DNA from: Rhea pennata
Lineage: Eukaryota; Chordata; Aves; Rheiformes; Rheidae
Direction: 5' to 3'
Assembly: GCF_028389875.1 (NCBI RefSeq)
Contig: NC_084666.1
Location: forward strand, 28,738,308 to 28,802,307
DNA: 64,000 bases
Positions 1 to 64,000 of the stretch are shown piece after piece (the stretch's first letter is position 1; each line of letters opens with the position of its first letter). Below the pieces are notes generated by a model. It was not told where the DNA came from. It saw only the letters and a program-made list of their open reading frames with translations, and searched no databases. The position numbers and the translations under genes were made by a program.

Positions 1-2339
1 TTGGGCCTTTCTTGGGGGTGGAAGGTGTGAAAGTTGTCCACCTTCTACACTTGCAAAATGAGGGGAAAAAAGGCAGATCCACATAGAAGGAATTGGTAAT
101 AGGAAGACAGCTAATCCTTTACTTGCCTTTGGTAACTGAAAGACAGGTAACTTGGTTTCCAGGACAAGTTTTAGTGGCTAGACCAAGGGGGAGATGCTTG
201 GTCTCAGCTCTGCTGGCCTGGGCAGCGTGTTTGTAGGTGCCCAACAGAGTTTACAACAGCTTTGGCTTGTGTAAGCAAGAAGCAGCTGTTTTCCTGCAAC
301 GTCTCACTGTAACACTGAGCTTGATTAAACTGTGAATTCAGTTTAATTTTTGTTGCTTGCGTTGCTATCTGAGACAACTAAGATAGCACCTTAACTGGTG
401 GATAATAGTGGGGCTCTGTTAATTGCTGGAGGCTAAGACCTCCTGCTTATGGAAACAGCCATTATTTGTCTGATTTTAATCGGATCAGCTCTTTTCTGAC
501 TGCTATCAGTATTACCAGTGAAGAAAAAAATTTGCACATTTAACACTGCCCCTCAATTTATACTGGGTTATTGCTGGGATTTGCTGGTCCAAACCCCTCA
601 AGCTACACAGATCAATATCAGGATTTTGTATCTCAAGCCTCTGTTTACATGCACCAGGTCTCTGCATGGTACAATTACACAACTCAAGAAATCTTTCCTC
701 ATTTAATCCCCAAATCTATCTTTTCATGTTATTTACCTAACAGGGCTGACCTGCAATCATTCCAGTTACGTCTGGAACGTCTCAGTGTCTAATAAGGCCT
801 TGACTCTTGGTAAACTATCAAGAATTTGGGACTTTGAAACAGAACAGTTTCTTTTTCTTCTCCTAGTTTGCATATGGAATCAGTGCTGTAGTACTTTGTT
901 TTATGAGGCCAATAAATTAAAACTTTCTTTCTATTTTCTATGGAAAGACAAAAAGTTGTTATTATTCTTGCAAAACCACATTAAACAGAAAGCAACAGCA
1001 ACCAGAATATTGCTGACATTGCTTAATGAAAGCCAGAGCTTTCCAGTGGAAAACGCGCTGAGAAGGACAGCTTCAATTAGAGGAAAGGAGAGATTAAAGA
1101 CCTTTCATTTATACAAGTGAGGGAAGGAATGTGAAAGAATGGGTTTGAAGAAGGGTCTAATTGAAGGATAAAATGGAAACGGTAAATGACTTACGATAAG
1201 ATCAGTAAGCAGAGACAGTGCAGCCAATATTGCTAGGAATATCTGTAGAAGTTCATAAAATCCCTTAAAGCCAGTTCAATCTGGAACAGGCAGATTCAGA
1301 GGAAATATCTCAAGAATTGTGAACATGTAGGAACCCTATTGGATGAAGACAAAAGATTTGAAAAAGAAGAATGTCTGCAGTTTCAAAAGAACAATTGAGT
1401 ATTTTTCACATTAAAAAAGTATGTATTGAAATGGGAGGAGAGTTGGGAAGACCAAGGCCTTTTTTCTAAAAGCAGGAATGAATTTGGTGGCATTTATACT
1501 CTGAAGACGCACCAGCAATCACATAAAGTTGGTTATTTCAACAGAGAGAATTTGCAGACTCTCTCAAACTTGAAACTACTATAACTATGTAGCATATTTC
1601 TTCTTAACACATTACATAAAGGAGCTTTCACTTAGACAAGTATGCTTTTAATTATTTAAATTGTTAATTCAACCAGAGACTAAGAACAAGGGTAGGGGGG
1701 AGGAAAGCAGGATGAAGGAAATTATTTCAGCTTCAAAGAATGTTCAGCTGCACTAACAACAAAAGAAACATGATACCAAAAAGAGGAGGTTTTCTGCAAA
1801 GAATTCCTCATTCTTCCTAGGTTTTTCATTACAATTTAAACAGCTGAACCTTTACGTTTGTAGCTTCTCTGGCTTTAAAGCAGGGCTATCTGAGGTTGTG
1901 TTGATCAGGACCTCTGGAGGCCCTATCTGTCCCCACAGCCTGGTTGTCCTTGCTGATCGTGTCCCCGATGCTGCCAGGCCGCTGGCCACATTGCAGAACG
2001 GCTCCATCTGCGCTATCTGCCACATTTCTTCCAATGCGGTCTTTTTTTACCACTCACTGCTTGACTACTGTCAGTGGGTAACTGCTATCATTTTTTGCAG
2101 CTAATATTGCCATCTCCTGCCAGTGATCCTTTTATTTGTTCTGTGGTCTCCCTGACTGTATCTGTCCTCTTGAGATGCCATATATTTCCCCGTTCTTTTC
2201 TCTCTGTGCTCTTAAAAACCATGAGCCCCATCTTTGCACCGCACGCTTGTCCTTGTTGCTTGTTCCTTCCCCTGCCTACGCTTATTCCACCACCTTGTTT
2301 CTATCTCAGCTATTAGAAGTGCTGAGGCTAGCACTGTAC

Positions 2340-2398
2340 GCATACATACATGCATATCTATCCATATTTATGTATGCATGTAAATGTGTATGTATGTA
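2340..2398. repeat. Degenerate ACAT/ATGT simple repeat with internal inverted symmetry
   Basis: The segment begins with CATACATACATGCATA and ends with TATGCATG...GTATGTATGTA, so the left half is roughly the reverse complement of the right half. It is a degenerate tetranucleotide microsatellite able to form a hairpin. No coding meaning is visible. Confidence 0.6.
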
Positions 2399-5300
2399 AT
2401 CTATCTACCACCTTGCTGCCCCTTTCTGAAGGCAGATAACTTCCACGCTGGGTGCCTGGCCGTGCACAGCCCCATGCCATGGTGGAACAAGGGGAACTTG
2501 CCCCTGAAAAGGAAGGGTATTGCAGGTCAGTCCTCAGAAAAACAAGGAGAAGTATGCGAAGAAGCTTGGTTGGCGCCTGCCTGTACTTTGTCTAGCTCTT
2601 CCCACTGCCCAGGGTCCATTTATTTTAGTAGTACTTAAAACCTCTTTAAAGTATTTATAAATCTTTATTGGGTGTTTCTAAGAGACACGCATAATATAAT
2701 TAGTCTAACAGTAAATCTGCTATGATGTGTTTATAAATGTAGGTTTTAGCTTCTCTGGAAAGTTTAGAATTTCCTTTCGAACAATGTAAGTTTACATAGA
2801 GGTAGAAATGCAAACCAGAAGAGCTAGTTTGTTGCGGGAGAGGGTCTGTTTTCACCTGAAGTCAGTGAACCTGGAGTTACATCCTTAGCGGAGGATTATT
2901 GACGCTGTGGTTCCTCTTTGGGTCAAACTCTGTCCTGGTGAGGCACTAGGTTTCCACTGCAGCAGTAGAGCTATGCACAGCTAACCAAATTAATTGGCCC
3001 TGTTAAACAACAAGATACGTTTGTCCAAGCTGAATTGTACACTGATGTGATTTTTAACTGAGCTGCTTAGCTTCCTTGGTACAGCTCTGTGGCACGTAGC
3101 CATGCTCTCATTGACCTACATAAAATGACTAGTTACTGTTGCCATTTTTTCACAGTGTGGTAAGCTAATGCCAAAGATTTACTTGAGGAACTTAGAATCC
3201 TCGTCATGATGTACAAGGCAGCCCAGAGCTGCCCTCCATTTATACCTACCTCTGGTTGACTCTGGAAACCTACCCAGCTACCTACCTACCACTGTCCTTT
3301 ACACACACTCCAGATAGGTGATTTCTGCCTCTTTTCTTCTTGAGGACATTTAGTTTGATTAATGTTCTGAAATGTGAAGTAATGCGATGCATAAAGACAA
3401 TCTAAATTTAAATTGCTGCAATAACTGCAGTCACTCTCTGTTCAGACAGGTAGATCCATCCACTACTAGGCAGGGGACGTGGAAGATGTCCAGCCCTTTT
3501 TGCTCACCATAATGGGTGACCTAGCAGAGGGAGATGAGTGATACCTTCCTGTTGGTATGAAGGTCAGCAGTGCGATTGCTCATGAGTTTTTCCAGAAATA
3601 CCTTTTGCACTTTCGTACTGACTTACAAACTAGAAAAATTTCAAAAGTTCTTTGATCACGATCAGAAAACATTTCTGTGATCTTAAACTTCTGTGGGCTG
3701 GAGAAAGTGATTTCCTAGGCAACTCTGACCAGAGCAATGTCATTATGCCCTTCCATCACCTCCATCCTGCACACCACAGTGCAGCGATCCTAGAGAAGTG
3801 TGGCTCTCTCAAGCAAAATCCTGTGTAGGCAAGAGCTGTCACTCATGTAACCTCCTTTGCTCAGGCCTGGGTTTAAGATCACAGAATAGTTGCCTTGGTT
3901 GCAGGCTGTTGTGACATCAAGTATCCAGCATATCTGAGCAAACACGCAAGGAATTTGTGAGGCTCCTGCTCTGTGCCATGCTCTTCTATGAGCTTTCTCT
4001 GTCAGCCTTCAACACCCAATGCATTCCTTATGGTATATTTTATACTAAGTTTGTCCCCTGCTCAAATAAATTAAAAAAATGGCTATTACAGAGTTTGTTT
4101 ATGCTCATCCGTTCCTCAGTCACTGAAGATGCAAAATGTGCAGTGAAGAGACAGTTGTTGCTATTTTATATAAAATGTGTGCATGTACCCGTGCTTCTGC
4201 TCTGTTAAAATAACTGCTCGAGTGACTGTGAGGAGAGGCTTCATTGTGATATATGTAATATAAATACGCCTTTAGAAACTGCAGCTTGGACAGCCAGCTT
4301 TGAAATTGTAATGAACCAGATTCTGCCCACGTTGTATGAACTGATTCTTCAGCTTTTACTTTGTTTAGACAAGGAACTGTTGAAGGTATCTTTTAACGTG
4401 AGCAAGGGTGGTGGAAATGGCTACCTTCTCAAAAGGGTCAGCATGGCCCTGCTTCCCAAAGTTGCCACTGATGTGGCTTCTGAAATAGTCATTACATCAG
4501 TCATTTCATAGATACCTATCTTAAAAAACTGGCCTCAAGACTCAGCATCTTTTCTAAAGCTCTTCTTAGGAATAAGGGGGTTTGGGGAAGGCATTTATCA
4601 AAATGAGGGAAAGACTGATCTGTACAGGGGAAGGCTATTTGTTCCTGTGGAAAGCACATGATTTCAGGCAACTAGAATAACGGTTGTATTGCTATTTCAT
4701 ATTTTTGAGTATTTTGAATGTAAAAATAAGTTGTTAAAACCTCAGGGTATTGTACATGATGTTAGAAAATGTGTTTTTAAATTTTTAATGGAGAATAGTT
4801 TGTACTTCAGATGGAAATTAAGTAGAAAGCAATGACAATTTCAGTTGATATGTAATAAGGTCTTACAGAAAGAGGGAGAATGGTTTAAGACAAGCATTTG
4901 GAGTGGAGTAGATGGAACAGGGTAAAGATGTTGGTGACATGCCTAGGTAATTTATACCCTAGTGGGGGCAGAATAGTAAAGACTATGGCATCTGAGACTA
5001 ATGCAATTCTGGGCCTCCTGCTGAGATCCAAAGTCCTGCTTTTGAGGAATGAGCAGAAATGAAATCTTGTGCAGCACTATGGCAACCATCACCAGGGATA
5101 CCATCACAGATCTGAAACATGTTTATCCAGAAGAATTACAAGTCACAGAGTGGGATGATGAACTTGGAAATGGTATTTTAAAAGTAAAAACATTGTCACC
5201 TGGTAATAGCAGTGCTTAAGAAATGTGACACTTGGACATCTTAATGAAACAAAACTGTTTTTAAAGAGATACTGCAGTGAATATCTCTGAGAAATGAGTA

Positions 5301-6205
5301 AAACTGAGAGATCTGTATCTGCAGAATATCTGTATACAAGAGAACTGGGCATTCTGCAAGAGAGAAGCCAGACCAACAAGGCTACAGGAACTAGGCAGAG
5401 ATCTTTAATCAAACACAAATTAAAAAAAAATGAAATCAATAATCACAAAAATGTTTTATGGTCCTTCATAAAACCAACGCATGCTGACATCCACAGTTTG
5501 TGGGTGAGGCAAATTCCACTGTATGTAGCATGGTTCACGTGGATAGGGTTCAGCTGAGATAATATCATATTTGGCAGAAGTGGAAACCATCGCCAACTCT
5601 TATTTCTTTTTTCTTTTAAAGAGGGAAGTGGGAATTGTCACATTATCTATTTCTGGATATATCACTGTGATCTATTACATTAGCCAATTCATCTATTTGT
5701 TTCAAGTTTCTTTTTGTTAAAGGAAATCTATGCTTGCTAGGCTGTTATGAGGATGAGCTATTTATCATTTATGCATATGAAATGTTGATTTACAAGGTGT
5801 TATATAACATAATTTGTTGGCATGCTGCACAATCAATATTTTTTATCATGTGTCTTGAATGCTTTTATCTTCCACCTATTCTGTCCCTGAGTCGTCTTGT
5901 TTCCATGAGTTTCTCCAGTTTCATGCAGTTCTTGATGACACTGTCTACCTACATATTCGTATTCTGTAGAGATATAGAGAAAGACAGTGTTATCCTTTGC
6001 TCATGCTGAATGGCACCTGAATTCCTAAGTGATCCTGTAAGAACAATAGCTCATAGTAGTATTCTCTCTGAAAAAAATGTTTCTGAATCTGGCAGTCAGG
6101 CTAGGTTGAGATCCAAGGTTTACTGGTAGTTAGGTGGTTTCAGACTCCTTCCCCTTTTCTCCAGGTGTATAAATGCCCACCAACCTCTGCAGGTGCTTCA
6201 GTAAG

Positions 6206-6248
6206 GGAAAAAAAAAAAAGAAAGAAAGAAAGAAAAGAAAGAAAGAAA
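6206..6248 (+). repeat. (GAAA)n polypurine microsatellite
   Basis: An A12 tract is followed by GAAA units repeated about eight times with one interruption. It is a pure polypurine run of about 43 bases. It also produces artefactual Lys/Arg-rich and Phe/Ser-rich short frames in the flanking sequence. Confidence 0.9.
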
Positions 6249-9200
6249 TCCCAGGATCCCACAAGTCCCCAGCTGGTGCTGCCTGGCTCCCCCATGAAGC
6301 AGAAGAGAGTTAGTGTCCAAGACCACAGCAGAAACACCCTGCTAGTGTCCTTGCCAGACTGGGGTCAGCTCTGGCTCTCTGCTTGTCCCCAGGCCCACCA
6401 GGAACAGAAACAAGATTGCAGCCTGTATTGCTGTTAATCAGGAGTATGCAAAGCACCCTAAATCAGAAAAAATACTTCTTTTGTTTGGGATTTGAGAGAA
6501 ACTAGCAATGCTTTTGTAGTAGTGTCTAGTCCACATTTTTTTAATAACAGAAATGACAAAAGAAAAGACACAAATTATCACAGAGAGATTCCCTTTCAAT
6601 CTCAATAATATTGACATCATTTTCTTAGCTGCTTTTTTGGTTCTGATATTGTCAGCATGATGTTTGTCTCCAAATATGACATCAAACCATTCTATAATGC
6701 TTATATATTGGCTTATGGCTTAAGTAAGGCTATGTTTAACATTACTCTTCACTATTTTTGGCAGAAATACGTCACTGCCATTTGGAGACTGGCACAAATT
6801 CAATCACCCTTTCAGTGGATGCATACCTTAGGCAGATTAAACTAACTACTATCCATTGTAGAAGAGCATTTTGGATTAAAATGGTTCAGATGAGTTCAAT
6901 ATCAAGAAACTCAGTCATTCATTACAGCTGATATTTTTAGTTTTATTGGTATTGCATCCTTAACTTTTCAAAAATCCACCCAGGTTGGAGGGGATTATTT
7001 TCTTTAGCCCAGCTTTTCTTAATGCTGAACACATAGCCATTTAAGATTGAATTCATTCAGGAGAAGGGAGTGGTATTATTTATTTTGCCTCTAACATTTT
7101 GTCCTGCATTTCAAATTCCTTAGTTTTTTTTCAAGTCCTCACTGACTCGTGTAATACATACTTCAGGCGCTGGCACCCACTTGCTCTGTCGTGGAGGGTC
7201 CGGGTGCTAAGTGAGCTCTTTTGAGCTAGGAGAGTTGCTGGTGCTGCTGGTTTCACCTTCTCCACGTGAAGGGGTGGTGTCTTTTCTCCCACCAGCCCCA
7301 GCCCTTGCCAGCTAGGACAGGCAGCAGCTGCAGCCCCCTCACGGGCGATGCAGCAGCACCCCAGGATGACATCCCCTCTGCTTCCCTGGGGCACTTATGT
7401 CCACATCCTTATGCAGCAGTTTATTCTGTATGATGGACAAGTCTGATATTTTTTCCCTAGCTTATAAAGATTAAGAAAAATAGGAAAACCTCTCCTAATT
7501 ATTCAATGTAATAGTTATAAAGACAGAGCTTATTTCTAGATGGATGCAGTTATAGTTTACCCTGTACCTGTGCATCTACCAAATACAACTCAACTGTACT
7601 GCCATATATATCAGAAGAAGTGTCTATATATAAAAAAGAACCTCCTAATGCAGGAGTTTTCAGCGTGTATTGGTGAAGAAAAGCTGCAGCTCTAACATAA
7701 ATGTTTTTTGAAATCCCATCTCATGCTGTATTACCAGCAGAAGAAACAACTGTGCTTGTTAGGTATGCGATACAGATACTCTTTGCAATATCTAATCACG
7801 TAGACATAGGTATGGTGGATTCTTTATTTTACTTCTACAGGTTTCTGCAAGAAAAATCACAGAGCTACACCTTTCTACTGAGTTGCAAAAGAGTAATGCA
7901 GAAACTTCAATCTCTCTTCTTAGTAATTTTTTAACCCATTTTTAGTACAAAGAAGAAAATAAGAGGGCTAGATGATTTTTTTCATGATACGTAAGAAAAT
8001 ATTCTTTGGAACAGTTGTTCCCCCCACCTCCGATGGCTATGTATAACTTATGTTTGTTCAGAAAAGACAGCTAACAGTGATAGGCTGGTTTTCATTTGGT
8101 GAAAATCAGCAAGTTTTGACTGCTTCTGGTAGAGTTACCCAGCCTATTTCAGCAAGAAATTTGGCTCCTTAGATTCTACACATTCTCCATGCTTGGAGAT
8201 ATGTGCCAGAATCAGCATGCTGCTGGACAGTCCTGGTCAGATGGACCACAAGATGCAGGAGACATGGGTAACCATCTGTGCTCAAGCCCTTTTCCTTTCC
8301 CTCACCCCACGTCTCCAGGGCTGCTTTCTCAGAACAAAATAGGCAAGGCAAAAACTTCTGAAGTAGCTCAAAGTATGTTGGTGCTGGGGAAAAACTCAAG
8401 TGTCCTTCTTCCTTCCTGTAAAGATTAGAAAGCATTGATGTTCAAGTTCACCTTGGCTGAAATTTTCCGTAGTAAATTGCAACTAGAAGAGGAAGGCATC
8501 TGTGGGTCTGTGAGAGACTTCTGAATACAAGGGGTTGTAATGGAATGTGAGGGACATAAAATGGACTAACTCTTCTTTTGATGGGCTTCAAACATTGCAA
8601 TCTGGATGCAATCTTTTAGCTTCTGTTTAACTTAACCATTCATTTCATTTGACTCTGTCAGCTAAGGTATGATTGGACTACAAAGGCATCTTAGTTTAAG
8701 AGCTCATTCTGCTAGGAGGTGCTCACTGGAAAAAACAAGGAATTAAAAGCAGTATTTAGTTTGCTTGTGAAGTACTGTGAAGCTCACAGACTGAGTTAGA
8801 ACTTATGGAAGGAGCCACGATGAGACAGAAATAGTGTTATGAACTTCGAACTGGGCAAAATTGTGGTTAAAATCTATGTGGGGGTCTGTATCATAGAAAA
8901 GAAGTATAGAAACTTAATATCTTGATTTTTCCAAGTTTAACTGCATATTGACCAATGACAATATTCTGAAATTTAGGTAGAAAGCTGTTAATGTAGCATT
9001 TGAGTAAAGCACTTTCGGCTAGTACCTTAAATTTACTACTATGCCCACTGAAATAAACAGCGCTGAAGAGTGCGTATGACACATACTCTGAAGTCGTTTG
9101 AGACCAGAAGACCATCTACTCCATTTTCGCACGCCAACACTGACCAGGCCTAGGCCTGAAGCTTTATTAGTGCAGCCTCAACTCAAAACGTATTGAAGTC

Positions 9201-12200
9201 AAAGGAAAGATTCCGTGTTGACTTGAAAAAGGAGCAGAAGCAAATCATATAAGCCAATTTGCAATACCCACGAAACAACTAAGGTAATTTATATTAATCT
9301 AAGTTAACATAAAAATAGCCCAAAAAGCTGTATGAATTATAATAACAGTTTTGCCTGTAAAAGCATTTATATATCTCACCATGACTTTTGTCTTTCCACT
9401 GCTGTGCTCTGTGGTAGACACTTTGATCCTAAAATGCTGGTGGTATCATTTAGTTGAAGTTTCAGCCCTTTTCTGAGGCTCTGGTGCCAACAAATGCAAC
9501 CAGGAACCGTGATAACTGCCTTAGGGCCTGGGCTCCCTAATCCCCCTACCCGGGCAAGGCTGGAAAGGCAAATTGGCCAGAGGACAACGTGGAAGAGGGT
9601 GACTTGGCTGTGCTTAGCCAGAGCTGGGAGTTAGGAGCTCGGGGTTTTATTGCTTCTGGGTCCCTCATGCATTGTGCTACTCCAGTGAAGCACTTTGCCT
9701 GGAGGAACGTAAAGAGCTTTTGTATCCTTGAGAAAGAGCATGTTAATGTAGCTCCAGAGGTAACCTCAACCGTCCCAAGGGGAGGAGGAAAGGCTCACAT
9801 TTCCCCAAAATTGCATATGGAAGAGTGTAGACTTCCTGCCATTTACATGGGTCTGAAAAGAAGACTTTCCTCTTCCTCTTATTCTAAAGGGCATGATAGC
9901 TTTTTTTAAAAAAAGTCTAATTAATGAAATAACGACTGTGATATGAGAGGTTTATATTGTATGTACACTGTCAAAATAAAAACTTTTGTGCCTTTATATG
10001 TTGCTATAGAGATGCATACAAAAGGCCTTTGTAGGAGACATTTTGAGTAGTTTAAAAGCAAGTGATTTATGTGATTAATGCCAAAAGGATTATAAAATAA
10101 TTAAAGAATATGCATCAATTTCAGTTTAACTGTTAGGTTCTGTATGGTATGATATTGGAGACTGGAAATTTGCAGAGATGATGAGAGATCAAGGCAACAG
10201 CATGAGAGATTCAGGAGGAAAAGAGTTATTAGGGTGTGTACCCTTCTACCAGAAGAAAGGCAGCATGAAAATATATTTGAGTATTTTGCGATGGTGTAAC
10301 ACATGCTTGTTCAAAATTCTCTGTTCCCAACTGTAAAGAAAGCCCTCCATCAACTAGACCCTTGATTGAAAACTTAAGTAATTGTTCTTATACCAGCAGC
10401 TTGTATACAGGTTGTTCTTACACAGGTCCTTTTATTAAGGCTAAAAGGGAGCGGATGAAAATACTGACCTCTGATTCACCAGGTGATTCACGATGAGTCA
10501 CACTTCTCTTGCATCTGACCTTTCCACGAGGAACTTGGCTCTTCTTTGTCTTCTTTGTGCAGGAAAAACTGTCGGAACGCTTATAACTTGAGGAAATCCA
10601 TTGTGAACTGTCAAGGTCCAACATTTCCACACTACATGTTCAGTGTAGTAACATGCACTTAGTTGCAAGTGTTATACGTCTGCTTGCAGCTAGCAAACAC
10701 CTAGCTACCAGCTGTCCTAGCCAGTTCTCCAACACAACGGGATAATAACTGCCCACGTTCACTTCAGTGAATGGCATAAAGTCCTTGTAATGTGTAAAAG
10801 GCAGGATTTCTTTTCCATCTGTTCATGTGTACCAAATACTGCATGAATTTAGATAATGATAATTAATACCATTTGGGGGTTATTTGGATTTGGAGGTCTG
10901 GTTTTTGCTCCTCTTTCATTCAGCCATGCTCATCAGTGCCTTGCTCTGTTTCACCCACTGGCAATTGGGATTATTTGAGGCATGGGGAGTTGCTTTGTCT
11001 GGCTTTTCGTTAAACTTGTGGCATGGAAGGATGGCAGCTTTTATCTGGGAGGGAGAAAAACAGTGTTAGCAACATCTCACAGAATTAAGAAAATACAGTT
11101 CCAATATGAATGAGATCAGTGCCAAAAGATATCTGCTTCCAAGGAAATAGACTATATTAGAGAAATAAAGTCAGTTTTCTCCTACTTCAGCTTTTCTGTT
11201 TTGATTAATAGTCCAAATGAATTATAATAATTCATGTATATATAAATATATAAACTATCTATATAAATAAAATAATTAAAATTGTTACAGTCCAGAGGAA
11301 ACAGCAGCAGGAGGAGAAGCTGCCACTGGAAAACAAGGAGCACACATGGTATTAAGAATAATCCTTGTTTAAAGGTGACAAGCAAATGATGCTAGATGCT
11401 CTCATTAGCATCGCAGAATACTCTGGAGGACGCAGATGCATGCCCTGAGCTCATGTCTGAGGTGGTCATCCGTCATTTCTTCCATCACTTTGTCAAGCAG
11501 ACCTCAAACCTGGGAGTGAGAATATAGCTTGTGTGTGAAAAAGTGTTGACTGGCAAGCAAGTAAAAGTGGATGATTATTTTACTGTTTTTTTAAAAAAAG
11601 TCCTTTTCACTTTTAAGTTCCTATGTTGTGCAACTATGTTATCTAATCCATCATAGCACCCATCAGGAAATTAAGCACAAGCTAGTCAGCTTTCACAGCT
11701 TGTAAATGGATCTCATCCATATGGCTTGTAAATCCCAGTTTGCACATTAGCAGTCCTAATGTGATTTTATTTGGGTCCCATGTGCTGCTTCTAAAGACAA
11801 GAAAGAAGCATCATTAGAGCTGTTTTATCAAACCCATAAAACTTGGAATTGATTTTAGACGTGGATCTGACCTTTCCCAAAGTCCGGGAATGTTGAGATC
11901 ATTATTTTAAGACTAAGAAGCCAAAGAATAAAGTCAACATTTGATAACTGTCTACAAGGAAAAATGCTGAGAAGTATAGAACATTTTCATGTCCCATAGC
12001 TGATATGGCTCAAAATGGAGCAACGGTGACTCTCCAGTGTAAGGATTTTGACTCTTTCTGTTCTAAAGGGCATCTCTCTGTTAAGCAAAAAAGAAAAAAA
12101 AAATCTGCATAGTCATACAGGTTTGTTTTGCTTGATTAAAGGAGTTGAAAGGTAAAATCCCTTCTTGTTTATATGTATGTTGTGTATGGAGAGGAAACAA

Positions 12201-14695
12201 AAGCAAATGATTACATTGCAATTAGATAGTAATTAGTGTTCAGCCAAATTATAAATATTTTCTATAAAAGCTCTTCTCTAATTTTGAAAACGAATAGCAG
12301 TCCTTTCTTCACTTCGTGCCCAGTGGAAGAGATCTGGTCATAACGGACATGGAAAAAGGAATGTCAGCTCTTTACACCATCAGCCCATCTCAGAAATAGC
12401 TGAGGATGGCTCGCTTCTGCATATTCGCTCGTGTTTGTTCGGGATCTAAAACAGGGTTTTTTTTGAAACCCTATCCAAAGATTTAGTGTTATTTCTCTGT
12501 TCCACCTTGTTTAAATGATCTGTGGCCAGAGTTTTTCACAAATATTCTATGTAATTTTTTCATTCTACATTTTGTTCTATTATTCCCACTTACAATCTGT
12601 ATAACATGAAATGGATGTTTTGCCTGATTCCAATTGGATTTCAAAAGAGAAACTTAGGTAGAAATCTGTCTGTAGCTCCAGACTCTACCCTCTGGCCCAG
12701 GCAAAGGCTTTTCTGTGGCGTGTAGCTGCTCTCTAGAGTACATTCATTTTCCCTGATCCTTCAAAACAAAAAATGCACAAAGTAATCTAGTAAAGGCAGC
12801 TCAGTCTTGTTCAGAGTCCTGAAAATACTTTCTATTTCTTAGAATCGTTATACATGTATCTCATCGTACATCTCATGGTGTACTCTGATGATTTTACTAT
12901 TTTGTATATAGAGAAATTATAAAGTTTAGCCAAGCGATCTAACTGCCTTGAAGTGCTTTGCTTCCAGTCACTTCAATAAACCATAATTTCCAACCCCTTT
13001 TTGTATTAGGGGCCTGGGGGAGCCCTGTGTTAGGCTGAAGGTCCCCTCCACACACATGGCTTCTCTACCTTTCCTAGCTGGTGTTAGGGAAGATGTCCCT
13101 AGACATCTGCATAATGAGCAGACATCCTTAGGGCTTGGTATCTTCCCTACCCCAATGGTATCTGCTTTGGCAGAGCTGGAGGCATTGGCGGTCTGAGCAT
13201 TGTGTGGGCCTCACAGCAGAACGAGGCCATAGGAAAAACAGGACACAACAACCCAAATGACAGCTCTCAGGAGGCAAGTAAAATAAATATATAAAATATT
13301 TATAAAATATAAAATTTTCTTTGCAAGGTCTGTTTTGTTTGTTAGCTTCCCTTGCACAAAGAAGTTTTAAAACTCCTCCTCCCCTCAGACAGAGAAATGC
13401 TCAGATGTCCATGTCTCCCAAGACACCCTGGCTGGTTCTGACCCAGAATTAATTATTTCTGCCTAAGGCTAGAGGGACTCAGTACGCAGACTGCTATTCT
13501 CAGTGACAAGCTAGCTCCTGAGTGGAGTTATACCCCTTCTTTAATTAAATTGCAGAGGAACATTTAAATTGTCCATATTGTCCTTTCTGCCTCTGGCCTT
13601 GCTGATGTGCTCTGGGCAGGAAGCAGAGCATCTTGCCATCGGACTCAGGGCAAGGGAGAAAGGAGAAGCGGGAACCCTCTTTCCTCTGTCCAGGAAAATA
13701 ATATCCATCCCAGCCAAGGGTTAAGCACCCATTTTTGTCCCACCAAGAGACCACAACCTCCTCTCATCTACTGATGGAGGGGGGTTTCATCGTAACAGAA
13801 ATCGAAGGTTAGAAATCAAGAGCTGGCCAAAGTCGCTGATCGTGCAAACAGCCACGTACTTGCTGAGTTCAGCAAGGCTCCCTGTCTGCTCCAGTGCACG
13901 TATGTCAGCTGGAAACCGGACTGAGCAGCAGTAGTGCATCAACCCAGTTAAAGAAGGTCCAGAATTTTGGTACAATAAACAAGAGAAATTAACCCAGGAA
14001 CCTCAGCCGAGGGCTCAGAGGTGTGTCATGAGCAAGCACAAAGCTGTGCAAGTGCAATCTTACCATACCTTTTCCAGAGAATCTCTTTTCTGTATGTATG
14101 TCCTTTAGTGCTTTTTCCAAGCATGCATTTTCTTCATTTAGCTTTTGGAAAACAAGAAATACTAAAAATCTCTGTCTTTGTTTTTGTCTTTTTCTTAAAC
14201 CTCCCTTGAAGGAACTGCAGTGTTGAGTGGATTCAGTGTTTTTATTAGGTCCTTTGTATCACTATTATTCCCTCCCCCATACCTTCCTGAAATACAGCTT
14301 TGCATTATAAATACTTACTTTAGCTAATATTTTTATTGTCATTGCTTTTACTATGCAAAATTAACTAGTTTGGGGTGAAAAGGCTGAAGTGATGGAACAT
14401 ATATTTCCACATCTACTGTGCAATTTGACTGTCATCAGACTTCTTGCCTCTCAGAAAATATTTTAGCAGGTAAAATTAGATTGAGAGTAGCTGTAGTTTG
14501 GCTCAAATAACTTCCTCTATCAGGACACTGCTAATAGACTTCATCAGCTTATAATGGTATCAAACCGTTTTGTTAGTTAAGTCTGCGACCTATTTCCTTC
14601 TTTCCCAGCTAAGGGAGGAAAGCTTAAAGTTTCTTTACTGGCTATAGAAAATATGCTTTGCAGCCAAAGCGGTAACTCATTTTTTTCTCACCATT

Positions 14696-14711
14696 AAAAA
14701 AAAAAAAAAAA
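14696..14711 (+). repeat. Poly(A) tract, 16 bases
   Basis: An uninterrupted A16 run in intergenic DNA. I saw no CR1 body or processed-gene copy directly upstream, so it is a mononucleotide repeat and not a recognisable retrocopy tail. Confidence 0.8.
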
Positions 14712-17700
14712 GACTAGACTAAATACAGAAGACCTGGAATATTCAAGTTACATATCATGTCTACTGAGACTACAGAAAATAAATTGCAGGGCCAGCAATA
14801 ATATAAATACTTCCCAAAGTAACATTACAAAAAGTTTGACTAAAACGAAAATATCACTTACTTATTATTCAGCCCTCTGTTTTCTCATTTCATGGTGTTG
14901 AATATTTTTTCTGTCCAAGATGTTATCCATCATCTTCTGCCTGGGAAATGGAGCAGCAGCATTTGACCGGCTCCCTGCAGCAGAGGGGGAGAAGCACTGG
15001 GTACCTGTACCCGTGACACCTCTGCGATGCCGTCAGCCTGATACTCCTTACAAGCTCCAAGCTCCAGTGTGGGTCAGAAGCTGCCCCTTATGGAAAGAAG
15101 ACAGCATTTCTTGCTCTCAAACTCCTCCAGGAATATTAAGCATAACATTGGTTAATATTCCTGTTGCTTCTCAGAATATTGTAATGATTTAGCTAATTTG
15201 TTTGTTTGTTTTATGGATGTGAAAAATAAGTTTAAAGTGAAGAGTACAAGCCCAAGAAAGGAATAGCTTAAGGACAGGGTTATGAACAAAACTGAGTCTT
15301 TTTTTTTTATTATTACTCTCTTATCCTGTTCAATAGTCTTACTAAAGACAGCTAATCTTACTGTCTGCAAATCTCCATCCTTTAAAGGAGATTCAGTATG
15401 TTAAGGAAGCATTCTCAAGATATGTCTCTTCCTCAAGTGTAACGCCAACTAACGGGACCTCCTAAACCCTGGGTGTTTATTGCACCGCTGTTAGCACACC
15501 TGATGCTATCTGTGCATAGTCTGTATTCTGCACTATTACCTACTTTATGATAAGCTGATTATCTTTACTCATCCTCTGTGATTGCATTTAGGAACATTAA
15601 ATGAGCATGAAAGTGCAACATTGCTATAAAGATTTTAGATTTCATGCACCACTTTCTCTGAGCTATGGCAAAAATACTGTTTAATAAGAATATTGGTTCT
15701 GGTTATGGACTATATAAATATGATCCTTTTGGCAGACACGTGTTAATAATAAAGATGAGGAAATGGAGGGGAAGATCAAGTAACCAGGCTGGAGATGATT
15801 AGAAGAGATACGGAGGGCCTTGCAAGTGCTGATGAAGAACACGGCCTTCACGTAGAGAAGAACACACTAGTGGTGGTGTCCAAAGAGAGAAGCAGCACAG
15901 GCAAGGATTAGGGAAGAACAGGATGTTTTTTGCAGGTGTGGGGACACCAGATGAATGTCAGGAAAGAGAGAGAGGAGGAGGTCACAGGCCATGATCAGAT
16001 GTCGTCACTGCTCTGCAGAAACTTGACATTCCCTCCTGAGTTTAGTCCCTACTTTCAATATTCCCGTATTCTTCTCCCTTTTCACAAGCTTTGTCTTGGA
16101 TTAGCCATCTTAATGTCTTAAAAACGTAAAAGTACATCATCCTCAGAACAGAGCAGAGTAGATGCTTCTCTGTGGTTGATCTCTTTCTCCAAAGATAGGA
16201 ATAGTAACAGAATAGCAATAGGAATAGACTAGAATAGTAGTAGAAATGATAGGGATTTTTCTTCAAGTCAGATGAAAATGTATGTTTTGCTCTTCAGACT
16301 CAAGAAGAAACCTTTGCCTCCTGAGGAGGGAGGCTTGGAGATTTTAAAGGCCTTAGGATCTGCTTATGCCCTCTAAGAGTAAAAATATTACAAACATTTT
16401 CAGCAGCTGGATGGGAAAAACAGGTAGCTTTCATACCAGGTGAAGTCTGTTATTGCAAAAATGTGGTTAATTCAGTATTAGCTGAAGCTATGTCAGAGTG
16501 TAATGATGTGGGATGCTCAGAAATATCCCCCAAATGTTAATGATGGAATTAACAGTCAGTGCTTGAGCATCTGCAAATACCATAGTTGTAAAGGTTTGGG
16601 GAAGAGTGCTGCTTACCTTTAGGGGTTTTTTTTTTGAATGACAGTCTGGCGTTTAGCCAACACTAGTCTCTGCCTGAACTACTCATGTTGCAGGAATTAA
16701 AACAGTCAATACTTTGGTGACCTTACAAGACCTGAAAATTTAAGCAGAGATATCCAGAACAGAGGAAGAGATAAACCAACAAATGACATCAGTTGTGCTC
16801 CATCTATCATTTCCTGGTAGCATATATTAATTAACAATTATTAGGGGGTAAATAGAAAGCTAATCCATTCCTTGGAAAGCAAAATACGGTTAAAGCAACC
16901 TTCCCAAGTAACCTCAGCTGCCCCAGTGCATTCCAGGCAAGACAAGCTGTTTCAGAGATAGCAAGGGATCAAGTTATACAGCAGTGATACATTACAAGAT
17001 CAGCACTTTGAACTGCATCCAGAAGTGACCAGGTGATCAAGGCAGCTACTACAGAACTGCTGAAAATGTTGCTACTAGTTAAACCTATATAGCTGACAGG
17101 CAGCTAGATTCAGCTCAAGCTGTGGTTATCTTAAATATGTAGAGATTTTCATACAAATTACACAATTTCTACAATTTAGATCATACTAAGATTTGAAAGT
17201 TAATAAATAAGCTGGTAAACCATTTTGAAGATAAAAGTGCTTTATAAATGACAGCATTATATGATTAGTGTCTAAATAAAGTGTAAGTTTCTGTATGTAC
17301 TGTGTTTCAAATAGCAGAAGTAATTCCACTTTTAGTTTTTTTTCACAGTGCTTACAGTATTCCACACATAATAGTGTCTTACAGCTGCATAAAAATCATA
17401 GTTCTGTTCACCTAAAGCTTTATGAGGACATGGTAGGAAACTTCATTTCAGTTCCTGTTATTATTAACCCAGCTATAAATCTGCAAACCTGTCTGGTGCT
17501 GCTTCAGGGATGCACTGATGTAATCGACAGTAGCATTTAGTCCCTATCACATAGTCTCTTGGTTGATGCTTAAGCATTTGTGATGTCTAGTTTGCCATAT
17601 TGGGTGAAAACTATATCTTCTCTTTCAACATCTTTGCCATTCTGGAATGGGATTTGAATATTTTTCCCTCATAGTTACATGATTTGAAATACAAAGGATA

Positions 17701-20354
17701 ACGTTTCACTCTAGCTTCTTCCAACTCCAGTGCCGGCCTTTGAATCTGCATCTTTTGAATTGTGCTTGATAGTGGTAGGTCTCTGTGCATCCTAGGACAA
17801 CCTGCAAACTCCAGGTTGTTGCCCCCTCTGCTGTTTCTGCCTTCACGGTGAGATAAAATGCGCTGGTAGCGCCAGACAAACTGATCAGTATCAGTTTGAA
17901 GTGGTACACATGGAGAGTATGTTAGCTTCAATAATTATCGTGCCACCGATGGCTTCTTCCACAACATGCCAGTTCTTCTCATCTGCACCCTACCAATGTG
18001 ATTGCAGAGCAGTAGATTACCTGCTGTAAGAACACCGACCGACAGGACCTCTCCCAGCCGCACGAGACTGTGTGGAAGGGACCTGTCTGTAGGAGGAAAA
18101 GGGAAAAGCTGCAATGCTTCAGAAAGATCCTGGCTTCATCAAAGCGTTCCTGCCTAGGTTCAAAACATGTACCAGCACATGAGCAAACCAGAGCAGGAAA
18201 GAAAGCGTACACTGGTGCATGTTCTTTTTTCTAGCTCTGCTAATGTATTTTTCTATCTGAAGTGAAGTGATTCTGTTCTGGAAATCATGGAAGGCTCATG
18301 CATCAAGCATTTGTTCCCGGAAAAAAACAGACCAGGGAAAATGCCTGCTGAAACTGAGCAGTTTTTGACGTGGAGTGGAGAAGACCATCACTGGCCTGGT
18401 GCACCCTGGGGAGGAGGTCAGGAAGTCCCGGGTCCATACAGGGATGCTGGCCTGATCCTCTGCCACAGAAGTTTGCCAGAGATAGTGAGAAGGAGAAATG
18501 GCTACAACCTCTTTAGACTGAGGAAAGCTTGAAGCTCTTGGGTTTCAAGAGTGGCCTGAGTCATGCAGTGAAGAGAACTTTAACCATACTATGGAATAAT
18601 CTTCCATTATTTGATATAAAATTAAGCAGTGAAAATGAACTTTGTTTCAGAATAGAGAGTTGAAATGTTCTGTTACTGGAAAAAAAATCTTGAAAATTAT
18701 TGTTCTAATTTTCTTCTTTAAAAACTTTTACTTGAAAAATTTCCACTAGGAATTTTCCAGGGCTAACTATTAGCCTGTTTTTTAAAATGCTCACAGGCAT
18801 TCAAGGAAATTAACATCTTCAGGAATATGGTATTCCATTTCATATATTTAGTCATGTCTAATAGACAACATTTCAAGTCAGGTGAGTCTATTTAAATGAA
18901 GTCATGTCATTTTCTCCTATCATACTTGAGTTTTCTATAAAGATATATATTTTTAGCATTTCTCTATTTACCTTGTACACTTGATGCAACCAGCCTAATC
19001 TAAAAGGATAATCTAACTCATGCCTAAAGACAAGTAAAACAGATATACCTAAATGTTGTACAGCTTCTGGAAAAATGTACTACTGAAGTGAGAGCAGTTC
19101 TAGCTTAGCCCACTTACAGTGGCAGTGACTGTGATCCCACTTCCTCTTGGAAACCTTTTCTTGTATGTACACTATAAATTTTATTAAAAAATGTTTTCAA
19201 AGCATGGATTTTAGATTTATTTCAGTCATCTCCTGTGTTTTAAATTTCTTTCCCCACTGTTCAGTTAAAAGCTTGTGTTCTAATAACCTAGGAATAAATT
19301 TGAAGGTGCCTCAAGGTTTTTATCTGAGAGGAAATTTGTGCTGTAAGAAGCGTTTTTCAGCTCAGCCCTTTGATAGTCTGATGTGCCATAAATCTTATAG
19401 CATGTTAGCTATACATTTAATATACAGTCTAACAGCTATGTTTGATTTTGGTTCCCTAAAAGATTCTGAAGGAATAACAAGAATACGTTTAGACTGGGCA
19501 AGAAACTCCAGCCTTTTATTTGCCTCACTTTTTAGAAAGTAAATTGTGTTTGCTAATGAATAACTTCAAGAAGATGAGCAGACTAAGAGGATCTTTCAAT
19601 TCTCTGACAGAATTTTAGATCACTTTAGCAAAAATTTCCCACTCCAGTAGCCACAGACAAAATCTCAGACTAAATGGCTTTGGCTTCCAGTTGTGCCCTG
19701 ATGTGGTGGGGAGTTAAATTCTGGCTGCTTTTCATTCTGTTCGCTTTTAGCTGTTCTCAGTGACACTTGAAGGGTCCACCATCCGCTTTAAGTAGGTACA
19801 ACTATGTCATGCAATTATATATTCCACCAAAACAACCCATGGGCTGCATGCAACATTTGTTCCCTTTAAGACACTTCAGGTGCAGTAAGCCCAGGAGATG
19901 AAATAATCTCTCAAGTCACTTAAAATGTAATGATTCTGTTAAATGACATAAAAAGCAAGCATCAGTAGTCTTCCCATTTTTAGGTATACAGACACCCTAC
20001 TTTCAGAAGCCTGCTGTTTAATGACTAACCTCAGTGTGCAGCCTTAGTCTGGCTCCAGCTGAATTCAAAGCAAGCTGAAAGGAAGTAAGATCAGCCAGAC
20101 AATTTATTTTATGTAAAATATAAACATTTTAACAGGAGAAAAAACTGTTTTCTGATGTTACAACCTTCATAACCAACATGAGACTTATCTTACAGTTCAA
20201 CAGGGTTTAATTACATGTAAATGATTAAAAAGAGCAGATACTCAGCTGTACACATACACTGTACATAGTATGCTTTACTAGACACTCAGTATTTTTAAAA
20301 TGTGTCCCTGATGGTATGCCTAATAATTTTACTACCTCTTACTTCATTCAAAAA

Positions 20355-20795
20355 TTAGTACAAAATATTGAAGCAGTTTTATTATGATCACATTTTTTTT
20401 TGACAAGGCAGAGAGGGTCCACGTATTTACATCAGATATACATATCCAGAGCTTCAGACAGCATTGCTATGACTCTTCCTCTTCCTCTTTGTTCTTCTCC
20501 CCCCGCCCCTGCACTCATTCTCATACAGCATATGGTAGTTTCACTCCTAAATAGTGAAGGTAAGTTATAAGCCAGTGCTCTTTAATGAAAGTCACTGAAG
20601 CTAGAAATTTATCTCCAGGAAAAGCTCTTGATTCTGTTGCCCTACTGCTGCTGTTACTGTTAGAACGAGAGTTGAGAGAGGAGTTGAAAACAGTGTGATA
20701 CGCGAGAACAGACCATCCTGAGACATTTGCAAGGATGAACACCATTGCAAATATGAAGCCGATGTTTAAGCACAGCCTCATTAAGGAATGCATAC
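20355..20795 (-). CDS. Candidate terminal exon encoding a small single-pass membrane protein
   Basis: The ORF (20521-20793, stop included) encodes 90 residues from the first Met, or 86 from a second Met at residue 5. Residues about 7-31 form one hydrophobic segment (GFIFAMVFILA and on through GWSVLAY), long enough to span a membrane or act as a signal anchor. It is followed by a Ser/Asn/Arg-rich stretch with Asn-X-Ser sequons (NVS, NSS) and a C-terminal part with WLITYLHYLG. On the minus strand the ORF starts 2 bases after a possible 3' splice site (pyrimidine-rich tract ending AATAG at about 20796). An AATAAA signal lies about 140 bases past the stop. I do not recognise the family. It could be a real small gene, a downstream or alternative exon of another minus-strand transcript, or a chance frame in a long 3' UTR. 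Confidence 0.35.
20378..20383 (-). terminator. AATAAA poly(A) signal after the small membrane-protein ORF
   Basis: The minus strand reads CATAATAAAACTG here, followed within 20-30 bases by a T-rich, TTTTGTAC-containing element. This is the usual arrangement for cleavage and polyadenylation and would end a transcript near 20355. It could also serve a long USP46 3' UTR. Confidence 0.4.
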
Positions 20796-23700
20796 CTATT
20801 AAGGAGGGTTATGGGAGGGGATGCAAATATTCCTCAATTTTCTGCTGTGACGGGCAAGATGTTTTGGTGAGCTGCCAAGTGCCTTCCCAAAGGGTTTGCT
20901 TCTGCACTTTGGAAGCCCTAGTAGAAGGGTTAGGATTACCCAGAAGATAGATTAAATTTTACCTGGGGTACAAGTTGAGGGTTAGGAAGCTACATGCCAG
21001 TCCAGCTCCACCTACAGACCTCTCGTGCTATCACAGACCATTTTGTATCATTACATCACTTACCATTTTGTATCATTACATATACTGAAATTGCCACCTG
21101 CAAAGCCTTCTTCAGAACAGAATCATTAGACTGTTAAATTGACCATTGTGAATGGCACACAGAAGCTAATTTATTTTACGTTGTCTGATGTCCAAGCCCC
21201 GATAACCCAACAAAGTGGAATTATTGAAGAATCATGTCCACTCTGAGGCTGTGAATAAACGGAGTTATGTGCACTCTCATATTCAATCATTCAGGTAAAG
21301 CCAATAATAAAATCTCCTAGGGGGTGAAGAATCATTAGCACGTGAAAAGGTGTGGGCTTAGTCCAGATGGTCCCATCAGGAGGGCACACACCTCCTGATA
21401 GGTGTTGTTTGTCATTGAATGCCAAAGAGGTCGTTAATCTAAATGGTTCTTGCGGACAGGTTCAAGGAATCTCTTTGAAGTAATGCATATTAACTAGAAA
21501 GAAATTAAAAGGATGTCAATCAAGGCATCCCAAGACCTATTTAAATACTAAGTGCCATGTTAAATTGTGAAGAAAAATCACTACTGCAGAACAGTTGCAA
21601 CAGGGAAAAAAATGGTCTTTTCACTGACCAAAGAGAATACTATATCTAAAAAACTAAGAATAACCCTTGAACTAACAACATAGAATGTCAGTTACTTACT
21701 GATATGGATACCACAGGCAGTGACATCTAAGAAATGTCCAGAGTCTATGATAGAAGGGGGGATGGCTTCACAACGACATATATTCTACTTCATCATCTCT
21801 AGTCTTTGTATGAGCCCAAGTGGAGAGAATAAAGCTGCAAAGAGATATTCTCCTTGCTTGTATTCACACAACAGCCAAGAATCGATGCAGCTCTTAAGCT
21901 TACTCACATTTGTTATTGTACCAGGCACAGACAAAACAGCAAAGGGAGCAATACATACATTATCAAACGATTGGCAGATAGCCTTGTGCTTGGTAAAAAG
22001 AATCTTTTCCTGGGAGAAGTGGAGCTTTTCAAATTTGTAGTTATGGATAATTGTGCAATGGGACATAGTCTAGTAGGCAGAGTGCAAAAAAGGCTGTCAA
22101 ATGAGCAGTGCAATTCATCAGGAAGATACCGGTATGCCAGCTGAGTGGACAGACAGGAAGTTAATGCTGCATTCTTGTTATGTGTGAACAAAGACTTCCC
22201 AAATTTGGTTCCCAACTGGTACTACAAGCCTATAAGTGAAAACTGAAATTGTGTTGTAACTAGAGAAGTAGGATCACAAGCAAGAAGTTGCAAAAGCAAA
22301 AGACAAAGGCAAAGTGTTAAGCTGGCAGGAATTTCAGAATCTTGACATCGTTGCTTAAAGTGCTTTGAGTTGACTACATCTATAAGAAACCAAAGTATAT
22401 AAACATTAGAACAGAAGGTTAATAACATTAGCTACACAAGTTGTTATACAGATACAGTTACCGAGAAACAAAAAGAGAAATAAATTAAAAACTGATAAAG
22501 TACTAAGATAAAGCAGGTACAAAGTAGAACCTCTTAAAATATCCTATACATATTCAATTTCAAAAAATGCTGTTCAAACCTCTCCACCAGAAGCAGCAAA
22601 AAAGAGACAAAACAAGAAGGATCTGCTGCTGAGAGGCATCAGCTCACTGGCAGCTGCAAGTTGTCAGTTCAGGTCACAAATGCCTGAGGTTGTTACACAT
22701 GGGTGAATGAAATCTAATGTCTGAGGATGAAAGAAAGGTATGGTAACACTTCAGAACCCACCACATAACATGAATTCTAGTTTCAGCTTAGTTAGGTCTT
22801 TAATATCTTTATTAAATCTAATGCAAAGGAACACCTGTGACTTTTTTTTTCCTTTACTCCAAATGCTAAAGGAACAAGACATTAAGATGTTATCTACTGA
22901 TCTGCAGTAACTTTAAATTATTAAAATAGAATTGACAGGAGTAATTGCAGGACTTATTTCAACAAGGTGTTCTGCTTTCACTGATAAGGTTTCTCCATCA
23001 CTCCGCTCTTCCACCTCCCTCTGCTCTGTCCCAAAAATAGAAATTACCTAAAATCCTGACAGTCTGTTCCGTGAACGTTCAGATCTGAGCTCATCCTCTA
23101 AGATAACCGATTCATCAGCACTACAGTACTTCATTGAGTTTAGTGGAAAAACAGCACAGGATGAAAATATTCTATTCTCTAAGTAAGAATATAGTAATAA
23201 GATTTATAAATGGACAATGTGTCTCATGCAGCATGTGAAACAAGTAATGAACTTCAGATATCCTTCGGCCTAAGACACTCAGAATCCAATATCATAAAAC
23301 CAGTCATGTTAGGGAAGCACAGCATACTGTTAGACATCTGTGCTACAATTTTATTTTCTAGCTGCTTGCTGAAAAGCTTTGATTGTCCTAGATATTTTTC
23401 TACTCTTTCATAAGGGATTGTAAATCTATATGTAAGAGAAAAGGATTACATTTTATTTAATCAACTGAAATACTCTACATCATGGGCTTGTTCCTGGGGG
23501 TATCCCCATCTTGCAAAACTCTTGCAAATGTGCTTAATTTGATGTAGATGAGAAGTTGTGCTGCCTGAAGTAGAACCATTCAAACAGCTGTGACGGACAA
23601 CTTTTGCTGGACTGGAATCTGTAGGGTGGAGATGATTTATACAACTGTAACTACAATTTTTTTAGATCAAAAGAAAATGCTCCTTAATTTAGCTGATGTT

Positions 23701-24330
23701 AGCACAAAGTGAGTATCAGCATTATACACTTTACAGACTTTATATACTTCATAGACTTCCCATGACTTTTTAGAGTTGTGGTCAAGCCCCTGATTTGGGA
23801 CTGGTGTGATACCACTGCTATAATCTTTTTGTGGGCTGGCATGAACTCCTGCTCTAAGAACTTTTCCAATACTTCGCCATACATTTTCCATCTCCTCTCA
23901 TTTATAACAGAAAAGCTGGGTACTTTACTTTTTTAAATGTTTTTTCATACTTTATGAAAAAAAGCTTACTCTGATCATTTTGCTGTCAGATAACATACTG
24001 CAATTATCTGTATATGTTTTACAACCTCGAGCTGTGTTGCAGTCAGAGAATAATAAAGATTAATATCCTATACTTTAGTATTTAAATACTACTTCATTTT
24101 ATTAATATTAAAAAAATCAATTCTCAGATAAGTCAGTCCAAATATGAAATTTCCTAAAACTGAATTGATTTTAAATTATTTTAATGTAAAATTACTGTTC
24201 ATACAAACACAAGCCCTAAACATTCAAATGATACATTAATAGTACATTTTCTGTTGCTCGTTTTAAAACTGAAGAATACTCTAAGAATGTTTGGCAGTAA
24301 ACTGTGAAGTATGGACGCTCTGACCAACAC
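20796..24330. other. Intergenic or distal 3' UTR sequence, no gene recognised
   Basis: AT-rich sequence downstream of the likely USP46 poly(A) site. It contains several further AATAAA motifs on the minus strand (for example near 22809), so longer USP46 3' UTR isoforms may extend into it. A 20-base direct repeat (CCATTTTGTATC core) sits at 21038-21057 and 21062-21081. No exon or repeat family that I recognise is visible. Confidence 0.45.
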
Positions 24331-24339
24331 CAGATAATG

Positions 24340-26626
24340 CTGATCTATAAAGTGCCTTTATTCACAACCAGGAAACATTCCTGTTTTAAAAGGCAAGCGA
24401 TTATTACATTTTTCTATATGGAAATTCTGAATGCTCATGAATATATCCATTAAAAAAAAAAGGATTTGATACTAATCACTTTTAATCACAGGTTTACTTT
24501 TTCAGTGGAAATATTCATGGGCCTCAGTGAGACCTGAAGTCTCCTGCAAGACATTCTTCTGTGTTAAAGATAGAACATTTGCATTCCCCGTTGATGAAAG
24601 AACTGGAATTGCATACCAATTATGCTTGCCCTGAGCCCACAGAACAGCCTTCATTCATGTGAAAGATCTCTGTAGACTACTGCAATTATTCACCCAAGTC
24701 AGTACTCTAACATTACATTCTACGTCTATTTTTTTGCAGCAATATAACATGATAAATCTCAAATCATGTTAATGAAAAGTCCAGTTTTGTTTTTCCTTCT
24801 GTGTAAAGTGCTACTTTTTCTTTGTTTACAAAATTGTCATCAATAAATCCAACTGATCTTCAACTTATGTTACTGTAGAAGCTAATGTTCCATTTTCACC
24901 ATAATTTAACAAAAGATATTTCACATTCACAGTAGTTAACAATGAAAATAAGCTTTTCCCTCTCCTACAAAAAACCCCTAAAATATAAGAATTAGCTCTG
25001 CTTCAAAAAACATTTCTTGAAATGGAGTTTCATGCTGTAAAATGACAGGCAGGCTTCTAACAGAAAATAAATATAAAAGCAACATTGTCTAATAAATACA
25101 GAAAGAGTGAATTAAAATATAATACATAGTAATAAATACTGTGAGATGAGACTATTTCCTTCTAAATACCAGAACCAACTTCCACTCCCCTTGCAGACAA
25201 CGAGAAGCTTTTGCTGCTGACTTCACTGGGGTTGGAATTTGGCCGCTGAAGTTCAAGAATTATACAATAGAGTATAAGGGTCAAACCAAGCAAGCCAGTT
25301 ACGCAGTGTTACGACTGCCTCAACCTACTATTTATCCCTTCTTACACCCTGTACATACTTTCTTCTACATTCTTGCTTTGCCAAATTCCAGTTTGTGTGT
25401 ACAGCAATTTTATTAACTGGTACGTGATTAGAACAAGCCAAATTCATCCAGTAAAATCACAGACAGTTACAGTTGCGCTAAGCTCTTTTATGTTTTTGAA
25501 ATCACACACTTCTGACTCCCATCTGTTCTTGTGGTGACCCGAATGTTGTTGAGCATGGCCAAAATGCTGGTGATGATAAATAGATAAGAGTGTGTGTAAA
25601 CTAAGGGTTGCTATGCAACTTTAAAGGTTCTCCATGTTGTTAAGAAATGGACTGTGTCTTGAGAAATGCAAATGGGACCCTACAGGTATTCAGCAAACCG
25701 CAGGTTTGAGCCTTGTACTATGTATCGTACCAACAGCATATATTTAACTGGACTGTGTAATTTCAGCCCTAGTGGATATGTTTTACATGAATAGCATTGG
25801 TAAGTTTGAAAACTCAATTGAAAAAAAGTATTACATTATTTTAACAGAAAGATAAGCGCAATCTCTACAAATGCACCTTTTCTTTTTGTCGTATGTGTCA
25901 TCTCTCTCTACTTATCCAAGGTCTCTGCAATTTCTGAAATCTCACCTCATCTGTACTCTCTCATGATAAACATAATTAACTGGACACACAACATTACTTT
26001 GTTCTACTGTAATTTAAATCCTTTTATGTGAGTTTTAGGCTTGAGTTATGCACTTAAGGTTTTTATAACCCAAAGCTTAAATGATTTGGGAAGAATATCT
26101 TCTTGCATTGCAGAGCAGTGTGTAACAAAATCCCCTGTGCGACCATAATTCCAATCATAATGAAACAGATTTTTTTCTTTACACTTAAAATGTGTAACTA
26201 CATGTCAGAACGTATTTAAAAGAATGCTTTGTAAGTCAACATACTCCAAAGCCATAAAGTTTTTAAACAATTTGCCTTAAATACAATGAACACTTCCATA
26301 AAAAATACTACTCTAGCTTGATTGGGTTTAATAGTTGACATCCAAATCTTATTATCTGTAAATGTTAGTCCATATAAATTCCCCTAAAATCTGACTACAA
26401 TTAACTTTTCTGTCAGACTTAAAAAAACAAACAACTCCCCTCTCCAAAATAAAGTTTCATGTGTCAAAAATGGTTATAGTCAACACCACATGGACCATTT
26501 AATAGGAGACTGAATATACTGTTGTTCAACAACACAAGATGTGGTCTGTGGAAGAGTCAGCTCATGGGGGTCGATCACAGTCCTTGTGTGCAGCATTGTA
26601 GTGCATCATTGTCACAGTTTGCCAAG
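24340..26626 (-). other. USP46: USP46 3' untranslated region (proximal part)
   Basis: This AT-rich sequence directly follows the USP46 stop codon on the minus strand, with no splice donor that I would trust. It has several short A/T-rich stretches. The 3' boundary is inferred from the poly(A) signal at 24357-24362. Long 3' UTRs are usual for this gene in mammals (general knowledge). Confidence 0.5.
24357..24362 (-). terminator. USP46: Candidate USP46 poly(A) signal
   Basis: The minus strand reads GTGAATAAAGGC. About 30-40 bases downstream comes a GT-rich stretch (TCTGGTGTTGGTC), the expected downstream element. Use of this site would give a 3' UTR of about 2.3 kb after the stop at 26627. Other AATAAA motifs occur between 20.3 and 25.4 kb, so alternative ends are likely. 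The true end cannot be fixed without transcript data. Confidence 0.4.
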
Positions 26627-26728
26627 TCACTCTCTTGACTGATAGAATAAAATATAACCAGACTCAGAATTTTTTGATATGTCAGAGGTCAGACCATAGA
26701 ATTCTTCAATAGCTTGAGCGTCTATTTT
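26627..26728 (-). CDS. USP46: USP46 coding exon 9 (residues 334-366 and stop)
   Basis: Encodes [16 protein letters not shown] through YILFYQSRE followed by TGA. The acceptor is preceded by an unusually long T tract (about 16 T, then AG|AAA). The invariant C-terminal ILFYQ segment of USP catalytic domains is complete. Confidence 0.96.
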
Positions 26729-29700
26729 CTAAAAAAAAAAAAAAAAGTTTAATGTATTGTTAGATGAAAGAAATACCAAACATGGATTAAATGGCTTTAT
26801 AAATGCAAAAACCACATTCAGTTATTTGTTTCAGGGTAACAATTGGCAAGTTGCGTTGGTAATTCAAGCACTGGAAGGGTAATATAACAGTTTATGGGAT
26901 AAACTCTACTGGTCTCACTCATGGGATATTTGTCCCAGAAAACCTAAGTGAATCTGGCTTTTCCCAATAACAGAGACTTTTGCAACAGTAAAAAAGCATA
27001 AATGTGACCTCATCTTTCTGAAAAGTAAAATAAATCCATCACTTAATCCTTGTACAGGGGACACTTAATCCTTTCATTTGTATTTTTATTTTCCTTGAAT
27101 GACTTGTCTCACATGAATCTGGCATCCATCCTTTAGACCCACAAGTCATGTGTCAACACAGCACTATTCCTTCAGTAGCATATTATGCAACAGAACAAAG
27201 AAGTTCATGCTTTTGATCCCTGGAGTGTCCACTAATGCTGTAACTTTAGTTTGGCAGAAGTGTTGATCTCCGTTAAGAGGATGGACTCCACTGCTGCAGA
27301 TAACATTCTCACTTATAATGTCTCAATGCTTATTTTACACCATTGGATTTCCTGCTGAGAAATGAAACTCAAGATTCCAGCTTTGCTGAGGTGCCACAGT
27401 AAAGGGTTTGCTTAGGAATGAATTGCATTATGTTTAGACAGGATCTGTACTAGCTGCAGGCCAGATTCTGCTGTAATTTACATCCACAAAAATCCAGATT
27501 GACTGTAGAATCCAGACTTTCTTGTAACTTCTCAATTGTTGAAAACCTAAGATTCTACACAACGTTAACACAGTCCAATTTTGCAGAGTGATATTGCCAA
27601 GGATTGCAAAATAGTCCCTGGATCTTTTAGGTTTTAATGAATTAAAATGATTTTATTAGATTTAGAAAACATTCCAAACCAAGCCTCTCAAATCTCTTAT
27701 TAAAAACATTTGATGTTGCACTGAAATAAAACAATCCCTTCCAACACTGGCAGGGTAAGAACTACAGGACTAATCATTTTGTAGAAAAAAAAATTTACCT
27801 CCTAAGAGACTCGTCCCAAATGCCACATTGCAACTAAACTGTAGCTTTTCAGACTAGTAATCTATACCCAGATCCGGGTAAGATTTTAACTCCAAATAGA
27901 GAAGAGAGCATAAGCATGAAGGCTGTATACTGACCTCTACAATGTCATCATCAAACAAGAGCCAAAATCCATGACTTTTCACTATAGTAATATAATGCCC
28001 CCGATTCGGTCCACTAAAAAGTGAAAACAAAACAAAACAAAACAAAACAAAACCCAAAATAATATTAGAAGATACTGTTCGGTCAAATATTTGTTATTGT
28101 TTCGGTAAGTCACATGTCAATGCAAGCAGACAATTATAAATAGATTTTCTGAAGAAGACAGTAAACCCACCCCTGGTGCTACAATAGACATGTTCTCCTC
28201 TCCCTTTTTATTGACTTATCATAATGTCTTCATCAACAAAAACCTAAGTGTATTACTTTTTATTTGTACTATGACAATTTGCAAATCAAGCTGCAGAATA
28301 TTTAACAGTTAGCTCATGGCAGGCATCAATTATTGCAAACATTTTTTTAAAACAACATAGATTAAATTGAAGGGGGAAAACAGGTTGGCATCAATCATGA
28401 ACATTTAGTTGCAACCACTAAAAAGAGAAGGGGAGAACAAGCCACATTCCTGGAGCCTCAAAGATTCTTCTATTTATTTCATTCTTGACAATACACCACA
28501 TGTGAGAAGCTTTATTAAAGCTATCTTTGTCATTGTCTTGACAGGATACTCAGGTGATCTGCTGTAGGGCCTATCCACCCTCGAGCTCTCACAGAGTCCT
28601 GGCTCCCAAGTTTCCCAACTGGACTAATGAGGAAGGAGATATGTTCTTTTCTACTTCGTTTCTATGATTTTAAGTCAATCTTGTGACTTTTAGAAGCCTG
28701 ACACATGATTTCTTAAATAGATGCAGATTTACTATGAGAGAGGATAGCTAAGGGTTTCAGGCCCATGACACAGGCAAGTCTGTGTAGCAGCAGTTTGTGT
28801 CCTCCCTCCCATTTTTCCCCAATTTTGTCAGGAATGCCTCTGCTCTTGAAAAATGTCTGGACCTGGCAATAACTCTAGATATACATGAAAGTAGTTTACC
28901 TCCCGCAGTGAACAACAACAGCCACCAAGTCATACATCCGATCCAGGTTGACAGCATCACCAGATGTGTTGAAGAGGCGCAACTCCAGAGGAAACACTAC
29001 ACGATAAGACAGCTTAGTGTATCTGTGTAATTGTTCCATGTACTTGAACCTCTTGAGGTGTAAGGCAAGAATCATTGGCAGCTTTTTTACTCTCATCCTG
29101 TAAAATCACCAGAATGTATATGATCAAGACCTGGGCTGTTCAAAGCCATTCTTTCTCCCTTACAATTAAAGGCTTGCATTATAAAAGCACTTTGTAAATA
29201 ACAATAGTCTATCAGCCTCAGTCTCAAAACTAAGAGGTGTGTAATAGCTTTGAATCTGTCTATAGGTTCTCTGGTCTGCACAGAGCGTGCATGTGTGGTG
29301 CAAGGCTTTTAAGTATCTAAAAACTAAATTTTAAGGAGGAGGTTTATCAAAGGTCAGAAGGGACATAGTGAATTACCCTCTTCTTTACTTACCTTTTCTG
29401 TGCCTCTTGTTTACTGCAGCAAGTTTCACAGTAGTATTTCTGTTCACTACATAATGTCTCTGTGTTACTGAAGTCTCTGTAAATAAATACAATTATCAGT
29501 TCTTAAAGGTTCTTTACACTTTTGCCCTAGTGCCACACACGGACTGATGAACTGGAACCCTAAAGAGACATACAGGATGAAATCTTGTCTCTGTTGAAGT
29601 CCCATTTTCTAAAAAGCCTAAAGCAACTGTATTGAGGTTTGCAAAGGGACTTAAGGTATCTGTCTGCTGTGGCAGCTCTACATTAGGAGCTGAGGCCCAT

Positions 29701-32700
29701 TATAAAACACAGGGGGTAGGTTATGTGTCTCAGAATGAGACCTACATCCAGGATCTCTTACATGTGAAAGGACAGCCTAGACTTTAAGTGCAGGGAATCA
29801 TTCAATCTAACAGTCCATCCAGTGCCCTTTTAAATTATCTACAAAGCAGAACACTTTCAAGGACACTTCTGTCATCCCCAAAAAGCTCACATTTTCTGCT
29901 GTTATTCTGGAAGATAGCCTTGAATCTTCTTATGCAGAAGAAAAAAAAATGAACTTAGTCTTCTGCATCCTCTAACCTCTGAACTGTCATGCAAATGTTA
30001 TGTGATTGTAACTTCTTGCTGTCTATAAAGGAAAGTGTCAGCTAGTATAGCAGTTTTTGTAAATCCTGGTCAAGTAAATACGCTTAGACATGTTTCTGTA
30101 TTGTTCAAAGTGAAAGAGGAAGAGGAAGGCTTGGCTTGATAGTTCAGTTGCTGCTCAGTTCACAGAAAAAGATTTATCAGGATTCGGTGCTGATACGGTT
30201 TGGAGCAGAATTTTAGGTAGCTAAGGAACTTAACAGTAAAAAAGATGACATCCAGTAATTTTTTGGTCATCTCCATTATTATGTGGCAGCCAAGCAGGGG
30301 TTTTGAGAACAAGCATCTATCTTCCATTTCAGGCACATTGGTGTTCTTTTGACTCTAGGCTTTAAATAGATTCATCTAAAGTACAGAATTCAGCTGTTGA
30401 TTGCACCTACTACTTGACAGAGTTCTGAATTCCCAACAAATTCAGACCCAGCAATAAACTCCCCTCTGCCATTGCCATCCTCGTGCACTGAGACTGATCC
30501 ACATGTACATGTACCTTTGCATAAGTGGGCCTTTTAAAAATGTTTCTAGGAAGCCTAACAATTAAGCAAAATAAAAACTGGAGAAAGCTGAGGGACAGGT
30601 GGTAACTTAGGCAGAGCAGCAGTTTCTAAAAAGTTCACTAAGCTGTAAAAAACAGTCAGTGCTCAGTCTCCAGTAACTATATATCATAGAATGATAGAAT
30701 AATTCAAGTTAGAAGGGACCTCAGGAGATATACAGTTCAGCCTCCTTTTAGGCCTTGCATTCCAATATGATTTCAAAGGCACGTTGAAAACCACAGGGAA
30801 AAGTAAGTACTGCTGACACAAACAGGTTCAAAGTGGGGACTACAGTGAAGAACTTGAAAGTATTAATAACAAAAGCTTTCATTACCAATATCGGTTCAAT
30901 TATCAGTGACCGTGAACAGACAGAGACCAAGTTAAAATATAATGCACTCCTTTCCAAGGCAACTCTTCATTTTGCTCTCCTGCTAAAATCAGGCTTGCTA
31001 CTCCAGTGTGGAATGTGTAACAACTAAGCACCACTACAATACCCTACAAGAGATTTACCTGAAACTGAGAGAGAGAAAAATAGCACTTTAAAATGCAATA
31101 GATGTTGCTGAATATGGTTGTGGTATCCACAATAGGGATAATCAGAAAATTCACTGCTTTCTGGCTCAGGAAGCATTTAGTACCTTAGATGCTTGCCTTC
31201 TCTGTAACTCTCAGTTTGGTGTGAGATGCTAGGCAACCCTTCCTAGGCATTCCAGAATAACTTCTAAGTGCACTGTCAAAGTTGGCAGTAATTTGGGAGC
31301 TTGAAAAAGTAATTCATCCAACGGATATTGTTAGCTTAGAGCACAATATATTGTCTTAAACTTAGATATCAATTCATCGCAGTCAATGCAAATCTCTCAG
31401 TATAATCATCCATGCAAATTTGAAAATTATTTTGATGCCTGAAGCATTTTTTGTAATAGTTAAGAGTGTACTAAGAGCAGAACTGAAACTCTGAAAAAAG
31501 TTTTTCCCTATAATTTTTTGATGAGACACAGAGTAAGAAGCTCACATGGTGAAAAACTACACTTTTGAAATCTTTTGCCCTCTAGGGACTCTAGCCCTCA
31601 TTCTGCAAAGCACACACTTAACTTTTAATATGTGCGTAAGTCCTAATCAACAAAGCACTTGAGCAGAAGCTTAGAGATAAGCACACTTAAATCCCTTTGA
31701 AGCCAATTCTGATTCTACAGCAATTCTTTCAGGTGACAACGTGATCATTTTTTTTGCCCAAGAGGAGATTCTTTTTCTTCTCTCTCAAATACACACACTG
31801 AAAGAGAAAGTGGGTAAAATAAAGTGCGTTAGTGTACATTTTGCCATTTGAATAGAAAATCCATTGTACTATCTTTTTCTTATGCTTAGGAAAAGCTCAA
31901 ATAAATAATGCTCTTCAACTTCTCTTTCTGTATCTACTAGACTAGGAAAATTTAGCAAAGTCAGATAGAGGTATCTTGCCAAAGAGATGCATTTGTTTAC
32001 CTTAGACAATGTGTAATTGATGTATTCTGCTCCACATCAACAGAAAGGTCAAGAAAATCTTCATCTTTGCTGCTAACCTGTAGCAAAACAATATACATGT
32101 AAAATACAGACTTAGTAAAAAGTCATACATCTAAATGCTGTTGCTATCTGTGTGAAAAAGTTAAGAATTGAACAATTTCTGCAGAAATAAATTACACAAA
32201 CATAACTCATTTCAAAGCTTTTAAAAAAATTCTAGTTCAATGTAACTATATTCACCTTATCAGGTCAGAAACCCTTATCAATCCAGCTTTCATATCGTTT
32301 AATTTCTGATTGTTCTACTTATTAAAACCCAACCATGGCCTTGCGATTGCAGTCTGCCTCAATTGTCAAGTAAATATGACTTCTCTGCACCTCCCTTTTG
32401 GAACAGCCAATTTTCAGCTCCTCTACGACTTTTATATTCTTATGCAAGAAGCAGCAAAGTGAAAAATACTTGCTTTTAAACGTAAGAAGTGAATGCTTCA
32501 TCTCTCTTCCTTTTATAAACTGTCCTAAAGCTCATGTCCTGGGATGAGCTTGAAAACGATACCTTATGAATACTTCTGCCAGCTTTAAGCTAAGTTCATA
32601 CTGTACCACAACATAGAAAATTGAGCTTTTTTAAAATATAAAATCAGGCACACACTATCTTGAAACTCTGAGCTCAAACTTCTCCAAAACTCAAAGACAG

Positions 32701-35700
32701 TCTGGCCTTTGGTTTTGTTTGGGACCTCCCACTAATCAATATCAAGTATAACTTTTTCAGGGATGGCAGACATAAATAGATCTGGAAAGATACTGCAAGT
32801 AAAACAAAGATCCATTTTGGATAATCTCAAATCATATACAATACTAATGCTTCTTTAGTATCTAATCACTATGGCTTTTTTTGTAGATTAAAGATTGAAT
32901 TAGGAAAGGTTATCAATTGAATTCCAAAATTCAGTGCTTTCCCTCTTATCTACAAAGATAATTCAAGAAGGCCCTTAAGATCCAGAAAAGCCGTCATGTC
33001 TTTTTCAGATCACAGAAACTGATGTGGAATTACTGCACCTGAATTAGGTCATATTCATAATAACCAATTCTGTTTGTAAAATTCAGAATAACATTAAATT
33101 AAAACTCTGTATTTTGCCACCTGTGCCTGCATTAACTAGAAAACAGATAGAATATCAAAATTCAAATGAAGAGCTTCAGTGGAGGATTCTTCCGACATAG
33201 ATCAGTGTCCCATTGTTGGACCTGACCCACATCGCTCATGCTTAGATTTCTTAAATTCTAAGGATATGGAAGTTCTACACTATATTGAGCTCATCTTTGC
33301 ATTACATCAGGGACCCTATAAACACAGTGAATGCAATCCTCTGAATCCAGGATGAATTTTGATATTATCAAAAATGTTCAGAGGTACAAATTACCTCCAA
33401 ATAAAATGAACAGCAACTCTTCAAACAAAATCCTCTCTGAAATATGAGTCTACCCAAAGAGCACAGAAAACCACAAAACTGGCAGCAATCAACTGCAGTA
33501 TAAACATACAGCTAGAGTTCAAAAGATAGAGCAACAAAGCTTCACAGAACATTGTGTCTCTACTGCTGGAACCAAAGAGCAGAGTAAGTACTATTGGGCG
33601 TAGCGCGTATAAAGAAAGAGGTTAAATACTAAGTCTTTGGCAAAATGCTTCGTCTGAGTATCACAAGGAGATTAGGAATTCTGCTATTTATTTCAGCAAG
33701 CAGAGTGTAAAATATTTATTGAAAGGGGAAGATGACCAGATTGGAGCTAGCTAATACAGACCATACTAAAGACAACTGGAAAACTGAATTCTAACTGTAT
33801 TCTTCATAAGTGGGAGCAGGAACTGCTGCGATCTAAATGATTCTTCATGCACTATATATTTAAACTTTAGAGAGGAACACCTTTTAATCCGTTTTAATGT
33901 TTCCAAACGGTTTCAAGAGAAAATAAATACAATAAAAATAGTACAAACTAGAAAAATATCATATATTTACCGAACATAGTATTTCTGTATTTAAAGGAAG
34001 TTACACACAAGCCTTCCTACAGCAGTAATACTTAGCAATGTTTTTTCCATAAAAGCTTAGTCACTTTGAATTACAAATAGGATATTGTGCAGTTTTGATT
34101 TTACTCAAGGACACATCCTGTCTGCAGTACAGTTTGGCTGAGTAAATACTGGGTATTAATTTAGAATTAGACTGCATCTGTTAAAAAAGTTTGTCAACTG
34201 AAAAATAATTCTACCCTTTCATCTATTTTAACTATGAAAAATTGGGCTTTTATAATTGAGAGAGATTAAAGACATAATTTTCAACCTCTCTCTCATGATC
34301 GTGTTCTAAACTTGGTCCAATCCCTTTTCTCATGTTGACTATCACTGTCTCTCTCTCCTCCCCACTCAAATCCCTGGATAAGCCTTATCTTCTTGTTGGA
34401 CTACAGTGCTAATGTTCATGATTACAAACATCACGGAGCATGCAGGAGTATGCTCTTTTACGCATTTGGTAGGAGCTGGGTAGGACTCATCTCACTTAAC
34501 TTCAGCTTTCTAAAGGTAGGCATTTCATCTCAATTTGTTGTCTTAAGATGCCTTCCCTGAGCCCTTCCTTCTATCTTAATGTAAGCAATATAAAGTTGTG
34601 TTTTCTTTAGATGAAGTCTTTGGTCTCAGTTAAAAACACATACTACTCTTACGCCAGATAAGTTTGCTAGCCCAATTCACAGCACTGCTGCACAAATAAT
34701 TGCCACAGCACAATGCGAGGACAGTAGCGTCATGGAACAAGAACAAGTTGCACGGAGCAGATGGAATACCTGATACTGCTGAAAACTGTATCATGAACCA
34801 GCCTAAGACAGATGGAGAGAGCTTCCTGCTGCAGATCCTTTGCAATCTCCATCGTCAATAGAAGGAGCTGAGATAACCAGTTCATCCTTGACACCAACCT
34901 TTTACATAGCAAAGGTTAGGTGAGGTGAATTCCGTTCTTTTTGCAAAGTCAGTGTCACTGTTCTCCCTGAAACACAGGTTTTTCCTGTCTGTGTTGGTCT
35001 TTCACATAGCAGCCTAACAGAGAGAAACTTTTTTTTCCTTTTCTTTTCCTTTCTTTTTTTTTCCAAATAGGAGGGTGTGACTGAAAACCACAGAAATTGA
35101 TAGGGGACTTGCAGTCAGATTTGCTAATTAAAACTACTTTTTACTCAAGTGTTTACTTGTTACTTCAAACATAAGAAACTTCAAACTGATAGTATCTTTT
35201 TTAAAATATTAGATAAAAAAACATATGGTTTGTTAATAACAAACCTGTGGTATGCCAATCACATTCTGAGGAATGAATTAACACAAATTCATTTTAAATT
35301 TTCACTTAGGAGTTATATGACTATCCCTGATTCATGGAATAATGATTCAAATATTTTTTCCTGAATTTACAGTAATAAGGATGGGTATTAATTAACTAAC
35401 AAGGATTTTAACTTTAGAGATATGTATTAGGACAGCAAGACTTGGTGTAGGTTAGCCAAGTAATGCTTAGAAAAATGTATTTTTAGAAAAGGATATACTC
35501 ACTTCAAGAAGTAAAGTCTACAGGAATATCCACAATTCTCAGATGTCTGAAAAGATTCACATATTTATACACATAAAATGTATCTACCTATTAATGGGCA
35601 AAACTCAAAAAACCCAACTATCGCAATGCTTACAGTTTCACAGTTCAAACATCTAGTTTCGTTAGTCAGTGTTCCCTGAAAAATCTCATGCACCCAGGTG

Positions 35701-38700
35701 AGTTCTTGTTTATTGTTGTCTTCTGTTTCATTCATGTTGCCATTTTTCAGTTTTCCATTTTGCTTTTCCTGTTTCTTCTCCTCCTGCAAAATGTCTGCGA
35801 TGGTGTTCAGCAAGTAATTTAAAAACTCATGTGCATCCTGCTGCATATAGTTGTCAAAGAGATCTGTGAAGAAGAGAGTCAAGATTTCTACAACTGAGTA
35901 TACCCTTTTCTTCAAGAAAGCAAACTAAGTTCATTATTTCTTTCCAAATACATGTACTGGGCCTTGCTCACCAAAATAATTAAAAGCATACCAAAGAAAA
36001 GCAGTTCTGCAGTCACGTTGACTTCAGCGAAGCTACTTCGAGGGAAGGCTTCATCTCACCTAACTTTAGCTGTCTAAAAGGTTAGGCTTTTCTTTGGAGC
36101 TACTTGTGTAGACTCCCACTACTGTTGAAGAAAAAAAGCAAGAGGGTGACTCATCCCAGGCAACTATCTGTGCCTAAGATAGGTGTGAGAAATCTAATGA
36201 CTACAGAGGGAATCTAAATTAATTGCTTAGACTAGATGCCTAACTTTAGGCAACACTGACTCCCACCCATATATTCCAAGTTACTCAGACACTTAAGAAC
36301 ATGACTGAGTTTGGACAGTAAGACAGTCGGCTGGGGAAATGGAAGGCATTGGACACTAACATACAATAATAACACTATCTGAAAAAGCTCATTTTCCACA
36401 CACAAGTCCGATCAGCACAGACTTGTCCTCTTCAACAGGAAATGCTTGCAGAAGGTACAGAAGAATATCTCAATGGTGAAGTAGAACAGACTTTTTCTCC
36501 ACAAAAGGCTTAATTTGCCCATCATGTTGAAGAAAAAAAGAACTTTCATTCCCAATAAATGTGTACTTTTATCCCTCTGCTCCTGAAAAAGCCCACATGG
36601 ATTTCCTCCGAAAATATTATTGCACAGACTCTTTAGCTTTGCCGTGTCTGGCCTGGACACATAAGCAAGTTAACCCACAGTGAGTGTGGCCCTAATTTAA
36701 AAAAGCTGAGAACATAAGATGCAGTCCCTAAAAGTGATTCCCAACAGTGTAGGGGCATTTATCACTAGATGACTCAGAGCTAACTTTGTCACACTTTCAA
36801 TTGCCTCCTTTGGAATGAACAATCTGCCCATTTATATGCTGTCACCAGGAAGCAATTTCTTCCAGGTGTTCCACTCACACTTTGTCTCTTAGTTCAAAGC
36901 TCCCTTGTTTCTAAGCATACCACCCACATTGACATGAACCCAGGCCAAATGGAACTGTGTGGCAGGCTTCCTGATTTCAAGATGTTCCTCACATCCCTTA
37001 AAAAGGAATCCTACAAAAACAGGCATATGCTGTTGCTAACTTAATTCTCAAAAAGGGCCTGATGCTTCAAAAAGTCAGACTGTGCCATTATTTAGAACAA
37101 GAGAACTAGCTGACATGTAGTACACTGAACACACTTGCCTATCTTTCAGGATGCTTTGGACTAGTTGTGTCTGTAGCCCTCCTAGGTGACACTGCTTCCA
37201 CTCTGCCAACTGCCCATAATGTCTCTCTCTGTCATACTCTACAAAAAATAATAAAAAATCATGGCAGAATGTGCAGATGCCACCCTCTTCCCACCCTTAG
37301 CTCACTGCTTAGTTCTCTCTGTCCAATCGTGCTGAGAAAACATCATTAAACAAACCACACACCTCAGGGAACTTACCAAATCTGGTATGTGTATTTCAAG
37401 TGTAATATTACATACCCAGATAATAAAATGTTAACATTTAAAATGAGATAGTACTAAAAACAATCTACAAATTTAAGGTGAACATCTGATTAACATGATC
37501 ACTCTGCCCAAAATTTCCTGACCAATCTGTGAATGTCCAAAAGGATTCTGATTTTGCACTTACCGTTCTCTTTTCGTAACCTTGATATGAACTTCTTTGG
37601 TGGAATAACTCCAACTTTCTTCTTCTGAGTAGCAATACTGTGGAAAAGATCTGCCAGGCAAGTCAAGAGATTTTCCTTCTTTTTCTGTTGGGCCTTGTAT
37701 GACAACACATTTTCCCGAAACGGCCGGCAAAAATATAATGCCTGCAGCACGGAGTTACAGTAGCAGGTGTTCCCAAACTGCCATGTAAAAGTAAAAACAG
37801 TCTTAATCCCTGCGCATCACAGTAAAACTAGCTGCTTTGTTCAAATTCTGGCCTCTGTGGCCCTGACACATACCAGCCATTTTACCAAGCAGCTGCTGTA
37901 GGAATATATTTCCACATCTTCCCTTGACACTTGCACAGAAAAAACCCTAAGGTTCTATAAACTAAGTAGGATATAAAGGAAAAGTTCCTACTAATAAGAA
38001 ATACATTTTTGGAGTGAGTCTCTCTGAAACTTGTTTCCATATATTGATATGTTCTTCTTGGGCTCCATCTTATTGCTCAGTAGCAAATGGCTATTGTTTT
38101 CAATGGGAAGAAGTACTATCTCAGTTTAATTTAAATGAGAGTAAACAAGCGGTTAAATAGCCCTTTCACGCATTCTCTCTTCAGTCATATAAAAAGCTAC
38201 TCCTGAGAGAGCCCATGATGCAGACTGTTGTATTTAAATGTGCACCTCCATCACTTCCTACTAAACATTAATAAAAAGATTGTCCCTCACATTTTATGGC
38301 TAAAAGACTTTAACTTTACTGAAGTGTAAGTTCTAACCACAACCAACATTCACAGAGCAGTAAGCTGTTTTCACTGTGGGGTATGAAGCTATCTTCAAAC
38401 ATCCAGTTTAGTTTTGCAATACACTTTGCCTAAAATTGGAACATATGCAACATTTCAAATCAAATCCTTAGGGAAGGACTGGGGGTAGGGGGAAGGAAAC
38501 AAAGTTAAAATAACACCAAAACTATAGTTCCGTATATGATTTGCCTGTTGAAAATAGTACTTACATTGACCAATCCAAAATAGTGCTCATTGATTGGAAA
38601 CTGCTCTGGACCAATGTCTTTTTCCAGAGCAGAGGCATTGGTGCCCTAAATAAAACAGGGAAGAATCTTGTTAGTCTCCATTTTAAATTAGGATTCTAAA

Positions 38701-41700
38701 ATAAAGTTATGGACAGCATCAAGATAGAAATGCCCATTTTCCTTTCAGTTACAGTTAGTTAAACTAACCCTGTCTTACTAACGGGCAAGCATTACATTCA
38801 TATGAGCCAACAAAAATATTTGCAGTTCTAGGTAGTGGAGGAGCTGGCCTGACCTAGGCATTCTAGTAATGGTTGATTTGAAGTGAACAGGTCACAACAA
38901 CAGTGGTTCTCCCCCTAGACACATCCCCCTTATTTTAATTTGTACATGAACAGCTGGATCCCATTACTCTCTTGTATCATAAAGATACTTGTTAATCTTA
39001 AGCAAATCCCTTAAACTTATCTTGGATCAACCAGTTTCTAGATGTAAGGCAGGTTTTCTAAGCATTACTTAAACTCTTCTGAACCCTTTCTAATTAATTC
39101 ACCAGCAACTTTTAATATAATACGAACTTCAAAACAGCACGTAGTTCTAGCAATAGCATCACAAATGTTAAAAGGAAGCATAACATACTTTCCATTTTGC
39201 TCTATCTAACATCAAAGAGTACATAAATCCAAACACTGTTACATCTCAGTCACTGTGTTGCCACTGTGAGGCATGTTCAGCTGTACCTTCATTCTAATGG
39301 CAAAGTTGCTTTCACAGCTGTCTCTACATGCAGTCTCTAGTTGCACGTGTTACCTTTGCTGTATTAAAATGTCCATTTTAGATTATCAAGCAAGCAGACT
39401 AGACTGCTGCCAATGCCAGTGTCATCACTCCTGATCACTCTGTAAGTATAGAAGATCCCTATAGGACCTCACTAAAATGCTCCGGTTGGAAAGGTATTCC
39501 CTATGTATGATTACTCAAGATCAACCTGTTTTTAATCTACATAATTGCTTTACTGACATCATACACTGTTCTTTTCTTATTGAACATGCTCTTCAGTATG
39601 AAACAATGTAGATTGTATAGTAATACTATGCCTTAATAATTTCTATCACACATGTTCTAATTTCCTCAAGAGCAGCATAGTTTTGATGACACATTTATTT
39701 TCATAAAAACATGTAAAATGCCACTGTAAACATACCAAAAAATAAAACATCATTATCTTTTTGCTGTTTATCAGTTGCAACCCTTACCATCTTTTCTGTA
39801 GTTTTGTATAAGGGTGAGGTTAAATTGCATTTACACAGGTCCCTACTGACTCCTGTGCACAAAAAATGTCTACATAACATTTTTTTCCCCCTAATACTCT
39901 GAGATTTCCCATGTTCTTGAGATTTGTTCAAAATAATATTGTCTCAGAGAGCTCATCAACCAACATTTTAAAACTTGCTGCTAATCAAATTCAATAGTTC
40001 TGATGTTCTTCCCCCATCCTCTCCCAAAGCCTGATTTGTATTTCCTTACTGTGCCTACCAATAGCACTGCTTGCTATAATAGATTATTATTTCATGTCAA
40101 CTCATCAAAAGAAGCTGATTTCAGTCAACAGAATCAGTGGTGTGAAAATTTGCACAGGTGTTCTTGGACAATTTGCAAGCCTTGAAAGCAAAACAGCTCC
40201 CTTCAAGTTGGCAGCTTCCTAAAAAGTTCCAAAGATTCTGTATTTCACATCCCCTCCTCGGGTCCCGAGTGTCTGTGGTTTCCCAGGAGTCCCACTTGTG
40301 CCCCAAGTACTTCATCTGCACAAGACTCCACATCCCAGTAACATAGCCGAGCTCAGAATCAAAGCTCTTAAGCAGAGCTTAAGGAGGCGCTGTGCATCCT
40401 TACTGGCTTCTACTGACCCTCAGTAAGGAACTCATAAAAAGGAATAATCCATATAAAGCAATTATTGGCTCTATTTCAACAGAGATGGCAATGTCATAAT
40501 TATGTAAGCTCCAAACGAAGATTAGCTTCTTTGCTTGGGAAGACAGCTTTCCCAGAGCTGCACAAATTCAGCAACTCAATCGACTTCCTGAGAGGGAAGG
40601 AACTGTCTATACATTGTCTATCTGATAATAACAGTAAACTGCCATTGTTACCTCAAAACCTTGGCTGATAAAAGAAAAATATGAATATGGAAAACTGCTC
40701 TAGCTTGTGAAGAAAGCCATGTTCATATTAATTCTCATTGTATAGCATTCAGATCAAAGCAAAGATTTTCTTGCAACATATGTTCAGTGTTCAAATCAAG
40801 ATCTCTAAAATAAGAATGAAGTGAGTCTTTCTTTAGTTTTGCAGGAAACTTTTTTCCATACTAACAAATATTCTTCCTCTGGAATTCATGGGAAACGATG
40901 TTGCTAAAAGGTAACACCCTACTCTTTTGTGACCTATAAGTTAGAGTACGATGTTAAACTGGCAGAAATCAATTGCTCTGCTAATTAACTACTTCTGCGT
41001 TGCCCTATTTGCCTTTTCTGCAGGACCAGGGTTTCTTATTCAAGAAGATGCCAGATGGTTTTGGCAAATCTTTCCTACATTTAGATTTCCTTCTATATAT
41101 TATGAGAAATAGCAATAATCAGAATTTACCTGATGAAATTACCACTGAAAGCCAAACAAATCCGTGATGCACACTATCCTATAAAATGCAGGATTGCAAT
41201 TTTTTTTCAACATTGAATCTAAAAATAGCTTCTACACTTTGCAATTAAGTTTCCAAAGCATATGCTATTGAAACAGCATATAAATAGTAAGAGTTTATCA
41301 CAGAGCTATACCTTGCAATCCAAAACCAGACATTGGCTGCTGCAACTGCACAACAAAGCAGTGTGTGTCCATTCCCCAGTGGAACAGGGAGGTAAAATTC
41401 AGTCTTTGGCAAGCTGACATAACTCCCATTGACCTTAGCTGTACCTTCCTATATCAAGGTATATCAGTCTGGATTATTTTAAGGTGTCCAAAAAGATATT
41501 GTTGAATTTATAGGAAAAAGTAGAACAGGAACACAGAGAAGAAGCCTGGCAACCTATTATTTCAAAGTAGGATATATTTCTTATCTGGGGAAAACAAAAA
41601 AATCTAGGCAGACTATTTAGAAAACCCAAATCATGCCATACTGCATTAATTTATACATATATTATATGTTTGGTATAGGCAGGCTCTTCCTGAAGCTGTT

Positions 41701-42045
41701 GACATGAAGACACAAGGAACATGTTTGGAAATTTTACAGCCCAAAAAAATGTCAGAGATGTGGTAAAGATGATTTAGAACTTAGTTCAGCTGGCCACATA
41801 AAATAGGGAAAACCTGTTAGCCTACTGTAGTTAATGTACAATGGAAATCAACCATGACTACTTAACATGGTTTTAAACAAGGTTTTCCTTGTTCCCACTT
41901 CCACCAATGGATTTTGATCTCTCCTGCTAGTGAAAACCTGCTTGAATATTTTTAATACAATTCATTTTCTGTTTTGTGTTTCAGATGGGTCTGTGTTTCA
42001 GCTAGAAGAAATATCCTACCACTGCTAAATCCACTGTAGTTTCAT

Positions 42046-42076
<31 letters not shown>

Positions 42077-45000
42077 AGTTGCAGGGCAGCTACAGACCCT
42101 GAACTGAGGAGAGCCTAGAGACGTAATTCAATAAACTGGAATCTGGGACTGTTAAATTCACACTTGTATAAAGAGATAACACAGAAGCATGGCTGCTTCC
42201 TAAAAAAACCATGTTAAAGAAGAAATGCAACAAGTGATTGTAGTAGCCAGACCCCAAGGGAACGAGAATATATTCCGTAGCATTAGTGATCTTTGATTTC
42301 TTTGAAGTTTTGTCATTAAATTCACCAGTCAGGATTTAAACTTTAGTATTTTTTAACATACTCTTATTAAATGGCAAAGACAGCTGGAGACTTAGCCACG
42401 TTTGGGTCAATTTGGGCTAAACCAGGACTTCTACTGTACCATCATTCCAATAACTGTTCAGGCCATATGACCTGGATTTTTTTCCTCTAGTTATTTTTCT
42501 ATAGGACTTCTTATGGAAAGTCAAACAGAATTCATTTCAGCTGAAATTTCTGGTACCATAATGAAGGGTTTAACTTGTGCTTTGTACCACATGAAAGAGA
42601 TTAAGTAAAAAACTCCTGTTTCTTTGCACTTTACAATGTACACAAAAAAAAAAAAAAAAAAAAAAAACAGTGCAGGAAAAAAAGTCAACAGATTAGATCA
42701 TTAAATCAGAGAAGAATATAAATTCTATGCGACAAGGACAGTCGTCTTGTTCACCTGCAAATATGGAACAAGCATGGAGAACTGTGGTAAGCCTTTTACA
42801 GCTGTTACATTGTCTCCTATTTTGGTCATAAATTCCTTTAAATTACAGCACTATATAGTTATTACAAATTTTAGATGTGCTTTTGGGAGAATAACTAGCT
42901 TGCTGTCCTCAAGACTCAAGCTATTGTGCCTTTTCAATGCCACAGTCAAGTGGTTACAGAAAAGGTCAATTAGTTGATATACTCAAAAAAATCAAAAAGC
43001 TTTGGATCCATCATACGTGGAGACACTTTCCATGTATGCTCCTGCTTGTCCAGTGCCAAAAAATAGGTTTGTACTGAGGTATTAAAAAATACCTCTTTTA
43101 GGTTTGGTCTGACCTCATCAATGATCTAGAATAGTGGATAGCTCTAGTCATGGCATGAAAAGGGACATAAATAACTTACTGAAATGAGCAAATTTTTCTC
43201 ATAGAAATACAAACTAAGCTATTTTACCAAAATAACTGAAATACAATAACTGTATAGAAAATGAGCAATGGAAGTGAGAGAATATGAAACATGAGTTCAG
43301 TAAAGAAATGAAAAAGTTTCCTAAGTCATCTGTGGAAAACCTGTCAAGCAGGTATCCCCTCAATAAACAGAAGCACAGTATGTGTGACCATCAAACAATA
43401 AAATAGAAAATAAGAAATAGTAAAGACATGTCATCACAATAAAAGCTAAAAAATATAAGAGAAGACATATGCAAAATTAATTGTGAAAAAAGAGATTTAA
43501 TAAATATATAAAGAGTAACTGATGCGCAAAAGGAGATGGTAGGTCCACAAAGAAGGGCTTCAGACCATATACTGCTGCAAACTGGATATTTTTGTCTTAG
43601 TATTCAAGGCAAGTGAGAGCAACGTGCTAGAAATAGAGTTGTTTCCTGGAGGGAAAAAATGAAAACTTAAAACAAACTAAGGGTGATGATGGGACTGGTA
43701 GCAAAGAAATTAGAATAAAAATAGAAATGGCTTCAGGGCCAGGCAGCCTGAGTTTCAGAATTTCAGAAGACACAGCAGATGGGAGTGAAGAGAAAAGGGA
43801 GACAGAGAAGGATGTGGTAGGCCTATTGTCCAACAAATGGCCGTGAAGGATAACTGGAAGAAGAGGAAGCAACTTTACATAAAATTCAAACTCAGATCCC
43901 TGAAGCAATATGAAGAAAAAGAGGATAACAAAACAGCAAGAGATACCATATTGTGCTTAGAGGTGCAAGCATTTTCAGCAGACACATCACCTAGCTTTAG
44001 TGCTGGACCTCCCCTTCCCAGGGACCACCTCAACTTTCACAGGGGCTAGAACAGCCGAACCAGCTACTCCAGCTGAACAAAGGCAAGTTGGAGTTTGTAT
44101 CAAGCATCTCATCTTTCCACAAAACAAATACACCCTGCTCCATGTTAAAAAAACATCTAAAATTTTGGGAGACAGAAGTCAATTTTAGCTCGAGAAATTT
44201 TTAACTGTATCATGGAGACTTTTTCTCTCTTCTCAAACTACAGTGAGTATCTATGTTCCTGTTTCAGTCAACCTGAACAGTCCTCTGGAAAAGTTTGACC
44301 TCTCTCCTCCCACTGATTATAGAAGGATTTTATAAGGACTAAAATTTCTAAGATCAACATGCATCTTTTGAAATAGATCTCTTTAATATCCTAAATTGTG
44401 ATGACAATAAAAGTGGTAACGATACATTACCTGGGCCAGGGGGAGAAAGGAATAATCTAAACCTTACAGAGCCATTTATTTAAGAAAAGTTACATAGGCT
44501 CCTTCCAAATTCATAGAAGATAAATGTCAAGGTTGAAATGTTTCTGTAATTTCTAAAGTTTCATAAAAATGTAAGTTCCACAAGATGATTTTATTTAGTC
44601 AGATGAGCTTTTTTCTACAAAGAAATGTTTTAGTCTTCCTCCAACAGAGCTCCTTGGAGTTCTTGTTCCCACAAAATAAAAGATGGAAGAGAGGGTGCTA
44701 TAAAAAGATAGAGATCATAGCAGATGGTAAAAGCATATTGATAATTTAAAACCACTGTATCATCATATTTCTTAACGAAAGGTGATTTAAAACAATGTAT
44801 CTAAATAAATTATCTTTGTGCATTTCTCTAAAGAATGTTCTGATCAATTCAGCAAATTCTAAGAGCTTGAAAGGAGAGGTCTATCTTGTTTTTTGATGGA
44901 TGCACTGAACTATCTCTAATCACAGATGCATACACCATAAATAACTGCAGCTCTTTCACTGTGTTGTAACACAGCTTCTTGGTAACAATCAAGAAACAGA

Positions 45001-48000
45001 TGAAGACTGAGAGGCCTAAAATCCTGAACTGCTTAAGCACTGTACCCAAGATTTTAAGGCATTCAGTCTTATGTAACTGAAAAAAAACTTTATTTTCTCA
45101 AAGCACTAAGCAACCACATATTGGACGTGAGCTTCTAGTGAAGTGTTTGCTACAAGTTCAGCATCTAAATTCATGAGCAACTTTTTAAAAATACTGACTT
45201 TTAAGTTTCTGTGACCAAATCAAAACTCAAAATTTGCCCAATCTGTCTCCATTCCCAAATTATTTGTTCTTAGGTTAGCTTAGGTGGAATGAGTAGAATT
45301 TACATTCCATTTTGGCCAATTTCCTTCTTGAGAACACATAATCTCAGGATGGACTCACAAGAGAAAGAGACTGAAATTTGCTTGCAGAATATCACTTCTT
45401 CAAAGGCATTTTTTTACTGAGCCATCTGGACTACATATGTGGCGCCTCAGAGCATTCTAAGCGCAAGGCACCTTCTAGACTTCACCACAGTTGCACCAGC
45501 TGGAGAACTCTTTAATAACCTGGAGGACACAAGATAGAATACCTTCATTAAATCTAAAGATAACAGAAATTGTGAGGGCTGTTGGAGAACAGACTTAGAA
45601 TTCAAAATGATCTTTGACATATTAGAGGAATCCTCTAGAAGTTGTTGAAATTCAATCAAGATAAGTGCAAGATTTTGCACATAAAGAGAAGAATCAGCTG
45701 TATGTATACACAATGGGAAACAACTGACTAAGACAGAAGTTCTTAAAAAAAAAAAAAAAGCTGGAGACCATAATGGTTTATGCATTGAATAAGCATCAAT
45801 CATGCCGTGCTATGTCAAAGAAAATATAGACAATATACTGAAATTCTTACAGAAAGAAATCTACAGATTGCTTGAAGTAACTTTCCTGTTTAACTTCCGA
45901 CTGGCAAGGCTTCAGACAGGACTTTGTGTCCAGGTTTGGGTGCTCGGTTTCAAGAAAGAGAGAGGTAACTGGAGAGAGTCCAAAAGAAGGCATGAAAAAA
46001 TGAACTCTAGAGAAAAATGATCCACAAAAAAAAAGGTTGATTTTTTTTTTTGCATAAGACAGAAAAGATTAAGAATATTTTCAAGTATATGAAGTCTGTA
46101 AAAGAAAGGAAAGAACTAGTCTGTTCTCCATCTGAAGGAACAGCATGAGAAGTAGGAAGCTCAAATTACAGCAATGTAGATTCAGGAAAGACATTAGGAA
46201 ACTTTCTAGTTATAAGGACATTGAATCATTGGGTTAGACTGCCTAGAGAGATGTCAAAGTCAGCACCAACAGAAGTCTTTAAGTTAGACATGTGTCAGAA
46301 AAAACATAGGTTTAATTGCTTCTGTCAAGGTAGGTGATCTGTGGAGGTGCACCCCAATTCTATTTCTTTTTTTATTTCTTTAATAACTCTATGGTTTATC
46401 AAAGGAACTTCAACAGGCAGTCAGGGAATTTGGTCTTAAGACCACCACAATCACTATTGTCCCAGGAGATTTATTGATGAAATAACCACAATATACAACA
46501 CACAATAATGACTGGTTTGAAGCTGTTAACATGGCAGCCTTCTCTGCAAAGACAGCATAGCAGGAACATGTTTATAATCGAGCCCAGATGGTGGAGATGC
46601 AAGGCCATTTTTTCCCCAATAGTACCATGTTAAATGGTACTATGAAGTTAAGTGTACATAATAAGCATAAATGTACACAATTTCACTAGAAATGCATCTA
46701 CCAAACAGCCAGACAAGGACAGTTTCCTGAGGCTAAATGAAGATCAGCAGAAGGAACTTTGCGGACTTCTTCTCCCACCACCATGAGCTACACTCTAGTG
46801 GCTCTTAAGGCCCATCAGGGCCTCAACTCCCACAAACAGGCTCCAGAATCTGCTTCTAATTCCATCTCTTCCATGAAGCTGACTCTCTCAGCCTTGTGGA
46901 GCTGTAATTAAGAGGTTCCTTTATGAAGATACTTAGCATAACACTCACCTGCTCTTAATTCATCAGCTTGAAGCCAAAGACTACAGACATCTAAAGGAAA
47001 CACAAAGTTTTTGCATGGTATTGCGTATTGTCCTGTTGTGCTTGTCATCTTCTAACCAGCTAGGGGTACATGGTAATCACTTCAGCCATAAACAAGGTAT
47101 TCACGCAAGCTCCAATCATTAGCCCAGGTTATACATCGGAAATTTTATACTTGGATGTTTTCCAGTTTGTATTCCTCTACCCAAAGGCATATAAAGTATC
47201 TTTTGCAAACTTTTGCTTGTCTTTGATGAAATACTTTCTGCTTGTTAGTGCAGTACTTGTTTGTCAGTCATACCTGCAACTTCCTCATTATTTTACAAGA
47301 TGTAATAATAATTAGACTTCACATTCTCTATATTTTCCCAGCATTGCATTAGCTTCTCTGTCTTGTGTGCTCTTGAGACTATGTTTCTAAAACTGTATTG
47401 CTTAAACTGCCTGCAACTAATCTTTTCAGATGTAAAAATTCATGGTCCTTTATGATTCTAAATATATCTTCAGATAGCTGGCCTACTGTCTTGGCAGGTA
47501 AAATTCTGCCATAATCTTTCCTTCTGAGAAGAAGTTTGAAAGGTTTTGAGGAAATATGCATTGTGGAATGTCTATATGAATAAATCTAGTTAAAATTTGT
47601 AGTAATAAATTCTGTATTACACGAACACTTTATTGTACAAAACAGAATTTGACTATTTTTAGAGCAATAGAATTTTTGTATTTTCTAGCTTCTAACATTT
47701 TCCAAATACACGAGTTTGAGTCTTCATCTTGCCAATCCCCCGCATTCAAAAAAAATCCTGCAATCAGTCTCTAAAATCATAACATAAAAAATAGTTATTT
47801 TTATTGCTTCCTGACTGTAGAACCTCTCAGGTTTTTAAGTTTTTCTCTATAATTTCTAGGATGGCTAGAAGCCTTTTTTTATTTTAAAATGAGAGCTGAA
47901 ATTCTCCAGTATTCATATAACTCCTGGTACTAGAGCCTAAAGAAAATAACCTACTACTATGAAACTCATGAAGACCATGAGAAGCATGGGTAAGAAAGCC

Positions 48001-51000
48001 CAATTAATAAAGAATAAAATCAATCTGAGGAACTTCTGTACACTTTTTTATTCAAAGGACACCAATACAACAAGTAAGAGAAGCAACTGGGATGTATCTG
48101 AGTTTATACCTTTATCAGAGGAGATCTGAATGTGTTTATAATACATTGTTCATTAAATTGACAGAGTACTTCGAAATGCAGATCAGATTGTTTGAAATGC
48201 TATTACAGAATTACAAAAGAGGAAATTTATATATGTTTTCAGCAGAATATTAAAAGAAATTTAGTAAGAATACAGTCCACCAAATGTGTTAACCATTTCT
48301 GTAAATTATACAGCAGTACATTCTGAAGTGCTCAGATGTCATGCACTGCACATAACAGTAATATTCCCTAGGTCACAGCTGCAGCATGAACTTAATTCTG
48401 AGCTCAAGGGTGAATCAAGAGCTCATCAGCAGAGAATCACACTGCAGAGGATTTCAGAAAGCAACAATCTTAAAATGACAACATGCCTATCCACCTTTGA
48501 ACCAACTTTCGGTACTCGAGTCATCTGGGTTATCTCACAGAAACAATACCTATGAAGATTTCAATGCAAGTATAGGGGCTAAAAATACATCCCTAATTTT
48601 TGCCCGCAAGAGTTACATGACACCAGGTGTTAGTATTCTCTAAAACAGTGCTTCTTGAATCCATCCTATGCTTCTTCACATCTGTTGTACCATTCCTGAT
48701 TTGATATAGTAGATAGACCTTACAAGTGCCTGCCGCACACCTCCTGTGGCCAGACTAGTGTGCAGACATAGCAGGTGAACTTTCCCAGTGTCTGAAAGAC
48801 CGATTAAGAGCAGCACCTCTGGGACTAGTCCTCCATCTTCAGTGAGGGTGGCCACTGTGCCCATTTCAGAGTCCCACTGATTCCTTCAGGAAGAGGTGCC
48901 TCCCACCCTCCCCAAGCAGAACAAATACTAGGTCTTTGGTCTCATTTACCAAGTCACTGAATAACAATTAAGAGTATTATTATAATTAGGGGGACAAAAG
49001 TGGGAAAAGACAACAAAGGAGTTTTGCTGATTAATTCTAGAAGTTGTGGGTTTGAAGTTTTACTCCAAATCATGTACCAGGTACAAGGTTTATATCTTAC
49101 CGATTTTCTTACTGGCTAGCTCCTACTGTGTCAGGCTCAGCATATGAGAACTTATCCAGTGAATACATAGTACAAGCCATTTCTTTTGCAAACAAGTTAA
49201 AAATTCTCCCTTGTTTCACTACATTGACTCTTTCTGGAAAATGCTGAACCTCCATCACCTTCAGGAGACCAAAATTACGACTGGAGATACTAGGCCGCTG
49301 GCAGACAATTAAGTAGAAAATACACATCCTACAACACTGCGTAGCCATGCACTCTTGAGCCATATTTACCCAGCTAAATTTCATCTAACTTTTCCCCTCC
49401 AGGACTTGAAAATACTCAAAAAAACCCAAAACTTTCATCAAGAGAGGACTGCCTCTGAAAATATATGAAAACCTGTGAAATGAAATCTGAAAACCTATGT
49501 TGCATTCAGCAAAGGACAAACACTTACATCAGCACAAAAAACAATCAAAGGACAAACACTTACATCAGCACAAAAAACAATCAAACAAAAAATCCCAGCC
49601 AAGCATTATCCATTTTGGAAAGTGGTTAGGAAAAACAACTCTCTAAACATCCTGAAATGGAAAGGGAACACAAAAGGAAAAAGAGGAAAAGAAGATTTTT
49701 TTCATTACTGTATTCAACTACATTAAAATACTTGAAAAAATATTATCATGTTGTGTTATATACCAAAATACATTAAATTACCTAAGAATTAAGGTGGTCT
49801 TTATTAGGTCATCCATTGTTGTTAGTTCAGTTCTTCAAGCACTAAGTTACAGTGAAGGAACAAGATCGGGCAATTAATATCTTTGGCAGATACCTGCAGA
49901 TGCCCTAAATCAAAATAGCACTGCAAATATACAGGTTTTATGCAAATATAATGCATATATCTCTAACCTTCCAAAGTCCAGTTCTTATGCCGTGTTGCCT
50001 TAGGCTTTTCTAGAGTCCATTGAGCCTAAATCCACTAGAGCCCACCACCTCATCTAAATGGACTCATTCACAGGGGAGTCATGACGCAGTGCTACCAATA
50101 ACTACAATAGGTCGTGTTTCTCTTAAAGCCCCCCAAATTCCTGTAACTTTCTGAAAATCTCAGCTTTGCTCTTCCTGAAAGTACTTCCTGTCTTTATCAT
50201 TATGCAGAAGAGACTAAATGTGACCAGCATAACACAAAATCTCTAAAAGCAAACTATGCAGAGCCCAAGGAACACATAACTTTAAAACCTTGGTACTGTT
50301 AAACCAATTTCACCCACTATCACCAGTACTGATACAATGGGCCAAAACTGTCTTCAGTTTTCTGCCAGAGACTCTTAATTCTTCCCTTTAGTGTCATCGT
50401 GCCACTCAGTGGCAGTGTCGCAGGTGCTACTTTTTCAAGACATGCTATCAGTGTCTGTGCAGCAGACATCAAAACAACATCAATCGTTTTGCTCTGGGTC
50501 AGTTCAGGCCTTGGGAGAAGTATGCTATCTATAACGCGTCCCTAAAGAATGCAAGAGAGAAATCTTGGAGGCTGTAATACCTTATACCCACATTAATGTC
50601 TTACAACTATCAACCAGCCTCCAGCTCCCCTTCATGTGGTGCTCTAGTAAGCAGTTTGCAGGACATCACACCTACCATTCATCAGCAATAGAAACTAGAG
50701 CCTGCCTAAAAAGGAAGGTAGGTCCTCAGTGCTGTACTGTTTCCTAAACCTTTCTTTGCAGTATCCTTGGCTCACGGGACTGAAGCTTATTAAGGACAAT
50801 GAAAAGTTTAGAAAACTACTTACTGTTGGTGAAGAAAGCTGAGAACTCAAGTTATTTTACCCCAAAGAGTCTGGCTTTATTTTTCTTACTGTAAGCCCAA
50901 ATCCAGCCCTCCCTCTGTGTGTGTCAAAGCAGTTGTTCCAAAGGAAGGACTGAGCTATACGTCAGAACTGTGTGCAGGATGCTCTTGGCATCTGGCAGGA

Positions 51001-52327
51001 ACGAAAGAACAAGCCCACTTGTTCCGGGAGCCTGGACATGTGGAGGGGAAGAAGGCTGACACAGCCTGTGTCCCCACCCCCAGACCACTGCTGCTGACCC
51101 ACAGGAGCCAGGCTTCTGGGGCTGTGTGTTGCCTTACCCTAGAGGTAGGCTCCGTTCTCCGGGGCAGATGAATGGTATGTGTGGCATTGCCAGCACAGGG
51201 CATGCTGGGGCACCACATGGAGGGAAGGTGACAACTGCATGTAGCTGCTCTTGTAGAACCTGGAAATAAGGGGGAAAAAATACAGACTAAAACAACAAAA
51301 TGCTGGGAAATAAGCTCCTGTTCTGTTTGCGTTGGGGTACTTAGCACTCTCTCATGCCTTGGACAAGTTTGTTACTGTCTCACTGTATTAACAAACCTCT
51401 GATAGACATACTTTGAGCTCTCCCTTCCCTCACCAAAAAGTTTGAAAATTTCAAAATGTCAGATGCTCCAAGCTTGTCAAGAATAAAATTAGACCTAAGC
51501 ACATAGTGAAGGAAGTGTCCTTTCACCTGCTCATAGGGATAAAAGCAGCAGTCTCAACACAGAATATTAACAGTTCCTCATTCCTCCCTAATTGCCTAGC
51601 CTATCACTGTAGAAAGCTAACTGCTTCAAGAGTACTTTACAAACAGCAGTCCTCCGAGTGGCATGCAGTGCAAGAGAAACCCTGATGTTAACTCTAAAGC
51701 AAAGATTTCCTGGAGCAACTACCTAGCATCTGGCTCCAAAAGCATCCAAAAGCAAGTCCCACATCTAAACAAGTGTCTGCACTGTCTGCGTAACCCGGGC
51801 AGCTCCTGGCAGCAGGCGACCACAGGGAAGGTCTGCATAACCCAGGGAGACCTCCTGTCCAGGAGTGTTAAACGGGGCCACCGAGGTAATGCGGATTCAG
51901 AGCCGAATTTTACAGCAGGAGGAGGAAGGGCAGGCTGCGGCTCCGGCTGCAAGGCATGAGCCGGGGCCAGGCCGGGGCCAGCGCCGCTCCGGCCCGGCCG
52001 AGTGCCCGGCCCGGCATCCCCAGCCCGCTCCCGGCACTGCTCCAGGAAAATTTCTCGGGACACGGCCGCTGCCCGGTGGGGAGCTGCAGCCCGGACACAT
52101 CCCGAGGCGGCGCGGCCGGCTCCCCCGCCGCCGGGGCTGGGATGCGGTCGCCCCCTTTGCCCGGCGCCCAAGACGGGGGCCGCCGGCCGCCCTGGCGCCG
52201 GCCCCAGCAGGGCCTACCCAGAGGGGCTGCCGTGCCGTGCCGTGCCGTGCCGCCCCCGGCCCGGCCCGCCACGCCTGCCCCGGGCACTCACCATATTACA
52301 GATGGAGGCGATGTTTCTGACAGTCAT
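26627..52327 (-). CDS. USP46: USP46, ubiquitin-specific protease 46 (complete, nine coding exons)
   Basis: A cysteine deubiquitinase (peptidase family C19). Family members are weakly active alone and are stimulated by the WD40 proteins WDR48/UAF1 and WDR20; reported substrates include histones H2A/H2B, PHLPP and AMPA-type receptors. CDS, minus strand: 52327-52292, 38645-38565, 37777-37564, 35863-35634, 32077-32001, 29476-29393, 29097-28900, 28013-27935, 26728-26627. The join gives 366 codons plus stop with all phases consistent, equal to the mammalian length as I recall it. Visible features: Cys box GNTCYCNS with Cys44; QQDAHEF; zinc-finger pairs Cys182/Cys185 and Cys229/Cys232; His box with GHYIT (His313); DDD with Asp330; C-terminal YILFYQSRE. 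The linker KLKNGNMNE and the ending QSRE favour USP46 over its paralogue USP12. The Lys91-93 run, which includes the residue deleted in a known mouse behavioural mutant, is intact. Confidence 0.97.
27935..28013 (-). CDS. USP46: USP46 coding exon 8 (residues 308-333, catalytic His and Asp)
   Basis: 79 bases. The first base completes Ser307 and the exon ends in phase 0. It encodes [20 protein letters not shown] and DDDIVE, carrying catalytic His313 and Asp330. The acceptor is CTTTTTAG|TGG and the donor GAG|GTCAGT. Confidence 0.96.
28024..28053 (+). repeat. (AAAAC)n pentanucleotide microsatellite
   Basis: About six uninterrupted AAAAC units, 10 bases from the 3' splice site of USP46 intron 7. 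On the transcribed strand it is a GTTTT-rich tract that forms part of the polypyrimidine region of that acceptor. Confidence 0.9.
28900..29097 (-). CDS. USP46: USP46 coding exon 7 (Met242 to part of Ser307)
   Basis: 198 bases, phase 2 on both sides, encoding [17 protein letters not shown] through [11 protein letters not shown]. These are the palm and fingers strands that lead into the His box. The acceptor is TTTTACAG|GATG and the donor GGGAG|GTAAAC. The segment [10 protein letters not shown] is present. Confidence 0.96.
29393..29476 (-). CDS. USP46: USP46 coding exon 6 (Arg213 to part of Arg241, second zinc pair)
   Basis: 84 bases, phase 2 in and phase 2 out, encoding [20 protein letters not shown] and SKQEAQK. 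It contributes the second zinc-binding pair CETC (Cys229, Cys232). The acceptor is ATTTACAG|AGA and the donor AAAG|GTAAGT. Confidence 0.96.
30684..30755 (-). mobile_element. CR1 LINE 3' end fragment
   Basis: Reading plus, the fragment starts TCATAGAATGATAGAATAATTC and continues with TAGAAGGGACCTCAGGAGAT. This is the reverse complement of the classic CR1 3' terminus with its ATTCTATGA repeats. It is 5'-truncated, as usual for CR1. The element lies in the same orientation as USP46. Confidence 0.85.
31590..31740. repeat. Degenerate ancient interspersed repeat (tentative)
   Basis: It contains CTGCAAAGCACACACTTAAC and CAACAAAGCACTTGAGCAGA plus AAGCACACTTAAAT. These inverted or direct variants of a CAAAGCACTTAAGCA core recall an old repeat seen across birds and other sauropsids. 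I cannot assign the family. Confidence 0.35.
32001..32077 (-). CDS. USP46: USP46 coding exon 5 (residues 188-212 plus part of Arg213)
   Basis: 77 bases encoding [17 protein letters not shown]...SITHCL and two bases of an Arg codon (phase 2). The acceptor is TGCTACAG|GTT and the donor TAAG|GTAAAC. The exon is too short to stand out as an open frame; it was found from the family sequence and its splice sites. Confidence 0.96.
32078..35633 (-). other. USP46: USP46 intron 4
   Basis: About 3.6 kb of AT-rich sequence. It contains one copy (34488-34521) of a short dispersed repeat that recurs in intron 3, and otherwise nothing that I recognise. Confidence 0.7.
34488..34521. repeat. Dispersed repeat copy A (CATCTCAC-TAACTT core)
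   Basis: About 34 bases closely matching 36052-36087: CATCTCAC, then TAACTT, AGCT, TCTAAA and GGTAGGC in the same order, with a few substitutions and small indels. Two copies 1.5 kb apart in the same orientation point to an old interspersed element. Confidence 0.55.
35634..35863 (-). CDS. USP46: USP46 coding exon 4 (Asp111 to Thr187)
   Basis: 230 bases. The first two bases complete the Asp111 codon and the exon ends in phase 0. It contains [18 protein letters not shown], the charged linker with [22 protein letters not shown], and the first zinc-binding pair CLNC (Cys182, Cys185). The acceptor is CTTCACAG|AT and the donor ACT|GTAAGC. The frame runs open into the flanking introns, but the splice sites and the next exon fix the ends. 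Confidence 0.96.
36052..36087. repeat. Dispersed repeat copy B (CATCTCAC-TAACTT core)
   Basis: The second copy of the element seen at 34488-34521, here in USP46 intron 3. The following sequence to about 36260 contains a related TGCCTAACTTTAGGCA palindrome, which suggests that a larger degraded repeat surrounds it. Confidence 0.55.
37564..37777 (-). CDS. USP46: USP46 coding exon 3 (residues 40-110, catalytic Cys box)
   Basis: 214 bases, ending in phase 1. It begins [12 protein letters not shown], so the nucleophile Cys44 lies five codons from the acceptor. It also carries the CRPFRENVL and [13 protein letters not shown] segments, including Lys91-93. The acceptor is CATGGCAG|TTT and the donor AACG|GTAAGT. 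Confidence 0.97.
38565..38645 (-). CDS. USP46: USP46 coding exon 2 (residues 13-39)
   Basis: 81 bases in phase 0 on both sides, encoding [16 protein letters not shown] through GLVN. The acceptor is TTTATTTAG|GGC and the donor AAT|GTAAGT. The first residues GTNAS follow Met12 directly after splicing. Confidence 0.96.
42047..42077 (+). repeat. (AAAT)n microsatellite
   Basis: Seven consecutive AAAT/ATAA units in USP46 intron 1. Confidence 0.9.
42644..42667 (+). repeat. Poly(A) tract, 24 bases
   Basis: An uninterrupted A24 run in USP46 intron 1. On the transcribed strand it is T24. No retroelement body was recognised upstream (TTTACAATGTACAC). Confidence 0.9.
45440..46360 (+). mobile_element. 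Old, diverged CR1 LINE fragment
   Basis: Blocks typical of CR1 ORF2 3' sequence appear in order. About 45660: AATTCAATCAAGATAAGTGC. About 45910-45990: GGCTTCAGACAGGACTTTGT, then GTGTCCAGGTTTGGGTGCTC, TTTCAAGAAAG and GGAGAGAGTCCAAAAGAAGG. About 46190-46290: GACATTAGGAAACTTTCTAG, TTAGACTGCCTAGAGAG and ACAGAAGTCTTTAAG. Frames are broken throughout, so no protein is encoded. It is antisense to USP46 in intron 1. The boundaries are approximate, and an internal A15 tract at 45745-45759 looks secondary. Confidence 0.7.
49511..49582 (+). repeat. Perfect tandem duplication, 2 x 36 bp
   Basis: The unit AAAGGACAAACACTTACATC plus 16 more bases occurs at 49511-49546 and again at 49547-49582 without a mismatch. 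On the USP46 sense strand each copy contains GATGTAAGTG, a strong match to a 5' splice site. The perfect identity suggests a recent duplication, or an assembly artefact. Confidence 0.95.
52228..52252 (+). repeat. (TGCCG)5 GC-rich pentanucleotide repeat
   Basis: Five tandem TGCCG units inside the CpG island, about 40 bases into USP46 intron 1. Such a repeat is likely to vary in length. Confidence 0.85.
52292..52327 (-). CDS. USP46: USP46 coding exon 1 (residues 1-12)
   Basis: Encodes [12 protein letters not shown] and ends in phase 0 exactly after the Met12 ATG. The donor is ATG|GTGAGT. The Met1 context is weak (C at -3, A at +4). After splicing, Met12 gets A at -3 and G at +4, a strong context. 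The same exon carries the 5' UTR with two upstream ORFs. Confidence 0.93.
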
Positions 52328-52331
52328 TAGT

Positions 52332-52361
52332 CTAAAGGTTGCAGCGATCCCACACCGCCAT
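52332..52361 (-). CDS. USP46 upstream ORF 2 (9 codons)
   Basis: ATG to TAG encodes MAVWDRCNL. The start context AAGATGG is strong (A at -3, G at +4). The stop lies only four bases before the USP46 start codon. The ATG sits in an AAGATGGCGG element, so if transcription starts close to it this ORF would have a very short leader. A role in repressing or re-initiating USP46 translation is inferred, not shown. Confidence 0.45.
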   Translation of the reverse strand: MAVWDRCNL

Positions 52362-52364
52362 CTT
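52354..52364 (-). promoter_or_regulatory. YY1 / TISU-like element AAGATGGCGG
   Basis: The minus strand reads AAAGATGGCGGT, matching the YY1 core and most of the TISU consensus. Such elements usually lie just downstream of transcription start sites of CpG promoters in this orientation, which supports the minus-strand direction of this promoter. Confidence 0.6.
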
Positions 52365-52390
52365 TACAAGGTGAAAACAGCCCCGCTCAT
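52364..52390 (-). CDS. USP46 upstream ORF 1 (8 codons)
   Basis: ATG to TAA encodes MSGAVFTL. The start context CCCACCATGA is close to the optimal Kozak sequence. It ends two bases before the ATG of upstream ORF 2. It is only relevant for transcripts starting upstream of 52390. Confidence 0.4.
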   Translation of the reverse strand: MSGAVFTL

Positions 52391-52680
52391 GGTGGGAAGA
52401 GCGCAGGAGGGGAGAGGGGCGGCGGCGGCGGCTTCTGCTCCGGGCTGGGGCGACCGCGAGAGGAGCGCGCTGCACAGGCTGCCCGGCGCCCGCGGGGCGG
52501 CCCGCGGGAGGGACCGGCCTGGCCTGCCTCCCCTCCGGCCGAGCGAGCGGCGCCCTCAGCAGCGCGGCGGGAGCAGCCGCATCTCTGCCCCTTCCGCCGC
52601 TCCCTCTGCGCGGTCCGCAGGGGCCCGCGCTCCCGCCGGAGCGCTCAGCCGCGCCTCTGCGCCAGCCGCCGCCGCGCTAA

Positions 52681-52727
52681 TCTCTCCCTTCCTCCTCCTC
52701 CGCCTCCTCCTCCTCCCTCTCGCCTGG
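52681..52727 (+). repeat. CT-rich (CTC/CCT)n tract in the USP46 promoter
   Basis: A homopyrimidine-rich stretch (CTTCCTCCTCCTCCGCCTCC and on) in the CpG island. On the minus strand it is GGA-repeat DNA able to form triplex or quadruplex-like structures, a common promoter element. Confidence 0.7.
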
Positions 52728-54938
52728 CGGCTGCCGCTGCTGCTCGTCGCTCCATCGCCGCGCAGCGCCCGGCGAGGCGCTCTGACAGCGCCGGGGAAGG
52801 GGCAGGACGGACGGAGGGACGGCGGTGAGCGGCGCGGGGGCACCCCGCGGCCCGGCCGCCACCGCAGCCAATGCGCAGCGGGGAGCAGAGGGGCGCGGGG
52901 GGCCGCTCCTGCCCCCCCGCGGCCCCGGCTGCCCGCCGAGGGGCCGGGCCTGCTGCCGGCGTGCCACTGCTCGGGCACCGGGGCGAGCGGGCAGCGGTGG
53001 CCACCAGGCCTCGAAGGGCCCCGCAGCCGCAAAACTCAACATCTCTTTAAATACATGAAATCAGATTTGCACGAAGCAGAGGAAGGCAGAGTCCAGGCGG
53101 GGACACGTGGATGTCTAATGGTGGGAGCAGCACTGTTCTTTGGGATGTGCTCCCTCCACCCAACTTTAGGTACGCAGAGCCGGGGCACTTCCAAATTCCA
53201 GAAATGAAGGCAGGAATCTAACTTACTGCTTACATCTGGTGCTTTATATTGGCATTTATGCAGATATTAACCTTCATAAATGTTATTTAGGGAACATGAC
53301 CCCCACATCATGATACACCCTAGAGCTCAAGTGCTTGCTCACACATCTGGCACATGTGCAACACTCTTAATGCAATAATCTCAGTTCATCTTCAACACAC
53401 TCAAGTAAATTGAGGCCCATGCCACTCTGCAAGGTATGAGTGTATTAAATCGAATACATACAGTATGCATACAGATGCTAAATAGCTAACTCTTGTCCAC
53501 ACAGCATCTGTGGGAGAAACAAGAATGGAGTTCAGCTAGGACAATGCCTCATCTTGGAATTCCTCTCTGCTTTAGCAGAAATTGTTGTTATCAGCAGAAA
53601 GTTAAGAACAGTGTATTTTCCTCAACTATGCTGAGGAATCATTCAGATGAAGAGAGAGAAGAACTGCTAGTCTCTCTGAAGGTTAGCATCTCTCCTAACT
53701 GAAAGTATGGTAAATTCATGCCTGGCTACACTTTTCACCTCACAATGCCAAAATACAATCATTCTGGTGTATGGAGCCTGGCCCACAGATAAGTTACAGG
53801 AAACATTCCAAATCCAGTAAGATTTTGAGAGCCTGGATTGTAAGAGAAGGCCTGTGATTACTAATGAAAATCTAGCAGCAGCCAGCAGCATCTGAAAGAT
53901 GAATTCTTATCCTGAGAATACTGTTAGATAGCTGGCCTCAGCCCAGTTCACTGTGGACAAGTGCCCACATTACAAAAATGGTATCAAATTTGGCATTAGT
54001 TGGCATCTTGTTGACAGTTTCAGCAAAGAAACCCATAACTGAGTTGTTATGGAGACACAACTTTCTTTCCTCAGTAACTGGAAGACTGCATGGAAGAATC
54101 TGTACTTAAAACAAATCTTCAAGAGAGATGTTGGAAGTAATGTACTCAAGTAACAAGGTCTACTAACCTACTTCACTGAGAAGCATTTGCTCCATAAACT
54201 CATAAATTTACTATGTAAAAGAACCATGAAATAAAGTAACACTGAGAAAAAAAAAGTCCTTTGTGTAATTCTATTACACTCATGGTCTGACACTGTGTAT
54301 GAATTTGACCCCATGTGTTTAACTTGCTTAAACTCCACAGGCTGAATTATGAGTACTACGATGTCTTCTTGATACAAGTGTAAGAAATAGGAGTTAAAAC
54401 TGAGATGTCAGATTCAGTTCTGAAGCAACCAAGGTCTCCAGTGCATTTCAGAGTAGCCTAGGGAGAGTTACAACACTGTACCATGGCTGTTTCTTAAATA
54501 AATCCCTTTTTATTCAGGCAGCCTAATTCTGTACTCTTTGCTGCACCTCATTTATTCCAATTTACTGCTAGAGCTCATACTTGCTCTGAGTGAAAAAATT
54601 ACAAAGCAAATGAATGCTTTTGATGATTAAAAACTGAAAAGAAACAAAATGTGGTAAAAAATAAAGCTATTTACTTCAAGTACATCATAATATGAAGGAT
54701 ATTATTCCCATAGTATAGAACCCAATGAAAACATGACAAGAAGGGGCACAAAAAATAATAATAATAAAAAGGTAAACAGCATTTTAATACTTTTGCTTTC
54801 TTCCTGATCCCAATTACCTGACTTTAGGATAAAATTTCAAGGAGTGTCTGTTTGCTAAACACTGCTATTAGTTAAGCAAGTTATTGATGGCATAAGGAAA
54901 TGGCCATTGTTGAAAATAAGCATATTTGGAAATATAAA

Positions 54939-54982
54939 GTGTGTGTGTGTGTATGTATATATATACATACACACACACACAC
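54939..54982. repeat. 44 bp perfect palindrome (GT)n-(TA)n-(AC)n
   Basis: GTGTGTGTGTGTGTATGTAT runs into a central TATATA and then the exact reverse complement, centred between 54960 and 54961 with no spacer. It can extrude as a cruciform; the alternating purine/pyrimidine order also favours Z-DNA. Confidence 0.95.
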
Positions 54983-55669
54983 ATATAAATGCATGCACAT
55001 CTCATCCTCAGAAGATTTCAGTGTCATTTTCCTAAAGCTTATATAGAGTTTTTTATTAAAAGGTATACATATTCTATGTCTTATTTTTGAGGATTTATGA
55101 TAAAAATAGGAAATAACACGCAAGTATTTATGTGTCAGTTTAACAATAAATTTAGCAATAACTTTTTTGTTCTTCAGTCATAGATCAAATCAGGAAAGAG
55201 AAAAGTAACTTTCATACTTGAAATGGCTTAGTCTATGTTTTCTTTTTTCTGGTGTTGTCATTTTCAGAACTAGAAACTTTATTTCTGCAGCTTTTGAAGA
55301 TAAAGTGCTAAGAAAAGCAACAAATGCTTGTTCCTAACATTATAGGAACTGTATAAATAAAGAACAGTGAACAATTGTTTCCACTCTAAAGCATTACCCT
55401 ATCTCTTCATAACAAACAACTAACCCTGTGTTTCTTTTCAGTGTTAAACAAAGAGAAGGAAAACAAAGAGCTATTTATAACCTAAGAGTGCTTATATAAT
55501 TTCTGTTGAAAGGTCAAAAAATGTCTCCTGCATTTAGTTTTAGATCAGTCTTGGTCATCTGGTTATATACTTCAACACTTTTATTTCACTCCGTAAAATA
55601 AGAACCTACAGTAAATATCCTCTTTGGCTAACAGTGCTTCGGACTTTAATAAAATTTTCCATCTCAGGT

Positions 55670-55840
55670 TCCCAGAGTACTTTGCAAACATTCACTCAGT
55701 CTTATCAAATTACTGGGTGGCAAGTTAATATTAGCCTATTTTACAAAATAAGAAAATAGGCAGCAGAAAGATAGTGACTTGTCCAGAGTTACAGTTGAAA
55801 GTTAGCAGCAAAGCTGGGATTAGAATACATGCTTACTCTG
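55670..55840 (-). mobile_element. MIR-like SINE relic
   Basis: Reading plus, the segment resembles the reverse complement of MIR. It has AGTACTTTGCAAACATTCAC, then CCTATTTTACAAAATAAGAA, then AGTGACTTGTCCAGAGTTAC and AAGCTGGGATTAGAA, in the order of the MIR tail, core and head. Strongly diverged, as expected for an ancient amniote element. Confidence 0.55.
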
Positions 55841-56877
55841 TAATAGAAAGAGGGTACTGCGTTTCCTCTATAGAAATCTTAGAAAATTCCACAGAGGATT
55901 CATTTATATTTTTATTGTAATAAACTATGGTCTAAAAACGGGTGTCCATCAGTCAATTATGCTAAACAAGTGTTTGGAACAGAATCAAATTTAGGATATA
56001 TTTTCAGGTTTAAAAGAGCATTTCAATGGAAAAGGTAGTTAAAATAATATTCAAAAGTTTTTTGGGGAGGAGGTTGGAAGATACATAGTAGGAATTGAAA
56101 GAGAACTCAAATATCTGAATTACATCAGTACTGAGAGCATGTTGATAATTTTAGAAAATTCATATTTTGAATATCACATTATTTATTACCATAAAAATGA
56201 GCCTTCGTTAGGATGAAAAATATGCAGATGATAGAAAGACTGAGAAGATATATAGCACAGAATACTTAGGCTGTAATGTCTAATTTTGATTTCAGTTGAG
56301 AGGAAATTTTAGCAATACATACTCTTCTTAAAGTGTAGAATTTTCATTTTTTGAAATAGAAAGGTATCTGATATTCTCCTATTTTTCTGCAAACTAACAC
56401 AATCAAATTATACAATATATAAATATTGGACCAAATATATTTGACCTTATTCTGTCTACATAAGGCCATCCACTTTTAGTATAGTCCATCATTAATTTCA
56501 GCAGAGAAATAGTTCTGAGATCAGCTCCCAGGACTCTATTCTTAGTTCTTTCAAAGTAATACCAACTCTGGTAAGTAGGGACTATTTAAAAGCTAAACAA
56601 TCGTGCTTTCCTATGGAAAAAGTCAAGAAACAGAGAAGACAGTAGTAAATCCTATGTTAATCTCTTCCTGAATTTACCAAAGGATGTTTTCCATGAAGCT
56701 TGGCCTCTATTGTAGAACTGCAGATTGGGAGCTTTACTATAATGCCAAATCCCAATTTGTAGTCCATGCAGAGAGACCATAGTACATGGTTCATAGTAGG
56801 TCTGTGGAAGCCACTGTATTTGCATCTAAGGTAAGAGTGGGTTGTAGTCCATGAAAAATTGATGGTGATCATTCCTC

Positions 56878-56923
56878 CCTCCCCCCCCCCTGAAAAAAAA
56901 GGGGTGTGTGTGTGCTAATGAGG
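56878..56923 (+). repeat. C10 / A8 / (GT)n simple-sequence cluster
   Basis: CCCTCC and a run of ten C, then A8, GGGG and (TG)5. It is a compound low-complexity cluster and may be prone to length variation. Confidence 0.75.
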
Positions 56924-57340
56924 CTTCTTAGTCCAAAATCCTGAGGAATCACTATTCTTCTGGACAGTATCAGCGATACAGTAGCATTTACTCATCTTTT
57001 TCAAATGATCTGAAAAGTCATTTTTCTCGATTTAAAACATGCTTATGCTTTTTCTTCACCTTTATAATCCTAGCAAGTCATACTCTTGCCTACTGAATAT
57101 TAAGCACAGAGGATGAAACTTTGCATTAAATTAATCTATTTACATAGCCTAGCTTTTCTTATATAGACATTATACTAGTTGACAGAGAAAGGAATACTAT
57201 TTTTTCCTTTCCTTCTCCTCAGAAATTGCTATTTTAAAGAAAGAAAAAAAAATAGTTATCCCATCTGACTTCATTTTTTGCAGTTAAATGTCAGATTTGA
57301 AAACCAAAAGCTAGAATATATTTATATTTAATATATTTAT

Positions 57341-57388
57341 ATTGATGTCTAATTTATTCAATTTATTTATTGATGTCTATTTATTCAA
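57341..57388 (+). repeat. Imperfect ~20 bp direct repeat beside a CR1
   Basis: ATTGATGTCTAATTTATTCA at 57341 recurs at 57369 with one base missing. Both copies lie immediately before the CR1 fragment in AT-rich DNA. Confidence 0.6.
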
Positions 57389-57501
57389 GGCCTGCCTGGA
57401 TGCAACCCTGTCTAACATGCTCTAGGTGACCCTGCTGAGCAGGGAGGTTGGACTAGATGATCTCCAGAGGTCCCTTCCAACCTTACTGATTCTATGATTC
57501 T
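57386..57501 (+). mobile_element. CR1 LINE 3' end
   Basis: AAGGCCTGCCTGGATGCAAC, then GTCTAACATGCTCTAGGTGA, CAGGGAGGTTGGACTAGATG, TCTCCAGAGGTCCCTTCCAA and the tail GATTCTATGATTCTAA match the well-known avian CR1 3' terminus. It is 5'-truncated to about 115 bases and noncoding. The fairly good tail suggests a younger copy than the one in USP46 intron 1. Confidence 0.92.
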
Positions 57502-58619
57502 AATACTCCCAAAGCTGGCTGAATACATAAGAGATTAATAGTTTTATGGTTGTAACCATTGAACAGTTTGTTCTATGGATGGGCTGTTTAGGCCTCTGCA
57601 TCCAGTTTGATGTTTGGTAATGACCTGGTCGTGTGATTATCTCACAATATCTTATTCCTGCTTTTTTCTTCCTACTTAATTATGTTTCATAAAATTGTAC
57701 TCCAGATATAAATCAGGAGCTTTGAACAGTGACAGCAACAGAGCTGCACATTGAGCTACCGCTTTACAGGTTTACCTAACAGAGACCTTCACTGACACAC
57801 TACTCGGTTCAAAATATTCCCTCATTTCCATAAGATAAAAGCTTGCAGTACAGCCTCTTTATCGTCTGGTAGCTTGTTTAGTACAGTTTACTAGTTAATT
57901 TTACCAGCATTTCTGTTACCTATACAAAAGGTACTTCAGGAAAAATGCTATGTAGGTTCTCATCATTAGGTATCACCTAGAAAAAAAAAAAGACCAAACC
58001 TTAGTCACAGAAGTCAAGAATTTATCAACCAAAAGAAGACTCACTGAGCAAAAATAACTGAAAACTTAAGTTTCTTACAGAAATATATTGCTATTTCTGC
58101 CTCTGGAAAGGAAATAACAATTCTGTGTTGCCCTTCTCTTCTCCAAAGTTTTTATTTATTATTTTTACTCTATTCTACAGGCTCTAATTTTAACTAACTT
58201 AGACTCTGAGAACAAAACACAATGGATATTTTGGAAGTAGACAGGCTGCAAGTGGCAGTTGATCTATTTTCAGCACGAATTTAAAATAGTCCTTTCATTT
58301 TATGTAAATTGTGGCATAAATTAATCAAAATATATTCTTATTAAATCAGCAGTTTTATTCAACACCCAGCCTTACTATATTTGATGCATAAGTAGAAGAG
58401 GCTGCTGCAGTGTAAGATCCCAGTCCTGCCAGTCATTTAATATGGATGGATACGGACATGCATCTGTAAACCCGGAGAGCCACCTCAGAAAAATTTATTT
58501 GTTTGGTCTTCCTCCAGACCAGGAGAAAGACAGTGAAACTGAAATGAAACATTAATGATAATTTAACATCTTAGTGAACCCAATACATGACGTTTTTAAA
58601 TAAACGAAAGTCTTCTTTT

Positions 58620-58750
58620 AGCTTAGATAGGAATCAAACCTGTGACTTTGGGCTGAAATTCATGCATCTCACAGAGAGAGATCTTATCTGCTGATTAGAG
58701 CACCAGTCTTCAAGACTTGAACAACTGAATTCAGACCACCACTGACTCCA
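58620..58750 (+). mobile_element. Degraded tRNA-derived SINE / MIR-like relic (tentative)
   Basis: TGATTAGAGCACCAGTCTTC, ACTTGAACAACTGAATTCAGA and CACCACTGACTCC resemble, in order, the box A and box B region and first core part of a MIR-type SINE. The preceding part with AATCAAACCTGTGACTTTG may belong to another copy. Very diverged. Confidence 0.35.
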
Positions 58751-60239
58751 CATACAAGCTTAATACTAAATCCACAAAATAACCAGGCACCCAGCTGTCA
58801 CTTAGCTGAGTTCAAAATGCAGATCTTCACATCATCTTCTAATGGAATGCCTAAGCTCGAGGTGCCAACTGTTAGATGTCTAACAAATTTCTACAGACAT
58901 CTGTCCAGACTGAATGACATCTACTGGCATGGCTGACCAGGAGCTTGACACTTTTCTCCTGAGCACATGCAAAACCTCATACTGACAGCAAGCAAAGGCT
59001 CATCTTCACCGTGACCTGAATCTTTAATAGAGCTCTTGAAATGACTGCCCATAAAAATGTCCTTAAACACTTCTGTGTTTAACAGTCAAGCTCACATAAT
59101 ACTTCAAATTCCCACAATACTTCTGCTCATGACCAGATCTGCATTTCTCCTGGCTAGAGATCCAGGATTCAACTCAAAATTAAGCTACACTTACATCCAC
59201 CAATAAGAAGTACTTTCCCTAAAGTGCCGAAGATACCCAATCTGGCAGGCAGACTTACAGCCCAACTGAAAAGTTTGTTCAGACAGAAGCTAGCAGCAGC
59301 CCTTTCCCATCAACAAAATATGTAAATGGTATATCTGCCCACAATCAGTCCTTGCATGCAATGACTCAGTGGTCACAGCACTGCTCAGGGAATAGGAGAT
59401 TTCGCCAGCTAGGACAGTGCTTCATTCTCCCAGCAAGGTCTGGGAAGGGACAAGAAGGATAGAGGACCTCCTCATACTCCTGTTGAAGTTGTGCCTCTAT
59501 CAGCCAAAAAAGTAAATTTCATGGAGCCAGAGCCAGAGCAAAAAAATGTAAAGTTTGTATGCAGAAGGCAAAAGAAAGTGTCTGTAGGGGAACAAAAAGG
59601 AGAGTGATTTTATCTGAATGACGAAAACACTCATCCGGGATTGATACTGGTCATTGGTTTGCTATGCACAGTGGTGCCAGTTTACATTCCCTAACAGAAA
59701 AGAAGAAACTGACCTTGACACACCTCACTGGCACCGCTCAGTAAAAAAGATATAAGTAAAAGCCACCTCAGCCTGTCAGTTTTTTACAAGGACTAATCTA
59801 ACTAGAAATCTCATCTTTGCAGAAAATCCCATATGAAACAACATGAATCTAAGTGCTTCCGACTTGCCTACAGTCAAAAGACTTGTTTTGAATCCTGGGG
59901 GACTTGCAAGAAGTGAATCTGCAACAGTGTTGTCATTGTTGCCAGGGCTTATCAGCAACATACCCACCTCTGCCCAAAGCTGGCACTCCAGCTGAATCCA
60001 GAACCCCATGGGAAGCAAGATGTTCTGGTCCCTGCCTACTCGCTCTGCTGTGTGACATTCAAAATCTGTGTGCTGCAAGCTGCTAATCCCCAGTTTATGC
60101 TAATCTACTCGTACTCACCCTAAAACCTGTTAGCAGTATCCCCAGTGAGGAGCACATCTCAGCTGAGGTGTAAGTACCAGTCCCGAAGGTGCGAGCTGAG
60201 TGCTCAGGCACTGGATTAAAGTCCCAGTCTTTCCACCGC

Positions 60240-60800
60240 ACCACTCTCAACTGCGGCTCGGGCCCGCTCTAGCCTGAACTGCGCGTGCCCTAAGGCAGCC
60301 GGGGGACTACTGCGGGCTTGAGGCTTATCCCGCCATCCTTACAGACGTGCCCTAAGCCTCCTAAAGCAGGACGTAGATGGAATTTGGACAGAGATCACCC
60401 GCGATCAGCTCCCCAAAGCCGCTACGCAGCTGCTACTTCTCGCTGCAGCTGTCTTTGTTTCTTTATATTCAAGCGCTCCGCGCCCGGAGCGACGCTAAGC
60501 AGTGAGAACCCATAGCCCTGCCAGGCCCCAAATCGCGGCGACGTCGCTGCCCTGCGCTCCTCACGCCGCAGGGGCGTCGGCGCCGCCGAGAGCCCCACCA
60601 CGACCCGACTCCCACCTCACCGCGGCAGGGCGAAGGGGATGGGGGAGGGGGAGAGGGTAACGGCTGCGGTCACATGCGCCAGCCCCACCAATGGGCGGCG
60701 GCGCTCGCCCTGCCGGCCCTGCCCCTCCAACGGCCGCCGGCGCGCGGGGCCTGGCGGGAGCGGCGCGGCGCTACTTAAGGCGGCGCGCGGGGGCGCGCGG
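60240..60800 (+). promoter_or_regulatory. DANCR: CpG-island promoter of the plus-strand snoRNA host gene
   Basis: The CpG density and GC content rise from about 60.24 kb. Elements in order: a CCAAT box at 60688-60692 joined to a GC box GGGCGG (60693-60698), further CCGCC runs, and a TATA-like ACTTAAGG at 60773-60780. This places the start about 28 bases on, at the pyrimidine run CCTCTCT (60801). A TATA-like box with a C-plus-pyrimidine start is the 5'TOP promoter type shared by ribosomal protein genes and snoRNA host genes. Confidence 0.7.
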
Positions 60801-60821
60801 CCTCTCTGCGCGGGCGCTGCG
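60801..60821 (+). ncRNA. DANCR: Host gene exon 1 (21 bases, 5'TOP)
   Basis: Starts with the pyrimidine run CCTCTCT about 28 bases after the TATA-like box and ends at GCG|GTAAGG. It is very short, but this is plausible for a TOP first exon. The start base is inferred. Confidence 0.45.
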
Positions 60822-61068
60822 GTAAGGCGGCAACGGCCGCCGGCAACGGCCGGCGGGCGGGGGGAGGGAGGGAGTCCGCGTGGGGATCCTTCCCCTCACA
60901 TCTTGCCCTCTCGGAGCCTGGTGGTGCCCGAGCAGTCAACACAGGGGGATAGAGCACCTTTCCCTCACAAAAACCCAGTGCGGAGCCGTCCCTCCGCCCT
61001 GCATCCTGTCGTGAGGCACAAGCGGGCCCGCTCCTCTCTCTCTCTCTCTGTCTGTCTCCCTCCGCGGG

Positions 61069-61080
61069 CCGACATGGCGG
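61069..61080 (+). promoter_or_regulatory. YY1 / TISU-like element with ATGGCGGC
   Basis: GCCGACATGGCGGCGGC differs at one base from the TISU consensus SAASATGGCGGC. It follows a (CT)n-rich initiator-like stretch (61031-61059) and precedes a donor-like GTAGGTGAGG at 61101. This could be a second, YY1-driven start of the host gene about 250 bases below the TOP start. An ATG frame here (MAAAPAPAP) would stop within a few codons after splicing to exon 2. Confidence 0.4.
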
Positions 61081-62048
61081 CGGCGCCGGCCCCAGCTCCG
61101 GTAGGTGAGGCGGCGAGCGGGCTCACCGCACCTGCTGGCGGCCGGGGCCGGTCAGCTGCGGCTCAGCCCTTCGGCAGCGCTGGGGGGCTCCGCATCCTCT
61201 GGCCTTGCCCGCCGCTGCTGACTAAAAACCGCTTCTATGCTAGGCCGGTTGGTGGTTTTCCAGATCTCCCTACTTAACCTGCTGCTAAAGCCAACACTAG
61301 CAGTATACTGCAGACAACAGTATCTAAAAATGTTCCTCTAGCAGTGTGGGAAAACAAAGAATTGTTACTGCACTTACACCCTTTTCTGTTCTCTTGTACA
61401 TTATAGATACAGTGATAACATCCTCATTCTGATACTGTAGTTATTCTTTTCTATAGACTGCATCAATGAAACTGCAGGTTCTCATTTACAAGGTCGCTTG
61501 TAATAATCTATGATGCTTAAAGTATTGCATACTGTAGGTGATTAAATTCAAATGGACTTGACTCAAGAGTTTTTCGGTGAAGAAAATTTCACTGATCTAC
61601 ACAGGCTTTCAGCCCGATCTTCCAGTGTGTCCTTAGTAATGGCTTTTGATGTTTCCTCTTGGTTGAGCTCCTTGTATAATTTGTTACAATGTATAAGTAG
61701 GCAGAAGGTAGCAATGCATTAGACTGTAAAGATCAGTCTGTTAGATCTAGAAATTCACAGCTTTCTTCAGAGTAATATTAACACTAAAATCAGCTTAGGC
61801 TTATTAATAAATTTTACAATGTTTCTAGTTAGCACATCTGAAAACAGTGTTTTCTATAAGGTTTAAAATTGGTGATTAGAAAAGCATCTCTTCAAGAGAT
61901 TGAACCACTTCCTAGCTTTTGTTCTAGGTCTTTGTTTGATAAATGAATTTTATGAAAGTGATTTCTGAAACTTTCTACCATGAAAGATTAGAAGGATCTG
62001 GGGTTCAGCATGTCTTCTAATGCTTTTGTCTTTTATTATGCTGCTTAG

Positions 62049-62155
62049 GAGTCGCAGCAGCACAATGTTTAAAATGCTAGACAGGTGAATGATCACACCT
62101 AAATTGGAAGCAATGCTGAGAACTTCCTAGGAATGAACACAGCTTCTGCTAAAAG
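62049..62155 (+). ncRNA. DANCR: Host gene exon 2
   Basis: 107 bases between a good acceptor (pyrimidine-rich TTTTGTCTTTTATT tract, GCTTAG|GAG) and a near-perfect donor (AAAAG|GTGAGT-like GTGAGTAG). Stops occur in all frames, for example TAA after seven codons in one frame. Confidence 0.6.
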
Positions 62156-62321
62156 GTGAGTAGATGCCAGTGAAATGACAGTTCTGGGCTATTTTGAATT
62201 TTGTTATTTTGATGATGATACTTCAAATTTTTTTTGGTAAGTCATAAAGTTCCATTCAAATGCTGAATACAAATTGTTTTAGTTGAGATAAAATTGGTGT
62301 TACAGTGTACTCCCCTTTTTT

Positions 62322-62444
62322 GCTTTGCCCTCTTAAGTCTGACAGTGTCTTAAGTGGCCAGTACAGAGGGGTATAAAAGTTCTCTCTTAAACCCAGAGGT
62401 GAGACTGAAACTCTACTTTGGATCCTGTTGAGAGGAACACATTC
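62322..62444 (+). ncRNA. SNORA26: H/ACA box snoRNA, SNORA26 candidate
   Basis: Two hairpins joined by an H box and closed by an ACA box. Hairpin 1 has a 6 bp base stem CCCTCT (62328-62333) with AGAGGG (62365-62370). The H box ATAAAA is at 62373-62378. Hairpin 2 has a 7 bp base stem TTCTCTC (62380-62386) with GAGAGGA (62430-62436) and an upper stem CCAGAG/CTTTGG (62393-62398 with 62416-62421). ACA lies at 62437-62439 (or 62439-62441), with the 3' end about three bases later. The 3' pocket (TTAAAC left, CCTGTT right) can pair with the 28S rRNA segment GACAGGUUAGUUUUA, leaving the U after GG as target, 14 bases from ACA. The length of about 120 and the position within a host intron are typical. 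The match to SNORA26 rests on host and target; the sequence was not compared. Confidence 0.65.
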
Positions 62445-62578
62445 ATAAAACTATTGAAATTCAAGAAGTTTCTGAATCAACTTTGCTGTCTTCAGAGTAG
62501 CTTGCATGAAGATTTTGAACTGTCACCAGACTATCATGTAATTTCTAATTTTTTTCATATTAATCTTTATTTTTCCAG

Positions 62579-62717
62579 AGCTGAAATGTATTGGTGCTTA
62601 TCAGCTGCCTAGGATATCCTCTGGCTAGGATGTCCTTCATGGATTTTTTGAAGTGTTCCTGATATCTGGGATAAATATCTTGAGGGAAGAGTTCCTTGTA
62701 AATTGATCACTCTCTAG
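62579..62717 (+). ncRNA. DANCR: Host gene exon 3
   Basis: Strong acceptor (TTTATTTTTCCAG|AGC) and donor TCTAG|GTATGC, 139 bases. It begins about 135 bases after the snoRNA 3' end. Inclusion is inferred from the splice signals only. Confidence 0.45.
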
Positions 62718-63183
62718 GTATGCAGTGTGAAAAGAATTCAGACTTCAGCAGACGTCTGCTATAACTAAAGAAGTTTAAATTAGTTCATACCTGAAAACTA
62801 AAGTGTATTTCTGAATTGAGCTTGGGTTGTTTAAGTTGTTAGTTTTGAACTTGTGGGAACCTGTGTGGAAATTTCTGAAGAACTTTTTTTAAATGACCAT
62901 ATAGATCTAGGAAATCTAAATTGGAAAAAGTCTGAGGAATGCTTAATTTTAAATATGAGACAGCTAGTGAATCATTTGATTCAAGTCTGGCTGGTTATCT
63001 GGATCAGAATCCTTACTAGAAGTAGAGGAAAGGAGAGCTGTCCTGTACTAATTTAACTAATTCATACTGAGGAATGGTTCTGATGACTTAAGGGTTACTC
63101 TTGTGTATATATGTTCATGTAGTTTGATCTTTGGCCAGTAACCTTTTGTGTGAGAGATGCATTTTATTTTATTTTTTTTATAG

Positions 63184-63425
63184 GGAAGGGAACCAGCATG
63201 TGCAAGGAATTGGAACTTGGTATTAAACATCTGTCCATGATGTGATGAGTGGCTGATTACTGACTTCACCTTGGATAATTTCCACTCTGCACTATCTTAA
63301 CTTAAAAATTGATAAGATTGAGACAAGTAATGGCTGAAACTACAGAACTTCAACAATCATGTTTAAATGTGCATCTAGCCATTTTGTTGAACTGATGTTT
63401 CATAATAAAACCTTCTGTAATCTTT
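63184..63425 (+). ncRNA. DANCR: Host gene terminal exon with poly(A) signals
   Basis: The acceptor is a long T-rich tract ending TTTATAG|GGA. AATAAA at 63404-63409 is followed by a GT-rich TGTGCCTGTGTGTATT element. A second AATAAA at 63449-63454 precedes (GT)n at about 63475, so two alternative 3' ends are possible. Confidence 0.55.
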
Positions 63426-64000
63426 CTGTGCCTGTGTGTATTAACTGAAATAAAACATGAAGATGGTACCAGAAGTTGTGTGTGTGTGCAGGCATGCATG
63501 TGCTCTGGATAGTTTTCTTATCTGGGCACTTTCTGTTGGAAGTCTGTTTCATGGACACTAACATGAAAACTTTTATTGCCATGCAGAAATATTCTGTTGC
63601 CATGTGAACTTCATAAATCTATTTTTTAATTTACAAATCCTTTGAAAATGTTATTCTGGATCACCGGGTAAAAGCCATTACTCAATACACTGCTGTAATG
63701 ACCTAATCTTCATCTTGTTTTATTTTAAATGGTTGTAGTGTGTGGATGTGGTTGTTTTTAGAGTACAAGCACTTCACTTTCAGAAGAATTGTCTATCTTA
63801 AGTTATGTTATTTCATTAGCTGTTTGTGCGATTTGCATGTTGCCCAACTACTCAATAGATTGGCTGAATAAACTTGTTAAAGATGCATATTGTTCTTTTC
63901 AAGAGTACTATTGCCAGTCTAGACAGGATGGTGATTACAGTATTATTCCATGTAAAGAACAATTAGTGTGAAGATCTTTGAAGAATGAGATTACTGATAG
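63426..64000. other. Sequence downstream of the host gene
   Basis: It contains the second poly(A) signal and a short (GT)n run at about 63476-63489. No further gene or repeat was recognised up to the window end. Confidence 0.6.

Follow-up and report, generated by a model that had tools for sequence, protein, structure and literature searches.

Dual translation initiation that exposes an N-myristoylation motif is known in kind, and by analogy the USP46 gene described here is a candidate member of this class. In Arabidopsis, according to excerpts of PMC12973399, PI4KIII beta1 possesses two in-frame AUGs, its short form carries an N-myristoylation motif and is located at the cell periphery, a G2A exchange shifts this short form towards chloroplasts, and the choice of the start depends on the 5' UTR. 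The plant protein (same source) is a lipid kinase whose long form goes to chloroplasts and whose switch is triggered by pathogen signals and was tested, whereas the switch in USP46 is a prediction from sequence. A related principle is seen in AURKAIP1/MRPS38 (PMC12718117, in excerpt), where a signal exposed in the shorter product is concealed by a short extension, seven residues masking it partly; in this case, however, the signals serve mitochondrial targeting rather than being an acylated glycine, and an upstream CUG gives rise to a 28-residue extension. In human mRNAs with a weak annotated AUG (PMC7397870, in excerpt), a downstream in-frame AUG is likewise stronger and the out-of-frame AUGs are weak, although no word starting with USP occurs in the main text of that paper. 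According to PMC2518114, TISU acts as a YY1 element and also starts translation, and it lies no further than +30 from the transcription start; the AAGAUGG-type start of the three USP genes considered below resembles it. Of the genes bearing TISU, 64% use its ATG as their main start, whereas the ATGGCG found here lies out of frame and begins a short uORF.

The window, i.e., the whole 64,000-nucleotide stretch of Rhea pennata DNA that was analyzed, carries USP46 on its minus strand, as read directly from the sequence, and is contained in the 1.27-Gb assembly of 180 contigs that was searched. The following features of the gene are referred to by their window positions.

52292..52327, minus strand: USP46 exon 1 coding sequence, 12 residues, with the Met1 codon at 52327-52325 in a weak context (direct read)
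52292..52294, minus strand: Met12 codon, the final codon of exon 1 and the candidate alternative start (direct read)
52286..52291, minus strand: intron 1 donor GTGAGT (direct read)
38565..38645, minus strand: exon 2, 27 residues, the first six codons of which finish the candidate N-myristoylation motif M-GTNASA (direct read)
37565..37777, minus strand: exon 3, ends approximate, opening the catalytic core FGNTCYCNS (placed by peptide)
about 37777, 35861, 32050, 29463, 29096, 28000, and 26707, minus strand: later exons (placed by marker peptides)

Exon 2 is preceded by an acceptor ending in TTTAG on the minus strand. The first 189 residues of the protein matched the UCH domain (Pfam PF00443, 2.7e-35) from residue 35 onwards, so that residues 12 to 34 precede the domain match, and the top PDB match of the same 189 residues was the USP46 chain 5l8h (2.4e-118). 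USP46 thus shows the UCH domain and the closest match to USP46/USP12 that characterize the USP12/46 family. Intron 1 also contains a 36-bp unit repeated in 2.1 copies with zero mismatches (positions 49510-49585).

The minus-strand read bore out the start contexts described in the earlier note. Met1 lies in the context AGACTA-ATG-AC, with C at -3 and A at +4, and is weak as claimed, whereas Met12, with which exon 1 ends, lies after splicing in the context TGTAAT-ATG-GG (A at -3, G at +4); a protein starting there begins with MGTNAS. The note erred in assuming that Met12 gains G at +4 only upon splicing: the intron donor GTGAGT starts with G as well, and splicing is therefore needed for Gly2 of the Met12 form, not for the +4 base. 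A hairpin 3' of Met1 that might rescue the weak AUG was considered and dropped, because the spliced USP46 and USP12 segments did not fold clearly better than shuffled sequences (z of 1.16 and -0.33, respectively). A 5' segment of USP46 gave no sign of a hairpin against shuffles either (z of 0.70).

Pattern matching established that MGTNAS fits the N-myristoylation pattern quoted in the note, G-{EDRKHPFYW}-x(2)-[STAGCN]-{P}, as does MGANAS of USP12; the match is relevant only if Met12 initiates, and given such a start USP46 has the Met-Gly beginning and the NMT pattern expected of an N-myristoylated protein. Based on proteome amino-acid frequencies, the chance that the pattern follows any Met is about 1.2%, or 0.31% if Ser is demanded at position 6. 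For one gene chosen from a long window a chance of about 1.2% is unimpressive, and recurrence is the better test. N-myristoyltransferase (NMT) favors Ser at position 6, and this Ser is retained in all three paralogues described below as well as in a distant relative. In a PDB comparison with a threshold of 1e-20, seven distinct chains were matched, all of which we take to be of human origin. The printed alignments of 5l8h (USP46) and of 5k1b and 5l8w (USP12) show the motif, and residue 1 of the construct 5k16 aligns to Met12 according to the match table; the matched stretches of 6jlq, 5cvm, and 5k1a start later than the motif, and two USP12 chains include the MTV residues that open the long form. 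The presence of the motif in PDB chains means that it is not peculiar to this assembly.

The assembly was searched with a degenerate pattern comprising the end of exon 1 and the donor, which finds close, unspliced matches only. It matched at four places, i.e., USP46, USP12 (contig C1), a USP12-like gene (contig C11), and a fragment on contig C9, while the reversed control pattern gave 0 matches. The statement in the earlier note that USP12 carries MGANAS at the same place proved correct, USP12 of the same assembly reading MEILMTVSKIASICTM followed by GANASALEK. The third gene of the USP12/46 type is located as follows.

contig C11, minus strand, MTV AUG at 21178040 and exon 2 from 21165299: USP12-like gene, beginning with MDVLMTVRRLASICTM followed by GANASALEK

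USP46, USP12, and the USP12-like gene, the places with an MTV start, are the three paralogues counted throughout. In all three, C at -3 and A at +4 flank the MTV AUG, the MG AUG follows 33 nt later with A at -3 and G at +4, exon 1 ends with ATG, and exon 2 starts with GGC. A weak first AUG combined with a stronger in-frame second AUG, one mark of dual-initiation genes, is thus present in three of three. An out-of-frame AUG at +43, 10 nt past the MG AUG, is weak in each of them (C at -3, C at +4), and both USP12-type genes possess an additional AUG at -12 with C at -3 and G at +4, which opens MEIL and MDVL, respectively. The C9 fragment (22350114-22350136) agrees with the USP46 exon 1 end and donor in 23 of 23 pattern letters, and in BLAST it gave a 35-column match of 88.6% identity to the minus strand of the window and one other weak match elsewhere. 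It was dropped as a paralogue, as it has no MTV start and no motif of exon 2 or of later exons was found in the 40 kb scanned; it is a chance match or a degraded copy.

Substitutions between the paralogues differ on the two sides of the junction. Between USP12 and the USP12-like gene, codons 1 to 12 showed 1 silent and 3 replacement differences, compared to 10 silent and 0 replacement differences in codons 13 to 39 (Fisher p = 0.011). The corresponding silent/replacement counts of the two comparisons involving USP46 were 1/3 versus 7/3 (p = 0.24) and 2/3 versus 8/3 (p = 0.30); the three pairwise tests are not independent, and these two, although not significant, lean the same way. Judged from these sequences, strong protein constraint may begin at Met12, and residues 12 to 39 are conserved throughout, beyond the motif alone. 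The extension is partly kept as well: T2, V3, and A7 to C10 are retained in all three paralogues, differences in codon 2 are silent only, and MEIL versus MDVL is a conservative exchange. Since residues 2 to 11 are partly conserved, the long form is probably made, and the combined pattern suggests that both forms are.

The leader of USP46 holds further starts, for which at least 450 nt were scanned in USP46 and USP12 and 200 nt in the USP12-like gene.

52332..52361, minus strand: USP46 uORF 2, MAVWDRCNL-stop, start at -34 (52361) in the context AAAG-ATG-G
52364..52390, minus strand: USP46 uORF 1, MSGAVFTL-stop, start at -63 (52390) in the context CCCACC-ATG-A
52356..52364, minus strand: AAGATGGCG, a TISU/YY1-like element containing the uORF 2 start and matching the TISU consensus at 10 of 12 bases

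The AUGs at -63 and -34 both have A at -3, and uORF 1 lies within the USP46 mRNA only if transcription begins upstream of it. Two further USP46 ATGs, both with G at -3, lie at -255 and -428 and count only if transcription starts that far 5'; USP12 has an upstream ATG at -445 with C at -3. AAGATGGCG occurs as a single exact copy in the window, with 0.13 copies expected and at least one copy in 13 of 100 shuffles. The full TISU consensus is SAASATGGCGGC and includes the TISU YY1 site; measured against it, the USP12-like gene matches at 12 of 12 bases and USP46 and USP12 at 10 of 12 each. All three genes feature an out-of-frame ATGGCG with A at -3 upstream of the MTV AUG, positioned at -34 in USP46, -26 in USP12, and -77 in the USP12-like gene. 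The uORFs that it opens span 9, 8, and 25 codons, respectively, the last being alanine-rich, and their peptides are unlike each other. The stop codon overlaps the MTV AUG by 1 nt in USP12 and the USP12-like gene and ends 4 nt ahead of Met1 in USP46.

Our preferred explanation is that translation of USP46, USP12, and the USP12-like gene can begin at either of two in-frame AUGs. The long form, with an internal glycine, would come from the first of these (MTV, or MEIL/MDVL for USP12-type genes), which has a poor context and directly follows a short uORF whose own start is strong. The second, located where exon 1 joins exon 2 and in a strong context, would yield MG[TA]NASALEK and so on, which methionine aminopeptidase and then N-myristoyltransferase would convert into a form with a myristoylated glycine. 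If the uORF is part of the leader, the distance for reinitiation would be 4 nt to the MTV AUG in USP46, or 1 nt backwards in the other two genes, compared to 37 nt and 32 nt, respectively, to the MG AUG, and distance affects reinitiation. If USP46 transcription starts 3' of the uORF AUG, the leader to Met1 would be shorter than 34 nt. Ribosomes that leak past the uORF would meet the weak Met1 and then the strong Met12. Judged by general scanning rules, reinitiation, a very short leader, and leaky scanning would each favor Met12 over Met1, and the uORF, being presumably present in the mRNA, may have a regulatory part in this choice. Reports on leaders of 40 nt or less, in which truncated N-terminal forms are commoner (PMC13219423, in excerpt), and on TISU reporters, in which leakage to a downstream AUG was undetectable (PMC2518114, in excerpt), bear on these routes. 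The earlier note had proposed that leaky scanning yields the two forms; its sequence logic is sound and is backed by the two paralogues, one distant relative points in this direction too, and the interpretation is partly supported. The note considered leaky scanning alone; reinitiation or a very short leader is equally relevant given the upstream uORF. The lipid would help to keep the complex of USP46 or USP12 with UAF1 and WDR20 close to membrane receptors. We consider the probability that a real, myristoylated Met12 form of USP46 exists to be about 0.5.

The main alternative in which Met12 plays no part takes Met1 (MEIL in USP12) to be the sole start in practice, MG[TA]NAS being kept as a fixed partner-binding N-terminal arm whose likeness to an NMT substrate is incidental. 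That conservation spans residues 12 to 39 and not the motif alone speaks for it, as do the partly kept extension and the two USP12 chains in the PDB with MTV residues; it leaves unexplained, however, the pairing of a poor MTV context with a strong context at the next in-frame AUG in all three genes and the location of the uORF stop at the MTV AUG, and it has to accept a pattern chance of about 1.2% per Met. We regard this alternative as unlikely. It is clearly more improbable still that Met12 is used, maybe even as the main start, to give a product that is not myristoylated, e.g., one with Gly13 N-acetylated or free: the contexts and the uORF favor Met12 here as well, but Ser at position 6, the residue preferred by NMT, is found in all three paralogues and in the distant relative.

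A further alternative overlaps with the preferred explanation and differs in the cause. ATGGCG might be retained for its function as a YY1 site in the promoter, the uORF having no translational role; any dual start would then result from the use of different transcription starts, which remove Met1 or make the leader very short. TISU is a YY1 element as well as a translation start (PMC2518114, in excerpt), very short leaders raise downstream initiation (PMC13219423, in excerpt), and the uORF peptides differ across the three genes, all of which agrees with this cause, whereas a uORF stop at the MTV AUG in three of three genes does not, even though ATGA itself gives a stop in one frame. On balance, this version appears rather doubtful.

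Relatives outside the assembly were sought in two scans of genome contigs, the first of which gave none that was confirmed and the second of which gave one, and in three scans of viral contigs, in which no orthologue was confirmed. The relative is located on PALY01000161.1. This contig is recorded as part of a Deltaproteobacteria MAG but also carries PHD-finger and lipase-3 genes and looks like a eukaryotic contaminant. Its protein of 575 residues matches USP46/USP12 best (3.1e-91 to USP46), well above other USPs, the best of which is USP1 (2.6e-32). The frame reads stop-Pro-MGATSSKS, a single residue separating the in-frame stop from the Met. The context of this Met is C at -3 and G at +4, and no other Met follows in frame before residue 45. 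An NMT-like signal would stand at the beginning of the protein, provided that translation starts at this first Met. MAFFT paired a 10-residue stretch of the N-terminal region with an internal NGTKNASPFEK of the relative, not with MGATSSKS, so homology of its start glycine is not established, and the likeness of MGATSSKS to MG[TA]NAS may be an analogy. Fly Usp12-46 has the N-terminus MGANIS, and the N-termini of Arabidopsis UBP3 and UBP4 are MGAAGS and MGLGSS. These N-termini would fit a wider reading that we offer tentatively, regarding it as possible rather than probable: MG...S would be the ancestral N-terminus of the USP12/46 family, which would be myristoylated across eukaryotes, and vertebrates would later have added a short upstream exon with a weak AUG behind a strong uORF, masking the lipid anchor, so that the module of uORF stop, weak AUG, and strong AUG would set the ratio of free to membrane-bound enzyme.

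The statement in the earlier note that no description of a Met12 form was known agrees with our search of open-licence PMC, where none of myristoylation or of a Met12 form of USP46/USP12 was found among the matches listed, and the same collection yielded no evidence for Met12/Gly13 from ribosome profiling, N-terminal peptides, or lipid labelling. Within open-licence PMC, the fly gene CG7023 combined with myristoyl gave no match, peptide and DNA strings of this start region matched by word accident only, USP12 combined with MEIL gave no title on localization among the titles seen, and uORF terms combined with USP46 gave none naming USP46 among the matches listed. The available parts of PMC8357983 and PMC10414793 contain a single use of 'myristoyl' each, unrelated to USP46, and USP46, USP12, and myristoyl are all absent from the main texts of PMC13219423 and PMC12718117.

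According to excerpts of PMC10556042, USP46, UAF1, and WDR20 are recovered with cell-surface proteins, and USP46 tagged at either end is inactive in Wnt assays; since the C-terminal tag inactivates it too, the tagging result does not single out the N-terminus, although it is compatible with a lipid anchor. Mouse USP46 fused to EGFP in pEGFP-C1 was seen throughout cells (PMC11705415, in excerpt). EGFP covers the N-terminus of USP46 in this fusion and would hide the glycine. Work by Olazabal-Herrero in 2019 reportedly found that WDR20 recruits USP12 to the plasma membrane only if the MEIL residues, which belong to the long form, are present, and that USP46 is not recruited, which counts against a Met12 lipid anchor. 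In the HeLa myristoylome, the excerpted text of PMC4200515 states that the cotranslational set kept proteins with an N-terminal MG and that Swissprot plus isoforms was searched, so a Met12 form would have been included only with an annotation of its own. Of the membrane-associated targets invoked in the earlier note, PHLPP is a weak example, its status as a phosphatase being disputed by a 2026 title (PMC13358185); LRP6 and integrin beta1 serve better as membrane substrates. USP12/46 complexes are described as guarding LRP6, integrin beta1, and glutamate receptors from ubiquitin-driven loss, and a cited title adds the T-cell receptor. If the preferred explanation holds, the USP12/46 complexes that protect membrane receptors would have a switchable lipid anchor, N-terminal tags would mask the relevant form of USP46/USP12, and myristoylome analyses limited to annotated MG starts, the filter described in the excerpt of PMC4200515, would miss such proteins.

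Two other observations concern the surroundings of USP46 and UCH-domain genes elsewhere in the assembly. Downstream of a GC-rich stretch at about 60.5-61.2 kb of the window, a small RNA was located.

62325-62442, plus strand: SNORA26 (Rfam RF00568, 98.1 bits)

Its host is presumably the lncRNA gene DANCR, which would lie head to head with USP46 here. On contig C27 (6273065-6431981), UCH-domain matches recur about every 14 kb, at least 12 of them to profile positions 1-40, and contig C165 (351348-428402) holds further UCH-domain copies, the counts being lower bounds; the pattern suggests tandemly repeated copies of a USP gene.
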